A stretch of DNA of 64,000 bases, from contig JAIUOT010000056.1 of NCBI GenBank assembly GCA_020161015.1, positions 124,001 to 188,000 of the forward strand, written 5' to 3'. The notes beneath the pieces are model-generated. The model did no database searches. It was not told where the DNA came from and saw only the letters and a list, made by a program, of their open reading frames with translations. Source of the stretch: Actinomycetota bacterium (GTDB lineage Bacteria > Actinomycetota > Actinomycetes > Propionibacteriales > Propionibacteriaceae). Below are positions 1-64,000 of the stretch, one piece after another; the first letter of the stretch is position 1, and every line of letters starts with the position of its first letter. Both the position numbers and the translations under genes were made by a program.

Positions 1-653
1 GCGAGGACCCCGTTCACGTTGAACAGCACGCCGGAGGTGTAGAAGAGGATGCGCGAGATGAACGGCAGCAGCTGGGTCAGGTCGCGCACATGGACGGTGA
101 GCCGTGCGGCGATCAGCGCCACCCCGGTGTTGAACAGGGTGAACAGCACCAGCAGCGGCACCATCAGCAGCCACTCCACGCTCGGCAGGTGGCCCATCAG
201 CGGCAGCACGACCGCGAGGAGTGCCATCGACGGCATCAGCGAGAGGAACTGCTCGATCACCTCCCCCACCGGGAGCGTGACCCGCGGGAAGGCGAGCGAC
301 TGCACGAGCGCCTGGTTGCCGGTGATCGACTTCGCGCCCTGGGAGAGGCTCTTGGAGAAGAACTGGAAGAGGAAGACGCCGATCACGACGTGGGCGGGGT
401 AGTCGGCTCCGCGGCCCCTCTCCCCCACCAGGAAGTAGAAGATGACGCCGTAGATCAGGGCGTTGATCATCGGCTGGAGCACCAGCCAGATGATGCCGAG
501 CCGGTTGCCCTCGAGGTCCGCGCGCATGCGGTAGCGGGACATCGCCCAGACGAACTCCCGGCGTCCCCACGCCTGCTTCAGGTACTGCCAGAAGGGTGGC
601 CTCGCACCCACCCGGTGCAGGCCGTGTTCGGCGGCCAGGTCGGCCAGACTCAT
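1..653 (-). CDS. ABC-2 type permease for cell-wall polymer export, partial (TagG/Wzm family)
   Basis: Only the first 217 codons are inside the window; the gene runs off the left edge. It encodes an integral membrane permease that, with an ATPase partner, would export a lipid-linked teichoic acid or polysaccharide. Visible: an amphipathic N-terminus (FWQYLKQAWGRREFVW), the family segment NRLGIIWLVLQPMINALIYG near residues 46-65, FFSKSLSQGAKSITGNQAL, and several hydrophobic helices. I place the start at ATG 653; the Shine-Dalgarno is weak. It lies 91 bases downstream of pgi on the same strand. The upstream glycerophosphotransferase-like gene (2429-4270) supports a wall-polymer role. The exported polymer cannot be told from sequence. 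Confidence 0.85.
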   Translation of the reverse strand, partial: MSLADLAAEHGLHRVGARPPFWQYLKQAWGRREFVWAMSRYRMRADLEGNRLGIIWLVLQPMINALIYGVIFYFLVGERGRGADYPAHVVIGVFLFQFFSKSLSQGAKSITGNQALVQSLAFPRVTLPVGEVIEQFLSLMPSMALLAVVLPLMGHLPSVEWLLMVPLLVLFTLFNTGVALIAARLTVHVRDLTQLLPFISRILFYTSGVLFNVNGVL

Positions 654-744
654 GCGGTGTGCATTCCCATCGCTACGCGGCCGGAGCGGCCTGTGGACGC
701 CGAGATTCTACCGGACCCGCCGTCCACAGCCCGCACCGGGTACG

Positions 745-2424
<1,680 letters not shown>

Positions 2425-2428
2425 GGGG

Positions 2429-4270
2429 TCAGCCTATGAGTTCGTCGCCGCGGTTGGCCCCCCTTTCCGCCGGAGCAGTGATACGCGCGACGTTGGCCGC
2501 GAACGCCGCCTGCGGGCCGCCGGGCGGGTCGCCCAGCACGTACCGCTTCATGGCCACCCGCGCCGCGCGCAGCGGGTCGGGGCCGAGGGCGTCGTCGAGC
2601 ACGGCGTCCAGGTCGGCCAGCCCGGGCCGGAGCAGGTAGGACGCCGCAGCGGTGGGGTACGCCGCCACGAAGTCGGCCGGCGGCAGGCCGGCCGGGTCGC
2701 AGGTGACGACGGGCCGCTCGGTGAACAGGTAGTCGGTGGCCACGCTGGAGATGTCGGAGACCAGGACGTCCGCCTCGGCCAGGCACTCGGGCAGCGTCAG
2801 GGCGCGGTCGGCGGCGACCACGTGGCCGCCGGGGGTGCCGCGCAGGAGCGCCTCGATCTGGCCGATGGCCGCCAGCATGGCCGGGCGGGAGACCCCGCTG
2901 GCCGGGTGCGGCCGGAACCAGACCTGCGTCCGGCCGTCCGCGAGGAGCCGACGGACGAGGTCGACGCCCATCGTGTCCAGCGAGCTGTGGGAGGTCTGGT
3001 CGTAGTAGCCCTCGAACGTCGGGGCGTACAGCACGACGGGACGCTCGTGGCCGCTCGGACCGACCGGCAGCCCGGCCACCTGGGGGCGCCCGATGTGGAC
3101 GAACGCCTCGTCCGGCACGGCCACCCCTGCGACCCGGTACCGCTCCCGGGCGGCCGGCCCGGCCACCCACACCTCGTCGAACGCCCGGGCCATGCCGTTG
3201 GCGCTGGTCGCCTTGTCGGAGTCGCCGTGCAGCAGCATCACGTGCCGCAGCCGCGGCTCGCGCAGCAACTGGCCGTTCCGCTCGCCGTAGGCGAGGTAGA
3301 ACGCCGCGCGCACGCCGGGCAGCAGCAGGCGCTCCACGTCCCGCTGCCCCGGTGCGTAGACCACCGGGTGGCGCGTCGCCGCGAGCGGGGTGAGCTGGCT
3401 GGCCTCGCGCACGACCAGCAGGCCGTCGGCGGGCAGCGCGTCGAGGGCGGGCAGCCACTGGTTGGCGATGTACTTCGACTGGCGGGCCGCCAGCGAGATG
3501 TACACCAGGAACGACGGACGGCCCCCGGCCAGGGCGGCGAGCAGGTCGGTGGCCCAGCCCGGCTGGGCGCGACGCAGTGCCCGTGCCGCGAGGCCGGAAC
3601 GGACGAGCCAGGCCAGGGCACCCAGCGTGCCGGCCGCACCCGCGCCGAGCGCGAGGGCCGCTCCGCCCGTCCCGGTGGCGGCGGCCAGAGCCCCGGCCAG
3701 CGCCACGAGTTCCAGGGCGACCACCGTCCCCGGCGTGCCCACCGCGCGGGCGTAGGCACGGGCGGAGTCGGCGAAGGGCTGGGGCTGGACGGCCGCTCCG
3801 GGGACGTAGCGCAGCGGCGGTGCCGAGCGGGAGAGCCAGGTGGCGAGCACCGGCTGCGCGGTCCAGGCCAGCTGCACGAACAGGACGGCGGTGACGTAGG
3901 CGAGCACCGCCACGGCGTCCCCGCCGGCGGAGAGGACGAGCGCGACGGCGGGGAGGGTCCGGAGCAGCGCGCGCACCTGGCCGCGCAACCCGACGAGGTC
4001 CAGCAGCCGCGTCACGGCCGGGTCTGCGGGGGTGGCCAGCCAGTCGGTGCCCGCCCCCAGCACCCACGCGGCCAGCCCCAGCCAGGGCAGCCCGAGCCAG
4101 GCGGCGACGACGGCCACGAGGAGGGAGCCGGCCAGCACCGGCAGGTAGGCGCGCGCGGCGAGGGACGCGAAGGGGGCCGGCAGGCGTCCGGGCCAAGCCG
4201 ACCTGGCCACTTCCTCCCACTCGGGGACGGGCGCCCGGCCCAGCGTCTGAATGCCTGTGCCACGCTTCAC
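2429..4270 (-). CDS. CDP-glycerol glycerophosphotransferase-like protein with membrane N-terminus
   Basis: 613 residues. The N-terminal ~240 residues are hydrophobic with several helices (about residues 43-62, 67-75, 105-140, 175-215). The C-terminal ~370 residues match the TagF/TagB glycerophosphotransferase fold: [10 protein letters not shown] replaces the family HGTPLK-type motif, followed by [21 protein letters not shown] and [17 protein letters not shown]. This family transfers glycerol- or ribitol-phosphate from CDP-alditols onto a wall-polymer chain at the inner membrane face. Substrate and linkage cannot be read from the sequence. It is the first gene of an apparent unit with pgi. An ABC-2 exporter gene follows further downstream. 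Very high G+C (Ala/Gly/Arg-rich) throughout. Confidence 0.75.
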
Positions 4271-4349
4271 GCGGCTCAGCCTAACGGTCGGCGCGCGCCG
4301 GTTCCGGGCGCGCGGCGACGGCCGCCGGTCGTGCCGGGGGTGGGACGGA

Positions 4350-5285
4350 TCAGGCGCGGATCGCCACGTGCACGTGGTTGAAGTGGTTCGCGTTCAGGCT
4401 GCCGCGGTCGGCCATCTTGCGCCAGTGCGGCGTGCCCGGCGTCCAGATGTGCTGCTCGAAGATGATGTGGTCGATGTTGAACACCTTGGCGTGCTTGATC
4501 AGGTAGTTCGCGATCCGGTGGCCCAGCGCGCTCTCCGCGCGCGGGGTGAGCATGATGTCGAGGGCGCGGCCGTTCTTGTGGAAGGGCAGGCCACCGGCCC
4601 GCCAGCCGCCGTAGGAGTTCACCGCGGGGAACAGCGCGCACACCGAGCGGTAGATGTGAACGGTGTCCTTGCGCAGCCGGCTCTCCACCGCCGAACCCCG
4701 GTTGCAGGGGTTCCAGGTGGTGCCCGCGGCCTCGACCGGGGCCGCGTCGGAGAGCTGGTCCTCCAGGACCCAGCCGTAGCCGTCGTCGAACTCGACCTTG
4801 CGGTAGGAGCCCTCGATGTCGGAGGTGGCGCTCACCCGCACGCCCAGTTCGAGCCGGCCGAGCAGCGCCGACTTCTCGTCGGCCTTCTTGCGCACGTTGA
4901 GCGAAGCCTTCGTGTACAGCGGCGTCAGGCTGACCAGCGCGACCGCCTCCTTCGCCCTGCTGACCGCCGGCACCGCGAGTTCCTCGGCGAGCAGCGTCCG
5001 CGTGGGGGGAGCGACGACCTCCTGCGCGGCGGCGGCACGAGCGAGGGGGGCGGCCGCCGGTGAGGTGCCGAGGGCGGCAGCGGACCCACCGCTGCTGCCG
5101 ACGACCACGGCTCCGGCCGTCGCGGTGGCCGTCACGACGGCCAGGGCGATGCCGCCACGGGAGACCATGCGGTCGGCCAGCGTGGGGGCCGCGTAGCGGG
5201 GCGTGTGCGGCGCTGCGGGCGTGGGGACGGCGGGGCCAGCCGGGGCGACCGGGTCAGCGACCCGTCGGGGCTGGTACATGCGCAT
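4350..5285 (-). CDS. Secreted SH3b protein with LAS-type (ARB_07466-like) C-terminal domain
   Basis: 311 residues. A Pro/Ala-rich cytoplasmic start is followed by one membrane segment or signal anchor (GGIALAVVTATATAGAVVVG, about residues 45-64), then a linker. A bacterial SH3 domain follows (LYTKASLNVRKKADEKSALL to GYGWVLEDQLS). The C-terminal domain (FHKNGRALDIMLTP ... NANHFNHVHVA) resembles the ARB_07466/VanY/extensin group, where His and Asp residues hold zinc. It probably binds and perhaps cleaves peptidoglycan outside the membrane; catalysis is inferred. ATG 5285 is used, with an in-frame ATG at 5279 as an alternative. It is followed at 79 bases by the glycerophosphotransferase-like gene on the same strand. 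Confidence 0.75.
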   Translation of the reverse strand: MRMYQPRRVADPVAPAGPAVPTPAAPHTPRYAAPTLADRMVSRGGIALAVVTATATAGAVVVGSSGGSAAALGTSPAAAPLARAAAAQEVVAPPTRTLLAEELAVPAVSRAKEAVALVSLTPLYTKASLNVRKKADEKSALLGRLELGVRVSATSDIEGSYRKVEFDDGYGWVLEDQLSDAAPVEAAGTTWNPCNRGSAVESRLRKDTVHIYRSVCALFPAVNSYGGWRAGGLPFHKNGRALDIMLTPRAESALGHRIANYLIKHAKVFNIDHIIFEQHIWTPGTPHWRKMADRGSLNANHFNHVHVAIRA

Positions 5286-5433
5286 CCGTCCTGAAGATCC
5301 TGAGGTGGATTCTCAGGCTACCTTAAGGAAAGCCGTACGAACAACCCTTCTGCGCCCCTGAAGGCTGCGCTCCCGCCCGGCTCTGGCGATACTGGCAGGA
5401 GCGCGTCGGGGCGCGCGGGTGATCGGGGGGACG

Positions 5434-5769
5434 ATGAGGTCGGTGCCGGGACTGGTCGCGGTGGTCGTGTTCGCCCTGTGCCTGGGGGTGCCCGTCGTCG
5501 GAGCAGCCGCCGTCGCGACGCCGGCGTTCGCGGGCGGCGCGCAACCCGTCCCCGAGGCGACGAAGAAGAAGACGCCCAAGCCGACCGTGACGCCGTCGAA
5601 GACCATCGTCCCGCCGACGCCGGTCTCCACGGCCAAGACCGCCGCCGAGCTCGAGGGCGAGCGGTGGGTGCAGCTGGCGGTCATCGCCGGAGGCGGGATC
5701 CTCGGCGCGGTCCTGGTGTTCTTCGCGCTCGGGGCGTTCCTGCGGCGGCGTCCACGGCGTCGCCGGTGA
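5434..5769 (+). CDS. Small secreted or membrane-anchored protein, unknown function
   Basis: 111 residues. Visible features are an N-terminal signal sequence (VAVVVFALCLGVPVVGAAAV, cleavage likely after AFA), a Lys/Thr/Pro-rich stalk (ATKKKTPKPTVTPSKTIVPP), a second hydrophobic helix (VIAGGGILGAVLVFFALGAF), and an Arg-rich cytoplasmic tail RRRPRRRR. This layout fits a small extracytoplasmic loop held by a C-terminal helix. I recognise no family. I prefer ATG 5434; a GTG at 5419 in frame is an alternative. A GATACT at 5388-5393 could be its -10 box. It converges on the aldolase-like gene with only 24 bases between the stops. Confidence 0.6.
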   Translation: MRSVPGLVAVVVFALCLGVPVVGAAAVATPAFAGGAQPVPEATKKKTPKPTVTPSKTIVPPTPVSTAKTAAELEGERWVQLAVIAGGGILGAVLVFFALGAFLRRRPRRRR

Positions 5770-5793
5770 CCGCGTCCGCCCCGGACCGGGGGC

Positions 5794-6405
5794 TCAGTCG
5801 CCCAGGCGCCACTGCTGGAGCGTGACCCGCAGGTCGTCCAGGCTGTCGCCCAGCACGGCGTCGGGCTCGACGAGCTGGCGCGGCCACACCGCGATCCCGC
5901 CCGCCTCCAGCCACAGGTCGGCCTGGTAGCGCTCGAGGCGTCCGCTGGCGATCAGTGGGTGCTCGACGAGCGCGGGCAGGGTGCGGGCGTAGCTCGTGCC
6001 GAACGCCTCGGACGGGACGAGCTGCACCGCGGCCGCCCCGGCCACCATGCCGGCGTGCAGCTCCGAGGGCGTCATGCCGCCCAGGATCACGGGCAGGCCC
6101 TGCGCAGCCGGCACGAGCTCCGGCAGCAGGTAGGGGGACGCCACGAAGGCTGCCCCCGCCCGCGCGGCGGCCGTGGCGTCGTCCGGGGTGGTCGCGTCCT
6201 GGACGCCGATCCGGGCGCGGCGTCCGAACACCCGCAGCAGCGCGGGCAGCTGCGGCAGCTGCACCATCCGCACGCCCCACGCCGTGAAGCCCTCCTGGCA
6301 CAGCACCTCGCAGGCAGGCAGGAGCTCGTCGGCGTCCAGGTCGGGCAGGCTGACCACCACGGCGTGCACGCCCAGGTCGGGGAGCTGGGGAACCACGGGC
6401 CCCAT
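5794..6405 (-). CDS. KDPG/KHG aldolase-fold protein, catalytic lysine not seen
   Basis: 203 residues with the overall pattern of Eda (2-keto-3-deoxy-6-phosphogluconate aldolase): GVHAVVVSLPDLDADELLPA at the N-terminus, ARIGVQDATTPDDATAAARA in place of the GAGTVL segment, GAAFVASPYL, LPVILGGMTPSEL, and VQLVPSEAFG where Eda has FKFFPAE. At that last site the Schiff-base lysine of Eda is Gln here. The strand that normally carries the catalytic Glu reads WGVRMVQLPQ, with no Glu. So the fold seems secure but aldolase chemistry is doubtful. No edd or other Entner-Doudoroff gene is nearby. ATG 6405 is the start. It may act on another sugar phosphate or be a binding protein. Confidence 0.6.
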   Translation of the reverse strand: MGPVVPQLPDLGVHAVVVSLPDLDADELLPACEVLCQEGFTAWGVRMVQLPQLPALLRVFGRRARIGVQDATTPDDATAAARAGAAFVASPYLLPELVPAAQGLPVILGGMTPSELHAGMVAGAAAVQLVPSEAFGTSYARTLPALVEHPLIASGRLERYQADLWLEAGGIAVWPRQLVEPDAVLGDSLDDLRVTLQQWRLGD

Positions 6406-6479
6406 CCTGCCCGATCGCAGCCGGTGACACGTGCACGGGGCGAGTGGTTAGCTGGGCTCAGCCACGCCGAGGAGGACCG

Positions 6480-6947
6480 ATGGAGATCACCAGCGACGGC
6501 ATCCCTGCCGACTCGTACATCGACCAGCGCTTCGCCGAGCCGGGCGTCGGGGGCACGAACATCTCCCCGGGGCTGGCCTGGTCGGGAGCCCCGGAGGGCA
6601 CCCGCAGCTACGCGATCACCTGTTTCGACCCGGACGCGCCGACCGGCAGCGGCTGGTGGCACTGGGTGGTCACCGACATCCCGGCCGACGTCACCGCGCT
6701 GGCCGAGGGTGCCGACCTTCCCGCGGGCGCCCGCACGTGGACCAACGACTACGGCTACCCGGGCTGGGGCGGGCCGTGGCCGCCGCCCGGGCCGGCGCAC
6801 CACTACGTGTTCACCGTCTTCGCCGTCGGCGTCGACCGGCTGGACGTTCCCGACGAGGCGAGCAGCGCGGTGGCCCGGCTGACCCTGAGCTTCCACGTGC
6901 TCGGGACGGGCTCGTTCACGGCGCTGTTCCGGAACCCGGCGGGCTAG
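6480..6947 (+). CDS. YbhB/YbcL family PEBP-like protein
   Basis: 155 residues, cytosolic, phosphatidylethanolamine-binding-protein fold (Raf kinase inhibitor-like in bacteria). The ligand-pocket motif is clear: CFDPDAPTGSGWWHWVVTDIP reads DPDAP plus HW, and the C-terminal TALFRNPAG closes the family pattern. Start ATG 6480 is set by a good Shine-Dalgarno (GAGGAGG) 4-9 bases upstream; an upstream in-frame GTG at 6444 is less likely. Bacterial members have no firmly known biochemical role. The downstream DUF4031-HD gene starts 7 bases after this stop, so they probably form a two-gene unit. Confidence 0.9.
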   Translation: MEITSDGIPADSYIDQRFAEPGVGGTNISPGLAWSGAPEGTRSYAITCFDPDAPTGSGWWHWVVTDIPADVTALAEGADLPAGARTWTNDYGYPGWGGPWPPPGPAHHYVFTVFAVGVDRLDVPDEASSAVARLTLSFHVLGTGSFTALFRNPAG

Positions 6948-6954
6948 CCCGCCG

Positions 6955-7860
6955 GTGGCGGTGCTGATCGACCCGCCCCGCTGGCCGGCCCACGGGACGC
7001 GTTTCTCGCACCTGGTTTCCGACCACAGCCTGGCGGAACTGTTCGCGTTCGCGGACGCCAACGACGTGCCGCTGCGCGCTTTCGACCACGACCACTACGA
7101 CGTCGCCGAGCGCCGGTGGGACGACCTCGTCGCGGCCGGCGCCCTGCCGGTGGAGGGGACGGAGCTGGTGCGGCGGCTGGTCGCGTCCGGGCTGCGCGTG
7201 CGGACGCCGCTGCGGACGCCGAAGCCGGAGCAGGTGGTGGGCGTCCTGGAAGGTCGGTGGCACGACCTCCTGCCGAAGTCTCCGGCCCTCGGCGGCGAGC
7301 TCCTGCGGCGCTGGCGCGAGCCCCACCGCCACTACCACGACGTGCGGCACCTCGCGCAGATGCTGGGCGCCCTCGATCTCCTCGCCGTGGAGAGCGTGCC
7401 CCGTCCGGTGGCCCTCGCGGCGTGGTTCCACGACGCCGTGCACGACGGACGGGCCGGCGCGGACGAGGAGCAGTCGGCGCTGCTGGCCGCCGCGGAGCTG
7501 CCCGGAGCGGGCGTCGGACGGGCGGAGGCCGACGAGGTGGCGAGGCTCGTGCGGCTGACCGCCACCCATGCGCCGGCCGGCGACGACGCGGACGGCCTGC
7601 TGCTGGTGGACGCCGACCTCTCGGTGCTCGGCCTGCCCCCGGGGCGTTATCACATGTACTCACGTGGCGTCCGGCTCGAGTACCCGGGGCTTCCGGACGA
7701 CGTGTTCGCGGCGGGGCGCACCGCCGCGCTGGAGGCACTATCCTCGAGGGCACCGCTCTTCGGCCTGCCGGTCGCCGAGCGGACCTGGTCCCGGCAGGCC
7801 CACCAGAACCTGGCCGTGGAGCGAACACGCTGGTCGAGATTCGCCGACCGGCACAGGTAA
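6955..7860 (+). CDS. DUF4031 domain fused to HD-type metal phosphohydrolase
   Basis: 301 residues, GTG start 7 bases after the PEBP stop. Residues 1-80 match DUF4031 ([20 protein letters not shown] ... [16 protein letters not shown]), a short His-rich domain of unknown role. Residues ~95-300 are a predicted HD-superfamily hydrolase: [21 protein letters not shown] (the HD pair), then [12 protein letters not shown] as the distal Asp. Such HD proteins usually cleave phosphoester bonds in nucleotides with divalent metals; the substrate here is unknown. The fusion is a recognised actinobacterial arrangement. The next gene begins 44 bases downstream, so they could share a transcript. Confidence 0.8.
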
Positions 7861-7904
7861 GGTTGTCTCAAGAAGCACGAGCCACTGCTTGCGGGGGGTA
7901 CGCG

Positions 7905-9065
7905 ATGGCGAAGGCAGGTATCTGGCTTGCCGCGGCAGCATGCGTTGCCGCCGGCGCCCTCGTGGCGCCCCCGCGATCCGGCGTCCCCCTCATCACCACC
8001 GGCGACCAGGTGCAGCCCACGGCGAGCGCGTCCAGCCCCTCCGCAGGGCCGACAGCACCGACGCAAAGCCCGTCCACGGTAAGCCCGACGCCGACCGTCA
8101 CCGTGACCACCGCGGCACCCACGCCCAGCGTCACCGCGACGGCGACCAGCACGGCCACCGCGACGCCGACGGCCACCACGGCTCCGCCTCCGGAGCCCAC
8201 CCCGACGGCCACCTCGACGCACACGATTCCGCCGTTCGAGCCGCCCACGGGCAAGCCGACGATCACCCTGTCGCCCACGCCCACGGTGACGCCGACCGGG
8301 ACGCCCACCGCGACTGCGACCGGAACCCCGACCGCGACCACGACGCCCACCGGAACCCCGACCGCAACCACGACGCCCACCGGAACGCCCACGGCGACCG
8401 GGAGTCCGACGGCAACGCCCACCGGGACCGGGAGTCCGACGGCAACGCCCACCGGGACCGGGAGTCCGACGGCAACTCCGACCGCGACCGAGTCGCCGAG
8501 CCCGACGACCACGCCGACCGGCATCCCCACTCCGACGGGGACGCCCACCGCGACCGGGACTCCGACGGCGACGGCCACGGCGACGGGCACGCCCACCGCG
8601 ACGGAGTCGCCGACCGCCACGGCCAGCGGGACCCCGTCCAGCACCCCGACGGCGACGCAGACCCCGACGGTGAGCCCGACGCCGACGCCGTCCCCGACGC
8701 ACACGCCGAAGCCCATGCCCTCGCCGACCCGGCCGACCATCCGTCCCTGGTCGACCGGGGGGACGACGACCCTCGCCGTGGTGAGCACCACCTCGTCCTC
8801 CGACGGCAGGAAGGCGCCGGCACCGAAGCAGGGCAAGCCCGAGCAGCCGCCGGCCGAGCCTGCGCGGCGCGCATCCGCCGAGGCCACCCGGCACAGCGAG
8901 AGTGCCGCCGGGTCCGGAGCGAAGGGCCGGACGGCGTCCACCTCGGTCCAGTCGTCGCAACGGCCGGCGGGGAGCCCGTCCACCGCCACGGGGAACAACG
9001 GCGACCGGCACCAGGACGACCGGCACCACGGGAAGCACGAAGCCTCCGGATCGCCGCGCTCGTGA
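7905..9065 (+). CDS. Secreted Thr/Pro-repeat protein
   Basis: 386 residues from ATG 7905. The N-terminus is a signal sequence ([20 protein letters not shown]). Most of the mature protein (about residues 40-280) is low-complexity Thr/Pro/Ala sequence built on TPTAT and TPTGT units. It probably forms an extended wall-spanning or O-mannosylated stalk. The C-terminal ~100 residues are hydrophilic, rich in Ser, Lys, Arg and His, without a recognisable domain or LPxTG sorting signal. The DNA contains exact 30-bp tandem units (see the repeat entry), so repeat number may vary between strains. Its TGA at 9063-9065 overlaps the GTG start of the VanY-like gene, indicating translational coupling. Confidence 0.7.
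8401..8477 (+). repeat. 30-bp tandem repeat inside the Thr/Pro-repeat gene
   Basis: Two identical 30-bp units (8401-8430 and 8431-8460) beginning GGAGTCCGACGGCAACGCCC are followed by a third copy that is partial from 8461. Each encodes ten residues of the Gly/Ser/Pro/Thr stalk, so copy-number change keeps the frame. Less exact related units (ACCCCGACCGC and ACGACGCCCACCGGA blocks) extend from about 8290 to 8720. Exact adjacent copies suggest recent slippage or unequal recombination. Confidence 0.85.
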
Positions 9066-9826
9066 GGGTTCGCCACGCGCTGTCCTGCGTGACGCTCGCT
9101 GCGGCCCTACTGGCCGGGTGCAGCATCGCCCCGCCCGCGGCCGTGCCGACCGCCCCGAGCACGTCCGCGCCGGCCCCGGCGCCCACACCGACGCCCACGC
9201 CCAGCGCGAGCAGCGCCACGCCGACGCCCACCCCGACCCCCACCGCGGAGCCGACGCGAACCACGCCGCCGAAGGACACCCGCAAGGGTCGCCAACTCCG
9301 CACGCCGTACGAGGTGGACGGCATCATCGTGGTGTCGAAGAAGCACCGGATCTCCGCCGGGTACGCGCCCCCGCGGCCCACCGGCCCCTACGGGCTGGAC
9401 GCGCCGGTGGCGGCGGCGCTGAAGAAGATGACCTCCGCCGCGGCCAAGGCGGGCGTCCGGATCCGGGTGCGCAGCGGCTACCGCACCTGGGCGACGCAGA
9501 ACGCGATCTTCCAGAAGGCCCTGCGCAACTACCCGCAGAGCATCAGCTTCTACGCGCCCGCCGGCGCGAGCGAGCACCAGACCGGGCTCGCCGTCGACCT
9601 CTGGGACGGGGTCACGTGGAGCCTGCCGATGGCGAGGACCGCGACCGGCAAGTGGCTGTTCCGGCACGCCCACGAGTACGGGTTCGTCCTGCGCTACCCC
9701 GACGGGAAGTCGAAGATCACCGGCTACCACTACGAGCCCTGGCACTACCGCTGGATCGGCCGCGAACATGCGCTGAAGTTCCGCGGCAACACGACGACCC
9801 TCGAGGAGTACCTCGGCCTCGCCTGA
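9062..9826 (+). CDS. D,D-carboxypeptidase lipoprotein of the VanY/LAS family
   Basis: 254 residues. GTG 9062 overlaps the previous stop as GTGA, which fixes the start. A lipoprotein signal ends in LLAGC with Cys20, then a Thr/Pro linker (to ~residue 75) like the stalk of the upstream protein. The peptidase domain shows [14 protein letters not shown], the zinc motif [14 protein letters not shown] (SxHxxGxAxD) and the catalytic/zinc motif [10 protein letters not shown] (ExWHxR). It should trim the terminal D-Ala from peptidoglycan stem peptides at the outer membrane face. Coupling to the repeat protein suggests both act in the wall. The glycopeptide genes vanH, vanA and vanX are not present, so it is better read as a housekeeping carboxypeptidase than as a resistance gene. 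Confidence 0.88.
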
Positions 9827-9896
9827 GCCCGGGCGATCACCCCGCGCTTCGCCGCGACCCGCCCCGCGCCGGCACCCGGCGCGACAGAATGTCGGC

Positions 9897-12143
9897 ATGA
9901 CCAGCGAGCAGCAGGTGGAGCCGGCCGCGCTTCCGGGCCTGGGCAAGAGGATCGGGATCCTGACCAGCGGCGGCGACGCCCAGGGGATGAACGCCGCGGT
10001 GCGCGCCGCGGTCCGCACGGCCGTGTCACTCGGTGCCCGGGTCTTCGCGGTCTACGAGGGCTACCAGGGGATGGTCGACGGCGGGGCGGGGATCCGCGAG
10101 CTGGCCTGGGAGGACGTCGGCCGCATCCTGCACAAGGGCGGGACGATGATCGGCACGTTCCGGTCCAAGGACTTCCGTGAGCGGGACGGCCGCAGGAAGG
10201 CGGCGCGCAACCTGCTCGAGCACGGCATCGACCGGCTGATCGTGATCGGCGGGGACGGGTCGCTGTCGGGACTGGACCAGTTCCGCGCCGAGTGGCCCGA
10301 ACTGCTCGCCGAGCTCGTCGCGGCGGGCGAGATCGGCCAGGACGTGGCCGACGCCCACCCGGCCCTGATGTTCGCCGGGCTGGTCGGCTCGATCGACAAC
10401 GACCTCGTCGGCACCGACATGACCATCGGCGCCGACACCGCCCTCCACCGGATCGTGGATGCGATCGACGCGCTGGCCAGCACGGCCGCCAGCCACCAGC
10501 GCAGCTTCGTCGTCGAGGTGATGGGACGCCACTGCGGCTACCTCGCGCTGATGAGCGCGATCGCCGGCGGCTGTGACTACGTCCTCCTTCCGGAGAACCC
10601 GCCCGAGGCCGGCTGGGAGGAGCGGATGTGCACCGCGCTGCGCCGGGGCCGGGCCGCCGGACGCCGCGACTCGCTCGTGGTGGTGGCCGAGGGGGCGAAG
10701 GATCGCGAGGGCCGTCCGATCACGTCGGCGTACGTGCGTCAGGTGATCGAGGACACGCTGCACGAGGACGCGCGGGTGACGATCCTCGGCCACGTGCAGC
10801 GCGGCGGGTCGCCCAGCGCCTACGACCGGTGGGCGTCCACCTGGCTCGGGTACGAGGCCGTGCAGGAGGTGCTGGCCGCGACGACCGACACGGCGGGCCC
10901 GGTGATCGGCTTCCGCGGCAACCGGGTCACCCGGGTTCCGCTGGTGGAGGCCGTGGCCCAGACACGCTCGGTCCCCGACCTGATCGCCGCCGGCGACTAC
11001 GAGGCGGCGATGGGGATCCGGGGCGGCTCGTTCCGTGAGGCCGCGCGGATCCTCGCCGAGCTGGTCGAGCCCAGCCGGATCGACGCGCCCGAGGAGGCGA
11101 AGCGCATCGCGATCATCCACGCGGGAGGCCTCGCACCGGGCATGAACGCCGCAGCGCGGGACGCCGTCCGCCTCGGCATCAGCCGCGGCCACATCATGCT
11201 GGGCGTGCAGGACGGCTTCCCCGGGCTGCGGGACGGCCGGGTGGCCGAACTCACCTGGAGCGACGTCGAGGGCTGGCTGACCGACGGCGGCGCCGACCTG
11301 GGCGTGCGGCGGACCATCCCTACCGAGGAGGAGCTGTACCGGATCAGCCGCTCGATCGAGGACAACCGCATCGACGCGTTGCTGATGATCGGCGGCTGGA
11401 ACGGCTACCAGGCCGCCGAGCTGCTCCACCGGGAGCGGACGCGGTTCCCGGCGTGCGGGCTGCCCATCGTCTGCGTCCCGGCGTCCATCGACAACAACCT
11501 GCCGGGGTCGGAACTGGCGATCGGCGCCGACACGGCGCTGAACGTGATCACCGAGGCGCTGGACCGGATCAAGATGTCGGGCAGCGCGGCCAAGCGGGCG
11601 TTCGTGGTCGAGACGATGGGCCGCTACTGCGGCTACCTCGCCCTGATGAGCGCCCTCTCCGGTGGCGCCGAGCGGGTGTACCTCCACGAGGAGGGCATCA
11701 GCCTGGGCGCGCTGGAGCAGGACCTGGACTGGCTGCGCCACAGCTTCGCGTCCGGCCGCAAGCTGTTCCTGGCGATCCGCAACGAGAACGCCAACCCGCT
11801 GTACTCCACCGACTTCCTCGCCCGGCTGCTCGAGCAGGAGGGCGGCGGGCTCTACGACGTGCGGCAGAACATCCTCGGCCACATCCAGCAGGGCGGCTGC
11901 CCCACGCCGTTCGACCGGCTGCTCGCCGTCCGGCTGGTGTCGCGGGCGCTCGACCTGATCGGGACGGAGTTCGCCGCCGGGACCGGCGAGAGCCATTACC
12001 TCGGCCTGGTGCAGTCGAAGGTCACGGCCTTCCCGATGAGCCAGATGATGACCGAGATGGACCTGCGCTACCGCCGTCCCAAGGACCAGTGGTGGCTCGC
12101 CCTCCGCCCCGTCCTCAAGGCCGTCGCGGACGCCGCCGTGTAG
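9897..12143 (+). CDS. Two-domain, eukaryotic-type 6-phosphofructokinase
   Basis: 748 residues, twice the size of ordinary bacterial PfkA. The N-terminal half (1-~390) has the ATP-dependent catalytic set: LTSGGDAQGMNAAVR (23-37), GGDGS (118-122), SIDND with the catalytic Asp (165-169), TDMTIG (173-178), EVMGRHCGYLAL, and LGHVQRGGSPSA. The C-terminal half repeats the fold but is degenerate: HAGGLAPGMNAA, GGWNGYQ for GGDGS, SIDNNLPG with Asn replacing Asp, and LGHIQQGGCPTPFDR. This pattern, one catalytic and one allosteric half, is that of animal and fungal PFK; even the C-terminal RPKDQWWLALRPVLK matches the eukaryotic RIPKEQWWLKLRPILK. It acts in glycolysis. Allosteric control by the second half is inferred. 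Confidence 0.93.
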   Translation: MTSEQQVEPAALPGLGKRIGILTSGGDAQGMNAAVRAAVRTAVSLGARVFAVYEGYQGMVDGGAGIRELAWEDVGRILHKGGTMIGTFRSKDFRERDGRRKAARNLLEHGIDRLIVIGGDGSLSGLDQFRAEWPELLAELVAAGEIGQDVADAHPALMFAGLVGSIDNDLVGTDMTIGADTALHRIVDAIDALASTAASHQRSFVVEVMGRHCGYLALMSAIAGGCDYVLLPENPPEAGWEERMCTALRRGRAAGRRDSLVVVAEGAKDREGRPITSAYVRQVIEDTLHEDARVTILGHVQRGGSPSAYDRWASTWLGYEAVQEVLAATTDTAGPVIGFRGNRVTRVPLVEAVAQTRSVPDLIAAGDYEAAMGIRGGSFREAARILAELVEPSRIDAPEEAKRIAIIHAGGLAPGMNAAARDAVRLGISRGHIMLGVQDGFPGLRDGRVAELTWSDVEGWLTDGGADLGVRRTIPTEEELYRISRSIEDNRIDALLMIGGWNGYQAAELLHRERTRFPACGLPIVCVPASIDNNLPGSELAIGADTALNVITEALDRIKMSGSAAKRAFVVETMGRYCGYLALMSALSGGAERVYLHEEGISLGALEQDLDWLRHSFASGRKLFLAIRNENANPLYSTDFLARLLEQEGGGLYDVRQNILGHIQQGGCPTPFDRLLAVRLVSRALDLIGTEFAAGTGESHYLGLVQSKVTAFPMSQMMTEMDLRYRRPKDQWWLALRPVLKAVADAAV

Positions 12144-12620
12144 CTCGCGTCTCCGTCGGGCCGCCTACGTCGTCCCGATGCCGACCCCAGTCGAGGGCCA
12201 GCCCCCCACACCGAGGGCCAGCCCCCCACACCGAGGGCCAGCCTTGTCGCCGAGGGCTCGACCCCTGGTGCTGGCCCTCGGCCGTAAGGCTGGCCCTCGA
12301 TGCGGATGTCTCCGCTCGACGCGCCGGACGCCTCCGCCTCCGGCACACGTGGTGCTGCTCTCCAGCACGAGTGCCAAGCTCCATCCACAACGCACCGCGT
12401 CGCCCTGCGCGGACGAAGGCCGGCACCGTCCACCCGACGGCGATCGCCCTCCACCAGGGAGGGCCAGCCTTGTCGCCGAGGGCTCGACCCCTGGTGCTGG
12501 CCCTCGGCCGTAAGGCTGGTCCTCGGCGCGGGAGGCTGGCCCTCGACGTGGAGGGCTGGCCCTCGGCATGAGGACGGGGAGCGAGCGGCCCGCGCGAGCA
12601 CCCTCGGCCCGCGTGGGCCG
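12144..12620. repeat. 477-bp convergent intergenic region built of palindromic and direct repeats
   Basis: No credible gene. A 20-bp unit starting CGAGGGCCAGCC occurs at 12192-12211 and 12212-12231, with a third partial copy at 12232-12243. A perfect 61-bp direct repeat lies at 12233-12293 and 12459-12519 (offset 226). Each copy holds an inverted pair, CGAGGGCCAGC-type against GCTGGCCCTCG. More GGCTGGCCCTCG half-sites occur at 12289-12299, 12534-12545 and 12553-12564. Open frames here are by-products of the repeats. The region separates two convergent genes, so hairpins could end transcription from both sides. Confidence 0.8.
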
Positions 12621-13667
12621 TCAGAACGTGGAGGTGTCGATCACGAAGCGGTAGCGGACGTCGGAGGCGACGACGCGGTCGTAGGCGTCGTTGATGTCCT
12701 CGCCGCCGATCAGCTCGATCTCGGCGGCCAGGCCGTGCTCGGCGCAGAAGTCGAGCATCTCCTGGGTTTCGGCGATGCCGCCGATCTGCGAACCGGCGAG
12801 GACGCGCCGCTGGCCGACCAGCCCCGACAGGCTGAGGGTCACCGGGTGCTCGGGCAGTCCGACGTCGACGAGGGCGCCACCGGTCCGCAGGCAACCGATG
12901 AGGCCGTTGAGGTCCTGGTCGCCGGAGACCGTGCTGACGATGAGGTCGAACCGCTTGCGCAGCGAACGCAGCGTCCCGGGCTCGGAGATCGCGTGGTACT
13001 CGGACGCGCCGAAGCGGCGTCCGTCCGCCTCCTTCGACCGGGTCTGGCTGATCACCGCGACCTCCGCACCCATCGCCGCCGCGATCTGGACGCCCATGTG
13101 CCCCAGGCCGCCCATGCCGACGATCGCCACCCGCTTGCCCGGGCCGGCCCCCCACCGCTTGAGCGGGGAGTACATCGTGATGCCCGCGCACAGCAGGGGC
13201 GCGGCGTTGGCCAGGTCGATGGCGTCGGGAATCGAGCACACATAGCTCTGCTCGACCGTGATGCAGGTCGAGTAGCCGCCGGCGGTCGGCAGCCCGTCGC
13301 GGCCGGTCGCGTTGTAGGTCCACACGGTGCCGCCGGGGCCGTCACAGAACTGCTCCTCCCCCGCGCGGCAGGAGTCGCAGGTGCCGCACGAGTCGACGAA
13401 GCAGCCGACGCCGACGCGGTCGCCGACGGAGAACTTCGTCACCTCCGCACCCACCTCGCGGACGACGCCCGCCAGCTCGTGGCCGGGTACGAGCGGGTAG
13501 GTCGCGGGCCCCCACTCCCCGCGGGCGGTGTGGATGTCGGAGTGGCAGATGCCCGCGTGGGTGACGTCGAACAGCACCTCGGTGGGCCCGGGCTCGCGGC
13601 GCTCGATCGTGGTGCGGGAGAAGCGGCCGGTCGGCCCGTCGATGGCGTACGCGAGTGCGTGGGGCAT
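12621..13667 (-). CDS. Zinc-dependent NAD(P)-linked alcohol dehydrogenase (YahK/AdhC-like)
   Basis: 348 residues. Catalytic zinc motif AGICHSDIH and GHELAGVV, structural zinc cluster CGTCDSCRAGEEQFC, and Rossmann motif VGMGGLGHMG are all present, so it should be an active medium-chain dehydrogenase. The family (cinnamyl-alcohol-type) usually reduces aldehydes with NADPH; the substrate here is unknown. Start ATG 13667 has a GAGGAG Shine-Dalgarno 7 bases upstream; the longer open frame to 13817 runs into a terminator hairpin and is rejected. The gene stands alone between a terminator upstream and the repeat region downstream. Confidence 0.92.
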   Translation of the reverse strand: MPHALAYAIDGPTGRFSRTTIERREPGPTEVLFDVTHAGICHSDIHTARGEWGPATYPLVPGHELAGVVREVGAEVTKFSVGDRVGVGCFVDSCGTCDSCRAGEEQFCDGPGGTVWTYNATGRDGLPTAGGYSTCITVEQSYVCSIPDAIDLANAAPLLCAGITMYSPLKRWGAGPGKRVAIVGMGGLGHMGVQIAAAMGAEVAVISQTRSKEADGRRFGASEYHAISEPGTLRSLRKRFDLIVSTVSGDQDLNGLIGCLRTGGALVDVGLPEHPVTLSLSGLVGQRRVLAGSQIGGIAETQEMLDFCAEHGLAAEIELIGGEDINDAYDRVVASDVRYRFVIDTSTF

Positions 13668-13729
13668 GGAGGAACTCCTCGAGATGGTGGTGTGTGTCCG
13701 TAGCGCATTCTGCCACCGGCCCGGGGGTG

Positions 13730-13772
13730 AAAAACGGTCGGCCGCGTCCGCTCCCCTGGACACGGCCGACCG
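13730..13772 (-). terminator. Rho-independent terminator after the M50-like protease gene
   Basis: On the minus strand a 15-bp stem (arms 13758-13772 and 13735-13749, one mismatch, 8-base loop) is followed directly by five T residues (13734-13730). It lies downstream of the protease gene, which ends at 13904, and upstream of the dehydrogenase start at 13667. A smaller CCCC/GGGG hairpin just before it (around 13773-13786) may help. Confidence 0.8.
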
Positions 13773-13903
13773 CCCCCTCTTCGGGGCTTCCGCAGCGGAC
13801 AGGATGGGGACCGTCACGGTCGCCCGCTGAGCTTCCTGGCGGGACTACTCTGCCACCAGCCACGATCGCTTGAACAGTGTGTGGGGCCGACGTCGCGTGC
13901 GTC

Positions 13904-14455
13904 CTATCCCCGCGCCCCGGCCAGCACCTCACGAAGACCGGCGAGCACCTTGGCCCCGTCGAGACCGGGGATCGGCAGGGCGTTGAGCAGCGCGAGGAAC
14001 AGGCTGCTGAGACCCCCCACCCACCACACGGAGGTCTCCGCCTGCACCACGGCCAGGCCGCCGTCGGCGCCGGCGACGGCCACCGCGAGCAGCGGGACGG
14101 CGAAGAGCAGGTGGGCCACGGGCCCGGCGATGCTGCGCAGCACGCGGTGCCAGCCGTGCGGACGCGGCTCGATCACCACTCCGATGCCGCTGCCGTTGAG
14201 CACAGCCTTCGTCCAGCGGTGCCCCGCCGCCACCCCGGCGGCGACGTGGCCGAGTTCGTGCAGCAGCGTCCCCAGCAGGATCAGGACGGTGACCGCCGCG
14301 CCCCAGTTCAGCGACTCCAGCCAGGACACCGGGGTGCCCGCGCGTCGGGACGCGAGGACGTGGAACGCGCCGTACACCACGACGAGGGACGCCATCGTGA
14401 CGGCGAAGCCCGGCCGCACGACCACTTCGAACCCGCGCGCGGGCCGGCTGTCCAC
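13904..14455 (-). CDS. M50-like (site-2 protease family) membrane metalloprotease
   Basis: 183 residues. Predicted helices surround the zinc motif HELGH at residues 66-70 (TLLHELGHVAAGVAAGH), and the distal motif LNALPIPGLDGAKVL (about 158-172) supplies the second-site Asp, as in SpoIVFB/S2P proteins. It would cut substrates within the membrane or act as a zinc-dependent housekeeping peptidase. No PDZ or CBS domain is attached. The substrate is unknown, and no anti-sigma factor gene is adjacent. It ends before a clear terminator and lies 109 bases downstream of the second crcB on the same strand, but a function shared with the fluoride unit is not evident. Confidence 0.8.
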   Translation of the reverse strand: MDSRPARGFEVVVRPGFAVTMASLVVVYGAFHVLASRRAGTPVSWLESLNWGAAVTVLILLGTLLHELGHVAAGVAAGHRWTKAVLNGSGIGVVIEPRPHGWHRVLRSIAGPVAHLLFAVPLLAVAVAGADGGLAVVQAETSVWWVGGLSSLFLALLNALPIPGLDGAKVLAGLREVLAGARG

Positions 14456-14564
14456 ACGCGCCTCCTCATCGTGTCCGCCCGGTGAGCGTGGCGGCGCTCT
14501 CCGTTCGAGGCTACCCGGCGGTGCCGACGCGCTCCGCTCGACGTGGGGGGCAGCGGGGCGACGA

Positions 14565-14930
14565 CTACAGGCTGCCCAGCCAGAACCCGAGGGCCGCGAG
14601 GGCGACGCCGAGGACGAGCATGCCGGCGGCGTGCACGAGCACCGACCAGCCGCGACCTGCCCGCGCGAGCCGGGACGCCTCGACGCAGGCGGTGCTGAAG
14701 GTCGTGTAGCCGCCGAGGAACCCCGTGCCGAGGATCGCGCGGACGGCGGGATCGCCGGTGTGGAAGGACCACCAGCCGGTGACGAAGCCCAACAGGAAGG
14801 ACCCGGTGATGTTGATCAGCGCCGTCCCCACCGGCAGGCGCAGGGACGCCCTGCGCCCCACCTCCGCGTCGACGACGAACCGGGTGACGGCGCCCAGCCC
14901 GCCGGCGAGGGCCACCAGGAGGCTGATCAC
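14565..14930 (-). CDS. crcB: Fluoride ion channel, CrcB/Fluc family (second subunit)
   Basis: 121 residues with four predicted helices. Family motifs: GTALINITGSFLLGFVTGW (GT..N..GSF.LG) and GTGFLGGYTTFSTACVE (the GGYTTFST break helix). CrcB proteins form dual-topology dimers that let F- leave the cell. GTG 14930 overlaps the TGA of the upstream crcB as GTGA, fixing the start and showing coupling. Two adjacent crcB genes in actinobacteria and firmicutes often encode the two opposite-facing halves of a heterodimer, which I infer here. Confidence 0.92.
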   Translation of the reverse strand: MISLLVALAGGLGAVTRFVVDAEVGRRASLRLPVGTALINITGSFLLGFVTGWWSFHTGDPAVRAILGTGFLGGYTTFSTACVEASRLARAGRGWSVLVHAAGMLVLGVALAALGFWLGSL

Positions 14931-15364
14931 CGGATCGCCCCCCCGGCACGCCGGAACCGCTGCATCAGCCGTCGCACCAGCCGTCCGCCCGCGAAGGCGG
15001 CCACCAGCCCCAGCAGCACGCTGGCGACGGCATAGCCCAGGCCGACGAGCACCGCTGGGAATCCGAGCAACTGCACAGTCTCCACGGCGAACGTGCTGTA
15101 GGTCGTGTAGCCGCCCATGAAGCCGGTGCCCAGCCCCAGGCGCAGGCCCCGGATCCAGCCGCGGTCCGGGCCCAGTTCCGCCAGCACCTCCAGCAGGACG
15201 CCGAGCAGCAGCGCGCCGGTCACGTTGATCCAGAACGTCGTCCACGGCCACTGCCCTGCGACGGCGGGGAAGGCGGACTCCAGCCCCGCGCGGACGGCGG
15301 TGCCGGCCGTCCCGCCGACGAGGATCACCCCCAGCCAGGCGGGCCGGACGGGGATCCGGATCAT
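14927..15364 (-). CDS. crcB: Fluoride ion channel, CrcB/Fluc family (first subunit)
   Basis: 145 residues from ATG 15364. Visible: TWINVTGALLLG-like segment (FWINVTGALLLG) and GTGFMGGYTTYSTFAVE, with four hydrophobic helices and an Arg-rich tail (RLVRRLMQRFRRAGG). It pairs with the overlapping downstream crcB to form the export channel. An alternative GTG at 15403 would overlap the stop of the universal stress gene as GTGA and add 13 residues. I keep ATG 15364 because the shorter form better fits the family length, but the coupled start is quite possible. Confidence 0.9.
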   Translation of the reverse strand: MIRIPVRPAWLGVILVGGTAGTAVRAGLESAFPAVAGQWPWTTFWINVTGALLLGVLLEVLAELGPDRGWIRGLRLGLGTGFMGGYTTYSTFAVETVQLLGFPAVLVGLGYAVASVLLGLVAAFAGGRLVRRLMQRFRRAGGAIR

Positions 15365-15399
15365 CCGCAGGCCCGGGATCGCGTGCCCCGGGTCGGCCC

Positions 15400-15942
15400 T
15401 CACCACTTGGTCGGTGCCTTCCAGTCCACGACGGCCAGCGGCACGATCAGCACCGGCCGGTGCTGGTGCCGCGTGAGCCGGACGGCGACGGAGCCGGCGA
15501 GGAACTCGCGGAACCGCTCGGTCGAGGACGGGTGCTTGGCGCCCACGACGATGGTCGACGCGTCGACCGCCCTGGCCAGGTGGGTGAGCGCCCGGTCGGC
15601 ACGGCCCGCGAGGTAGCGGAACTCCCAGGGGCCGTCATGGCCGTCCAGCACCTCGGCGAGGAAACTGCGGATGCGGCGCTCGCGGTCCTCCCAGGAGTCG
15701 TCGGCCTGGTCGGGATCGATCCCGGAGTGGCGGACGGTGCCGTCGGGGTACTCGACGTCGACGATCCGGTGCGGGTCGGAGTAGGCGAAGTAGACCTTCA
15801 CCCCGCCCAGGGCCTCCGCCCACGATGCGGCGGTGAGCGCCACGAGTTCCGGCTGGCCGGGAACCACGCCGACCACCAGGGGATGACCGGGTACGGGCAC
15901 CATGCGCTGCGGGCTGGGCTGCGGCACGGGGCGAAGGGCCAT
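15400..15942 (-). CDS. Universal stress protein (UspA family), first gene of the fluoride unit
   Basis: 180 residues, cytosolic. The N-terminus PLVVGVVPGQPELVALTAA is the usual beta-alpha start. The ATP-binding signature appears as VVGAKHPSSTERFREFLAGSVAVRLTRH, close to G-2x-G-9x-G-(S/T). ATG 15942 has GGAGG six bases upstream, right after a hairpin. It precedes two crcB genes on one likely transcript headed by a fluoride riboswitch (15990-16044), so it is probably made when fluoride accumulates. Its action in fluoride stress is unknown; ATP-binding Usp proteins often act as small-molecule-responsive regulators. Confidence 0.9.
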   Translation of the reverse strand: MALRPVPQPSPQRMVPVPGHPLVVGVVPGQPELVALTAASWAEALGGVKVYFAYSDPHRIVDVEYPDGTVRHSGIDPDQADDSWEDRERRIRSFLAEVLDGHDGPWEFRYLAGRADRALTHLARAVDASTIVVGAKHPSSTERFREFLAGSVAVRLTRHQHRPVLIVPLAVVDWKAPTKW

Positions 15943-15956
15943 GTCGACCTCCGGGT

Positions 15957-15977
15957 CCGGGCGTGCGGAACGCCCGG
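15957..15977 (-). promoter_or_regulatory. Expression-platform hairpin before the universal stress gene
   Basis: Perfect 8-bp stem (CCGGGCGT with ACGCCCGG, 5-base loop), lying between the fluoride aptamer and the GGAGG Shine-Dalgarno of the 15942 gene. No T-run follows, so control of ribosome access or a Rho-type choice is more likely than an intrinsic terminator. The mechanism is inferred from position. Confidence 0.5.
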
Positions 15978-15989
15978 GGACGATGCGCA

Positions 15990-16044
15990 GGAACCATCAG
16001 CCGGACGGCGGTTCGGGACGAGCCACGGGCGGGATCCATCGCCC
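15990..16044 (-). ncRNA. Fluoride riboswitch (crcB RNA motif)
   Basis: Read on the minus strand, the element starts with GGGCGATGGATCCCGCCC (P1: GGGCG with CGCCC, loop ATGGATCC). It then has a variable insert, AACC, a short P2 (GCC, GTCC loop, GGC) and TGATGGTTCC. The last six bases can pair with the P1 loop (GGATCC with GGTTCC, one U-U mismatch) to form the pseudoknot. This is the arrangement of the known crcB RNA. A TAGGGT -10 box at 16052-16057 would start transcription at about 16045, exactly at the aptamer. It sits upstream of usp-crcB-crcB, the expected target. Confidence 0.8.
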
Positions 16045-16176
16045 GGTGGTCACCCTAGCCGACGCTGCCCGACCCGGCCCGACGTATCCCGGGGGGACGG
16101 ACGGCCACGCGGGCCGCCCGCCCACCCATAGCCCGGCACCCCGGAGCGTGCCCGCGCCGCGGTGCCGGACCGGACG

Positions 16177-16770
16177 TCAGCGCACCGGCGTCGGCGGCAG
16201 GTCGCCGTAGCCGTCGTCGTCGCGGCCGCCAACGGGCGCGGCAGGGTCGTCCACCGTGCCCGAGTCGCCGCGCGACGACGCGGCGTCCTCGACGCCGGGC
16301 GTGCCGACGCCGGAGCCCTCGCGGATCGAGCCCCGCCAGCCGCCGGTCGCGTACCCGGTCGACTCGACGACGTCGCGGAAGCGCTCGAGGTCGCCCTCGG
16401 CGCGCTTCTCCACCACGTGCAGCTTGTCCGCGACGTTCTCCAGGAAGCCCTCCGGCTCGTACTCCAGCTCGAGGTGGACCACGGCGCGGCCCGCGCCGGC
16501 GTCGGCGAAGGTCACCGCTCCGGCGTTCGTCGCGCCCTCCTCGGCCGCCCAGGCCACCTTGCGGTCCGGCACCTGCTCGAGGATCCTCGCCGTCCACTCC
16601 CGGCGAACACCGGCGATCTCGGCCACCCACTGCAGGCGGTCCTCCCCGAGCTGGGTGACGCTCTCGACCCCGTCCATGAACCGCGGGAACTCCTCGAACT
16701 GCGTCCACTGGTTGTAGGCGGTGCTCACCGGCACGCCCACGGTGACGGACTTCTCGACCTTGGTCGTCAT
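16177..16770 (-). CDS. SRPBCC family protein (polyketide cyclase/dehydrase-like)
   Basis: 197 residues. Residues 1-150 form a START/Bet v1-like ligand-binding fold: TKVEKSVTVGVPVSTAYNQW, FEEFPRFMDGVESV, and the helix FLENVADKLHVVEKRAEGDL. Residues ~150-197 are an acidic, Gly/Asp-rich disordered tail ending GYGDLPPTPVR. ATG 16770 follows GAGAGGAGATGAG, a good ribosome site. Many actinobacteria have this type of stand-alone SRPBCC protein; its ligand is unknown. It is on the same strand as the fluoride unit but separated from it by 234 bases containing the riboswitch and its promoter, so it is probably independent. Confidence 0.85.
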   Translation of the reverse strand: MTTKVEKSVTVGVPVSTAYNQWTQFEEFPRFMDGVESVTQLGEDRLQWVAEIAGVRREWTARILEQVPDRKVAWAAEEGATNAGAVTFADAGAGRAVVHLELEYEPEGFLENVADKLHVVEKRAEGDLERFRDVVESTGYATGGWRGSIREGSGVGTPGVEDAASSRGDSGTVDDPAAPVGGRDDDGYGDLPPTPVR

Positions 16771-16948
16771 CTCATCTCCTCTCGCGTCCGGACCGCCGGC
16801 GACGCCTTCCGTCGCCCTCACGGCACCGGCACATGGGTGACCCGTACCCACTCGTCGGCGGGCGCTACCGGCCGCCGGACCGAGGTGGGCGGGGGCATCC
16901 GCGTGGGTAAGAGGGCGGGTTGGGGGAACCGGAGGGGAGGGCCCGGAG

Positions 16949-17962
16949 ATGCGGATCGGACTGGTGGCACCACCGTGGGTGCCGGTGCCGCCACCGGCGT
17001 ACGGGGGCACGGAGGAGGTCGTCGACCTGCTCGCCCGCGGCCTGCGCGCCGAGGGCCACGAGGTGCTGCTCGCCGCGTCGGCCGACAGCACCTGCCCGGT
17101 CGCCCGGGTGGACGGGACGCAGCCGTCCGACCCCGGCCTGACCAACGACGCCACCTCGCTGGCCGCCCACGTGGTGACCGCCTACGCGGCGATGGACGGC
17201 GTGGAGCTGGTGCACGACCACACCGTGGCCGGGCCGCTGTACCGGGGCCGGCCCCCGAGGACGCCGGTCGTGGTCACCCAGCACAACGCCTTCAGCCCCG
17301 ACGCGATCACCGCCCTCGCCGCCGCCGCTGCCGACACCGCCGTGGTGGCGATCTCGCACGACCACGCCGCCCGCGCCGGGGACGTCCCGATCGCCCGGGT
17401 GATCCACCACGGGCTCGACCTCGACCGCATCCCGGTCGGTGACGGGCGGGGCGGGTACGCGATGTTCCTGGGCCGGATGAACCCCGACAAGGGCGCGGCA
17501 GACGCGGTGCGCATCGCCCGGGCGGCGGGCGTCCCGCTGCGCCTCGCGGCGAAGATGCGCACCCGCGACGAGCACGACTACTTCGAGGCAGAGGTGCGCC
17601 CGCTGCTCACCCGCGAACACGAGTACGTGGGCGAGGTGTCCGGCACCGAGAAGCTGCGGCTCCTCGGTGACGCCATGGCCCTGCTCAACCCCATCCGGTG
17701 GGCGGAGCCGTTCGGCCTGGCGATGGTCGAGTCGCTCGCCACGGGCACCCCTGTCGTCGGCACGCCGAACGGCTCCGCGCCCGAGATCGTCGACCACGGC
17801 GCCACCGGCTTCCTCGCCGAGGCCGGCGACCTGCCGTCCCTGCTCGCGCGGGTGGCCGAGCTCGACCGGGCAGCGTGCCGCCGCGCCACCGAGGAGCGCT
17901 TCAGCGCCGCGCGGATGGTCCGCGACCACCTCGCGCTCTACCGGACGCTCGTCGGCGGCTGA
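16949..17962 (+). CDS. Glycosyltransferase family 4
   Basis: 337 residues. GT-B fold with the N-terminal motif RIGLVAPPWVPVPPPAYGG and the C-terminal donor-binding E-x7-E segment (RWAEPFGLAMVESLATGTPV). FLGRMNPDKGA and GVPLRLAAK are typical of retaining GT4 enzymes, which use nucleotide sugars in the cytosol. Acceptor and donor are not clear. Divergent from the SRPBCC gene with 178 bases between them. It does not share an obvious pathway with its neighbours. Start ATG 16949 follows GGAGGGCCCGGAG. Confidence 0.88.
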   Translation: MRIGLVAPPWVPVPPPAYGGTEEVVDLLARGLRAEGHEVLLAASADSTCPVARVDGTQPSDPGLTNDATSLAAHVVTAYAAMDGVELVHDHTVAGPLYRGRPPRTPVVVTQHNAFSPDAITALAAAAADTAVVAISHDHAARAGDVPIARVIHHGLDLDRIPVGDGRGGYAMFLGRMNPDKGAADAVRIARAAGVPLRLAAKMRTRDEHDYFEAEVRPLLTREHEYVGEVSGTEKLRLLGDAMALLNPIRWAEPFGLAMVESLATGTPVVGTPNGSAPEIVDHGATGFLAEAGDLPSLLARVAELDRAACRRATEERFSAARMVRDHLALYRTLVGG

Positions 17963-18037
17963 CCGGGCGTCCCGGACCCCTCGCGGGCCCAACGCTGTTC
18001 CGCGCCGGGACGGGCAGCGGACGGCGCCCGCCGGGTC

Positions 18038-18043
18038 TAGGGT
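18038..18043 (+). promoter_or_regulatory. Candidate -10 box upstream of the leader peptide and ABC transporter
   Basis: TAGGGT, the same hexamer that precedes the fluoride riboswitch. If used, transcription would begin near 18050 and leave about 70 bases before the leader ORF. I see no good -35 hexamer. Confidence 0.35.
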
Positions 18044-18122
18044 GTCCTGCGGAGTGTCGGGAAGCCTGGTCGACGACTCCCCCGGCGACCCGGCCGAGGG
18101 GTCCGGACGGTGGAGAGGTCCC

Positions 18123-18179
18123 ATGGCAGTTCCCCTTCGTCCCGCCACCGCGGTGGCGGGCTCCCTGATCGGCCCCTGA
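18123..18179 (+). CDS. 18-residue leader peptide translationally coupled to the ABC transporter
   Basis: Reads MAVPLRPATAVAGSLIGP and ends TGA at 18177-18179, whose last base is the first base of the ABC ATPase ATG (TGATG). A GGAGAGG Shine-Dalgarno lies 4-10 bases before its ATG, stronger than anything directly before the ATPase. Short coupled ORFs of this kind precede many antibiotic-responsive ABC and rRNA-methylase genes, where ribosome stalling sets expression. No homology can be judged at this length. Confidence 0.45.
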   Translation: MAVPLRPATAVAGSLIGP

Positions 18180-18976
18180 TGGCCGTCGACCTCGCGATCC
18201 GCGCACGGGACGTGCGCAAGGAGTACGGCGCCGTGCACGCCGTCGACGGCCTCGACCTCGCGGTGCACCGCGGCGAGATCTACGGCTTCCTCGGACGCAA
18301 CGGCGCAGGCAAGACGACCACCATCCGCATGCTGCTGGGGCTGATCCGGCCGACCGCCGGGGTGGTCGAGGTGCTCGGCCACGACGTCGCCGGCCCCCGC
18401 CGCGAGTGGCTGCGCCGCGTGGGCTTCCTCGTCGAGAGCGCGTCGGCCTACCCGAACCTGACGGTGCGGGAGAACCTCGAGCTCCATCGCCGGCTCACCG
18501 GCGCCCCGCGCCGGTCCGTCGAGGAGCAGATCGAGCGGCTGGACCTGGGCGCCTACGCCACCCGGAGGGCAGGCACCCTGTCGCTGGGCAACAAGCAGCG
18601 CCTGTCGCTGGCCCGGGCGCTCCTGCACTCCCCCGAGCTGCTGGTGCTGGACGAACCGGCCAACGGCCTCGATCCCGCGGGCATCGTCGAGGTGCGGGAG
18701 CTGCTGCGCTCGGCGGCCCGCGACCACGGCGTGACCGTGTTCATGTCGTCCCACATCCTCGCGGAGGTGGCCCACCTCGCCGATCGCATCGGCATCGTGC
18801 ACGCCGGACGCCTGGTCGAGGAAGCGCCCCGCGACGTGCTCGCCCAGCGGGCCCGGGAGTACCTCGCCGGCGCGTTCACCGAGCAGCAGCGCCAGGACGC
18901 CCTGCTCACCGCCGATCTCGAGCGCTACTTCCTCGCCCGGACCGGCGCCGACGCCGAGGCGGTGGACCGTGGCTGA
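18179..18976 (+). CDS. ABC transporter ATP-binding protein (BcrA-like)
   Basis: 265 residues. Walker A GRNGAGKTTTI, signature LSLGNKQRLSLARAL, Walker B LLVLDEPANGLDP and the switch His in FMSSHIL are all present. The AIDGLDLAVHRGEIYGFLG-type start and short C-terminal extension match BcrA/NodI drug and peptide exporters. It energises the permease encoded next, whose GTG at 18969 overlaps this stop by 8 bases. Start ATG 18179 is chosen because it overlaps the leader stop; the longer frame from 18110 covers the leader region. Probable role: export of or immunity to a membrane-active peptide antibiotic, by family only. Confidence 0.9.
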   Translation: MAVDLAIRARDVRKEYGAVHAVDGLDLAVHRGEIYGFLGRNGAGKTTTIRMLLGLIRPTAGVVEVLGHDVAGPRREWLRRVGFLVESASAYPNLTVRENLELHRRLTGAPRRSVEEQIERLDLGAYATRRAGTLSLGNKQRLSLARALLHSPELLVLDEPANGLDPAGIVEVRELLRSAARDHGVTVFMSSHILAEVAHLADRIGIVHAGRLVEEAPRDVLAQRAREYLAGAFTEQQRQDALLTADLERYFLARTGADAEAVDRG

Positions 18977-19742
18977 CGTCATCGCCGCAGAGTTCGCCAA
19001 GCTGCGCCGCTCCGGCGTCCCGTGGGTGACGGCCGCGGTCATGGTGGTCGCCGTGCTGGGCGCCGCGCTGCTGATCTGGATCGTGCGGGACCCCGAGCGT
19101 GCCGCGTCCCTGGGCCTGCTGGGGACGAAGGCCAACCTCGCCGGCCTCGAGGCCACCTGGACGGCGTTCGGGACCTACGTGACCGCGATCGCCGGCGCCG
19201 GCGGGCTGCTGCTGCTGGCGTTCGTCGTCACGTACCTGTTCGGGCGGGAGTACGCCGACGACACCGCCAAGAACATGCTCGGGCTGCCCACGCCGCGCTG
19301 GCGGTTCGTCGTGGCGAAGCTCGCCGTGGCCGCAGCCTGGTGGCTGGCCCTCGTCGCGCTCCTGCTCGCCGCGGCCTTCGGGACGGGCGCCCTCCTGGAC
19401 CTCGACGGCTTCTCCGGCGCGGCGGCGGCCGGGATCGTCGGCGGGACGCTGTTCGCGGCCGGGGTGAGCTTCCTGCTGGTGCCCGTGTGCGCGTGGATCA
19501 CCATCGCCACCCGCAGCTACCTCGCACCGCTCGGCTTCGCGCTGGGCATGCTGCTGCTGGGCAACCTGCTCGGCCACACGGAGTGGGCGAGCTGGTTCCC
19601 ATGGTCGATCGTCGCGCTGCTGGCGACCGGCGCCGGGGGCCCCACCGTCCTGCCGTGGACGAGCTACGCCGTGCTCGTCGCCACGTTCGCCGCCGGGGTC
19701 GCCGGCGCGATCCACCGACTCGCCCACGCCGACAACCCCTAG
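18969..19742 (+). CDS. ABC-2 type permease (BcrB-like)
   Basis: 257 residues, six predicted helices. The first is preceded by ADVIAAEFAKLRRSG, typical of ABC-2 permeases; the FGREYADDTAKNMLGLPTPR cytoplasmic loop after the second helix is a hallmark of bacitracin or lantibiotic permeases (coupling helix). It overlaps the ATPase by 8 bases, so the two are a unit. No sensor kinase or response regulator is nearby, which leaves the coupled leader peptide as the only visible control. Confidence 0.88.
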   Translation: MADVIAAEFAKLRRSGVPWVTAAVMVVAVLGAALLIWIVRDPERAASLGLLGTKANLAGLEATWTAFGTYVTAIAGAGGLLLLAFVVTYLFGREYADDTAKNMLGLPTPRWRFVVAKLAVAAAWWLALVALLLAAAFGTGALLDLDGFSGAAAAGIVGGTLFAAGVSFLLVPVCAWITIATRSYLAPLGFALGMLLLGNLLGHTEWASWFPWSIVALLATGAGGPTVLPWTSYAVLVATFAAGVAGAIHRLAHADNP

Positions 19743-19822
19743 GGAGACCACCATGCACGCCCGCGCAGCAGGACCGGCCGCCGCACCGCACGCCGACGCC
19801 CGGGGCGAGGAGGCCGGCCGCC

Positions 19823-20275
19823 GTGCGCGCCGGTGACATCGCCGAGCCCTACCCGGTGGTGGGGCTTTCGACGTCCGCCCTTGTGGCGGCCCGGCTGATG
19901 GCCCGGGACCGCCTTCCCGGCCTCGTGGTCACCGACGACGACGGGGTGCCGCAGGCGGTCCTGCCGGCGTCCCAGGTGGTGCGCTTCATGGTGCCCGACT
20001 ACGTGCAGGACGACCCCGCGCTGGCCGGCGTGCTGGGCGAGGTCCCCACCGACCGGATCACCGCACGGCTCGCGGCGACGCGGGTGGCCGACCTGCTGCC
20101 CACGCACACGGTGGAACTGCCGGTGCTCAAGCCGGAGGACACGGTGATCGAGCTCGCGGCGATGATGGCGCGCCTGCGCAGCCCGCTGTGCGCGGTCTTC
20201 GACGGCACGCGCGTCGTGGGCGTGGTCACGGCGGCGCACCTCCTCGCCCTCGTCTGCGGGGAGGGCCCCGCATGA
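19823..20275 (+). CDS. Paired CBS-domain protein coupled to an ion transporter
   Basis: 150 residues: two CBS motifs (MVVGLSTSALVAARLM-type start as YPVVGLSTSALVAARLMARD, then VADLLPTHTVELPVLKPEDT), a Bateman module that binds adenine nucleotides. GTG 19823 has GGCGAGGAGG 9 bases upstream. A 27-codon frame from ATG 19752 overlaps this start and might be a leader, but support is thin. The stop overlaps the carrier's ATG 20272 as ATGA, so the CBS protein is probably an adenylate-sensing gate or regulator of that carrier; this is inferred from coupling. Confidence 0.8.
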   Translation: MRAGDIAEPYPVVGLSTSALVAARLMARDRLPGLVVTDDDGVPQAVLPASQVVRFMVPDYVQDDPALAGVLGEVPTDRITARLAATRVADLLPTHTVELPVLKPEDTVIELAAMMARLRSPLCAVFDGTRVVGVVTAAHLLALVCGEGPA

Positions 20276-21549
20276 TGATCGTCGCGATCATCGTCTTCAG
20301 CATCGTCTACCTGCTGATCGCGTCCGAACGCGTGAACCGCGTCGCGGCAGCGCTGGCCGGGGCCGGGGTGGTGCTCGCGGTCGGCGTGGTGGGATCGCAC
20401 GACGCGTTCTTCTCCGCCGAGACCGGCATCGACTGGAACGTGGTCTTCCTGCTGTTCGGGATGATGGTGATCGTCGGCGTGCTGCGCCAGACCGGGGTGT
20501 TCGAGTACGTGGCGATCTGGGCGGCGAAGCTGGCCAGGGGGCGCCCGTTCCGGGTGATGGCGCTGCTGTGCCTGATCACGGCCGTCGCCTCTGCCGGGCT
20601 CGACAACGTGACGACCGTGCTGCTGGTCGCGCCGGTCACCGTTCTGGTCTGCGAGCGGATCGGCGTCCGCCCGGTGCCGTTCCTCATCGCGGAGGCGCTG
20701 GCGTCCAACATCGGCGGCACGGCAACCCTCGTCGGCGACCCGCCCAACCTGATCGTGGCCAGCCGGTCCGGGCTCACCTTCAGCGACTTCCTGGTGAACC
20801 TCGGCCCGATCGTGATCGTGATGCTGGTGGTGTTCATCGGGCTGTCGCGCGTGCTGTTCCGCAAGGACTTCGTCGCCGATCCCGCGCAGGTAGCGCAGGT
20901 GATGGAGCTGGACGAGCGCGAGGCGATCCAGGACAGGGCGCTGCTCGTGCGCAGCCTGGCCGTGCTCGCCCTCGTGCTGGCCGGGTTCACGCTCCACGGG
21001 GTGCTGCACCTGGAGCCGTCCGTGGTCGCGCTGCTCGGCGCGGGGCTGCTGGTGGCGATCAGCGGGCTGCCGGCCCGGTCGTACCTGGTGGAGGTGGAGT
21101 GGGAGACGCTGCTCTTCTTCGCCGGGCTGTTCATCCTGGTCGGCTCGCTGGTGAAGACCGGCGTGATCGACCACCTCGCTTCCGCGCTGGTGACGGCGAC
21201 CGGCGACAGCGTCCAGGGCGCGATGATGCTGCTGCTGTGGGGGTCGGCCGCGCTGTCGGCGATCATCGACAACATCCCGTTCGTGGCCACGATGACGCCC
21301 GTCGTCGACCAGCTGGTGGGCGGCGCCGGCCCCTTCGCCGGCCAGAACGGGCTGTGGTGGGCGCTGGTGCTCGGCGCCGACCTGGGCGGGAACGCGACCG
21401 CGATCGGCGCCAGCGCGAACGTGGTGGTGACCGGCATCTCCAAGCGCAACGGCCATCCCATCTCGTTCTGGGAGTTCACCCGCTACGGCTCGGTCGTGGC
21501 CCTGGTCACCCTTGTCATCGCGACGCCGTACCTGCTGCTGCGGTACTGA
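20272..21549 (+). CDS. ArsB/NhaD-like (ion transporter superfamily) carrier
   Basis: 425 residues, 10-12 predicted helices. Family signatures: the re-entrant motifs ALASNIGGTATLVGDPPNLIVA and GADLGGNATAIGASANVVVTG, and AIIDNIPFVATMTPV. These fit the ArsB/NhaD/citrate group, which moves anions or exchanges Na+ for H+. No arsR, arsC or arsA is nearby, so an arsenite function is not supported. The tightly coupled CBS protein suggests control by cellular energy state. ATG 20272 (overlap with the CBS stop) is preferred over ATG 20275. Confidence 0.85.
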   Translation: MMIVAIIVFSIVYLLIASERVNRVAAALAGAGVVLAVGVVGSHDAFFSAETGIDWNVVFLLFGMMVIVGVLRQTGVFEYVAIWAAKLARGRPFRVMALLCLITAVASAGLDNVTTVLLVAPVTVLVCERIGVRPVPFLIAEALASNIGGTATLVGDPPNLIVASRSGLTFSDFLVNLGPIVIVMLVVFIGLSRVLFRKDFVADPAQVAQVMELDEREAIQDRALLVRSLAVLALVLAGFTLHGVLHLEPSVVALLGAGLLVAISGLPARSYLVEVEWETLLFFAGLFILVGSLVKTGVIDHLASALVTATGDSVQGAMMLLLWGSAALSAIIDNIPFVATMTPVVDQLVGGAGPFAGQNGLWWALVLGADLGGNATAIGASANVVVTGISKRNGHPISFWEFTRYGSVVALVTLVIATPYLLLRY

Positions 21550-21669
21550 CCAGCTGCGCACAACTGCCCAGGTGGCCCCCGGGGAGCTCCGCGGCGCACC
21601 TACGCTGGAGGTACCAGTTCTGGAGTCGCCGCCCGGGTACCTTGCACGGACCGGTAGAGATGCGACGCC

Positions 21670-22764
21670 ATGACACTCACCAGCCCCCTTCCCGCGACCC
21701 GAGGTTCCGCGGTGCGCGAGGAACTCGCCCGCCGCACGCGCAGCTTCACCGAGCTGGCGCAGACCGTCCGCGAACGCGGGCTGAACACCCGGACGCGCTG
21801 GTTCTACAGCCTGCTGTTCGCCGGACTCGCCCTCGCGCTGGCCGGGGCGTTCACCGGCTTCGTGCTGCTCGGCCACTCCTGGTTCCAGTTGCTGATCGCT
21901 GCGGCGCTCGGCGTGATCTTCACCCAGTTCGCCTTCGTCGGACACGAGGCGTCCCACCGGCAGGTGCTGGGCTCCGGGCCGGCCAACGACCGCTTGGGAC
22001 GCGTCCTGTCGACCTTCTTCGTCGGCATCAGCTACTCGTGGTGGATGACCAAGCACACCCGCCACCACGGCAACCCCAACAAGGTCGGCAAGGACCCCGA
22101 CATCGCCCTGGGAAACGTGGCTTTCACCGTCGAGGACGCCGTGACCACGACCGGGCTGCGCGGATGGATCGTCCGCCGTCAGGGGTGGTTGTTCTTCCCG
22201 CTGCTGCCGCTGGTGGGGCTCGACCTGCACCAGGAGTCGATCCGCTCACTGTTCGCGCGGCGGCCGGTGCCGGGCCGCGCGGTGGAGCTCGCCCTGATCG
22301 GGGTGCGGTTCGGGCTCTACGTCGGCGCCCTGCTGTGGCTGCTGCCGGTCGGCATGGCGTTCGCGTTCCTCGGCGTCCAGCTCGCCGTATTCGGCGTGTA
22401 CATGGGCCTGAGCTTCTCGCCCAACCACATCGGCATGCGGATCGTGCCGGCAGAGGCGCGGCTGGACTTCCTCGACAAGCAGGTGCTCACCTCGCGCAAC
22501 GTCTCCGGCGGCTGGTGGATGACGGCGCTGATGGGCGGGCTCAACTACCAGATCGAGCACCACCTGTTCCCGAGCATACCCCGTCCCCACCTGCACCGGG
22601 CCGCGGCGCTCGTCCGCGAGCACTGCCGCGAGCACGGCGTCGAGTACACAGAGACGTCGCTGGCGCGGGCGCTGGGCATCGTGGTGCGCCACATGAACGA
22701 CGTGGGACTGGCCGCGTCCCGCACGTTCCGCTGCCCGACCTCCGCGGCCCTCGGGCGTCCCTGA
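21670..22764 (+). CDS. Membrane fatty acid / acyl-CoA desaturase
   Basis: 364 residues. The three histidine boxes for the di-iron site are complete: GHEASHRQVLG, HTRHHGNPN and YQIEHHLFPSIPRPHL. Two hydrophobic hairpins (about residues 50-90 and 210-245) place it in the membrane. This clade (DesA-like linoleoyl-type) introduces a double bond into acyl chains with O2 and ferredoxin or cytochrome electrons. It stands alone with about 120 bases upstream. Desaturases are often cold-induced; the following DEAD-box gene is also a typical cold-response gene, but they have separate leaders. Confidence 0.92.
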   Translation: MTLTSPLPATRGSAVREELARRTRSFTELAQTVRERGLNTRTRWFYSLLFAGLALALAGAFTGFVLLGHSWFQLLIAAALGVIFTQFAFVGHEASHRQVLGSGPANDRLGRVLSTFFVGISYSWWMTKHTRHHGNPNKVGKDPDIALGNVAFTVEDAVTTTGLRGWIVRRQGWLFFPLLPLVGLDLHQESIRSLFARRPVPGRAVELALIGVRFGLYVGALLWLLPVGMAFAFLGVQLAVFGVYMGLSFSPNHIGMRIVPAEARLDFLDKQVLTSRNVSGGWWMTALMGGLNYQIEHHLFPSIPRPHLHRAAALVREHCREHGVEYTETSLARALGIVVRHMNDVGLAASRTFRCPTSAALGRP

Positions 22765-22821
22765 GGCACCTCTCCCGACCCATCCGCGGACCCCTCGTTC
22801 CGGGGTTCGGGGCCGGGTGTG

Positions 22822-22953
22822 GGATACTGGACGTCAGGGCGCGACTGTCGCAGCCCGGCATCGCACCACATTCCGCACCGCGCCGGTGGCCAACCATCGA
22901 GGACGCGAGCGGACCTGGACCGTGGTGATCACCTTCGTGAAGGAAGCATCCTT
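22822..22953 (+). promoter_or_regulatory. 5' leader of the DEAD-box helicase gene with two alternative hairpins over the ribosome site
   Basis: A GATACT at 22822-22827 may be the -10 box, leaving a leader of over 110 bases. Next to the TTG start, the Shine-Dalgarno GAAGGA (22939-22944) can pair upstream (CCTTCGTGAAGG, 22932-22943) or downstream (AAGGAAGCATCCTT, 22940-22953). The two hairpins exclude each other. A 10-bp palindrome GGTGATCACC at 22924-22933 overlaps the first arm. This looks like a temperature- or autoregulation-sensitive switch. Confidence 0.45.
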
Positions 22954-24399
22954 TTGTTGCACGCACTCCCCGACCCGGTGACGTTCGCGTCCCTGGGCGT
23001 TCCCGCCCGCCTGTCCGAGACCCTCGGCCGCGGCGGCATCACCGACCCGTTCCCGATCCAGTCGGCCACGTTGCCCGACACCCTCGCCGGCCGCGACGTC
23101 CTGGGACGCGGACGCACCGGCTCCGGCAAGACCCTCGCCTTCGCGCTGCCGCTGGTGGCCCGGATCGCGCGCCTGGTGCCGTCGGCGTCCGGCCTCGCGC
23201 CGTCCAGTCGTCCCGGCGCCCCCCGCGGGCTCGTGCTCGCGCCGACCCGCGAGCTCGCCAGCCAGATCCTCGCCACGATCGAGCCGCTGGCCTCGGCCGC
23301 CGGCCTGTCCGCCATGACGATCTTCGGCGGGGTGAGCCAGGCGGGCCAGGTGCGCCAGCTCCGCGCCGGGGCGGACATCGTGGTGGCCACGCCCGGCCGC
23401 CTGGAGGACCTCCTGTCCCAGAAGCTGATCCGGCTGGACGCGGTGGCCGTCACGGTGATCGACGAGGCGGACCACATGGCCGACCTGGGCTTCCTGCCCG
23501 GCGTCACCCGGATCCTCGCCGCCACCCCCACAGGTACGCAGCGCCTGCTGTTCTCGGCAACGCTCGACCACGGCGTCGACAAGCTCGTGGCCCGCTTCCT
23601 CGCGCACCCGCTGGTGCACAGCGTGGACACCGCCGAGTCGCCGGTCGCAGCGATGACCCACCACGTGTTCCTCGTCGAGGACGCCTCCCAGAAGCGACGC
23701 GTGGTCCACCAGCTCGCCGGGGGTACGAGCCGCCGGCTGCTGTTCACCCGCACCAAGCACCAGGCCCGCAAGCTGGCCCGCGAGCTCACCGCCGGAGGCA
23801 TCCCCGCGGTCGAGTTGCACGGCAACCTGTCCCAGAACGCCCGTGAGCGGGGGCTGAAGGCCTTCGCGGACGGACGGGTGAAGGTCATGGTCGCCACCGA
23901 CATCGCGGCGCGCGGGATCCACGTCGACGGCATCGACCTCGTCGTCCACGTCGATCCGCCGGCCGAGCACAAGGCCTACCTGCACCGTTCGGGCCGCACC
24001 GCGCGCGCCGGCAACGACGGCGAGGTGATCACGCTGGTGCTCCCGGAGCAGCGCCGTGACTTCACCGGCCTGGCCCGCGCGGCGAAGATCACCGCCCAGC
24101 CGACCGCCGTCCGCGCCGGTGACCAGCGCGTGGCCGACCTCGTCGGCACGCCGGCCGCGGCCGTCGACCCGGGACAGGCCCCGTCCGCCGCGGCACGCCA
24201 GGGCGAGCCGCAGCCGGCACGCCGTCCCCGTCCGTCGTCGGGAACCGCCCGCAGCACCACGGACGGACGCCGCTCCACCGCCGGTGGGCCGCGCCGCCCG
24301 GGCTCCTCGGTCGGCCGGGCCGACAACGTCGTGGCGATCTCACGCCAGGGCACCCGGAGCCGCCGCCACACCGGTGGCGGCCGGCGGCGCAGCGCCTAG
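22954..24399 (+). CDS. DEAD-box RNA helicase
   Basis: 481 residues from TTG 22954. Helicase core motifs in order: FPIQSATLP (Q motif), GRTGSGKT (I), PTRELASQ (Ia), TPGRLEDL (Ib), DEAD at VIDEADHMADLG (II), FSATLD (III), RLLFTRTKHQARKL (IV), TDIAARGIHVDGIDLVVHVD (V), HRSGRTARAG (VI). A ~100-residue Arg/Ser/Pro-rich tail follows, fitting RNA binding. It unwinds mRNA or rRNA duplexes, often at low temperature. TTG is chosen because GAAGGA is 9 bases upstream; the longer frame from 22819 begins in the leader. Its stop overlaps the convergent kinase gene stop by 4 bases. Confidence 0.92.
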   Translation: MLHALPDPVTFASLGVPARLSETLGRGGITDPFPIQSATLPDTLAGRDVLGRGRTGSGKTLAFALPLVARIARLVPSASGLAPSSRPGAPRGLVLAPTRELASQILATIEPLASAAGLSAMTIFGGVSQAGQVRQLRAGADIVVATPGRLEDLLSQKLIRLDAVAVTVIDEADHMADLGFLPGVTRILAATPTGTQRLLFSATLDHGVDKLVARFLAHPLVHSVDTAESPVAAMTHHVFLVEDASQKRRVVHQLAGGTSRRLLFTRTKHQARKLARELTAGGIPAVELHGNLSQNARERGLKAFADGRVKVMVATDIAARGIHVDGIDLVVHVDPPAEHKAYLHRSGRTARAGNDGEVITLVLPEQRRDFTGLARAAKITAQPTAVRAGDQRVADLVGTPAAAVDPGQAPSAAARQGEPQPARRPRPSSGTARSTTDGRRSTAGGPRRPGSSVGRADNVVAISRQGTRSRRHTGGGRRRSA

Positions 24400-24824
24400 C
24401 CCGCCTGCGGTCGCCCGCGGACCTTCCGCGCGCTCCAGACGTTCCCCGCGGCGTCGTGGCGGTAGGTGAGCTCGTCGACCATCAGTTCGATCAGGGCGAG
24501 GCCCCGGCCGCTCTCGGCCTCCTCCCCGGGCATCCGTGGCTCGGGGGGGCCGGCGAGGGGTTCCCCGGTGTCGGTCGTCTCCAGGCGCAGCTCGTCCGCG
24601 GTGATGGTGAGCGCGACCTCGCAGAACACCGGGCGGTGCGGGTTGTTCTGGATCACGTTGGTGACCAGCTCGCTGAGCACGGTCTCCATCACCATGCGTT
24701 CGGGCACGCTGACGTCAGCGCGCTCGGCCCAGACGCGCTCGAGGAAGTCGTGCGCGTCGTCCACGGTGTCCGGCGGGCTGTGGACGACGGCGCTGTAGCT
24801 AGTTCCGGAAGGCGTCATCGGCAT
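24396..24824 (-). CDS. RsbW-like serine kinase / anti-sigma ATPase
   Basis: 142 residues, GHKL ATPase fold: N box ELVTNVIQNN, G1 TTDTGEPL, G2 SGRGLALIELMVDELTYR. In partner switching such proteins phosphorylate a STAS antagonist and hold a target (usually a sigma factor) inactive. No sigma factor is adjacent; the neighbours are a polysaccharide synthase, the STAS protein it overlaps by 26 bases, and a PP2C phosphatase. So its partner may be the synthase or a distant sigma factor. ATG 24824 is used; ATG 24818 is also possible. Confidence 0.85.
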   Translation of the reverse strand: MPMTPSGTSYSAVVHSPPDTVDDAHDFLERVWAERADVSVPERMVMETVLSELVTNVIQNNPHRPVFCEVALTITADELRLETTDTGEPLAGPPEPRMPGEEAESGRGLALIELMVDELTYRHDAAGNVWSARKVRGRPQAG

Positions 24825-25134
24825 TGGCGTACGGCTTCAGGATCCGGTCGACATTCGACAGCTGGAGGACGAGGGCGACCTGCTCGCCCACCCCGGCGAG
24901 CCGCAGGTCGCCCCCGGCCTGGCGCGCGGTCTTGAGCGAGGCGATCAGCGCCCCCAGGCCGGAGGAGTCCATGAAGTCGACGCCCGACAGGTCGACCACC
25001 ACCCGCGGGCGACCGGACTGGACCGCCCGCGTGACGGTGTCGCGCAGCTCGGGCGCCGCGACCATGTTGAGCCGGCCGTCCGGCCGGACGACGGCGATGT
25101 CCTCGCCCACCGGGTCGGTGCGGAATTGCGTCAC
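24799..25134 (-). CDS. STAS-domain anti-anti-sigma factor (RsbV/SpoIIAA-like)
   Basis: 111 residues, a single STAS domain. The phosphorylation segment VDLSGVDFMDSSGLGALIA holds the target Ser at position 57 or 58. GTG 25134 overlaps the TGA of the upstream synthase as GTGA. In the usual scheme the phosphatase (27098-28408) removes the phosphate, freeing this protein to sequester the kinase (24396-24824). Its place right after a glycosyltransferase suggests the switch controls polymer synthesis. The long upstream frame extension is not used. Confidence 0.9.
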   Translation of the reverse strand: MTQFRTDPVGEDIAVVRPDGRLNMVAAPELRDTVTRAVQSGRPRVVVDLSGVDFMDSSGLGALIASLKTARQAGGDLRLAGVGEQVALVLQLSNVDRILKPYANADDAFRN

Positions 25135-27101
25135 TTCTCCTCCTCGTTTCCGGGGTACCCGCGGTAGCGGACGGCACCGACCAGCACGGACATGGCGACC
25201 AGGTCGAAGCAGACCCAGCCGATGTTGACCAGGGTGCCGACAGGCTCGGCGCCCCACACCGCGAGCCGGAGGACTCCGGCCACCACGGCGACCACCAGGG
25301 CCACGGCGGTCACGATCTGCCAGCGGATCTCGCGCAGCGGCCGCCGCTCGGACCGCGTGCCGTCCTTCGGCGTCACCGCGAAGCTGAGGGGTCGCCCGCC
25401 CCAGACATTGGCGGCGGCGGTGACGCACGCCGTGATCCACACCGGGAACAGGGCGATGGTGTACTGCTGCCCCCGCCAGGTCGGCAGGCCACGGGACGCG
25501 ACCAGGAACAGGAGCTGGTTGGCCACCATGAACGGCAGGAACCGCCAGAAGAACGGTCCGGCGTAGCTGTTCACCGGCAGCACCCCCGCGGTCAGGAACA
25601 GCACCGGGGCCACCAGGTAGACCAGGGTGGCGAAGCCGGCGAGGTAGCTCCACATCGTCGAGAAGTACATCAGCCGCTGCGCCGGACGCAGCCCCTTCAG
25701 CGCCAGCGGGTTCTCCCTGAGCAGCACCTGGACCGTGCCCTGGGCCCAGCGCAGGCGCTGGGTGAGGGCCGCCGCGAGTCCCTCCGGGGCGAGCCCCTCG
25801 ACGAGGATCTCGTTGTGGTAGACACTCCGCCACCCGTTCGCGTGCAACCGCATGGAGGTCGCCATGTCCTCGGTCACCGAGATGGTGGCCATCGGCAGCA
25901 GGGCCTGGGCCTCGCCGGAACGGCCGACGTCGATGGCGTCGATCGTGGCGCGCACGGCGTCGAGGGCGTTCAGGGGGCTCAGCTCCTGCGTGGCGAGGCT
26001 GCCGACGATCGCCGCCGACGCGGCGGTGACGCCGTGGTCCTCGATGCCGAGGTCGTCGAGGTCGGCAGCGATGGCCGCCAGGTCGCCGGCGACCGCCAAA
26101 CGGGACAGCTCGGAGATCCGCTCGCCCAGCACGAACGTGACCTCACCCAGGGGCGCGCCGTTGCCCACGGCCGCGAGCGCGTCGCCGACGGCCTCGTGGG
26201 TGGCGACCAGCGCCGCCCGCTCGGCCGGGGTCACCGCCCGGCGCGCGGCGCGGCGAAGGATGCCCCGCGCGTCCTTCAGGCCGGTGACCACCGCCTTCTC
26301 CGTCGCGCTGACGTAGCCGAGGATGCCCAGTTCCATGAGCGCCTCCCGCCGCAGGACGGCGTTCGACCCGCAGAAGAAGGAGGCGCCCCATCCGTCCTTG
26401 CCCTCCTGGATCGGGCCGTAGAACAGCGGCGCCTGGCTGCCGAGCGGGTCGTCGTCGGGGACGTTGTTGAAGTACTGCGGGGTCTGGACGAGGGCCAGCC
26501 GCTCGTCCTGCGCGAAGTAGCCGAGCGTCCGGTCGAGGATGTGGGGGTAGGGCACCATGTCGGCGTCCAGCACCAGGATGAACTCGCCGGTGGTCTGCAT
26601 GAGCGCGTTGTTCAGGTTGCCCGCCTTCGCGTGGCGCGGCTTGCCGGCCCACTCCTCGCCCCGCGTGAGGTAGTCCACCCCGAGCGTGGCCGCGCCGGCC
26701 CTCAGCTCGGCCCGGTCGCCGTCGTCGAGGATCCAGGTGCGGTGCGGGTAGGTGATGTCGCGCGCGGCGCGGGCGGTGTCGAGCACCAGCCCGACCGGCT
26801 CGTTGTAGGTGGTGATGAACACGTCGACGCCGAGCCCGGCGGGGGCGGCCGGCGGCTCGCCCCGCTGGCGTGACTTCCACACCGTCATCCCGAACAGGCT
26901 CAGGTCGACGATGCTGTAGGTCTCGGCCAGCACGAGAGGGACGGAGATCCACCAGGCCGACCAGTTGACCGATGCCCACCACCGCCAGATCACGTAGTTG
27001 AGGCCGAGCAGGATGGTCAGGGCGATCCAGACCCGGAGGAGGGCGAGTCGCCGCGTCTCGGCGGCCTCCCCCTTGTAGGCGCGCGATCCTGGCGGGGTCA
27101 T
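25131..27101 (-). CDS. BcsA-like family 2 polysaccharide synthase with a large central insertion
   Basis: 656 residues. Two N-terminal helices (18-40, 48-72) precede the GT2 core: ILDDGDR (124-130), DAD (179-181), FFCGSNAVLRREAL (242-255), TED (410-412) and QRLRW (448-452), the full processive-synthase set. Four or more C-terminal helices form the translocation channel. Between GSNAVLRREAL and ISVTED, where BcsA has about 20 residues, there is an Ala-rich helical insertion of about 145 residues (258-404). No PilZ domain is present, and bcsB or cellulase genes are absent, so the polymer need not be cellulose and c-di-GMP control is not seen. ATG 27101 overlaps the phosphatase stop (ATGA). Confidence 0.88.
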   Translation of the reverse strand: MTPPGSRAYKGEAAETRRLALLRVWIALTILLGLNYVIWRWWASVNWSAWWISVPLVLAETYSIVDLSLFGMTVWKSRQRGEPPAAPAGLGVDVFITTYNEPVGLVLDTARAARDITYPHRTWILDDGDRAELRAGAATLGVDYLTRGEEWAGKPRHAKAGNLNNALMQTTGEFILVLDADMVPYPHILDRTLGYFAQDERLALVQTPQYFNNVPDDDPLGSQAPLFYGPIQEGKDGWGASFFCGSNAVLRREALMELGILGYVSATEKAVVTGLKDARGILRRAARRAVTPAERAALVATHEAVGDALAAVGNGAPLGEVTFVLGERISELSRLAVAGDLAAIAADLDDLGIEDHGVTAASAAIVGSLATQELSPLNALDAVRATIDAIDVGRSGEAQALLPMATISVTEDMATSMRLHANGWRSVYHNEILVEGLAPEGLAAALTQRLRWAQGTVQVLLRENPLALKGLRPAQRLMYFSTMWSYLAGFATLVYLVAPVLFLTAGVLPVNSYAGPFFWRFLPFMVANQLLFLVASRGLPTWRGQQYTIALFPVWITACVTAAANVWGGRPLSFAVTPKDGTRSERRPLREIRWQIVTAVALVVAVVAGVLRLAVWGAEPVGTLVNIGWVCFDLVAMSVLVGAVRYRGYPGNEEEK

Positions 27102-28408
27102 CGGCGCTCTGCTTCCTTGGCGAGGTCGCGGTGGATGATCACGGCGGTGGCGTCGTCCACCGGCTCTGCGGACGGGTCGGAGCCGTGGCACAGCGCGTCT
27201 GCGAACGCCTGGGGGGTGTCCAGCGCCGGGTCTGCCCTCAGCGTGCAGATCGCGGCCTCCACGTCCGGCACCGACCCTCCCCACCCTTCGAGCACGCCGT
27301 CGCTGACCATGAGCAGCGAGTCGCCCGGGGCGAGGGTCAGCCGCTGCTCGGACCAGTCGCCGCCCAGGCCCACCGGGAGGTCGTTCCCGGCGAGGCGCTC
27401 GACGCGGGTGCCCGCGGCGCGCACGGCGAAACTGAGCCCGTGCCCGGCGTCCGCGAGCCGCACCTCGCCGGTGACGAGGTCGACCGTGGCGTAGCCGAGG
27501 GTGACGAAGGCGTTGCTGCGGCCGAGCTCGGAGTCGACGATCCGGGCGCTGTCGGCCAGCGCGTCCGCCGGCCGGCTGGCCGGGTTCACCGAGCGGAGGG
27601 CGGTGCGCACTGCCGCGGCAAGGATGCCGGAGCCGACGCCCTTGCCCATCACGTCACCGAGGAACACCACGGCGTAGCGTCCCTCGATCCGCAGGTCGTA
27701 GAAGTCGCCGCCCACCTCGCGCGCCGGCACGGCGGACGCCCCGTGATCCCAGCCCGCCCGCGACGGCAGCTCGGCCGGGGAGAGCGCGCGCTGCACCTCG
27801 GCGGCCCGCTCCAGCTCCCTCGCCGCCCGCTCGCGCGCCCGGACGGTGTCGGAGACGTCGAGGAACTGGACGGCCAGCGTGCCCGGGCCGGCGTCGAGGT
27901 CGAGGGGCACGACGCCCATCTGGAACTGGCGGCCGTCCGCCACCTGGAGTTCGAGCCCGAGCTGCCCGGACCGCCCGGCGAGGACGTTGGAGGTCAGGCG
28001 CGCGGCGGCGTCGGCCCCCAGCAGCCGCTCGAGCCACTGCTCGCCGTCCGCCAGCGCGGGCAGGAGACTCGCCGCGGCGGTGTTGTGACGCTGCACCAGC
28101 CAGCCGGAGCCGTCCCTTGCCAGCACGAGCATGCCCGCCAGCGAGGACTCGAAGTTGGTGCGGTAGACCTCTTCGCTTGCGACCAACCGCTCCGTGGCCT
28201 CACGCTCGCGCTGCACGGTGATCGAGATCACCAGCACGATCGCGACCATGGCCAGCTCGAAGGCCTGGAGGAGGGTCCCACCGACGGTCGGCCCGAAGCG
28301 GGGGAAGGAAAAGGGACCTGAGCCGTTCGCGCTGCCGTAGGACGCCACTGCCGCGATCCCGAGCATCTCGACCAGAACCCAGCGAAGGGGAGGGTGAGCG
28401 CTGCCCAC
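27098..28408 (-). CDS. PAS-PP2C (RsbU/SpoIIE-like) phosphatase, 3' part of a frameshifted MASE1 gene
   Basis: The open frame codes for 436 residues. It begins inside the last membrane helices of the MASE1 sensor (LRWVLVEMLGIAAVASYGSA). A PAS-like domain follows (SEEVYRTNFESSLAGMLVLA to FLDVSDTVR), then a PP2C domain: AREVGGDFYDL, GDVMGKGVGSG, LADAGHG, LLMVSDGVLEG, DDATAVII, with the metal-binding Asp residues. It should dephosphorylate the STAS protein encoded two genes on. The N-terminal sensor is encoded in another frame (28228-29142). One extra G in the GGGG run at 28387-28390 would join them into a protein of about 681 residues. Without this the phosphatase may not be translated properly. 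Confidence 0.8.
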   Translation of the reverse strand: MGSAHPPLRWVLVEMLGIAAVASYGSANGSGPFSFPRFGPTVGGTLLQAFELAMVAIVLVISITVQREREATERLVASEEVYRTNFESSLAGMLVLARDGSGWLVQRHNTAAASLLPALADGEQWLERLLGADAAARLTSNVLAGRSGQLGLELQVADGRQFQMGVVPLDLDAGPGTLAVQFLDVSDTVRARERAARELERAAEVQRALSPAELPSRAGWDHGASAVPAREVGGDFYDLRIEGRYAVVFLGDVMGKGVGSGILAAAVRTALRSVNPASRPADALADSARIVDSELGRSNAFVTLGYATVDLVTGEVRLADAGHGLSFAVRAAGTRVERLAGNDLPVGLGGDWSEQRLTLAPGDSLLMVSDGVLEGWGGSVPDVEAAICTLRADPALDTPQAFADALCHGSDPSAEPVDDATAVIIHRDLAKEAERR

Positions 28409-29142
28409 ACCGGCGGCACGATCACCAGGAAGGAGACCGGGAGGTCGTGGTTGGCCATGAACACCACGACGCTGACCACGAGGGCCAGCAGGAGCTGGAG
28501 CGCCAGCTGCGTCCGCCGTACCCCGCGCGCGACACCGGGCAGGCGGAGAAAAAGGGGCGCGACCATCAACATGCCCGCTGCGCGTCGCGGTCCCGCGGAG
28601 AAGAGCTGGGCGACCGCGGCCGGGACGTCACCGATCGCCAGCGTGGTGGCGGCGATGGTGACGTCGTAGGCGGTCGCGGCGGCCATCACCGCCAGGAGGA
28701 GCATCGCGAGGTCGGCGTAGGACGCGAGCCCCGGGGACTCGATCCCGCCCGCGCGCAGGATCATGGCGCCGATCGCCACCTCCACACCGGCGGCCACCGA
28801 CGCGGCGACTCCGAGCGTGACCGAGGAGTACTGGACGAGGTTCACGCCAAGGAGCACGAGCGCGACAGCCACGCTGACGAGCCACAGCTGCCGCCGCGGC
28901 GTCCGCACGGCGAGCCCCAGTGCCAGCCCCGAGGCCGGCCACCAGATCGCGCTCAACGCCTCGGCGGGCCGCGTGAGCACGGCGAACCACCCGAGCGCGA
29001 AGATCCCGAGCAGGATGGCCGCGGGCACGACCATCGCCGGCGGCACGAGCCGCCGTAGAGTGGCCGGGAAGTGAGCTCTGGGGGTGACCAGCACGAACGA
29101 ATCATCGCGCACGCAGCCTCCCGCCGCGACGGAATCGACCAC
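28228..29142 (-). CDS. MASE1 membrane sensor, 5' part of a frameshifted PP2C phosphatase gene
   Basis: The first ~250 residues of this frame form MASE1, a sensory domain of about eight helices: ILLGIFALGWFAVLTRPAEA, SAIWWPASGLALGLAVRTP, VEVAIGAMILRAGG, LFLRLPGVARG, MANHDLPVSFLVIVPPVWAA. After VWAALTLPF the frame drifts into Arg/Ser-rich out-of-frame sequence, so residues ~254-304 are not real. The continuation lies in the 27098-28408 frame. GTG 29142 is the longest start; GTG 29112 after GGGAGG is more likely. MASE1 normally feeds a signal (often unknown) to kinase, diguanylate cyclase or phosphatase domains. A sequencing indel is as likely as a true frameshift. Confidence 0.7.
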   Translation of the reverse strand: MVDSVAAGGCVRDDSFVLVTPRAHFPATLRRLVPPAMVVPAAILLGIFALGWFAVLTRPAEALSAIWWPASGLALGLAVRTPRRQLWLVSVAVALVLLGVNLVQYSSVTLGVAASVAAGVEVAIGAMILRAGGIESPGLASYADLAMLLLAVMAAATAYDVTIAATTLAIGDVPAAVAQLFSAGPRRAAGMLMVAPLFLRLPGVARGVRRTQLALQLLLALVVSVVVFMANHDLPVSFLVIVPPVWAALTLPFAGFWSRCSGSRQWRPTAARTAQVPFPSPASGRPSVGPSSRPSSWPWSRSCW

Positions 29143-29196
29143 AATGGAACACGCGCCTGACCACGCCGTTCACCGGTGGCGCAGGCTCGGACCCTC

Positions 29197-29589
29197 TCAG
29201 CCGGCGGTCCAGCTCTCGACGTTCAGGATGTTCCCGTCCGGGTCGTCGAACCACACCGCCCGGTACTGGTTGTCGCCGAACGTCGCGACGCCGTCGTCCC
29301 AGGTGATGCCCTCCATCTCGAAGGTCTGGAAGGCGACCCCCCTGCTGCGAAGTGCGCCCACCTCTGCGTCGAAGGACGCCACCGGCACCTGGATCGACAT
29401 GGCCGTGGCCTTGTTGGTGCCGGCGTAGGCGGACGGGTAGACGAAGAACGAGCCCGATCCGGCGGCGTAGAACACCCCGTCGGGCACCTCCGAGCGGACA
29501 CCGAAGCCGAGGACCCCTTCGTAGAAGTCCCGGGCACGCTTCAGGTCACTGACCGCGAGCGTGGGTACCGGGGCGTAGTCGGCGAGCAT
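29197..29589 (-). CDS. VOC (glyoxalase/bleomycin-resistance/dioxygenase) superfamily protein
   Basis: 130 residues, two beta-alpha-beta-beta-beta units. Typical motifs: TLAVSDLKRARDFYEGVLGF at the start, and RAVWFDDPDGNILNVESWTA at the end, where the Glu is a metal ligand. ATG 29589 is chosen: GGGAGG lies 5 bases upstream, and the longer frame to 29664 lacks a good ribosome site. Small VOC proteins may isomerise, bind or detoxify small molecules; no specific substrate is evident. Same strand as, but 54 bases from, the MASE1 gene. Confidence 0.88.
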   Translation of the reverse strand: MLADYAPVPTLAVSDLKRARDFYEGVLGFGVRSEVPDGVFYAAGSGSFFVYPSAYAGTNKATAMSIQVPVASFDAEVGALRSRGVAFQTFEMEGITWDDGVATFGDNQYRAVWFDDPDGNILNVESWTAG

Positions 29590-29704
29590 GGCACCTCCCA
29601 CGCGGACCGGGCGACCGTCGTCCGGTCGGCACTTCACGGTAGGTGCGGCGCCGCCGGCCGCCAATGCGACCTCTTGCGTAGCGGTCTCCCGCGCGGGGAC
29701 GGGA

Positions 29705-30946
29705 TCAGTCGCGGCGCGCGATCGGGTCGCCGGGCGCCCGCTCGCGCCGGGCCAGCAGGACGAACGGAAGCGCGAGGGCCTGGATCGCCGCCGAGGCCAC
29801 CAGGGACGCGGGATAGCCGGCCACGTCCGCCACCCGTCCCAGCGCGGGCTGGGCGACGACCCCGCCGGCCGAGCCCATCAGCGAGTCGAAGGACAGCACG
29901 GTCGCGCGCTGGGCAGACGGGATGGCGGCGTTGATGTAGGACTGCCGTGCCGGGGCGGCCAGTGCCGTGACCAGCGACCACGCGGCGATGAGGCCCACCG
30001 CCGCCCAGAACGAGCCGACGAGGCCCACCAGGGCGAGCAGTCCGAGCCCGACGAGACCCGCGGCGAACAGCGCGTCCGTGCGGCGCCGGAACACCCGTCC
30101 CAGGTGGGGCACGAGCAGGCCGCCGGCGATCTGGGCGGCCGCCACCAGCGCCGTGGCGACGCCGGCGACGCTGTAGGCGGTCGGGTCGCCGTAGAGCTGG
30201 AGGAGCAACGGCTGAAGCGCGTAGAACACGTAGACGCCGGTGCCGGCCGTGAACGGCGCGGCGAGCATCAGCCAGCGGACCGGCCGGTTGCGCAACCCTC
30301 CCTCGACCGCCCCGGCGAGCACGGTGCGGACGGCGGCCAGCGGCCGCTGGCCGTGCCGGGTGAAGCCGAGGTCGCGCATGAAGCGCCAGGCGACGACCAG
30401 CGTCACGCCGAGCAGCCCGGCGCGCACCAGGTAGGGCACGCCCAGGTCGGTGGCCTGCGCCACCACTCCGCCCAGGGTGGAACCGGTGAGCATCGCCGCC
30501 CCGGCCACCACCTGCGCGCGGCCGAACACCCGGTCGAGGCCCTCGGTCACGCCGTGGGCGTGCAGCGCGTCCACCAGCCAGGCCTCGGTGGCGCCGGAGA
30601 AGAAGGTGAAGCCCAGGCCGATCAGCAGCGACGACACCGCCCAGCCCCACAGGGGAGCGCGCAGGTCCCACATCAGCAGGTAGAGCAGGGTGGAGGCCAG
30701 CAGCATCGCGGTGCCGAGCAGGAACGAGTAGCGGCGGCCACGGGTGTCGGCGACCACGCCGGTCGGCACCTCGAAGACGACCATCCCGAGGGTGTAGAAG
30801 GCGTTCGCGACGAACGCCTCGGTGTTGGTGAGGCCGGCGTCGAGCAGGAAGAGCGTGTTCACGCCCCAGATGAAGGACGCGGCGAGCGTGGTCAGCAGCG
30901 TGAGCACGAGGTAGAGGCGCTGCACGCCCCTCGCACCCCCGCTCAT
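29705..30946 (-). CDS. MFS transporter
   Basis: 413 residues, 12 predicted helices. Start at ATG 30946; the first helix begins LYLVLTLLTTLAASFIWG. The loop between helices 2 and 3 carries FEVPTGVVADTRGRRYS, the MFS signature A (G-x-x-x-D-x-x-G-R-R). It is closest in style to drug/metabolite exporters of the TetA/YfmO group, but the substrate cannot be inferred. It follows the LuxR gene (ends 30998) on the same strand and could be in its operon; 51 bases separate them. Confidence 0.88.
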   Translation of the reverse strand: MSGGARGVQRLYLVLTLLTTLAASFIWGVNTLFLLDAGLTNTEAFVANAFYTLGMVVFEVPTGVVADTRGRRYSFLLGTAMLLASTLLYLLMWDLRAPLWGWAVSSLLIGLGFTFFSGATEAWLVDALHAHGVTEGLDRVFGRAQVVAGAAMLTGSTLGGVVAQATDLGVPYLVRAGLLGVTLVVAWRFMRDLGFTRHGQRPLAAVRTVLAGAVEGGLRNRPVRWLMLAAPFTAGTGVYVFYALQPLLLQLYGDPTAYSVAGVATALVAAAQIAGGLLVPHLGRVFRRRTDALFAAGLVGLGLLALVGLVGSFWAAVGLIAAWSLVTALAAPARQSYINAAIPSAQRATVLSFDSLMGSAGGVVAQPALGRVADVAGYPASLVASAAIQALALPFVLLARRERAPGDPIARRD

Positions 30947-30997
30947 CGGGCAAGGCTAACCCGGCCTCCTGACGAAGGCACCCCCGGGACGCGTGCC

Positions 30998-32968
30998 TCA
31001 GCGCTCGTGCCGAAGGTCGGACGCGGCGAGCAGCCCCACCTCGAAGGCGCGGGAGAGCAGGTCGTTGCGCCCGTGGACCTCCAGCTTCCGCCGCAGTTCG
31101 GCCTCCTGCTTGCGCAGGGTGTTGACCGAGACGAAGTCCGCCGCCGCGATCTCCGCGAGGGAGAGCCCCTCGGCCAGGCGGTGGAGCAGCGCCTGCTCCC
31201 GCGGCGTCAGGTGGACCGGGAAGTTGCCCCACCAGCGCTTGTCGACAAGCGCATCGAAGGCGCCGTCCTCGACCGCCCCGGCCAGCAGGCACCCGCCACC
31301 GAGGTGGCCCGGGTCGTGGTGGTCGAGCAGCCGCGACCGCAGGTCGGCGGGCAGCATCGCGAACGGGAGCAGGCTGTTGGCCTCCTGGCAGACCAGGCAG
31401 GCCGCCTCGACGAGGGCGTCGACGGTGCGCGCGTCCGCCTCCCCCAGCAGCCGGGCCGCGGCCTTGACCACCTCCAGGTGCGCACGCTCGTGCAGCGGGA
31501 CGCGGAGCGAGTACAGGCCCTCGTCCGCGACCGCAGCGGCGGCGTCCACGTCGCGGGCGAGCAGGTTCAGCCGTGCCCTGGGCACCAGGGCCAGCAGGGG
31601 CTCCTGCTCCTCGAGGTCGGCCAGCCCCCGGCGGGCCCGGTTCACGGCGCCGAGGCTGAGCAGCAGCTCCACCCGCGCGCGCAGGATCAGGGGGCCCCAG
31701 CCGCCGCGCAGCATCCCGGCGTCGTCGGCGGCCGCGACACCCGCGTCGAACTCGGCGAGCGCCCGCTCCGGCTGGCTCCACAGGATGCTCCAGAAGCTGC
31801 CGACCCACAACTGCATCGGCGCGTAGCCGAAGCGGCGCAGGACGGGGCTCGCGCCGGGGCCGTCCCACCGCAGGACGGCCGGGTCGCCCCGGTGCAGGAA
31901 GCGCTGGTCCTGGAGCAGCCGGGGCAGCGCCGCCATGGGCAGCACCCACTCGGCCGCCGGGCACCGGTGGTCGCCGTGCTCCTCCACGAACCGCATCGCC
32001 CGCCGGTACTCCTTCGGGCTGCCGACCATCAGGCCGGTGATCGCCAGCGCGAGCGCGCTGATGAACCCCGACACGTCGCACTCGGGGCTCCAGTGCATGC
32101 CCAGCTGCGCATGGCGCTTGGCCTCGTCCCAGTCACGCCGCAGGACCGCGGTGGAGCTGGCCGCGGAATGGAAGAACGAGGCCACCAGCGGCGAGGGGGG
32201 CGTGGCCTCCCGGATGCTCCGCACCAGGAGGTCCTCCACGTCCAGCGCGGTGGCCCAGGCCACGTCGAGCCCGGGGTCCCGGAGCGACCCGGCCATGCTC
32301 ATCTCGGCGAAGAGCCGCATCGCTCCCGCTGCGACCGCGTCGTCGACGGTGCCGCGCCGTCGCCACTGGCCGTGGAACGCCCACCCGTCGGCGATGACGC
32401 AGCGCACCTTGGCGTCCAGTTCCGCGTCCACCCCGCCGTGCCCGGCGGACGCGCAGAACGCCGCAGCCTGGCCCAGCACGGGCCGCTCGGCCCGCACGCC
32501 CTCGGGGAGGTCGCCCAGGGCGCGTTCGGCGAGTGGCGAGGTGAACAGCGAGCGGGGCGGGAACCGCAACCAGACCCGCTCCAGCGCCTCCCAGTCGGAG
32601 GCCTCCCGCGCCCACACCGCCAACTGCCCGGCCAGGCCGGTGAGCCCCGCGGAGACCCCGGCACGGACGAGGCCGGCCCGCACGGCGTCCACGCCGCCGG
32701 GAAGCCTTTCCAGCTCAGCGACCATCGCGTCCTGGACGGCCGGGTCGAGGCGCAGGGTGGTGCCCGCCGACGCGCCGGGAGCCCCCAGGCCGGACGCCGC
32801 CAGGCGATCGATCACGCCTCCCCACCCCCGCGGCGGGACGCTCTCGCCCGCCGTGGCCGCGGCCGCGGCGAGCACCTCGGGGGTCACCTCCACGGCCAGC
32901 GCCGTCCGGTCGAGCCACAGTCCCAGCCCCCGCGACGAGGCGATCTCCGGCCAGGTGGGTGACGGCAC
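30998..32968 (-). CDS. Large LuxR-type transcriptional regulator
   Basis: About 656 residues from GTG 32968. The C-terminal ~65 residues are a LuxR helix-turn-helix: HLTPREQALLHRLAEGLSLA, SVNTLRKQEAELRRKLEVHG. The rest is an Ala/Leu-rich helical region resembling TPR-type repeats, without a Walker A motif, so it is not an ATP-dependent MalT/LAL protein. The signal is unknown. It is divergent from the metal ATPase gene across a 120-156-base region with DtxR-like boxes. The open frame runs far upstream to 35764, but that part is the antisense of the ATPase and is rejected. GTG 32986 is another possible start. Confidence 0.75.
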   Translation of the reverse strand: MPSPTWPEIASSRGLGLWLDRTALAVEVTPEVLAAAAATAGESVPPRGWGGVIDRLAASGLGAPGASAGTTLRLDPAVQDAMVAELERLPGGVDAVRAGLVRAGVSAGLTGLAGQLAVWAREASDWEALERVWLRFPPRSLFTSPLAERALGDLPEGVRAERPVLGQAAAFCASAGHGGVDAELDAKVRCVIADGWAFHGQWRRRGTVDDAVAAGAMRLFAEMSMAGSLRDPGLDVAWATALDVEDLLVRSIREATPPSPLVASFFHSAASSTAVLRRDWDEAKRHAQLGMHWSPECDVSGFISALALAITGLMVGSPKEYRRAMRFVEEHGDHRCPAAEWVLPMAALPRLLQDQRFLHRGDPAVLRWDGPGASPVLRRFGYAPMQLWVGSFWSILWSQPERALAEFDAGVAAADDAGMLRGGWGPLILRARVELLLSLGAVNRARRGLADLEEQEPLLALVPRARLNLLARDVDAAAAVADEGLYSLRVPLHERAHLEVVKAAARLLGEADARTVDALVEAACLVCQEANSLLPFAMLPADLRSRLLDHHDPGHLGGGCLLAGAVEDGAFDALVDKRWWGNFPVHLTPREQALLHRLAEGLSLAEIAAADFVSVNTLRKQEAELRRKLEVHGRNDLLSRAFEVGLLAASDLRHER

Positions 32969-33028
32969 GCGCCCACTCTCACCCACACCACCGGCGAGCG
33001 CAAGCAACACACGCGTCACGCCCGGGAA

Positions 33029-33088
33029 TGAGGTGAGGCATTCCTTATTTTCATCGGCGCACGAATGAAATAGGTAAGGCATTCCTTC
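33029..33088 (+). promoter_or_regulatory. Two DtxR/IdeR-like boxes before the metal ATPase
   Basis: Two 19-bp sites in tandem: TGAGGTGAGGCATTCCTTA (33029-33047) and ATAGGTAAGGCATTCCTTC (33070-33088), 41 bases apart. They share AGGTRAGGCATTCCTT. Against the actinobacterial iron-box consensus (TTAGGnnAGnCTnnCCTAA) I count 11 and 10 of 14 fixed positions. The segment is much richer in A+T than its surroundings. A metal-dependent repressor for the ATPase, and possibly the divergent LuxR gene, is inferred. Confidence 0.45.
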
Positions 33089-33124
33089 GTGGAAATGAAA
33101 GAGGAATTCCGAAATGATTGTGTG

Positions 33125-35032
33125 GTGAACGTGATCGGTGCGGTGCGTCGTTATCCGGTGGTGGCGGCCACGCTGGGCGTGGGTGTGACCGGGTTGCTCC
33201 TGCTGGCCCTGGGCCAGCCGGTCGCGTCCGCCTGGCTGGTGGGCGGGTACGCGCTGGTGGTCGCCGCCTGGCAGGCGTGGTCGATGGTCCGCGACCTGCT
33301 GGCCGGGAACTTCGGGCTGGACGTGCTCGCGGTGACCGCGATCACCGCGACCGTGCTCGTCGGGGACCACTGGGCCGCGCTGATCGTGGTGCTGATGCTG
33401 ACCGGCGGCGAGGCGCTGGAGGACTACGCGAACGCCCGCGCCCACCGCGAGGTGTCGGCGCTGCTGGAGCGTGCGCCACGGTTCGCCCACCGCGCCACCC
33501 CCGGCGGGGCCTTCGTCGAGGTCCCGATCAGCGAGGTCGTGGCCGGCGACCTGGTGATGGTGCGTCCCGGCGAGGTCGTGCCGGTGGACGGGGTGCTGGA
33601 GGGCGAGGCGGCCTCCTTCGACGAGTCCTCGATCACCGGTGAGCCGTTGCCGGTGGAGCACGCGCACGGTGACCAGGTGCTGTCGGGCACGGTCAGCCAG
33701 CAGAAGGTCGCCCTCGTGCGGGCCACCGTGCCGGCGAAGGACAGCCAGTACCAGCAGATCATCGACCTCGTGCAGGCCGCGGCCGAGAGCAAGTCGCCCA
33801 TCGTGCGGCTCGCCGACCGGTACGCGGTGCCGTTCACCCTGGTGTCGCTGGCGATCGCCGGGGTCGCGTGGTGGCTGTCCGGCGACCCGGTGCGGTTCGC
33901 CGAGGTCCTCGTCGTGGCCACGCCCTGCCCGCTGCTGATCGCCGCCCCGGTCGCGTTCCTGGCCGGCATGAGCCGCGCGGCCAGCAACGGCGTGATCGTC
34001 AAGTCCGGCGGGGTCATGGAGACCCTGTCCCGCGTCCGCACCGTTGCGCTGGACAAGACCGGCACGCTCACACACGGACAGCCCGTCGTCGACCTGGTCG
34101 AACCGGCAGAGGGCACCAGTGCCGACGACCTGCTCGCCATCGCCGCCGCGGCCGAGACCTTCTCGGCCCATGTCCTGGCGAAGACCATCGTGAACGCCGC
34201 CCGGCACCGCCACCTGCGCATCCCGACGGCCACCGGTGTCGAGGAGACCACCGCCGCCGGCATGACCGCGACCATCCTCGGCCGGCTCACCGCCGTCGGC
34301 AACGCCACCCACGTCGCCCGCACCACCGGGCACACCCCTCCCGAGGCGCCCGTCCCGCCCGGCCACATCGCCATCCACCTCGGCACCACCGACGGCTACC
34401 TGGGCCGCATCCTGCTCACCGACCAGGTCCGCAACAACGCCCCCGCCACGCTGCACGCCCTCCACCACCTCGGCGTACGCAGCGTCGCCATGCTCACCGG
34501 CGACGCGGTCGTCACCGCCCGCCACATCGCCGACCAGATCGGCATCGACGACGTCCGCGCCGGCCTGCTTCCCGCAGACAAGGTCGCCCACGTCGCCTCG
34601 CTGCCGGTCCGGCCGGTCGCGATGGTCGGGGACGGGGTCAACGACGCCCCCGTCCTCGCCGCCGCGGACGTCGGCATCGCCATGGGCGCCAAGGGCGCCA
34701 CCGCCGCCAGCGAGTCCGCCGACGTCGTCATCATGCTCGACGACCTCAGCCGCGTCGCCACCAGCATCGCGATCGCCCAGCGCACCGTCCGCATCGCCCT
34801 GCAGGCCATCTGGCTCGGCATCGCCATCAGCATCGCCCTCATGCTCGTCGCCGTCTGGGGCATCCTCCCCGCCATCGTCGGCGCGGCGCTCCAGGAACTC
34901 GTCGACCTCGCGGCCATCCTGACCGCGCTCCGTGCCGTCCGCCCCGGACCCACCGAGCGCGAACTGACCCACCGGCTCCGCGCCGCCGTCCCCGCGCACG
35001 AGGACGTCCCGCAGCCCGACCTGGTCGCCTGA
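33125..35032 (+). CDS. Heavy-metal P-type (P1B) ATPase
   Basis: About 635 residues. Motifs: phosphatase/actuator SITGEPLP, transmembrane metal site TPCPLLIAAP, phosphorylation DKTGTLTHGQ, hinge GDGVNDAPVL. There is no N-terminal metal-binding (HMA) domain. It pumps a divalent or monovalent metal out of the cell (or a metal for secreted enzymes), using ATP. I prefer a start at GTG 33125, where the protein begins VNVIGAVRRYPVVAA like family members; the open frame reaches GTG 33089 but that stretch is A+T-rich and abuts a regulatory box. The metal is unknown. The upstream boxes hint at iron or manganese. Confidence 0.9.
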   Translation: MNVIGAVRRYPVVAATLGVGVTGLLLLALGQPVASAWLVGGYALVVAAWQAWSMVRDLLAGNFGLDVLAVTAITATVLVGDHWAALIVVLMLTGGEALEDYANARAHREVSALLERAPRFAHRATPGGAFVEVPISEVVAGDLVMVRPGEVVPVDGVLEGEAASFDESSITGEPLPVEHAHGDQVLSGTVSQQKVALVRATVPAKDSQYQQIIDLVQAAAESKSPIVRLADRYAVPFTLVSLAIAGVAWWLSGDPVRFAEVLVVATPCPLLIAAPVAFLAGMSRAASNGVIVKSGGVMETLSRVRTVALDKTGTLTHGQPVVDLVEPAEGTSADDLLAIAAAAETFSAHVLAKTIVNAARHRHLRIPTATGVEETTAAGMTATILGRLTAVGNATHVARTTGHTPPEAPVPPGHIAIHLGTTDGYLGRILLTDQVRNNAPATLHALHHLGVRSVAMLTGDAVVTARHIADQIGIDDVRAGLLPADKVAHVASLPVRPVAMVGDGVNDAPVLAAADVGIAMGAKGATAASESADVVIMLDDLSRVATSIAIAQRTVRIALQAIWLGIAISIALMLVAVWGILPAIVGAALQELVDLAAILTALRAVRPGPTERELTHRLRAAVPAHEDVPQPDLVA

Positions 35033-35071
35033 GCCGGCGCCGTCCCCGCCAGGGGAAAGGACGCGACCGGG

Positions 35072-35098
35072 TGTAACAGAACCGCCCGTGGCGTCGTT
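35072..35098 (+). promoter_or_regulatory. Candidate ECF-type promoter for the anti-sigma-like and sigma genes
   Basis: TGTAAC (35072-35077), 17 bases, CGTT (35095-35098), the form of ECF promoters such as TGAAAC-N16/17-CGTA. It is 22 bases before ATG 35120. ECF units are often self-activated, so this may be the site of the sigma factor at 35939-36520. Confidence 0.45.
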
Positions 35099-35119
35099 CT
35101 CCATGGTGGAAAGGTGGTC

Positions 35120-35818
35120 ATGGGCATCGACGAGACGCAGGAATCCCGGCTTCTGGCTCGGGAGGTACCGCACGATGACCCGACCTGGGGGGAGGTCTCC
35201 GCCTTCCTGGAAGCCGTGGACGCCACGTACGCCGGCGTCCCCACTTCGCAGTACGAGGCGGCACACCTTGCCGCCGTAGCGAGGGAAGCGCGTCTCCTCG
35301 GGGACGGGCTCCAGACCCACAGGAGGAAGACCATGAAGGACAGGTTCCCTGTCGCATCCCCCCGCGTGCTCATCGCCTCCGCGGTCGCTGCGCTCCTCGC
35401 AGTGACCGCCGGCGTCGGTGTGGCGAGCGCTCTCGGCGGCGGGCCGCTCGCCACGCTGCTGCCCACCGCGACCACCGCTCCCGCCGTGGATCCCGCGCCG
35501 TCGGTCGCCACCCCGGAGCCCACGCAGACCGAGGACGGGGACGACCAGGGCGAGGACGCGGACGACCCGACGCCGACGGCCACCCCGACCTCGACCCACG
35601 ACGACGACGAGTCCGAGGGCACCCACTCCCGCTCCGACGACGGGGACGACGAGGACGACGACAAGGCGTCCTCGAGCCACGACGAGGACGAGGCCGACGA
35701 GGACGAGGCCGACGAGGCCGACGACGAGGCCGACGACCAGCCCCGCAGCGACGCCGGCCACCACGACGGCGGCGAGGACGATGGCGACAACGGTGGCGAA
35801 GACGACTCCGAGGACTGA
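35120..35818 (+). CDS. Membrane protein with acidic exterior, anti-sigma-like
   Basis: 232 residues. A cytosolic N-terminus of ~75 residues (TWGEVSAFLEAVDATYAGVP and AREARLLGDG) is followed by a single helix (VLIASAVAALLAVTAGVGVA), then an external Thr/Pro and highly acidic tail (DDDESEG, DEDEADEADD) of ~130 residues. The layout and its place before an ECF sigma gene suggest a membrane anti-sigma factor, though no ZAS zinc motif is present. The acidic part could bind cations such as Ca2+. ATG 35120 has AAGG 6 bases upstream; GTG 35114 is possible. The gene ends 120 bases before the sigma gene. Confidence 0.65.
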   Translation: MGIDETQESRLLAREVPHDDPTWGEVSAFLEAVDATYAGVPTSQYEAAHLAAVAREARLLGDGLQTHRRKTMKDRFPVASPRVLIASAVAALLAVTAGVGVASALGGGPLATLLPTATTAPAVDPAPSVATPEPTQTEDGDDQGEDADDPTPTATPTSTHDDDESEGTHSRSDDGDDEDDDKASSSHDEDEADEDEADEADDEADDQPRSDAGHHDGGEDDGDNGGEDDSED

Positions 35819-35938
35819 GCGCCCCCGCGCGGCGACGCCCGGACGGCCCCTCGCGCCGGCCGGCGCCGCCGCGTCCGGAGTCCCAGTCCTCGCGCGGGTA
35901 CTTCCGCGCCGGTCCCGCTAGCCGGGAGCATTCACCCC

Positions 35939-36520
35939 ATGCCACTCGGCGAGCGGTTCCCCGAGGTCCTCGCGGCTGCGGCCGGCGGGGCGGAGTGGGC
36001 GTGGGCCGAGGTCTACCGCGACCTGGCCCCGGGCCTGCTCCGGTTCCTGACCGGGCAGGGAGCTGCCGACCCCGAGGACTGCCTCGGTGAGGTGTTCATC
36101 CAGATCGTGCGGCAGCTCGGCGGCTTCCACGGCGACGAGCCCGCCTTCCGGACGTGGGCGTTCACGATCGCCCGCAGCCGCCTGATCGACGCCTGGCGCA
36201 AGGACCAGCGGCGCCCGGCCAAGGCCGGCGAGGACGTCTCGGTGGCGGCCGACCGGCTCGCGCCCGCGCCGCCGCAGGAACCCGCGACGCTCCAGCGCGC
36301 TGCGGTGGAGGAGATCCTGTCCACGCTGAGCCCCGACCAGCGCGCCGTCCTGATGCTGCGCTACGTGCACCAGTTCTCGAGCGAGGAGACCGCGGCCATC
36401 ATCGGCAAGCCGGAGGGCACCGTCCGGGTGCTCCAGCACCGGGCCCTGCGGACACTGCGCCGCACGCTGCCCGGGCGGTGGGCCGGGCTCCGGGGGGCGG
36501 GGCAGGGCGCCTGCGCCTGA
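35939..36520 (+). CDS. ECF-type RNA polymerase sigma factor
   Basis: 193 residues. Region 2: VYRDLAPGLLRFLTGQGAAD, DCLGEVFIQIVRQL and FRTWAFTIARSRLIDAWRK, the -10 recognition part. Region 4: LSTLSPDQRAVLMLRYVHQF and IIGKPEGTVRVLQHRALRTL, a helix-turn-helix for the -35. No region 1.1 or 3, as in ECF factors. The short linker is Pro/Ala-rich. Probably controlled by the upstream membrane protein. Targets are unknown, but the TGTAAC-N17-CGTT element at 35072 may be self-regulation. ATG 35939 follows CGGGAGCATTCACCCC. Confidence 0.88.
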   Translation: MPLGERFPEVLAAAAGGAEWAWAEVYRDLAPGLLRFLTGQGAADPEDCLGEVFIQIVRQLGGFHGDEPAFRTWAFTIARSRLIDAWRKDQRRPAKAGEDVSVAADRLAPAPPQEPATLQRAAVEEILSTLSPDQRAVLMLRYVHQFSSEETAAIIGKPEGTVRVLQHRALRTLRRTLPGRWAGLRGAGQGACA

Positions 36521-36607
36521 CCGCCGGGTTGGGTCCCGGCGTGGCGTGTCGCCGCGGAGTGGGCGTACGACACCGCGTCCCTCCACCTCCAAGCTATAGC
36601 CCAGGTG

Positions 36608-36627
36608 GGGGCTTGCCGCAAGGCCCC
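36608..36627 (+). promoter_or_regulatory. Rifampin-associated element (RAE)
   Basis: GGGGCTTGCCGCAAGGCCCC, an inverted repeat differing at one central base from the published actinobacterial RAE (GGGGCTTGCGGCAAGGCCCC). It lies 93 bases upstream of the helR GTG start, the usual position near the promoter of rifamycin-responsive genes. A TATAGC (36594-36599) could be a -10 box. RAEs mark genes induced by rifamycins. Confidence 0.88.
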
Positions 36628-36720
36628 CCGGCGGGCGCACACTCGTGGGCGGCGCCGCCGGGGAACCGGCCCTGACCCGGTCCGCCGGCCGCCTCCACCC
36701 GTGGACGACCCGGAGGTCCC

Positions 36721-38910
36721 GTGACACCGCACAGCACCGTCTTCGCCCTGCCGGAGCGGCTCGCCGCCAAGGCCGCCCCCCACCTGGTCGGGCGGGACGA
36801 ACGACACCTCGGGCTGGTCCAGGCCACCGTCGAACGGCAGGTGGCCGCGCTGGCCGAGCGCCTGGCCGACCTGCGTCGCGCTCCGGGAGGACGCGGGCGG
36901 GGCGCGATGGACCGGGACCTGGAGATCCACCGGCTGAGCGGCCGGCTGGGCCTGCTCCGCCGGTTCGGCGTCGACCTGTGCCTGGGCCGGGTCGTGCCCG
37001 CCGACGGTGGCGAACCGCTCTGGATCGGCCGGCTGGGACTTTCCGACGACTCCGGCGATCCCCTGCTCGTCGACTGGCGGACGCCGGCCGCCGAGCCCTT
37101 CTTCGCCGCCACCAGCGCCCACCACCTGGGCCTGGCGAGCCGGCGACGCTACCGGTGGAGCGGCGGGCGGATCGTCGACTACTGGGACGAGGCCTTCGGC
37201 CCGTCCGCCCCGGGTGACGACGTCGCCCTCGACGACGACTCGGCGTTCATCGCGAGCCTCGGCGCGAGCAGGTCGCCGCGGATGCGCGACGTCCTCGCCA
37301 CGATCCAGGCCGACCAGGACGCGATCATCCGGGCCGGCTCCGGGGGAGCGCTCGTCGTCGACGGCGGGCCGGGCACCGGGAAGACGGTCGTCGCCCTGCA
37401 CCGGGCCGCCTACCTGCTCTACGCCGACCCACGCCTGGGCGGCCACCGCGGCGGGCTGCTCTTCGTCGGGCCGAACCAGCACTACCTGCGCTACGTCGCC
37501 GACGTCCTGCCCGGGCTGGGCGAGGAGGGCGTGCGCACCTGCACCCTGCGCGACCTCGTGCCCGAGGGCGCCCTCGCCGTCCCCGAGCCCGACCCGGAGG
37601 TCGCGCGGCTGAAGGCCTCGGCTCGACTGCTGGACGCCGTCGGCCCCGCGGTCGCCCTGTACGAGGAGGTGCCCACCGCGACGATGGTGGTCGAGACCGC
37701 CTGGGCCGACGTCCGGATCACCCCCGGGGACTGGGCGGAGGCGTTCGAGGCGGTCGAGCCGGGCAGCCCCCACAACGAGGTCCGCGACGAGATCTGGGAG
37801 GCGCTGCTCGACATCGCCGTCGACGGCGCCGGCGACGCGGGCGTCCCGCCGCCGGTGCTGCGGAAGGCCCTGGCGGCGAACGAGGAGTTCCGCGACACCT
37901 TCCGTCGGACGTGGCCCATCCTCGAGGCCCCCGACCTCGTCGGCGACCTGTGGGCTGTGCCCGCCTACCTGCGCCGCTGCGCGCCGTGGCTCTCGCCCGG
38001 GGAGCGCGAGGCGCTCCGGCGTCCGGAGGGGTCGGACTGGACGAGCGCCGACCTGCCCCTGCTGGACGCCATGCGGGCGCGGCTGGGCGATCCCCGCTGG
38101 TCGCTGCGCCGGAGGCAGGCACAGGCGGTGCGGGCGGAAGACCGCTCCTACATGGACCAGGTGGTGCAGGACCTGCTGGACGCCGACGACGACCCCGAGA
38201 GCCCGCTGCCCCTGCTGCGCAGGGAGAGCCTGCGCGCGGACCTCGTCCATGACGAGGCGGTCCCGGCCGACGACGGTGACCCGCTCGCGGGCCCGTTCGC
38301 CCACCTGATCATCGACGAGGCGCAGGAGCTCACCGACGCGGAGTGGCAGGTGCTCCTGCGGCGGTGCCCGTCGCGCAGCATCACCGTCGTGGGTGACCGG
38401 GCGCAGGCGCGGCACGGCTTCCCCGAGAGCTGGACGGAGCGCCTGTCCAGGGTCGGGCTGCCCGAGGCACGCCTCGAGATCCTCACCGTGAACTACCGGA
38501 CGCCCCGGGAGGTGATGGCGGTCGCCGAACCGGTGATCCGGTCGGTCCTCCCCGACGCCAACGTGCCGGCCTCGATCCGCACCTCGGGGTCGCCCGTCCA
38601 CCACGGCTCGACCGCCGACCTGCGCCCGCTCGTGGACCGGTGGCTGGCCACGCACCCCGACGGGATCGCCTGCGTCGTCGGCGACCCCGGCTTCACCGGG
38701 ACCGACCGGGTGGCCTCGCTGTCCCCCGAGGAGGCCAAGGGGCTGGAGTTCGACCTGGTGGTGCTGGTGGACCCCGACTCGTTCGGCGACGGCGTGGAGG
38801 GCGCGGTGGACCGCTACGTGGCGATGACCCGCACCACCCGAGAGCTGGCGATCCTCCACCCGGCCGGCCAGCCGGCGCCGGGCCGCGTCCGGACAGCCGC
38901 GGCTGGGTAG
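36721..38910 (+). CDS. helR: HelR, RNA polymerase-recycling ATPase (HelD family)
   Basis: 729 residues, superfamily 1 helicase fold. An N-terminal coiled region (~residues 20-65, VQATVERQVAALAERLADLR) inserts into RNA polymerase in HelD relatives. Walker A GGPGTGKT (215-222), Walker B region LIIDEAQELTDAEWQ, VVGDRAQ, VNYRTPREV and EAKGLEFDLVVLVD follow. HelR displaces stalled polymerase and rifamycin and gives rifamycin resistance in actinomycetes. The RAE upstream supports this identity over generic UvrD-like helicases. GTG 36721 is the start. Single gene; the sigma factor upstream ends 200 bases before it. Confidence 0.9.
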   Translation: MTPHSTVFALPERLAAKAAPHLVGRDERHLGLVQATVERQVAALAERLADLRRAPGGRGRGAMDRDLEIHRLSGRLGLLRRFGVDLCLGRVVPADGGEPLWIGRLGLSDDSGDPLLVDWRTPAAEPFFAATSAHHLGLASRRRYRWSGGRIVDYWDEAFGPSAPGDDVALDDDSAFIASLGASRSPRMRDVLATIQADQDAIIRAGSGGALVVDGGPGTGKTVVALHRAAYLLYADPRLGGHRGGLLFVGPNQHYLRYVADVLPGLGEEGVRTCTLRDLVPEGALAVPEPDPEVARLKASARLLDAVGPAVALYEEVPTATMVVETAWADVRITPGDWAEAFEAVEPGSPHNEVRDEIWEALLDIAVDGAGDAGVPPPVLRKALAANEEFRDTFRRTWPILEAPDLVGDLWAVPAYLRRCAPWLSPGEREALRRPEGSDWTSADLPLLDAMRARLGDPRWSLRRRQAQAVRAEDRSYMDQVVQDLLDADDDPESPLPLLRRESLRADLVHDEAVPADDGDPLAGPFAHLIIDEAQELTDAEWQVLLRRCPSRSITVVGDRAQARHGFPESWTERLSRVGLPEARLEILTVNYRTPREVMAVAEPVIRSVLPDANVPASIRTSGSPVHHGSTADLRPLVDRWLATHPDGIACVVGDPGFTGTDRVASLSPEEAKGLEFDLVVLVDPDSFGDGVEGAVDRYVAMTRTTRELAILHPAGQPAPGRVRTAAAG

Positions 38911-38955
38911 TTTGGGCCCTGACGACCCGCCGGCGTCCCGCCCTAGGCTGCCGAC

Positions 38956-40230
38956 GTGGATCTCAGCGTGATCCGCGACGCGGACGTCGTGGTGATCGGA
39001 GCCGGGCAGGCAGGTCTGGCGGTGAGCAGGGCGCTCGCCGGCGCGGACGTGGAGTGCGTCGTCCTCGAACGGGACCGGGTCGCGAGCGCCTGGCGCCACC
39101 GGTGGGACTCGTTCACCCTCGTCACCCCGAACTGGACCATCCGTCTGCCGGAGGGTGGCTACCAGGGGGACGACCCCGACGGCTTCCTGCGCCGCGACGA
39201 GGTGGTCGCCCACCTGGCGGCGTACGCGGCGAGCAGTCCGGTGCCGGTCCTGGAAGGCGTCTCCGTGACCGGGCTGGAGCCGGCGCAGGACTCACGGATC
39301 CTGCTGCGCACCTCGATGGGCGACGTCACCGTCCGGACCGTCGTGGTCTGCACGGGTTCCTTCTCCCGGCCGTACCGTCCCGTGGCTGCTGCGCTCCCGT
39401 CGGCGATCCAGGTGCTCGACGCGGTCGACTACCGCCGCCCCGACGATGTCGCCCCGGGCACCGTGGTGGTCGTCGGGAGCGGGCAGACCGGCTGCCAACT
39501 GGCCGAGGATCTGCACCGCGAGGGCAGGGACGTCATGCTGGCGTGCGGGCGCGCGCCATGGATCCCCCGGCGGCTGGACGGGCGGGACACGCTCTACTGG
39601 CTGGCCGAGGCGGGCTTCCTGGACGCGCCCTTGTCGTCGCTGCCGGCACCGTCCGCGCGCCTGGTGTCGAACCCGCAGGCCACCGGCCGCGACGGGGGCC
39701 ACGACCTCCACTACCGCACCCTGCAGGCGATGGGGGTCCGGCTGGCCGGGCGGCTGGTGGCCGCGGACGAGGCGGAACTGCGCTTCGGCGACGACCTGGC
39801 CGCCTCGGTCGCCTTCGGCGACGCGCGGTGGGCCGACCTCTGCGAGCTGATGCGGAGGACCCTGCCCGGGCGGGGCCTGGCCGTGCCGGAGCTCGAGCCG
39901 CCGCCGGCGTTCCGCGCGGAACCCGTCGCGTCCGTGTCGACATCGGAGGTCTCCGCCGTCCTGTTCACCACCGGCTACCGCCCGGGCTTCGCCGGCTGGG
40001 TCCACGCACCGGTGTTCGACGACCTCGGGTTTCCGGTCACCGACGACGGTGCGACCGCGGTTCCGGGCCTGTACTTCTGCGGCACCCACTTCCAGCGGAC
40101 GCGTGGCTCCGGGATCCTCTACGGCGTCGGAGCGGACGCCCTCCGGATCGCGGCGGTCGTTGCGGACCGGATCCACGGGCGGCGGCGGCCGCCCCTGGCG
40201 GAGCCTGCCGAGGGGCGCCGGTCGGGGTAG
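38956..40230 (+). CDS. FAD-dependent monooxygenase / oxidoreductase (FMO-like)
   Basis: 424 residues. FAD Rossmann motif VVIGAGQAGLAVSRAL near the N-terminus, a WRHRWDSFTLVTPNW segment typical of Trp-rich flavin monooxygenases, a second nucleotide motif VVVGSGQTGCQLAEDL for NAD(P)H, and the C-terminal ATG-like VLFTTGYRP. Family members oxygenate N or S atoms or aldehydes; the substrate is unknown. GTG start at 38956, 45 bases after helR. A role in drug modification (as rifampicin monooxygenase Rox) is tempting given helR, but this protein is from the YUCCA/CzcO-like branch, not Rox, and has no RAE of its own. Confidence 0.85.
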   Translation: MDLSVIRDADVVVIGAGQAGLAVSRALAGADVECVVLERDRVASAWRHRWDSFTLVTPNWTIRLPEGGYQGDDPDGFLRRDEVVAHLAAYAASSPVPVLEGVSVTGLEPAQDSRILLRTSMGDVTVRTVVVCTGSFSRPYRPVAAALPSAIQVLDAVDYRRPDDVAPGTVVVVGSGQTGCQLAEDLHREGRDVMLACGRAPWIPRRLDGRDTLYWLAEAGFLDAPLSSLPAPSARLVSNPQATGRDGGHDLHYRTLQAMGVRLAGRLVAADEAELRFGDDLAASVAFGDARWADLCELMRRTLPGRGLAVPELEPPPAFRAEPVASVSTSEVSAVLFTTGYRPGFAGWVHAPVFDDLGFPVTDDGATAVPGLYFCGTHFQRTRGSGILYGVGADALRIAAVVADRIHGRRRPPLAEPAEGRRSG

Positions 40231-40277
40231 CCGGGCACCGGGTGCCGTCCCGCGCCGGCGCAGGGGAGAATCTCCGC

Positions 40278-41438
40278 ATGGAACCGGACCCGATGACTGC
40301 GCACTCCCACGGCGGCCCGAGCGGCGCCAGCCCGGCGGTCACCAGGGTCCTGGCCGTGGTGATGGCGATCCTCGCGATCGCGACCGTCGTCGGCGTGGCG
40401 TGGCTGTGGCCCTGGGACGCGCCGCCGCGACAGCCGTGGATCGACGACAACGCCGCCCTGGTCACCGGCACGATCGCAGAGCTCGTCCCCGGCGACGGGC
40501 AGGCGGGGCACATGGTCGTCCGGCTCGACGACGGCACCACGCTCGACGTGCCGGCCGACCCGAGCGCACCCCTGGCAGAGGCACGGGTCGGCCAGCGCGT
40601 GCAGGTCATGGTGGTGGACGGCCAGGCGGGCGGCACCTTCTTCGACTACGAGCGCGGCGGCCCGCTGCTGTTCCTGGCCGTGCTGTTCGTGGCAGCGGTC
40701 GTCGCCGTGGCCGGATGGAAGGGCGTGGCCGCCCTCGCGGGGCTGGCCGTCGCGCTGTCGATGGTGTGGCTCTTCACGCTGCCATCCCTGGCCGCAGGAC
40801 GGGACCCCCTCCTGGTGGCCCTGGTGACGTCGTCGGTCGTGATGTTCGCGGTGGTCTACCTCGCGCACGGCGTCTCTGTGAAGACCACGACGGCCCTGCT
40901 CGGGACCTTCGCCGGGATCGCCGTGGTGGCCGCCCTCGCGTGGTGGGCGATCCCCGCGACGAGCCTCACTCCCCGGCAGGACGAGGTGATGGGTCAGCTT
41001 CCCTACCAGTTCCCGGGGATCGACGTCCGGGGGATCCTGCTGTGCGGCATGGTGCTGGCCGGGGTCGGCGTGCTGAACGACGTGACGATCACCCAGGCGT
41101 CCGCGGTGTGGGAGCTGCGGCGGGCGGTTCCCGGCGCGTCCCGGTCGACGGTCTTCGGCCAGGCCATGCGCATCGGGCGCGACCACATCGCCTCCACCGT
41201 CTACACGATCGCCTTCGCCTACGTCGGCACGGCGCTCGCGCTGCTGCTGCTCGCATCGCGGCTGGACTTCACGATCCTGGAGTTGTTCACGTTCAACACG
41301 ATCGCCCAGGAGGTCGTCGCCACCCTGGTGGCGTCCATCAGCCTGGTCGTGACGATCCCGGTGACCACCGCGCTGGCCGCCTGGCTCGCCGCCCCACAGA
41401 GGACGGCCGTCTCCGGCGCCGGGCGTCAGGCGGGGTAG
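40278..41438 (+). CDS. YibE/F family membrane protein
   Basis: 386 residues from ATG 40278 (GGGGAGAA 8 bases upstream). One N-terminal helix (VLAVVMAILAIATVVGVAWL), an extracytoplasmic ~90-residue beta-rich domain (VTGTIAELVPGDGQ to RVQVMVVDG), then seven or so helices with the family segments GVLNDVTITQASAVWELRRA and MRIGRDHIASTVYTIAFAYVG. YibE/F proteins are conserved but their transported substrate is not established. It converges on modC with a 13-base overlap of the two genes. Confidence 0.85.
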   Translation: MEPDPMTAHSHGGPSGASPAVTRVLAVVMAILAIATVVGVAWLWPWDAPPRQPWIDDNAALVTGTIAELVPGDGQAGHMVVRLDDGTTLDVPADPSAPLAEARVGQRVQVMVVDGQAGGTFFDYERGGPLLFLAVLFVAAVVAVAGWKGVAALAGLAVALSMVWLFTLPSLAAGRDPLLVALVTSSVVMFAVVYLAHGVSVKTTTALLGTFAGIAVVAALAWWAIPATSLTPRQDEVMGQLPYQFPGIDVRGILLCGMVLAGVGVLNDVTITQASAVWELRRAVPGASRSTVFGQAMRIGRDHIASTVYTIAFAYVGTALALLLLASRLDFTILELFTFNTIAQEVVATLVASISLVVTIPVTTALAAWLAAPQRTAVSGAGRQAG

Positions 41439-42496
41439 ATGGTCACCGTGGCCGCCTTGACGACGAACGTGACGTCGCGACCGGGGTACAGGTCGAGCTC
41501 CGCGACCGACACCGGGGTCACGTCGGCGGCGATCGAGTGGCCGTGGTGGTCGTCGCCGCGCACCCGGACGAGCTCGCCGTGCGGTTCGACCTCGGTGATG
41601 GTGACCGGCAGGTGGTTGCGGGGGCTGCCGGTCGGAGGGCTGAGGTAGATCGACACCTCCGCCGGGGCGAAGGCCGCCGCCGCCGGGTCGCCGTCGCGCA
41701 ACGCGGGCGCGTCCCCGGTGGTGCCGTCGATGCGGACGCCGTCCCGGCCGACCACCCCGCCGCCGTCGCGGGTGCCCCGGATCAGGTTCAGCCCCGCGAG
41801 CCGGGCGGTGAAGCCGGCCCGGGGATGCCGCAGGGTCTCCTCGGTGGGCCCGGACTCGGCGACCCGGCCCTCCTCCATCACCACCAGCCGGTCCGACAGC
41901 AGGAGCGCGTCCAGCAGGTCGTGGGTGACGATCATCGTCGTCCGCCCCGCCAGGACCCGGCGCAGCACCCGCCGCAGCATCGGGGCGACGGCGACGTCGA
42001 CGGCGGCCATCGGCTCGTCGAGCAGCAGGAGCGCGGGCTCGGCGGCGAGCGCCCGGGCCAGCGCCACCCGTTGCGCCTCGCCGCCGGAGAGCTCATGGGG
42101 ACGCCGCCCTGCGAGCGGCAGCACCTCGACCTCCTCCAGCCAGCGCTCGGCCCGGGCGCGCGCGTCCGCGCGCGGGGCGCCCCCGACCCGGGGGGCGAAA
42201 GCGACGTTGTCCAGCACGGTGAGGTGCGGGAACAGCAGCGGATCCTGCGCGAGCAGGGCGATGCCGCGGCGGTGGGGCGGCAGCCAGAGCCGCCGGCCGG
42301 GCCCGAGGTCGAACAGCACGCGCCCGTCGAGGGACGCCCGCCCCGCGTCCGGACGCAGGGTGCCGGCCAGCACGCCGAGGAGCGTCGACTTGCCCGACCC
42401 GTTCTGCCCCAGGACCGCGACGCGCTCCCCCTCGCCCACCTCCAGGTCGATGTCGAAGCCCCGTGCGGCGAGTGTCGCCGCGCACGCCAGCGTCAT
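41426..42496 (-). CDS. modC: Molybdate ABC transporter ATP-binding protein
   Basis: 356 residues. Walker [11 protein letters not shown], signature [15 protein letters not shown], Walker [13 protein letters not shown], switch [12 protein letters not shown]. The C-terminal ~70 residues form a Mop/TOBE domain ([37 protein letters not shown]) that binds oxyanions for feedback control, as in ModC. ATG 42496 overlaps the modB stop (ATGA). Completes the unit modA-modB-modC. Confidence 0.92.
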
Positions 42497-43320
42497 CGGT
42501 GTGCCCGCTCACCGAGCCGCGCGGTGGCCACGGTGATGCCGATCGCGACCGCGACGAGCACGAGCGACAGGGCCATGGCCGCGTCCGGGTCGTCGACCTG
42601 GCGCAGGTAGATCTCCAGCGGCAGGGTGCGGGTGACCCCCTGGAGGCTGCCGGCGAAGGTGATCGTCGCGCCGAACTCCCCCAGCGCCCGGGCGAAGGAC
42701 AACACCGCGCCCGAGAGCAGCCCGGGCAGCACCAGCGGCAGGGTGACGCGACACAGCACGGTCGACGGCGGCGCGCCGAGGGTGGCCGCCACCGCCTCGT
42801 ACCGCTGCCCCACGCTGCGCAGCGTCCCCTCGAGGGAGACCACGAGGAACGGCAGGGCGACGAACGTCTGGGCCAGCACGACGGCCACGCTGGTGAACGC
42901 CACGGGGACCCCCAGCACGTCGAGGGTCTGCCCGAGGAGGCCGCGCCGGCCGAAGGTGTAGAGCAGGGCGATGCCGCCCACGACCGGCGGAAGGACGAGC
43001 GGGAGCAGGGCCAGCGAGCGCACCACCTGCCGCCCGGGGAAGCGCCGCCGGGCCAGCACCAGCGCCATCGGCACCCCCAGGACGAGGCACGCCAGGGTGG
43101 CCACCGCCGAGGTCTGGAGGCTCAGCGTCAACGCGGCGAGCGACGACGGGCTGCCGAGCAGCTCCCCGAACCGCGACCAGTCCACGCGTAGCCCGAGCGC
43201 CAGCAGCGGCACGACCACGAACGCCGCGCCCGCCGCGGCAGGCACGAGCACCCACCCCGGCAGGCTCGAGTAGGCCGGATCGCGGGCGACCCGGCCCTGT
43301 CGCGGACCCGAAGAGCGCAC
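42493..43320 (-). CDS. modB: Molybdate ABC transporter permease
   Basis: 275 residues from GTG 43320, 5 bases after the modA stop. Six or so helices and the ABC permease EAA-type loop ([27 protein letters not shown]) and [21 protein letters not shown], typical of ModB. It carries molybdate (or tungstate) across the membrane. The far longer frame to 44244 runs antisense of modA and is rejected. Confidence 0.92.
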
Positions 43321-43325
43321 CGGGA

Positions 43326-44102
43326 CTACGTCGCCGTGCCGAAGCCGGCGTCCGCGAGCACCTGCTGGCCCTCGGCGCTGCGCACGAGGTCCACGAACTC
43401 CTGCCCCAGGCCTGACTGCGGGCCGCCGGACAGCGCGACGATGACGTTCCGGTTGACCGCCCTGGACGACTCCGGGAACGCGATGCCCCTCACCGAATCG
43501 CCGGCCGCGATCACGTCCGTGGCGTAGACCAACCCCGCGTCGGCCTCGCCGGCCCGCACCTTGGCCAGCACGTCGGTCACCGCCTGCTCCTCGCTGACCG
43601 GCGCCAGCGTCACCCCGGTGGCCTCCTCCAGCGTCAGCGTGGCCGCGCCGCACGGGACGGCCGGCGCGCACACCACGAGCTTCAGCCCCGGCCTGGCCAG
43701 GTCGGCGAAGGTGGCCACCGCGGCCGGGTTGTCCGGTGGCACGGCGATCGTCAGCGTGTTGGTGGCGAAGGGCCTCGCCCGGCCCGCAGCGAGGCCTGCG
43801 CCGGCCACCGTCGCCATGCTCGCCTCGTTGGCGGAGGCGAACGCATCCGCCGGGGCCCCCTGGGTGATCTGCTCGGCCAGCGCCTGGGAGCCGGCGAAGT
43901 TGAACACCACGGCGGTGCCGGGATGGGAGGCCTCGAACGCCCTGCCCAGCCTGGTGAAAGTGGCCTTCAGCGAGGCCGCGGCGAACACCGTGACCGTCGT
44001 GCCGCCGGCGGCGCGGGTCGCGGCCGGCCCGCTGCAGCCGGACACGGCAACGGTCACCGTGACGAGCACGGCGGTGACGGCCGCGGGAAGGGAGGGGCGC
44101 AC
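43326..44102 (-). CDS. modA: Molybdate-binding lipoprotein
   Basis: 258 residues. Lipoprotein signal ([12 protein letters not shown], Cys23), then the ModA pattern [50 protein letters not shown], and a [16 protein letters not shown] region near the C-terminus. Ser of FAGSQ and Tyr/Ser residues coordinate the oxyanion. It delivers substrate to ModBC at the membrane. It starts 9 bases after the regulator gene stop. Confidence 0.93.
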
Positions 44103-44111
44103 GGGTGCCCC

Positions 44112-44513
44112 TCAGGCCCGGTGGGGGGTCTCGACGATGACGGTGGTGGCCTTGATCACCGCGACCGCCACCGACCCCGGCTCCAGGCCCAGTTCGCGGA
44201 CGGCCTCCGTGCTCATCAGCGACACGACCCGGAACGGCCCGCACTGAAGTTCCACCTGGGACATGACCTTGTCCGACTCGACGTGCGTGACCAGTCCGAC
44301 GAACCGGTTGCGCGCCGAGCGGCCGACCCCTGAGCGGTCCTTCGCCGGGGACGCCTGCGCGACCGCGAACTCGGCGAGGACGCGGCCGTCGACCACCATC
44401 CGGTTGCTCGCGTCGGTGCTGTGCGCGAGTTGCCCGGAATCGATCCAGCGGCGCACGGTGTCGTCGCTGACTCCGAGGAACCCGGCCGCCTCACTGATCC
44501 GTATCCACGTCAC
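44112..44513 (-). CDS. Mop-domain DNA-binding regulator of the mod genes
   Basis: 133 residues. Residues 1-50 are a MerR/excisionase-type helix-turn-helix ([20 protein letters not shown]), and residues ~65-133 a Mop/TOBE molybdate-binding domain ([34 protein letters not shown]). It probably binds molybdate and represses modABC. Start GTG 44513 is 8 bases after a TAGCAT -10 box, so the transcript is probably leaderless. It is the first gene of a compact four-gene unit; 9 bases separate it from modA. Confidence 0.85.
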
Positions 44514-44520
44514 AGCCAGG

Positions 44521-44526
44521 ATGCTA
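44521..44526 (-). promoter_or_regulatory. -10 box for a leaderless mod transcript
   Basis: TAGCAT on the minus strand, ending 7 bases before the GTG of the Mop regulator, so transcription would start at the GTG itself. No Shine-Dalgarno is visible. Confidence 0.45.
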
Positions 44527-44695
44527 TTGCCGCAGGTGCGGAGATGCCAGCGATCTTCCGAAACGTTGGGGAAAACGGGCCCAGTGACCGCCCGCGGACG
44601 GGGGCGGGCTGCCAGGTGAGGCCCTACGCAATTCCTTTCAGCCGTCCCGTGCAGCGACGACGCTCTGGTGACGCCCCACTCAACCGATATAGGAT

Positions 44696-44992
44696 TCAGG
44701 AAAAATCGTTCTGCTGACTGAGGAGTGGGAGGAACTGCCCCAGCGTCACCCCCGCTTCCAGGGGGTGCCGGAGGTGGGCGTCCTCGACGATCTCGTAGCG
44801 GTTCCGCCGCCCGGCCTTGGTCCGGACGACGAAGCCCTGGCCGACGAGTTCGGCGATGATCTGCTGGACGGCCCGCTCGGTGATGCCGACCCGCTCGGCG
44901 AGGTCGCGGACCCGGGCCTGCGGATCGCGGGCGATCGCGACGAGCACGTGCCCGTGGTTCGACAGGAAGGTCCATCCGTGGTCACCGGCCAT
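44696..44992 (-). CDS. Small winged-helix transcriptional regulator
   Basis: 98 residues: FLSNHGHVLVAIARDPQARV, RDLAERVGITERAVQQIIAE, LVGQGFVVRTKAGRRNRYEI, a MarR/ArsR-type winged helix. The remaining tail is short, so it is a single-domain regulator. ATG 44992 is preceded by TATCCT with 8 bases between, so it may be leaderless. It is divergent from ppc with 42 bases between starts, and may control ppc or itself; this is inferred. The much longer open frame upstream is antisense to ppc and not real. Confidence 0.8.
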   Translation of the reverse strand: MAGDHGWTFLSNHGHVLVAIARDPQARVRDLAERVGITERAVQQIIAELVGQGFVVRTKAGRRNRYEIVEDAHLRHPLEAGVTLGQFLPLLSQQNDFS

Positions 44993-45034
44993 GGCGGAAG
45001 GATAGGCGAACGGCGATTCCGGAAACAGGAGGAC

Positions 45035-47707
45035 ATGGTGGAGCAGGGTGACACGGCGCGGTGGGGCGCGTCCCTCGATGACCTGTTGCAGGCGGACGTC
45101 GCCCTGCTGACCGGGCTGCACCGCGACTCGCTGGTCGAGCGGGGCGCGGGACGCATCGCCGAGCTGATGGCGTCCCTCAGCGATGCCGGCGACGCCGCGA
45201 TGGACATCGTCGGGCAGCTCGATGTGGCGGACGCCGCGGCGCTCGCCCAGGCGCTCACCGTCCACTTCCACCTCGTGAACCTCGCCGAGGAGCGCCACCA
45301 GTCGCGGCTGCACCGCCGCCGGCAGGACGGGGATGACGGCCCCGGCTGGCCCGCCGCCTCCGGGCTGGGCGCGGACGCCCTGGAACGCCTGGAGCGGCTG
45401 CGCATCCATCCGGTCCTCACCGCCCATCCCACCGAGGCCCGGCGACGAGCCGTGACCGCGTCCCTGTCGCGGATCGCCGAGCACCTCGACGCCTACGACG
45501 ACCCCCGCAACGGCGCCCTGCAGCGGGGCTTCGCCCGGCGCCGGATGCTGGAGGAGATCGACATCCTCGGCCGCACGGCCCAGCTTCGCCGCACCGCGCC
45601 AGCACCCACCGACGAGGTGCGCACCGTGATGGGCGTGTTCGACCAGACCCTCTTCCGCGCCGTCCCCGCGGTCTACCGGGCGGTCGAGGCCGCCGTCCCG
45701 GGAACCGACGCCGGGCGCCAGCCCAGCCCGGTGCCCGCGTTCCTGCGGTTCGGCTCCTGGATCGGCGGCGACCGGGACGGCAACCCGTTCGTCACCGCGG
45801 AGGTGACGCGCGAGGCGGTCGCGATCCAGGCCGAGCACGTGCTGCGGGCGCTGGGGGTGGCCACGGAGCGGATCGCGCGGACACTCACGATGAGCGAGCA
45901 GACGACCCCGCCGTCCGCCGCGCTCCGGGACGCCCTGGCGCTGGCCGCGGTGACCGCCCCGGACACCGTCGCCGCGATCGTCCGCTCCTCCCCCGGCGAA
46001 CCGCACCGCCAGCACCTGCTGTTCGCCGCGGCGCGCCTCGGGGCCACCCTGCGCGGCAGCCTCGACCTCGGTTACCGCGAGCCGGCGGAGTTCGTCCACG
46101 ACCTGCGCCTGGTGCAGGACAGCCTCTCGGCCGCGGGCGACGCGCGGGCGGCCCACGGCGAGCTCCAGCACCTGCTGTGGCAGGCGGAGACCTTCGGCTT
46201 CCACCTCGCCGAGCTCGAGGTGCGCCAGCACAGCGCGGTGCACGCCGCAGCCCTCGAGGAGCTCCTGGACCAGCTCGACGACGACCCCGGCGCGCCCGGC
46301 AGCCCGGAGCGCCTGGCCGTGCTGGACCGGTTCGCCGTGCACGGCTGGCCCGAGCAGGTGCGGCCGCTGACCGAGGCGACGGGCGAGGTGCTGGACACCT
46401 TCCGGCTGATGGGCTGGCTCCAGCAACGCTGGGGCCGGCGGTGCTGCGGGCGGTACGTGGTGAGCTTCTCCCAGTCCGCGGAGCACCTGGTCGCGGTCCG
46501 CGCGCTGGCCCGGCTCGCGGTCGGCGAACGCCCGCTGAACCTCGACGTCGTGCCCCTGTTCGAGACCGGCGCCGACCTGCGCGCCGCGGGCGCGACGCTG
46601 TCGGCCTGGATGGACCTGGCCAGCACCCGCGCCTGGCTGGAGGACCGCGACCGCCAGGTGGAGGTGATGGTCGGCTACTCCGACTCCGCCAAGGACATCG
46701 GCCCGGCGGCGGCCACGCTCACGCTGTACCGGACGCAGGCGGAGCTCGTCCGCTGGGCCGGGCGCGCGGGCGTGCAGCTGACGATCTTCCACGGCAGGGG
46801 CGGATCGCTGGGACGCGGCGGCGGGCCGCTGCACCGCGCGGTGCTGGCCCAGCCGCCGGGCTCCCTCAACGAGCGGCTGAAGGTAACCGAACAGGGCGAG
46901 GTGATCTTCGCCCGGTACGCGGACGTGACGCTCGCGCAGGCCCACCTCGAGCGGCTGGCGTCCGCGGTGCTGGTGGCGGGGACGCCCCAGGTCACCCGGC
47001 ACAACACCGCGGCGGAGCACCGGTTCGCCGGCCTCGCCGCCACGGTCGAGCAGGCGTCCCGCGAGGCGTGGCTCGCGCTGGTGCGCACGCCCGGCTTCCC
47101 CGACGTCCTGGCCGCGTCCAGCCCGCTGGAGGAACTGGGGCAGCTCCGGCTCGGGTCGCGTCCGGCGCGGCGCAGCGGTGCGGCCACCGGACGCGACCTC
47201 AGCGACTTCCGCGCGATCCCGTGGGTGTTCGCGTGGTCGCAGGTGCGGGCCAACGTGCCCGGGTGGTTCGGCCTCGGTTCCGGACTGGCGGCGGTGGGCG
47301 ACGTCGACGAACTCCGCGCGGCGTACCGGGACTGGCCGCTGTTCGCCAGCCTGGTCGACATCGCCGAGATGAGCCTGGCCAAGGCCAACCCGCGGCTGGC
47401 AGCCCAGTTCCTCGCCCTCGGCGGGCGTCCCGACGTGACCGACCGGGTGCTGGAGGAGTACGAGCGGACGCGTCACCTGGTGCTGGAGACCCTCGGCCAG
47501 TCCGACCTGCTCGAGGGCAAGCCGGAACTCCGGCACCGGCTGGCGCTGCGGGCCCCGTCCATCGACGCCCTGAGCCACATCCAGTTGCGGGCGCTGCGGG
47601 TGCTGCGCTCATCCGCCGGCAGCACGGCCGGCGACGGGCACGACTGGTCGGAGGTGCTGCTGCTCACCGTGAACGGTGCCGCCGCCGGCCTCCAGAACAC
47701 GGGCTAG
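45035..47707 (+). CDS. ppc: Phosphoenolpyruvate carboxylase
   Basis: 890 residues. Catalytic motifs: [14 protein letters not shown] (His), [60 protein letters not shown], and the C-terminal GLQNTG. It carboxylates PEP to oxaloacetate and supplies C4 acids. Start ATG 45035 follows AGGAGG by 2 bases, so GTG 45038 is an alternative with better spacing. The long N-terminal extension of the open frame is antisense to the winged-helix gene. It stands alone and is followed by a large palindrome. Confidence 0.95.
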
Positions 47708-47735
47708 CGACGCCGACGCCCGCCTCCGCCACACT

Positions 47736-47843
47736 GGCTTCGCGTGACGGCCGCGCCCGAGGGCTTCGCGTGACGGCTTCGCTACGCGTATTTCACGACG
47801 CTGCGCGAACTCACGTAGCGTCGTGAAACAGACGTAGCGAAGC
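47736..47843. repeat. Long hairpin element with flanking direct repeats
   Basis: An 11-bp outer arm (GCTTCGCTACG, 47776-47786, with 47833-47843) and 12-bp inner arm (TTTCACGACGCT, 47791-47802, with 47817-47828) are both perfect, with a 4x4 internal loop and a 14-base apex. The 16-bp sequence GGCTTCGCGTGACGGC occurs at 47736-47751 and again at 47762-47777. It fills most of the convergent gap between ppc and the secreted-protein gene. It may be a bidirectional terminator or a small mobile repeat. Confidence 0.8.
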
Positions 47844-47918
47844 GGGCCGGGCGCGGGGGACGCGACAGCCGGGCAGGCTGACGGCCGGCCACCCCTGGGT
47901 GACCGGCCGTCCGTCGGT

Positions 47919-48488
47919 TCAGCGGCCCACGCCCCTGCCCATGCCCATGCCGCCGCGCATCGCGCCGGAGGCGTGGGCTGCCAGGATGGCGTCGGCCTGC
48001 GCCCGGGTGAGCCGTCCGTCCTTCACCGCCTGGTCGAGGGTGGCCTCCAGCTGCGCGGTGCGGTCGGCCTGGCGGGTCTCCTGCCGGGTGGTCAGCGCCT
48101 GGAGCACGGTCGCCCGGTCCACCTTCAGCTCGCCGGCCAGGAACGAGGCGAGCTTCTCGTGCTCGGCGGCCTGCTGCTCGGCGGTCAGCCCGGCACCCCG
48201 CACCGTCATCGGGTTCGCGGCGTGGTACTTCGCCAGCGCGGCGCTGACCGCGTCCTGGCTCACTCCGAGCTTCGCGGCCAGGTCGGCCGCGTTGGCGGTG
48301 GCGCCGTAGCCGGCGCCGTTGCGCATCCCTGCCATTGCGCCGCGCCCTCCGCCCCAGCCGACCTGCGCGGTGGTGGGGGTCGGCGACGGGGCGGGCGTCT
48401 CCGCACTGGCCAGGGCTGCACCCCCGAACGTCGTGGCCAGGACGACCAGCGTCCCGCCGACGCCCAGGGCGATCTTCTTGTTGTTCAT
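47919..48488 (-). CDS. Secreted helical protein, unknown function
   Basis: 189 residues. Signal peptide MNNKKIALGVGGTLVVLATT to SAETPAP, a Thr/Pro linker, then helical segments (AADLAAKLGVSQDAVSAALA, HEKLASFLAGELKVDRATVL, LEATLDQAVKDGRLTRAQAD) resembling repeated motifs of small actinobacterial surface proteins. The C-terminus is Gly/Met/Arg-rich (MRGGMGMGRGVGR), possibly metal-binding. No enzyme domain is seen. ATG 48488 has GAGGAG 5 bases upstream. The upstream part of the longer frame is out of context and rejected. Confidence 0.75.
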   Translation of the reverse strand: MNNKKIALGVGGTLVVLATTFGGAALASAETPAPSPTPTTAQVGWGGGRGAMAGMRNGAGYGATANAADLAAKLGVSQDAVSAALAKYHAANPMTVRGAGLTAEQQAAEHEKLASFLAGELKVDRATVLQALTTRQETRQADRTAQLEATLDQAVKDGRLTRAQADAILAAHASGAMRGGMGMGRGVGR

Positions 48489-48606
48489 TTCCACTCCTCG
48501 TGGCTCGATGACCTGATGCCACGAGTCAACCGCCGGCGCATGGGACGGCCGTGAGGCGGGTGTGAAGCTTCCGTGAAGCCCGACGGCCGGACGGGCGTGA
48601 CCCGGC

Positions 48607-49128
48607 TCAGCCCCTGGTCGCCGGCGTCGCGGGGTGGGCGCCGTGGTGGTCGTGCCCGCCCGCGTGGTGGTGGACGTGCGGCTCTCCCCCGTCGTGGGAG
48701 TGGGGCGTGGTCTGGTGCACCTCGACCCACTGCGGGCCGTCGAGTGCGATCGCAGCGGCGGGGAAGAGCCCGTTGTCCTCCTTGTCGATGTGGTCGCGCA
48801 GGGCGTCCTCGAACCGCGCCATGGCCGCGCGGTCACCGGGGGTGATGGCCGCCAGGAGGCCGGCGAGCGTCTGGTGCTCCCCGCACAGGGTCTCGATGTG
48901 GGACGCGTAGACCTCGTCCTGGGCCATGATCCGGAAGAGGCCGGACTCCTCGGCCTCCGTGTGGGGCCACAGGAGGGCGGCGACCCGGGCCCGGGCGACG
49001 CCGAACGCCGCACTGTCCCCGGAGTGGACGCCGGCGCGCAGGTCGCCGGTCGCGTTGATGATCTCGACGTGCTCGGCCATGAACCGGCCGATCACCTCGA
49101 TGGAGTCACACCCGCAGTAGCTGCACAT
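48607..49128 (-). CDS. Hemerythrin-domain protein with His-rich tail
   Basis: 173 residues. A short Cys start (MCSYCGC), then the hemerythrin four-helix pattern: FMAEHVEIINATGD, WPHTEAEESGLFRI, CGEHQTLAGLL, LRDHIDKEDNGLFPAA, with His, Glu and Asp to hold a di-iron site. The tail HVHHHAGGHDHHGAHP looks metal-binding (Zn, Ni, Cu). Such proteins may sense or store oxygen, NO or iron. Start ATG 49128 with a perfect AAGGAGG, which lies inside a 12-2-12 inverted repeat (49139-49164). It is divergent from the PAS-ANTAR gene. Confidence 0.87.
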   Translation of the reverse strand: MCSYCGCDSIEVIGRFMAEHVEIINATGDLRAGVHSGDSAAFGVARARVAALLWPHTEAEESGLFRIMAQDEVYASHIETLCGEHQTLAGLLAAITPGDRAAMARFEDALRDHIDKEDNGLFPAAAIALDGPQWVEVHQTTPHSHDGGEPHVHHHAGGHDHHGAHPATPATRG

Positions 49129-49138
49129 CGCCGCCTCC

Positions 49139-49164
49139 TTTTACACATATCAATATGTATAAAA
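49139..49164. promoter_or_regulatory. 12-2-12 inverted-repeat operator before the hemerythrin gene
   Basis: A 26-bp dyad with one mismatched pair; the centre is ACATATCAATATGT (49145-49158), with TTTTA and TAAAA at the outer ends. The 12-2-12 spacing is that of ArsR/SmtB-family operators. It overlaps the Shine-Dalgarno of the hemerythrin gene and is strikingly A+T-rich for this genome. The binding protein is not encoded next to it. Confidence 0.55.
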
Positions 49165-49264
49165 TATCACTGGAACCGCCGGTGCTGGCCACGGCGACGT
49201 CCGGTCGTCGCTACGCTGGCACGCGCAGGGACGGGACCGCGCCTTGCGGACGAGGAGGATTCCC

Positions 49265-50314
49265 ATGGACCGGAGCATGGCCGGGTCGGACTCCGCCTAC
49301 GACGATCCGGCCGACCGCCAGCGGACCTCGAGGGAGGCATGGCTCGTCCAGATCCTCAGCTCGCTCCACGAGGGCGTCCTCGTCTTCGACACCGACGGTC
49401 TCGTCGTCGAGATGAACCAGGCGTTCGTCGACCTCTTCGGCTACACCATGGCCGACGGCCCGATCCTCCCGCCCTACCCCTGGTGGCCGACGCCCGAGGA
49501 GGACGCGGCCGCCCACGCCGAGATCGGCGAACGGCTCCGCGATGCGATCAGGGGACGCGAGGGCACCACCGAGTTCGAGTACCGCGACCGGGCCCGGCGA
49601 CCGGTCTGGGTGTCCTGCGCCGACGCGGTGATCCTGGACGACGCCGGAGCGGTCACCGCGGTCGTCCGCTCGTTCCGCGACTTCACCCGGCAGGCGCACG
49701 CGCAGTCGCGGCGCGCGGCGGCGGCCCGGCTCAGCGTCGACTTCGCCACGACGGAAGACCTGGAGAGCCTGCTGAGCATCGGCGAGCAGGGCTTCGAGAC
49801 CCTCTTCGACGGTGGCAGCACCACCCAGCTCGACCTCGACCACCGGTACCTGTTCTCGGGGCGCCGGCAGGTCACGCCGGAGGAACTCGGCGACGGCGCG
49901 CGAACCGGCCTGGCCGGCACGATCAGCGCGGACGCCACCAGCCTGCGCCCCGGCATCCTGCTGGTCCCCCAGACCAGCACCACCGGCTGCCGCGTGTGGG
50001 TGCAGTTCCCTCGTCCGCGGCGCATCCTGCCGGACGAGATGATCGTGGCCGACCTCCTCGCCCAGGCCTTCGGGCTGGCCATCGACCGGTTGCTCACCCG
50101 CCAGCAGGCCGCGGAGCGGGAGAGCCACCTCCAGCAGGCCATCCAGGCCCACCGGCACATCGGACAGGCCATCGGCATCCTCGTCGAACGGCACCGGCTG
50201 CCACCCGATGCCGCGTTCGACCGCCTGCGCAGGGCCAGCCAGGACCGCAACCTCAAGCTCCGGGACCTCGCCGCCCGCGTGATCGAGACCGGCTCAGAGC
50301 CGGAGAACGCCTGA
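49265..50314 (+). CDS. PAS-ANTAR RNA-binding regulator
   Basis: 349 residues. Residues ~25-145 form a PAS domain (ILSSLHEGVLVFDTDGLVVE to RSFRDFTRQAHA). A GAF-like region follows (TTEDLESLLSIGEQGFETLF). The C-terminal ~60 residues are ANTAR: IQAHRHIGQAIGILVERHRL and FDRLRRASQDRNLKLRDLAA. ANTAR binds twin-hairpin RNA and stops transcription termination. The PAS input is unknown. ATG 49265 has GAGGAGG 6 bases upstream. I did not find an obvious ANTAR target hairpin pair in the neighbouring leaders. Confidence 0.85.
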   Translation: MDRSMAGSDSAYDDPADRQRTSREAWLVQILSSLHEGVLVFDTDGLVVEMNQAFVDLFGYTMADGPILPPYPWWPTPEEDAAAHAEIGERLRDAIRGREGTTEFEYRDRARRPVWVSCADAVILDDAGAVTAVVRSFRDFTRQAHAQSRRAAAARLSVDFATTEDLESLLSIGEQGFETLFDGGSTTQLDLDHRYLFSGRRQVTPEELGDGARTGLAGTISADATSLRPGILLVPQTSTTGCRVWVQFPRPRRILPDEMIVADLLAQAFGLAIDRLLTRQQAAERESHLQQAIQAHRHIGQAIGILVERHRLPPDAAFDRLRRASQDRNLKLRDLAARVIETGSEPENA

Positions 50315-50471
50315 CCGCCGGCGCGGCGGCACGGTCCTCCGGTCACCCGACCGGGGTCTGTGCGCCGCCCCACGACGTCACTAACGTTGTTCAGGACCTC
50401 TTCGGGTCGCAGGAACCGAAGCCGTCGACTGAGTGCTGGTACGGAGGGGGCGCCGGCAGGGTCGGTCGCGG

Positions 50472-50517
50472 GCTGGGAGTCGGGCCGGCAGTGGCGGCTG
50501 GCGCGAAGACTCCCAGC
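50472..50517. terminator. Inverted repeat between convergent genes (candidate bidirectional terminator)
   Basis: Perfect 10-bp arms GCTGGGAGTC (50472-50481) and GACTCCCAGC (50508-50517), 26-base spacer. It lies in the 253-base gap between the PAS-ANTAR and LuxR genes, which converge. No T-run follows. The rest of the gap shows no gene. Confidence 0.5.
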
Positions 50518-50567
50518 GGGCCCAGCCGTGGTCCAGGGCCGGGAAGCGTCCGCCCCGGCGTCCTGCC

Positions 50568-51479
50568 TCAGTCCAGCAGGCCCGCCGTGCGGGCGCGGCG
50601 GATCATCTCCCCGCGGGTGGAGGCCGCGAACTTCTCGCGGAGGGTCACGACCTGCTTGCGGACCGTGTTGGGCGAGACGCTGAGCTTCCGGGCGATGACC
50701 GGGACGGGGTCGCTGGTGGCCAGCAACGGCAGCAGGACCAGTTCCCGCTCGGTGAGGCGGAGGGGGCGCGTCGCTCCCCCGTCCTGGTCGTTGAGGCCCG
50801 AGAGCCGCTGCCCCAGGAGCGCGAGCCCCGGGTCGTCCGTGCCCAGTTCCTCCTCCGCGACCTCGAGGATCAGCCTCCGCACGGCCAGGGGGAGCAGGGC
50901 GAGGTAGAGGAAGCTGCCGGTGCGGATCAGGCGCGCGACCTCCCTGGCCACCTCCCGGCGTACCTCGGGCGTCGGCCCGGCCTCGAGGATCGTCGCGGCG
51001 ATCCGGATCGACGCCAGGCGGTACCGCTGGACGATCTCCAGGCCCGGCTTGTGCGGACCGAGGTCCGCCAGGCGGCCCGCGTCGTGGTAGCGACCGGCCC
51101 ACAGGTGTACACGGGCCGTCGAGACCAGCCGGACGGGCTCGGGCAGGGTGTCGGCGACCTCGGCGGCCGAGACCAGCGCGCCGCTCTTGGCCAGGAGGAA
51201 CGCCTGGGCGCGTCCGAGGAGGTTGGCGCCCATCGGCTCCGCGTGCTCGCGTCCCCGGATGGACAACCGGGCGATCTCCTCCGACAGCTCGGCCACCCCG
51301 GTGGAGAGGTCGCCCCACAAGGCCGTGCGCCAGGCCGCCAGCGAGACCCGCACCGCCCACACGCCTGCGGCGGTCGCGGCCTCCGTCGTCACCGCGGCGA
51401 GGCACTGGTCGACCGACACCCGGTCGAGCCGGCGGATGGCCTCGTAGCCGTCGGCCAGGAGCTCGTAGACCTCGCCCAT
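50568..51479 (-). CDS. LuxR-type transcriptional regulator
   Basis: 303 residues from ATG 51479. The C-terminal helix-turn-helix reads RLTERELVLLPLLATSDPVP, IARKLSVSPNTVRKQVVTLR. The N-terminal ~200 residues are TPR-like helical repeats with no ATPase motif. It resembles the C-terminal part of the large 30998 regulator in build. An inverted remnant of a close paralogue lies directly upstream (51482-51787), possibly replacing the original N-terminus, so this gene may itself be truncated. The signal is unknown. Confidence 0.7.
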   Translation of the reverse strand: MGEVYELLADGYEAIRRLDRVSVDQCLAAVTTEAATAAGVWAVRVSLAAWRTALWGDLSTGVAELSEEIARLSIRGREHAEPMGANLLGRAQAFLLAKSGALVSAAEVADTLPEPVRLVSTARVHLWAGRYHDAGRLADLGPHKPGLEIVQRYRLASIRIAATILEAGPTPEVRREVAREVARLIRTGSFLYLALLPLAVRRLILEVAEEELGTDDPGLALLGQRLSGLNDQDGGATRPLRLTERELVLLPLLATSDPVPVIARKLSVSPNTVRKQVVTLREKFAASTRGEMIRRARTAGLLD

Positions 51480-51481
51480 GC

Positions 51482-51787
51482 CCCGGCCTGTGCGCCCCGC
51501 TCGCCGATGATCCCGCCGCCGGCGCGTCCTTCGCGCTGCTGCGCGACCGCCTGGGGCCGGAGCCGGACGACGCGTCCGGCGGCCCCGGCCTGTTCCGCCT
51601 GACCGAGCGCGAAGCCGTGCTGCTCCCGCTGCTGGCGACGACCGCCTCGGTGCCCGAGATCGCCCGGCGCCTCCACGTGTCGGTGCACACGGTGCGCAAG
51701 CAGGTCGCGACACTGAGGGAGAAGTTCCAGGCGCCCACGCGCGCGGAACTCGTGCGCAAGGCCGGCATCTACTGGGCGCTGCGGTAG
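51482..51787 (+). pseudogene. Remnant of a LuxR-type regulator (C-terminal part)
   Basis: On the plus strand a frame ending TAG at 51785 encodes LFRLTEREAVLLPLLATTAS, EIARRLHVSVHTVRKQVATL, then EKFQAPTRAELVRKAGIYWA, a clear LuxR tail closely like the neighbouring gene on the other strand. There is no suitable start codon and no N-terminal part, so it is a broken copy. Also covers most of the 343-base gap up to the MFS gene; the remainder (51788-51822) shows nothing. Confidence 0.75.
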
Positions 51788-51822
51788 CCGCGCCCCGGAC
51801 GGGGGCGACGAGCCGCCGGACG

Positions 51823-53016
51823 CTACCGGGGCGGCCGGGCCACCGGGACCACGAGGATCGCGAGCGCCGAGACCGCGCCCACGACGAGCAGGGAGTTCAG
51901 CACTCCGAAGTGGTCGCCGAGGAAGCCCAGCAGGGGCGGCCCGGCCAGAAAGGCGGTGTAGCCGAGCGTGGAGACGACGGAGATGCGCATCGGTGCCCGT
52001 GCCGGGTCGTCCGCGGCCGCCGACATCCCGACCGGGAAGCCGAGGCTGGCGCCCACGCCCCAGATCGCACAGCCGACGAACGCCAGCCAGGTGTCGCCGA
52101 ACACCACGAGCAGGCACCCGAGGGTGGCCGCGGTGAACAGCACCCTCAGGACCACCACGCGGCCGTAGCGGTCGAGAAGCCGGGTGCCCAGGATCCGTCC
52201 GGCCGTCATGAACGAAAGGAACACGGCCAGGGCGACCACCCCGAGCGCGTTGTCCAGGTCGTGACCGTCGACAAAGGCGACCGCCATCCAGTCGTTGGCC
52301 GTGCCCTCGGCGAACGCGGCGGCGAGCACCATGACCCCGATCAGCAGGGTGCGCGGCTCGAGCCAGGCCGACCCGGCCTGGCGGGCGGCGGTATCCACGG
52401 CCGGTCCGGCGTCGTCGAAGGCGGGCAGGAACTGGCCTGTCCCCCACAGCGCGACGACCACGGTGAGGAGTGCGACCACGCCGAGGTGGGCCACCAGGGG
52501 CACCCGCAGCCACACCAGGCCCGCACCCACCAGGGCGGCCAGCACCGTGCCGCCGCTGAACGCGGCGTGGAACCACGGCATGATCGCCTTGTCCAGCGCC
52601 CGCTCGATGATGGTGCCCTCGAGGTTCTGGGCGACGTCCCACACCCCCGAACCGAGCCCGAGCAGGAACAGGCCCGGCATCACCCAGTACATGCTCGCGT
52701 GGGTCTGGACGGCGATCCCGGCCAGCACGATCCCGGGCGCGAGCAGGGACAGGCCCAGGCGGACCGTCCGCGCCGCCCCGAACCGGTGCGCGATCCGGCC
52801 CGCCACCGGCAGGCCCAGCAGTGAGCCGACCGACACCGACAGCAACAGCACGCTCAGCATGCCGGGGGTCAGGGCCAGCGCCTCCTTCACGTCCGGCACC
52901 CGCGACATCCACGAGGCGAAGGCGAAGCCGTTCACGGCGAACACCGCGAGGTCGCCGTTGCGGGCCGCGATCACCGTGCGGTCGCTGCGGAGGGTGGGGC
53001 TGGTCACGCGTTGCAT
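51823..53016 (-). CDS. MFS transporter (YbjJ/MdfA-like style)
   Basis: 397 residues, 12 helices. VAGRIAHRFGAARTVRLG is the first-loop signature, ILGTRLLDRYGRVVVLRVLF the second-half equivalent, and GLGSGVWDVAQNLEG and IWGVGASLGFPVGMSAAADD are family segments. It resembles the YbjJ-type MFS subgroup. Start ATG 53016 is 17 bases from the divergent DeoR regulator, which likely controls it. Substrate unknown; DeoR-type control suggests a sugar or its derivative. Confidence 0.88.
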   Translation of the reverse strand: MQRVTSPTLRSDRTVIAARNGDLAVFAVNGFAFASWMSRVPDVKEALALTPGMLSVLLLSVSVGSLLGLPVAGRIAHRFGAARTVRLGLSLLAPGIVLAGIAVQTHASMYWVMPGLFLLGLGSGVWDVAQNLEGTIIERALDKAIMPWFHAAFSGGTVLAALVGAGLVWLRVPLVAHLGVVALLTVVVALWGTGQFLPAFDDAGPAVDTAARQAGSAWLEPRTLLIGVMVLAAAFAEGTANDWMAVAFVDGHDLDNALGVVALAVFLSFMTAGRILGTRLLDRYGRVVVLRVLFTAATLGCLLVVFGDTWLAFVGCAIWGVGASLGFPVGMSAAADDPARAPMRISVVSTLGYTAFLAGPPLLGFLGDHFGVLNSLLVVGAVSALAILVVPVARPPR

Positions 53017-53053
53017 ACCGTGACCGTAGGTGAGTGAATGATCACGTGCAACG
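53009..53053. promoter_or_regulatory. Divergent control region of the MFS and DeoR genes
   Basis: The two starts are only 17 bases apart. A 7-bp inverted pair CGTTGCA (53009-53015) and TGCAACG (53047-53053) spans both start codons and may be a DeoR site; the direct repeat GATCA lies at 53040-53044 and 53053-53057. DNA binding there would affect both genes. Confidence 0.35.
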
Positions 53054-53804
53054 ATCAATTCGCCACAAGTTGATCATCCAGTCGCTCCAGACCGGCGGCC
53101 GGTTGCGGGTCGAGCAGCTGGTGGAGCTGACCGGCTCCTCCGCCGTGACGATCCGGCGCGACCTGGCCCATCTCGAGGCCCACGGAGCGCTCCGCAGGGT
53201 GCCGGGTGGGGCCGCGCGGACGGTGAAACACGGCGAGAGCATCCCGTTCAGCCTCCAGCTCGCGGAGGACCGTGACCTCAAGGCCCGCCTCGCGACGGCG
53301 GCCGCGGCCCTGATCGCCGACTACGAATCCGTGATCATCGACAACGGCACCACCTGCCACGCGGTCGCCCAGGAACTCGCTGGACGCCCGATCACCGCCC
53401 TGTGCCTGTCCCTCCACGCCGCCGTGGTCCTCGGCTCGACCCCCGGCGCCCGCGTGATCGTCCCCGGCGGCCCGGTGGAACCGGACACCCTCGCGTTCCT
53501 GGGCAGCCAGGCGGTGGACGCCGTCCGCAACATGCGCGCCGACGCCCTGGTGCTCGGCACCTGCTCCGCGTCGGCGACGAGGGGACTCACGTCCACCCTG
53601 TACGAGGACGCGCAGATCAAGCAGGCGAGCATCCAGTCCTCCACGCGCCGGATCCTGGTCACCGTGGCGGACAAGCTGAACCGGTCCTCGAACTTCCGCT
53701 TCGGCACTCCCGCGGACCTGACCCACCTGGTGATCACCGACGACGCCCCCGCCGAACTGCTCGACATCTTCCGCGACGACGGGGTCGAGGTCATCCTGGT
53801 GTGA
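53034..53804 (+). CDS. DeoR-family transcriptional regulator
   Basis: 256 residues. N-terminal helix-turn-helix RLRVEQLVELTGSSAVTIRR, then the DeoR C-terminal sensor (IPFSLQLAEDRDLKARLATA, SVIIDNGTTCHAVAQEL, SKLNR-type end as DKLNRSSNFRFG). It binds sugar phosphates in this family. GTG 53034 is used; GTG 53046 is an alternative. It faces the MFS transporter gene, which is its probable target, and ends just before the sugar operon on the other strand (53827), whose regulator is however LacI-type. Confidence 0.88.
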   Translation: MNDHVQRSIRHKLIIQSLQTGGRLRVEQLVELTGSSAVTIRRDLAHLEAHGALRRVPGGAARTVKHGESIPFSLQLAEDRDLKARLATAAAALIADYESVIIDNGTTCHAVAQELAGRPITALCLSLHAAVVLGSTPGARVIVPGGPVEPDTLAFLGSQAVDAVRNMRADALVLGTCSASATRGLTSTLYEDAQIKQASIQSSTRRILVTVADKLNRSSNFRFGTPADLTHLVITDDAPAELLDIFRDDGVEVILV

Positions 53805-53826
53805 CGGTGACCTGCCGGCGTTCCGC

Positions 53827-54216
53827 CTAGAAGGGCACCCCGCAGGTGAGGATCACGTTCGCGTACGGCGTCGCCTCTCCCGAACGGACGAGCAGGCGGG
53901 CCTCGCGCGTGCGCCGCTTGAACTCCTCGTGGTCCACCGTGTCCGGCCGGACGAACAGCGACGAAACCAGGTCGCCCACCCGCGGGTTGCGGTCGAGCGC
54001 CTCACCGGCGATCAGCGCGTGCTCCACCACAAGCTCTGTCGACAGCGCGCGCAGCACCTGCTCGAAGGTGGGTACGCCGAACACGAGCGAGAGGTCGACG
54101 ACCTCCACGCCCGGGGGCCGGGGAAGGCCGCAGTCGGCCACGACCACGGTGTCGGTGTGACCCAGCTGCGACAGCAGCAGGTTGAGCCGGGGGTTCAGGA
54201 TGCCGCCGCGCTTCAT
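53827..54216 (-). CDS. rbsD: D-ribose pyranase
   Basis: 129 residues. RbsD/FucU motifs: MKRGGILNPRLNLLLSQLGH (with the catalytic His), VVVADCGLPRPPGVEVVDLS, and the C-terminal EATPYANVILTCGV. It speeds conversion of pyranose to furanose sugar so that the kinase can act. Last gene of the sugar operon. ATG 54216 overlaps the ribokinase stop (ATGA). Confidence 0.92.
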   Translation of the reverse strand: MKRGGILNPRLNLLLSQLGHTDTVVVADCGLPRPPGVEVVDLSLVFGVPTFEQVLRALSTELVVEHALIAGEALDRNPRVGDLVSSLFVRPDTVDHEEFKRRTREARLLVRSGEATPYANVILTCGVPF

Positions 54217-55118
54217 GCCCGGCCCACCTCCGACGCCCGGGGGTAGGACGACTGCGCCCCGGGCCGCTGCACCGACACCGCAGCGACGTCGGTGGCCCGT
54301 GCGAGGCCGGCGGCCAGCGTCCCACCGGCGGCCAGCTCGACGGCCAGCGCACCCACGAAGGCGTCCCCCGCCCCCGTGGTGTCGACCGCGGTCACGCGCC
54401 GGGCGGCCTGGTGGTGCACGCTCCCGTCCGCCTCGAGGGCGAGGGCGCCGTCGGCACCGAGGGTCAGCACGACGCTCCGGGGGCCGAGCAGCGCCAGCCG
54501 CCGGGCGAGCTGCTCCGGGTCGGCGGTCGAGCCCGGGTCGTCCCCCAGCAGGAGCAGGGCCTCGCTGCGGTTCACGACGAGCGGGTCACAGGCCCGCAGC
54601 ACGGCGGAGGGAGGGACGGCCGCAGGGGCAGCGTTCAGCAGGAACCGGGTGCCCGCGCGGGCGCAGGTGGCCGCGACGCATTCGACCGTGGCCATCGGCA
54701 CCTCGAGCTGCATCACGACCAGGTCGGCGGTCGCCCACCCGGGCTCGCAGGCGGCCACGTGGGCGGGCGTCACCGTGCTGTTGGCGCCCGGTGCCACCAC
54801 GATCGAGTTCTCGCCGTCGGGGGTGACGAAGATCAGGGCGACCCCCGTGGCCGCGTCCGCCGTGCCGAGCCGCGACACGTCGACGCCGGCGTCGGCGAGC
54901 GAGCCGCGCAGCAGGTCGCCGTTCGCGTCCGCGCCGACGGCGCCCACGAACCGGACGTCCCCGCCCAGGAGCCCCGCGGCGACCGCCTGGTTGGCGCCTT
55001 TGCCACCCGGGGTGACGACCAGGTCGGAGCCGAGGATCGTCTCCCCGCCCGCCGGGCGCCGGTCGACCTGGACGACGAGGTCGGCGTTCGCCGAGCCGAT
55101 CACGGCGATGGTGCCCAT
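54213..55118 (-). CDS. rbsK: Ribokinase (PfkB family)
   Basis: 301 residues. VIGSANADLVVQVDRRPAGG at the start, GGKGANQAVAAGLLGG, and the catalytic VDTTGAGDAFVGALAVELAA with the Asp base. Phosphorylates ribose or a related pentose at C5. It sits between the isomerase and RbsD genes, in the ribose-type layout. The presence of an RpiB/LacAB isomerase in the operon means that the substrate may not be ribose itself. Confidence 0.92.
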   Translation of the reverse strand: MGTIAVIGSANADLVVQVDRRPAGGETILGSDLVVTPGGKGANQAVAAGLLGGDVRFVGAVGADANGDLLRGSLADAGVDVSRLGTADAATGVALIFVTPDGENSIVVAPGANSTVTPAHVAACEPGWATADLVVMQLEVPMATVECVAATCARAGTRFLLNAAPAAVPPSAVLRACDPLVVNRSEALLLLGDDPGSTADPEQLARRLALLGPRSVVLTLGADGALALEADGSVHHQAARRVTAVDTTGAGDAFVGALAVELAAGGTLAAGLARATDVAAVSVQRPGAQSSYPRASEVGRA

Positions 55119-55145
55119 GGTCCCCTCCCGGTCCGCAGCGGTGCG

Positions 55146-55709
55146 TCAGTAGGCCAGGCCGCGCGGCTCCGGACCGAGCGGCGCCGAGGCGGGGTTCGGC
55201 ACGCGGAAACCGTTGGACCGGTACGCCTCGTAGTCGAAATTCTCACACTCGTCGTAGCCGATCCAGTGGTACTCGTAGAAGCCGTCCCAGTCCTCGTAGC
55301 CCTCGCCGAGGGAGCTCTCCAGAAACGCGTCCGCCATCGCCTGCGCGAGCCGGGGCGCCGTCCAGAACGCGCCCATCGCCAGCAGGTTGGCGTTGTTCGC
55401 GGTGGCCGCCCGCTTGGCGGACGGGAGCGTCTCGGCCACGGCGGCGTGCACGTGGGGGCACTTGCTCGCCGCGATGTGGATGCCCATGCCGGTGCCGCAG
55501 AAGGCCAGCGCCTTCTCGAACTCGCCTTCGGAGATCTTCGAGCCCACCAGGAAGCCGACCCGGTGGTACATGTCGCAGTCCTCGAGGGTGGGGGTCACGT
55601 CCTCCACGTCCCAGCCCCGCTCGACCAGGTGCTTCTTCACGGCCTCCTTCAACGGGAAGCCCGCGAAGTCAGCCCCCACGACGACATGCCTGTCCTTGAC
55701 CGTCTTCAT
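55146..55709 (-). CDS. RpiB/LacAB-family sugar-phosphate isomerase
   Basis: 187 residues. HVVVGADFAGFPLKEAVKKH, ALAFCGTGMGIHIAASKCPH (catalytic Cys), ANNANLLAMGAFWTAPRLAQ. It interconverts ketose and aldose phosphates. It is about 40 residues longer than RpiB, with an acidic C-terminal extension, as in the larger members found in catabolic operons for unusual tetroses or pentoses. ATG 55709 overlaps the upstream permease stop (ATGA). Sugar specificity is not resolved. Confidence 0.85.
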   Translation of the reverse strand: MKTVKDRHVVVGADFAGFPLKEAVKKHLVERGWDVEDVTPTLEDCDMYHRVGFLVGSKISEGEFEKALAFCGTGMGIHIAASKCPHVHAAVAETLPSAKRAATANNANLLAMGAFWTAPRLAQAMADAFLESSLGEGYEDWDGFYEYHWIGYDECENFDYEAYRSNGFRVPNPASAPLGPEPRGLAY

Positions 55710-56764
55710 TTCGTTTGTCCTTGTCCCTTCGAGGTTCGGTGTGATGAGCGCCTTCCGGAGAGGTGGTTGGCGGTGATGACGGCGAGGAGCACCCCGCCCC
55801 AGATGAGGGGCCGGTAGAAGTTGCTGATGTTCGGGAACATGTTCAGGCCCGAGGAGAGGATCTGCAGGATCAGGATCGCCAGGACGACGCCGAGCAGGCG
55901 ACCGTTGCCGCCGTTGGGGTTCACCCCGCCGAGCACGACGATCAGCACCGCCAGCAGCGTGTAGGTCGACCCGTAGTCGGCCTTGGCGGAGTTGTAGTTG
56001 GCGAGCATCACCAGGCCGGCCAGCGAGGCGTACAGGCCAGACAGCGTGTAGGTGCGCACCAGCAGGCTCGTGGTGTTGAGCCCGCTGAACCGGGCGGCGG
56101 TCGCGTTCGTCCCCAGCATGTAGATCTTCGTCCCGAAGGCCGTCCGCGTCATCAGGAGCCAGATCAGGACGGTGGCCACGGCGAACACGATCAACGGCAC
56201 CGGGATGAGCCCGAACAGCTTGCCGGCGAACACCTCCCCGTACAGCGCGGGCAGGCCGCTCTTCGGCTTGCCACCGGTGATCAGGATCGCGATGCCGGTG
56301 AACAGCTCGAAGGTGCCCAGGGTGGCCAGGATCGGCGGGATCCGCACCTTGGCCACGAGGAACCCGTTGAGCGCGCCGGCGGCGGCACCGGTGGCGAGGG
56401 CCAGGCAGATGGCCACCGCGATGGCGCCGGTCGCGGTCGCGGGGTCGGCTCCGCGCGGGGCCATGCCGAGCATCACCACCGCCGCACCGATCGCCGCCAT
56501 GTTCGCCACGCCGACCACCGACAGGTCGATCCCCGCGGTGATCATCGTGAGCATCACCCCGAGCGCCATAAGGCCGAATTCAGGGAACTGGATCGCCATC
56601 GACTGCCAGGTGAGCAGGTTGAAGAAGCCCTCGGTCTTGACGATCGCGAAGAAGCCGACCAGCACGGCGAGCATGACCAGCAGGCGGGTGAGGTGGGTGT
56701 CCCGCGAGAGGGCCCGCAGGGAGCCCGATCGTGACAGGAGTGTCTGCACGGCAGCGCCTTTCAT
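55706..56764 (-). CDS. Sugar ABC transporter permease (RbsC-like)
   Basis: 352 residues, about ten helices, RbsC family: ITAGIDLSVVGVANMAAIGA and VVLGGVNPNGGNGRLLGVVL (the EAA-like GG.N..GG.G.L.G motif). The N-terminal 30 residues carry a short Arg-rich start. One of two permeases in this operon, probably a heterodimer. ATG 56764 overlaps the first permease stop (ATGA). Confidence 0.9.
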   Translation of the reverse strand: MKGAAVQTLLSRSGSLRALSRDTHLTRLLVMLAVLVGFFAIVKTEGFFNLLTWQSMAIQFPEFGLMALGVMLTMITAGIDLSVVGVANMAAIGAAVVMLGMAPRGADPATATGAIAVAICLALATGAAAGALNGFLVAKVRIPPILATLGTFELFTGIAILITGGKPKSGLPALYGEVFAGKLFGLIPVPLIVFAVATVLIWLLMTRTAFGTKIYMLGTNATAARFSGLNTTSLLVRTYTLSGLYASLAGLVMLANYNSAKADYGSTYTLLAVLIVVLGGVNPNGGNGRLLGVVLAILILQILSSGLNMFPNISNFYRPLIWGGVLLAVITANHLSGRRSSHRTSKGQGQTK

Positions 56765-57774
56765 CGCAGGACCGCACGGAGCCCGTTGCCGGACCGCGCG
56801 ATCTGTAGGGCCGAGATCCCGGTGCCGACGATGATCAGCAGGCCGAGGGAGAACTGCTGCCAGAACGTCGGGATACCGAGCAGGATCATGCTGTTCTGCA
56901 CGATGACGATCAGCAGGGTGCCGAGCATGACGCCGGTGAGGGAGCCGGTACCGCCGGTGATGGCCGTGCCGCCGAGGACCACGGCGGCGATGACCATCAT
57001 CTCCATGCCGAGCAGGTTCGTCGGGTGCATCTGGCCCATCCCGCAGGTGCGGATCAGGCCGGCCACCGCGGCGATCACGCCGACGATCACGTAGAGCCAG
57101 AACTTGGTGCGGCGGACGTTGAAGCCGGCCCGCGAGGCCGCGCTCTCGTCCCCGCCGATCGCGAAGATCCCGCGTCCGAACATCGTGAAGCGCAGGAGGA
57201 AGAAGACGATCGCCGCGACGACGACCAGGATCAGGAACGACACGGGCATGCTCGACGTGAGCCCCGACACCGGGTTGGTCGCGACGAACAGCGAACTGCG
57301 TCCGAACTCGGCCATCGCGGGCGGGATCTTCGCGATCTGCACCGAGCTGAGCGCGCCCTGCATGACCCCGGAGAAGACGTTGGCCGTGCCGAGCGTGATG
57401 ATCAGGGACGGCACCGCCAGCCGCGAGGTGAACAGGCCGTTGAACGCGCCCAGGAGCGCACCGAGCCCGATGACCATCGCGAACGGGAGCAGGATCCCGC
57501 CCTCGTAGTGGGAGTCGACGAGGAACCGGGTGACGGCGTACACCGCGAGGGAGGCCAGGGCGGGGAAGGAGACGTCGATGCCACCGGAGACGATCACCAG
57601 GAAGGCGCCGATCGCGAACAGTCCCGGGACCACCATGGCGTTGGCGAGGTCGACAAGGTTGTTGGCCGTGAAGAACTGGCCGCTGCGCACCTGGATGAGC
57701 AGGCAGACCGCCACGATGACGAGGAAGACGTAGAACTCGTTGGCCCGGATGACCTTCTGGAAGAGGGCGCTCAT
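56761..57774 (-). CDS. Sugar ABC transporter permease (RbsC-like)
   Basis: 337 residues, about ten helices. IVSGGIDVSFPALASLAVYA is the typical RbsC/AraH second helix, and VVLGGTAITGGTGSLTGVML is the coupling loop. Partners with the following permease and the ATPase. ATG 57774 is one base from the ATPase stop at 57776, so these are tightly linked. Confidence 0.9.
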   Translation of the reverse strand: MSALFQKVIRANEFYVFLVIVAVCLLIQVRSGQFFTANNLVDLANAMVVPGLFAIGAFLVIVSGGIDVSFPALASLAVYAVTRFLVDSHYEGGILLPFAMVIGLGALLGAFNGLFTSRLAVPSLIITLGTANVFSGVMQGALSSVQIAKIPPAMAEFGRSSLFVATNPVSGLTSSMPVSFLILVVVAAIVFFLLRFTMFGRGIFAIGGDESAASRAGFNVRRTKFWLYVIVGVIAAVAGLIRTCGMGQMHPTNLLGMEMMVIAAVVLGGTAITGGTGSLTGVMLGTLLIVIVQNSMILLGIPTFWQQFSLGLLIIVGTGISALQIARSGNGLRAVLR

Positions 57775-57775
57775 C

Positions 57776-59284
57776 TCAGTGCTTTCCTTCCTGGTCGGAC
57801 TCGCCGGTCATGAGCGCGGCCAGCTGCCGCTCGGTGACGGTGCCGGGGTCGATCTCGTCGGTGATCCGGCCCGCCTTCATGAGCAGGACGCGGTTGCAGT
57901 TCTGGATCACTTCCGGGATGTCGTCGGAGATGATGATCACGGCCATCCCGGAGCCGGCGAGTTCCCGGAGGATCTCGTGGATGTCGTGCTTGGAGCCGAT
58001 GTCGACGCCCACGGTGGGCCCGTTGAGGATGAGGACGTCGGGCCGGGTGGCCAGCCACTTGGCGAGCACGATCCGTTGCTGGTTGCCGCCGGACAGGGTG
58101 TTGGCGGCGTTCTCCGGATCGGGGGTGGCGATCTTCAGGTCGCGCACCCACTCGGCCGCCGACGCGGTCTTGCGCTCACGGTCGAGGAGCCCGCGCGTGA
58201 CCAGCTGGTCGATCTGGGCGATCACGATGTTGTCGCCGATCGACCGCTCCAGGAACAGGCCCTCGGTGAGCCGGTCCTCCGGGACGTAGCCGATGCCGCC
58301 GGCGATGGCGGCCCGGATGCCGCTGAAGCGCACCGGGCTGCCCTTCACCAGCAGCTCGCCGGCGTCCGGACGGTAGGCCCCGAACAGCGTCATCGCCAGC
58401 TCGGTCCTTCCCGACCCCAGCAGCCCGGTGATGCCGAGGATCTCGCCCGGGCGGAGGCTGAAGCTCACGTCGGAGAAGGCACCGGTGACGGTCAGCGCCC
58501 GTGCTTCCAGCGCGGGCTCGGGGGGCAGTTCGCCGACCTGGAAGTGCGCGTCCTCGAAGTCCCGTCCGGTCATGTACTGGGTGAAGGTCCTGCGGTTGAG
58601 CTCCTCGGGCAGGCAGGTGGCCACGGCCCGTCCGTTGCGGATGATCGTGAAGCGCTCGCTGATCTCGAAGACCTCCTCCAGCTTGTGGCTGACGAAGAGG
58701 ATGGCGATGCCGCGCGCCTTCAGGTCGAGGATGATCCGGAACAGCGCGTCGACCTCCTTCTTGGTCAGCGCCGTCGTCGGCTCGTCCATGATGATCAGCT
58801 TCGCGTCGCTCATCAGTGCCCGGCTGATCGCGACCAGCTGCTTGTCCGCGACCGAGAGCTTGCCGACCAGCTGGTCGAGGTCGACGGAGAAGTCGATCTT
58901 CGCCACCGCCTCCTCGGCGATGCGCCGGAAGCGGCGCCAGTTCACCAGCTTCCGCTTGCTGGCCAGCTCGGTGTTGAGGGCGAGGTTCTCCATCACGGTG
59001 AGGTTGGGGAAGACGGAGAAGTCCTGGTAGATCACCTGGACGCCGGCGGCGATCGCCTCGACGGGCGTGAGTCGCTTGTGGACGACACCGCCGATCTCGA
59101 TCGTGCCCTCGTCGGGGTCGTGGACCCCGGAGATGACCTTGATCAGGGTCGACTTGCCACTGCCGTTCTCACCGGCCAGGCAGTGGATCTCGCCGGGCCG
59201 GATCTCGAGGTTGATGTCGCTGAGTGCCTGGACGCCAGCGAAGGACTTGCTCACCCCGCGGACGGCGAGGACGCATTCAGACAT
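57776..59284 (-). CDS. Sugar ABC transporter ATP-binding protein (RbsA/MglA-like)
   Basis: 502 residues, two ABC domains. First: Walker A GENGSGKST, signature LSVADKQLVAISRAL, Walker B LIIMDEPTTAL. Second: Walker A-like GLLGSGRTELAMTL, signature LSGGNQQRIVLAKWL, Walker B VLILNGPTVGVDIGSK, where Glu and Asp are replaced by Asn-Gly, normal for the degenerate second half of this group. It powers sugar uptake with the two permeases. ATG 59284, separated by 119 bases from the binding-protein stop. Confidence 0.93.
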   Translation of the reverse strand: MSECVLAVRGVSKSFAGVQALSDINLEIRPGEIHCLAGENGSGKSTLIKVISGVHDPDEGTIEIGGVVHKRLTPVEAIAAGVQVIYQDFSVFPNLTVMENLALNTELASKRKLVNWRRFRRIAEEAVAKIDFSVDLDQLVGKLSVADKQLVAISRALMSDAKLIIMDEPTTALTKKEVDALFRIILDLKARGIAILFVSHKLEEVFEISERFTIIRNGRAVATCLPEELNRRTFTQYMTGRDFEDAHFQVGELPPEPALEARALTVTGAFSDVSFSLRPGEILGITGLLGSGRTELAMTLFGAYRPDAGELLVKGSPVRFSGIRAAIAGGIGYVPEDRLTEGLFLERSIGDNIVIAQIDQLVTRGLLDRERKTASAAEWVRDLKIATPDPENAANTLSGGNQQRIVLAKWLATRPDVLILNGPTVGVDIGSKHDIHEILRELAGSGMAVIIISDDIPEVIQNCNRVLLMKAGRITDEIDPGTVTERQLAALMTGESDQEGKH

Positions 59285-59359
59285 GGGTTTCCTTGAAGGT
59301 GGTGCAGCCGGTGAGGGGCGGCGGCAGGACGCCGCCGTCCCTCTCCGGTCCAGGGGGGC

Positions 59360-59395
59360 GGTGGGGGCCGGACATGGTGCCGTCCGGCCCCCACC
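59360..59395 (-). other. Strong intercistronic hairpin after the binding-protein gene
   Basis: Perfect 14-bp stem (59382-59395 with 59360-59373, 8-base loop), placed 8 bases after the binding-protein stop. No T-run follows. Hairpins at this place commonly protect the 3' end of the abundant binding-protein mRNA and lower downstream expression. Confidence 0.6.
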
Positions 59396-59403
59396 GGATC
59401 ACG

Positions 59404-60447
59404 TCAGAAGCCGAAGCTGTCGACGTTGTCCTTGTTGATCACGATCCAGCCGTTGCCCTCGAGCACCTTGTTGCTGCCCTCGGCGAACTTCATCTCGGTG
59501 TACCCCTCGACGCCCAGGTCGACGGTGCCCTCGATCTTGTCGCCGTCGAGGATCTTCTTGGCCAGGGACGCCATCGCGTAGCCGGCCTTGGCGGGATCCC
59601 ACAGGGTGAGGGCGGAGACCGAACCGTTCACCAGGATCTCCTTGTTGGCCGCCGGCATGCCGGTGCCGCTGGTGCAGACCTTGCCCTTGAGGCCGAGCTC
59701 GTCGATCGCGCGGGCGACGCCGGGAGCGTCGAAGGAGGAGGTGCCCATGATGCCCTTGAGGTTCGGGTACTTCTTCAGCAGCTCCTTGGCCGTCTGGTAC
59801 GCCTGCTCGCCGTCATCCTGCGACTCCACCCGCGGCTCCTCCGCGAGGAGGGTCATGTTCGGGTAGGCCTCCTTCTGGTGCGCGACACCGCCGTCGGCCC
59901 ACTCGTTGTGGGAGGCGTTGGTGACGTGGCCCACCATCGTGGTGTACACGCCCTCCTTGCCCATGCACTCGGCGAGGTTGTCCATGATGAACGCGCCGTA
60001 GGCGGAGTTGTTGAAGGCCTCGATGTCGTACATCGTGTTCTGCTGCGAGGCGCCCTCGTGGGTGACGACGACGATGCCGGCGTCCATGGCCTGCTTCAGG
60101 ACGGTCTCGAGGGCGCCCGGATCGACCGGGACGACCGCGATCGCGTCCACCTTCTGCGCGATGAGGTCCTGGATGACCTGCGCCTGCATGGTGGCGTCGG
60201 TCTCCGAGGGGCCCTTCTGGTAGACGTTCAGGCCGGTGTCGGACGCGAACTGCTTCACGCCGGTCTCCATGCGCACGAACCACGGGTTCGTCGCGTCCTT
60301 CGGAACGACCGCGATGGTGTAGTTCTTGTCCTTGGCCGACTCGCTCGGGCCCGCGCTCGGTGCGGTGCCGCTGCTGCAGGCAGACAGCGTGAGACCGAGT
60401 GCGAGGGCCAGGCTGGCGGCCCCGGCGGTAAAGCGCCTTTGCTTCAT
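59404..60447 (-). CDS. Sugar ABC transporter substrate-binding lipoprotein (LsrB/RhaS-like)
   Basis: 347 residues. Lipoprotein signal (LALALGLTLSAC, Cys24), then the type I periplasmic-binding fold: NYTIAVVPKDATNPWFVRME, VDAIAVVPVDPGALETVLKQ, AGIVVVTHEGASQ, LKGIMGTSSFDAPGVARAID, VCTSGTGMPAANKEILVNGS. It resembles the rhamnose/autoinducer-2 binding group. Captures a sugar outside the membrane. It is the second gene, 51 bases after the ASRT-family gene, and leaves a strong hairpin behind it. Confidence 0.9.
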   Translation of the reverse strand: MKQRRFTAGAASLALALGLTLSACSSGTAPSAGPSESAKDKNYTIAVVPKDATNPWFVRMETGVKQFASDTGLNVYQKGPSETDATMQAQVIQDLIAQKVDAIAVVPVDPGALETVLKQAMDAGIVVVTHEGASQQNTMYDIEAFNNSAYGAFIMDNLAECMGKEGVYTTMVGHVTNASHNEWADGGVAHQKEAYPNMTLLAEEPRVESQDDGEQAYQTAKELLKKYPNLKGIMGTSSFDAPGVARAIDELGLKGKVCTSGTGMPAANKEILVNGSVSALTLWDPAKAGYAMASLAKKILDGDKIEGTVDLGVEGYTEMKFAEGSNKVLEGNGWIVINKDNVDSFGF

Positions 60448-60498
60448 TGCATCCTCCTTGTTTGGCGTCCTTCGATAGCTGCCGGCGACGTGCCGGTG

Positions 60499-60909
60499 TC
60501 AGCCCTGAAGCGTGTGGTGTGGTGCGCCGTCCAGCAGCGCGGTCATCAGCGAGTAGGCGGGCTGGGCCGTGTCGAGGCGGCTGTACTGCAGCTGCAGCGC
60601 GCTGGTGGACGCGATCTCCAGCCCGTAGGGGACGCCGCGTTCGAGCCGAAGTCCCCCGAGGGCGTCCGGCACGTCGGTGCGCAGGTGCACGGCGCGACGA
60701 CCGGCGATCGTGATCGGCCCGGATTGCGCGGGCTCGCGGTCGGCGAAATAGGCGGTGACGGTGAAGACGGCCGGCTCCGGCCCGGCGTTGAGCACGCAGA
60801 TCGACTCGTGGGAGACCTCGGGATCGGTGCTCCTGGGCGGGATGTAGGCGTCCGGCACGAACCAGCGCCGGACGGCGCGGGCGGTGGGGACAGCTGAGGT
60901 GTCCGACAT
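60499..60909 (-). CDS. ASRT-family (Anabaena sensory rhodopsin transducer) protein
   Basis: 136 residues. VSHESICVLNAGPEPAVFTV, TAYFADREPAQSGPITIAGR and LQLQYSRLDTAQPAYSLMTA match the ASRT beta-sandwich, whose founding member binds the Anabaena sensory rhodopsin. No rhodopsin gene is present here. The family has been proposed to be a small-molecule (probably carbohydrate) binding domain. It is the first gene behind the two LacI operators, so it is probably co-induced with sugar uptake. Its role may be regulation or sensing. ATG 60909 with GGAGAG just upstream. Confidence 0.8.
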   Translation of the reverse strand: MSDTSAVPTARAVRRWFVPDAYIPPRSTDPEVSHESICVLNAGPEPAVFTVTAYFADREPAQSGPITIAGRRAVHLRTDVPDALGGLRLERGVPYGLEIASTSALQLQYSRLDTAQPAYSLMTALLDGAPHHTLQG

Positions 60910-60934
60910 GGGCTCTCCAAGCGACGATGCTCTT

Positions 60935-60963
60935 TGAAGCGCTTCATGTATTGAAGCGCTTCA
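60935..60963. promoter_or_regulatory. Twin LacI-family operators
   Basis: Two perfect 12-bp palindromes, TGAAGCGCTTCA at 60935-60946 and 60952-60963, 17 bases centre to centre. They match the LacI-family consensus TGAANCGNTTCA. They sit just upstream of the ASRT gene and 120 bases before the divergent LacI gene. Confidence 0.88.
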
Positions 60964-61085
60964 GACAGTATCCTCGTCCACGACGACCTGCAACCGGGCA
61001 CGGTCGGCCGTTATCAAGTTGGTACCGAGGGGACGCCGGGCGGAGCTCCATTAGGCTCTGCCTGCAACATCGGCGGGAGGGGCGG

Positions 61086-62141
61086 ATGGCCAGGACGCAG
61101 AACGGCACCGGCGTCCGGATCCAGGACGTCGCCGCCCGGGCCGGGGTGTCCGTCGGAACGGTCTCGCACACGATCAACCATCCGGAACTGGTCAGCGCGC
61201 GCACGCGACGTGCGGTGGAGCGCGCCATCAAGGAGCTGGGCTTCGTCCCCAACCAGCAGGCCCGGGTGCTGACGGGCGCCGCCAGCCAGGTGATCGGCCT
61301 GGTCGTGCTCGACGTGGTCAGCCCCTTCTTCATGGAGGCGGCCCGCGCGGTGGAGAGGGCGGCGCGCGAGGCCGGACACGTGGTCATCCTGTGCAACTCC
61401 GACAACGATCCCGCCCGCGAGTCCCAGCTGCTCCAGATCCTGGGCGCGCAGCGCGTCCGGGGGGCGCTGCTCACGCCGGCGCGGACGGGACAGGGCGGCG
61501 ACCGGGCCCGCATCGAGGCCGGGCACCTCCCGGTCGTGTTCCTCGACTACCAGACCGCCGGGGACGACTGCTCGGTGTCGGTCGACGACGTCGCCGGTGC
61601 CCGGCTCGCCGTCGAACACCTCCTCGAACTCGGTCACGAGCGCGTCGCCTTCGTCGGCGGTGGCCAGGGACTGCGCCAGCACGTCCAGCGCGCCCAGGGG
61701 GCCCGCGACGCGATCCTCGCCGCGGGCCTGGACCCGTCCACGGCCCTGGTCGAGATCACCCAGGACGGGCTGGGCATCCAGGACGGCGTCCTGGCCGCCG
61801 AGCACCTGCTCGAGGGGGAACTCCCCACCGGCATCTTCTGCGGAAACGACATGATGGCGTTCGGCGTTTACCGGCGGCTCAGCCGGGCCGGCGTGAAGGT
61901 GCCCGACGATGTCGCCCTGGTCGGCTACGACGACATCGACTTCGCCGCGGACTGGGTGGTGCCCCTCACGTCCGTGCGCCAGCCCACCGACCAGCTGGGC
62001 TACCTCGCCGCCCAGCTCCTGTTCGAGCACTCCGCCGGCGACGAGGCCCACGTCCACCGGCAGACCGTCCTCCAGCCCGAGCTGATCGTCCGTTCGTCCA
62101 GCACCCGGGGGGGTCGCACCGGGGTTACGATCGTCGGGTAG
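61086..62141 (+). CDS. LacI-family transcriptional repressor of the sugar operon
   Basis: 351 residues from ATG 61086 after GGGAGGGGCG. N-terminal helix-turn-helix IQDVAARAGVSVGTVSHTIN with the hinge helix LVSARTRRAVERAIKELGF. C-terminal ligand fold IGLVVLDVVSPFFMEAARAV, GTGQ-type pocket regions and VGYDDIDFAADWVVPLTSVR. It should bind the twin operators at 60935-60963 and release them on binding sugar. Divergent from the operon (176 bases to ASRT). Longer N-terminal frame from 60927 starts within the operator region and is rejected. Confidence 0.93.
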   Translation: MARTQNGTGVRIQDVAARAGVSVGTVSHTINHPELVSARTRRAVERAIKELGFVPNQQARVLTGAASQVIGLVVLDVVSPFFMEAARAVERAAREAGHVVILCNSDNDPARESQLLQILGAQRVRGALLTPARTGQGGDRARIEAGHLPVVFLDYQTAGDDCSVSVDDVAGARLAVEHLLELGHERVAFVGGGQGLRQHVQRAQGARDAILAAGLDPSTALVEITQDGLGIQDGVLAAEHLLEGELPTGIFCGNDMMAFGVYRRLSRAGVKVPDDVALVGYDDIDFAADWVVPLTSVRQPTDQLGYLAAQLLFEHSAGDEAHVHRQTVLQPELIVRSSSTRGGRTGVTIVG

Positions 62142-62195
62142 GCACCGGCGCCCCTGGGCCCGCCGTCAGCGCCCTGCCTCCAGGGGGTCGCTCCC

Positions 62196-62945
62196 ATGTC
62201 GAAGGTCACGGTGACGCCGGAGTCGCTCGTCGTCCTCGAGGACGTCGTGAAGACCTACCACATGGGCGAAGTGGACGTCACGGCCCTGAACCACACCGAT
62301 CTCGTGCTGGATCGCGGTGAGTTCGTCGTGATCCTCGGGCCCTCCGGCTCGGGCAAGACCACCCTGCTCAACCTCATCGGAGGGATCGACTCCCCCACCG
62401 CCGGGCGGATCATCATCGACGGGGAGGACATCTCCCACTACGGCCAGCGCGAACTCACGCTGTTCCGGCGCCGGACGGTCGGTTTCGTCTTCCAGTTCTT
62501 CAACCTGATCCCGACACTGACGGCCAGGGAGAACGTCGACTTCGCCCTCCAGCTCTCCGGTCGTGGTCGCCGGGGTGACGACCGCGGCCGGGAGGACTCC
62601 GCCCACCTGCTCGCGAAGGTGGGCCTCTCCGAGCGCCTGGAGCACTTCCCGTCCCAACTGTCCGGAGGTGAGCAGCAGCGGGTCGCCGTGGCCAGGGCGC
62701 TGGCCAAGAAGCCCGCCCTCGTGCTCGGCGACGAACCGACGGGCAATCTCGACTTCCGCACGGGGACGCTGGTGCTGTCGGCGATGCGGGAGGTGAACCG
62801 GCTGTTGGGGACGACAGTGGTGATCGTCACCCACAACCAGCCGCTCGCCGCAGCCGCGGACCGGGTGCTGCACTTCCGGGAGGGACGGATCTCGCGCATC
62901 GAGGTCAACGCCCACCCGATCCCGCCCGAGGACGTGGAGTGGTGA
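62196..62945 (+). CDS. ABC exporter ATP-binding protein (LolD/MacB type)
   Basis: 249 residues. Walker A LGPSGSGKTTLLNLI, signature LSGGEQQRVAVARAL, Walker B LVLGDEPTGNLD and switch VIVTHNQPLA. FQFFNLIPTLTARENV is typical of the LolD/FtsE/MacB subgroup. It works with the FtsX-like permease encoded 6 bases downstream. Substrate (peptide, lipoprotein or drug) is not known. ATG 62196 follows CCTCCAGGGGGTCGCTCCC; the previous gene ended 54 bases upstream. Confidence 0.93.
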   Translation: MSKVTVTPESLVVLEDVVKTYHMGEVDVTALNHTDLVLDRGEFVVILGPSGSGKTTLLNLIGGIDSPTAGRIIIDGEDISHYGQRELTLFRRRTVGFVFQFFNLIPTLTARENVDFALQLSGRGRRGDDRGREDSAHLLAKVGLSERLEHFPSQLSGGEQQRVAVARALAKKPALVLGDEPTGNLDFRTGTLVLSAMREVNRLLGTTVVIVTHNQPLAAAADRVLHFREGRISRIEVNAHPIPPEDVEW

Positions 62946-62951
62946 GGCGCG

Positions 62952-64000
62952 ATGCGAATGCTCCTGCTGAAGGTGTGGCGCGACGTCCTCGCCCGCAAGG
63001 GCCAGTTCGCCGGCCTCGTCGTCGTCGTCGGCCTCGGCATCTCGACCTTCGTCGCCTTCCAGGCGGGCTACCTCGACCTGACGCGATCGGTCGAGCGGGC
63101 GAATCGTGAGCTGAGGTTCGCCGACTTCTCGGTCTCCGTGAGCGACACGGCCGGCGTCAAGGTGGCGGCCGTCCGTGCGCTGCCCGGGGTCCTGGCGGCG
63201 GAAGGACGGCTCATCCAGGACGTGTCCCTCCAGCTGGGCGGGAGGTCGGACCAGACCGCCCTGGCCAGGGTGGTCGGCCTGCCCAACACGGGACGGCCGG
63301 CGGTGAACGACCTGCTCCTGCTTGCGGGGGCGTGGCCCCGCCGGGGCGGCTCGGAGGCGATCCTGCACGTCAAGTTCGCCCAGGAGACGGGGACCCGTCC
63401 CGGCGACGAGCTCACCCTCGGAACGGAACGGCAGCACAAGCACGTGCGCGTCGTCGGCATCGCCGCCAGCCCGGAGTACATGTACGCGGTGCCCGAGAAG
63501 GGCGCGCTGCCGTCCCCGCGCGAGTTCGCGGTGCTGTTCCTGAGGGCCGACGACGCCGAGCGGCTCGTCGGACGGCCGGGGGTGATCACCGACGTCGCCG
63601 TCGTCACCGAGCCCGAGGCCGACGTGCGCGCCGTGCTCCGCGCTGTCGAGGACGAGCTGGGCCGGTCCCGTGTGGTCGCCTCGACGCTCCGCGCCGACCA
63701 GCCGTCGAGCTTCATGCTCGCGGAGGAGATCGACCAGAACCGGGTGATGGCCCTGTTCCTGCCGGCCGTCATCCTGGCCATCTCCTCCAGTTCGCTGTTC
63801 ATCGCCCTGTCCCGCCTCGTGACGTCCCAGCGGCGCGAGATCGGGCTCGAGAAGGCGCTGGGCTACAGCCACGCACAGGTGCTGTGCCAGTACCTCTCGT
63901 TCGCCCTCGTCGTCGCCGCGCTCGGAGCCGCGCTCGGCTTCGTGCTGGGGGACGTCCTCGCCCGACTGATCGCCCAGCAGTACGTCGACATGCTCGGCGT
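62952..64000 (+). CDS. FtsX-like ABC permease, partial (MacB type)
   Basis: Starts ATG 62952, 6 bases after the ATPase stop, and runs off the right edge (about 350 codons visible). An N-terminal helix (FAGLVVVVGLGISTFVAFQA) is followed by a ~230-residue extracytoplasmic domain of the MacB periplasmic type (RELRFADFSVSVSDTAGVKV, then GTRPGDELTLGTERQHKHVR), and helices (FLPAVILAISSSSLFIALSR) with the conserved cytoplasmic segment SQRREIGLEKALGYSHAQVL. It is the membrane half of an exporter or mechanotransmitter. Confidence 0.9.
   Translation, partial: MRMLLLKVWRDVLARKGQFAGLVVVVGLGISTFVAFQAGYLDLTRSVERANRELRFADFSVSVSDTAGVKVAAVRALPGVLAAEGRLIQDVSLQLGGRSDQTALARVVGLPNTGRPAVNDLLLLAGAWPRRGGSEAILHVKFAQETGTRPGDELTLGTERQHKHVRVVGIAASPEYMYAVPEKGALPSPREFAVLFLRADDAERLVGRPGVITDVAVVTEPEADVRAVLRAVEDELGRSRVVASTLRADQPSSFMLAEEIDQNRVMALFLPAVILAISSSSLFIALSRLVTSQRREIGLEKALGYSHAQVLCQYLSFALVVAALGAALGFVLGDVLARLIAQQYVDMLG

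Follow-up and report, generated by a model that had tools for sequence, protein, structure and literature searches.

The window analysed here, a stretch of 64,000 nucleotides from a draft genome of the Propionibacteriaceae (G000), carries on its minus strand, between positions 24396 and 29142, a tight cluster of genes for a sensor phosphatase, a BcsA-like synthase, a STAS protein and an RsbW-like kinase (Table 1). The gene overlaps claimed in the original prediction were exact, with ATGA shared by the sensor phosphatase and synthase genes (27098-27101), GTGA by the synthase and STAS genes (25131-25134) and 26 bases by the STAS and RsbW genes (24799-24824). Its count of five genes was reduced to four, as the MASE1 and PP2C frames are parts of a single frameshifted gene, which occurs as one open frame in seven relatives (L032, L033, L034, L035, L036, L037 and L039). 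In the window this gene is split by the lack of one base in a C-rich run; the last residues of the MASE1 frame are read out of frame, and the frame of the PP2C starts within the MASE1 domain. The sensor copy of the window may therefore be damaged or misassembled, through either a sequencing error in the draft genome or a real mutation. The same gene is frameshifted elsewhere, around L038:6832-6848, in Propionicimonas sp. S2_20.

Table 1. Features of the phosphatase-synthase-STAS-kinase cluster in the window
Feature	Position	Strand	Remarks
MASE1-(PAS-like)-PP2C sensor phosphatase	27098..29142	-	One gene, 1-base frameshift near 28390-28410
Sensor phosphatase, frames of its two parts	5' part 28228-29142; 3' part 27098-28408	-	Pfam MASE1 and SpoIIE
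BcsA-like GT2 polysaccharide synthase, 656 aa	25131..27101	-	Pfam/NCBIfam; without PilZ
Synthase insertion, residues about 262-404, FFCGS to TED	25890..26318	-	Family-specific; predicted three-helix arm and less certain linker
Stand-alone STAS protein (RsbV/SpoIIAA-like), 111 aa, DSSG phospho-serine motif	24799..25134	-	Pfam
RsbW/SpoIIAB-like GHKL kinase, 142 aa; N-box ELVTN, G1 TDTG, G2 GRGLAL	24396..24824	-	Pfam

Pfam searches of the window identified a SpoIIE-type PP2C domain (PF07228, 110 bits), a STAS domain (PF01740, 79 bits) and, in the kinase, HATPase_c_2 (54.5 bits), together with a MASE1 match of 25 bits that falls below the cut-off of 29.8. Judged by their motifs, the PP2C, the STAS protein with its serine and the GHKL kinase with its boxes are the parts of an RsbU/V/W-type module. 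The phosphatase had earlier been labelled PAS-PP2C; no PAS domain was found by Pfam in the window, even at E 0.1, and the segment between MASE1 and PP2C, which is missing in the relative L034, is PAS-like by position only.

The synthase was matched by the cellulose synthase model TIGR03030 with 344 bits, below the CelA equivalog cut-off of 699 bits, and its nearest solved relatives by both sequence and fold are bacterial BcsA proteins (structures 7lby and 4hg6), which were also the best Foldseek matches of its AF2 model (pLDDT 84). In common with BcsA of the Bcs complex, it has the membrane topology, the GT2 core D, D, TED (residues 410-412) and QxxRW (QRLRW, 448-452), and the FxVTxK gating loop (FAVTPK, 574-579). 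It differs from BcsA in having neither a PilZ domain, for which Pfam gave no match in the protein, nor a BcsB partner, and in possessing approximately 145 extra residues between FFCGS and TED. In the AF2 model the chain stops about 11 residues past the last predicted helix, and the C-terminal region of the BgsA type is therefore absent.

The residues of BcsA that flank the insertion are adjacent to each other in 7lby. The insertion is present in all homologues of the window synthase at a near-constant length and sits directly before the catalytic finger helix. In AF2 models it is a long arm of three helices, predicted with good confidence, and a linker of lower certainty that leads from the arm into the finger helix. 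When compared alone with PDB folds, it gave no match at E < 0.2, and the domain was not found outside the synthase in a 396-genome sample of the phylum, which yielded only two matches overall. As the finger helix and gating loop of BcsA move together in translocation (PMC6821405), the arm would be well placed for a regulatory role.

To define the spread of the cassette, a species-level genome collection was scanned. Full-length homologues, with identities of 54-78%, were obtained at 80 loci, and gene profiles built from these were then applied to 81 loci, the window included. The exact order PP2C, synthase, STAS, RsbW was present at 47 of the 81, and most of the others have the same genes reordered, for example as synthase-PP2C-STAS-RsbW, as PP2C-STAS-RsbW-synthase or with STAS and RsbW on the opposite strand. 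In a class-wide sample of 395 genomes, picked without regard to similarity, strong synthase matches occurred in 24, and STAS and RsbW genes lay directly adjacent to the synthase at 19 of 20 newly fetched full-length loci, the twentieth (L128) being cut by a contig end. When the loci were pooled, both genes were found within 6 kb of the synthase at 100 of 103, the exceptions being L046, L128 and L091, the last of which has STAS while RsbW was not found. The hosts of these 103 loci include Propionibacteriaceae, Nocardioides, Micrococcaceae, Microbacteriaceae and Rhodococcus, among others, and no copy of the cassette was plasmid-borne. The gene order is thus not unique to the genome of the window, which would have spoken against the original prediction; the set recurs across many actinobacterial genera, mostly in the same order.

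In 70 of 74 cases, no more than 20 bases lie between the stop of the synthase and the start of the STAS gene. The median identity to the window is highest for the synthase core (0.64), followed by STAS (0.54), the insertion (0.35), RsbW (0.28) and the phosphatase (0.27). The order of the genes is shuffled yet the set persists (e.g., L108, L053 and L070), and we therefore argue that the set is held together by function and not by mere shared ancestry of the stretch. Among the representatives tested, the phosphatases of relatives of the window carry MASE1, those of Arthrobacter a response-regulator receiver domain, and those of Microbacteriaceae and Rhodococcus a GAF domain; the sensor varies across genera and the output module is constant. 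A second STAS/RsbW or PP2C/RsbW set was observed a few kb from the cassette at L082:5974-6718 and L075:974-2667.

A comparison was provided by nine BcsA-like synthases of the same family and order that are without the ~145-residue insertion. None of the nine had PP2C, STAS or RsbW genes nearby, in stretches of up to 18 kb that mostly covered ~7 kb on each side and in one case stood at a contig end. The contrast of 100/103 with 0/9 gives a Fisher p of about 4e-11 with kinship ignored, and it supports the earlier guess that the insertion matters, switch genes being near-obligately linked to insertion-bearing synthases. Two genomes (G008 and G016) hold both an insertion-free synthase and a cassette, and in these the switch adjoins the insertion-bearing synthase only. 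At L135-L143 the BcsA-like synthase, within this family and order, is of a second type that is free of the insertion and has no switch genes nearby.

The phospho-serine of the STAS protein (DSS) was kept in 100 of 100 cassettes, and the metal-binding Asp motifs of the PP2C (GGDFYD, DVMGKG, SDG and DD) were present in nearly all aligned loci. From these two features the chemistry of the switch is probably intact. The N and G2 boxes of RsbW were likewise kept in aligned loci. About a third of the cassettes, mainly those of Micrococcaceae, have another residue in place of the G1-box Asp, in most cases Ala or Glu. Loss of this Asp in a GHKL kinase would normally impair ATP binding. Kinase activity is consequently doubtful in cassettes of the Micrococcaceae type, and kinases without the G1 Asp may work differently or act as binding proteins, possibly as pseudokinases. 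Examples with a changed G1 box (RVSAFNA and similar) were seen at L045, L048, L055, L073 and L114, where the other two boxes, N and G2, are retained, as is the serine of STAS.

Taken by itself, the gene linkage is also compatible with transcriptional control. Partner switches of the classical kind release sigma factors, and the switch could be dedicated to the polysaccharide and act indirectly, with RsbW or STAS binding an unlinked regulator of transcription (an ECF, WhiG/FliA-like or group-2 sigma factor, or another). The cassette genes look co-transcribed, so that the synthase could be a mere member of the regulon, and potential partners exist: SigA is present in nearly all tested genomes, many have a group-2 or WhiG/FliA-like sigma, and the window genome has an unlinked SigB/F/G-like gene (G000:C39:77412-78077, 222 bits). 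No RsbW-type gene was found on the contig (C39) carrying the latter. A search for SigB/F/G-type sigma factors was conducted on 45 cassette genomes, with matches above 150 bits counted as positive and one genome (G073) excluded as too incomplete. Of the remaining 44, 19 had a match of at least 179 bits; the other 25, with species of Microcella, Curtobacterium and Jonesia among the sigma-less ones, were separated by a clean gap in score. Their matches were limited to sigma factors of the SigA/group-2 kind, at about 130 bits, or of the WhiG/FliA-like kind, at about 95 bits, the names of these weaker matches being assigned from score and length. A SigB/F/G-type sigma is also present in a cassette-free relative (G015), and no cognate sigma gene was found inside the cassette.

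An RsbW profile was further searched against 22 genomes, namely 21 without a SigB/F/G-type sigma and that of the window. A single match was obtained in 16, of which 15 are sigma-less, with one or two extra copies in the rest. The cassette RsbW is thus the only RsbW-type kinase in 15 of the 21 sigma-less genomes, as it is in the window genome, where the PP2C is also the only one of the SpoIIE type. In cassette genomes of the window's genus, a single clear SpoIIE-type PP2C and a single short RsbW-type kinase are present, and the two lie at the synthase. A stand-alone STAS protein occurs once in most of these genomes, other STAS matches being mostly transporter-like frames of about 590 aa. Members of the genus without the synthase are mostly also without PP2C, STAS and RsbW proteins, G010 and G012 holding another PP2C/STAS set. 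These results make it unlikely that the kinase serves a known sigma factor, an outcome that would have counted against the original prediction, and from the gene content a sigma target of the switch is unlikely. The indirect route leaves unexplained why only insertion-bearing synthases have switch genes, and we regard it as the strongest of the alternatives to direct control but an unlikely one.

A second alternative is that the insertion mediates oligomerisation of the synthase and has no regulatory part, in which case the partner switch would sense or serve something different. Helical arms often oligomerise. The P-CR and CSR insertions of plant CesA/Csl proteins are thought to mediate assembly (PMC6821405). 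A role in assembly does not, however, account for the strict co-occurrence of the insertion with the switch genes or for their absence beside the insertion-free paralogues, and we give this possibility rather little weight.

The remaining alternative, in which the STAS protein acts through a diguanylate cyclase and c-di-GMP on the PilZ-less synthase as in the Bgr system of Sinorhizobium meliloti, where BgrU, BgrW and BgrV are reported to govern beta-glucan synthesis through their control of the cyclase BgrR (PMC7647112, PMC8457831), can draw on the one GGDEF protein of the window genome (on C46), but is very hard to reconcile with the lack of GGDEF matches in 12 of 21 cassette genomes (G016, G019, G026 and G028 included), with the absence of PilZ from all 21, and with a synthase that is without the C-terminal c-di-GMP-binding region of BgsA (PMC6821405). 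BcsB was likewise found in none of 18 cassette genomes, and no diguanylate cyclase was linked to the switch genes, the recurring genes of the cassette being PP2C, synthase, STAS and RsbW only. As a general mechanism the c-di-GMP route is improbable, and the proposal that control is exerted instead of c-di-GMP and PilZ gains support. For the window genome alone, the SigB/F/G-like gene and the GGDEF protein mean that a sigma factor or c-di-GMP may yet be involved.

The explanation that we favour, and hold to be somewhat more probable than all others together, is that the four-gene cassette is a dedicated, sigma-independent partner switch that gates a c-di-GMP-independent BcsA-like synthase at the protein level. 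Under this explanation, the STAS protein would be dephosphorylated upon a signal by the sensor phosphatase in the membrane, which is MASE1-PP2C in the window and response-regulator-PP2C or GAF-PP2C in other genera, and the RsbW-like kinase would rephosphorylate it at the DSSG serine, the motifs for both steps being intact in the window. The phosphorylation state of STAS would then determine the partner that is bound, and the one left free would dock on the helical arm and thereby permit or prevent cycling of the finger helix and the gating loop. The chances are about even that the synthase is the output of the switch in this specific sense, with STAS or RsbW binding the arm by the finger helix, gating catalysis and replacing c-di-GMP/PilZ across a large set of actinobacteria, and with the sensors interchangeable. 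We infer the contact of the switch with the synthase, and the direction of control, from co-occurrence, from anatomy and from the absence of alternatives in many genomes.

In the literature searched, the enzymes targeted by partner switches are all diguanylate cyclases, with SiaC acting on SiaD, HsbA on HsbD and BgrV on BgrR. In these sigma-independent precedents the direct effector is a protein of the STAS type, and we therefore lean slightly towards activation of the synthase by unphosphorylated STAS as its ligand, and away from inhibition by free RsbW. Mirror-tree analysis gave no evidence of contact: the partial correlation between the insertion and RsbW (r 0.35) was not above that of rate-matched variable synthase columns (0.37 +/- 0.04). 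Insertion-RsbW partial correlations of 0.42 and 0.36, the latter higher than that of STAS with RsbW, were considered as evidence of contact and rejected, equally or more variable synthase columns giving the same or higher values. No natural fusion of STAS or RsbW to the synthase was found among the loci; long open frames at L011 and L012 were discarded as candidates, being read-through of an over-long frame with the switch genes separate.

Several known systems resemble the cassette in part. It has all three protein families of RsbU-RsbV-RsbW and SpoIIE-SpoIIAA-SpoIIAB of Bacillus, and the phospho-serine and the motifs of the phosphatase are conserved, but it has no sigma gene, and a SigB/F/G-type sigma is absent from more than half of the cassette genomes. 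In SiaABCD and HsbA-HsbD of Pseudomonas aeruginosa, a PP2C, a kinase and a STAS-like protein act directly on an enzyme and not on a sigma factor, leading to biofilm; the target there is a diguanylate cyclase, whereas the only other enzyme of the cassette is a polymer synthase. Closest in output is the Bgr-BgsA system of S. meliloti, where a BcsA-like synthase of mixed-linkage beta-glucan, likewise PilZ-less, is under the control of a PP2C, a STAS protein and a kinase; the target of that switch is reported to be the diguanylate cyclase BgrR, and c-di-GMP to bind the C-terminus of BgsA (PMC7647112, PMC8457831, PMC10374906). The cassette differs in having no cyclase gene, in the frequent lack of GGDEF proteins, in a synthase without the C-terminal domain and in the helical insertion. 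SypA/SypE of Vibrio fischeri and HmpUVW of Nostoc are STAS/kinase/phosphatase switches with a non-classical output in polysaccharide, biofilm or hormogonium development, but the publications consulted describe no synthase with a comparable insertion for them.

Neither a description of this cassette nor a partner switch acting on a polysaccharide synthase was found in the open-licence literature, which mostly does not cover subscription journals, and an earlier description of the cassette elsewhere is possible. To our knowledge, the regulation of processive polysaccharide synthases is understood almost only for c-di-GMP and PilZ. The cassette points to another route of control in many soil, plant-associated and cold-adapted actinobacteria and offers testable parts in the arm, the phospho-serine and the kinase. 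If correct, the favoured explanation would add a membrane polymerase to the targets of partner switching, beside sigma factors and cyclases.

With regard to the product, the synthase is best described as a putative beta-glucan-type enzyme; the sequence does not decide the identity of the polymer, papers on curdlan and on mixed-linkage glucan having been compared. An OpgC-type acyltransferase gene family occurs near the synthase in several genera (14 loci), and a family with a weak GH26 match recurs near it (16 loci). These neighbours suggest a secreted glucan, possibly acylated or otherwise modified, or trimmed. Members of the two families lie within a few kb of the synthase at L053, L058, L070, L075, L085, L099 and other loci.
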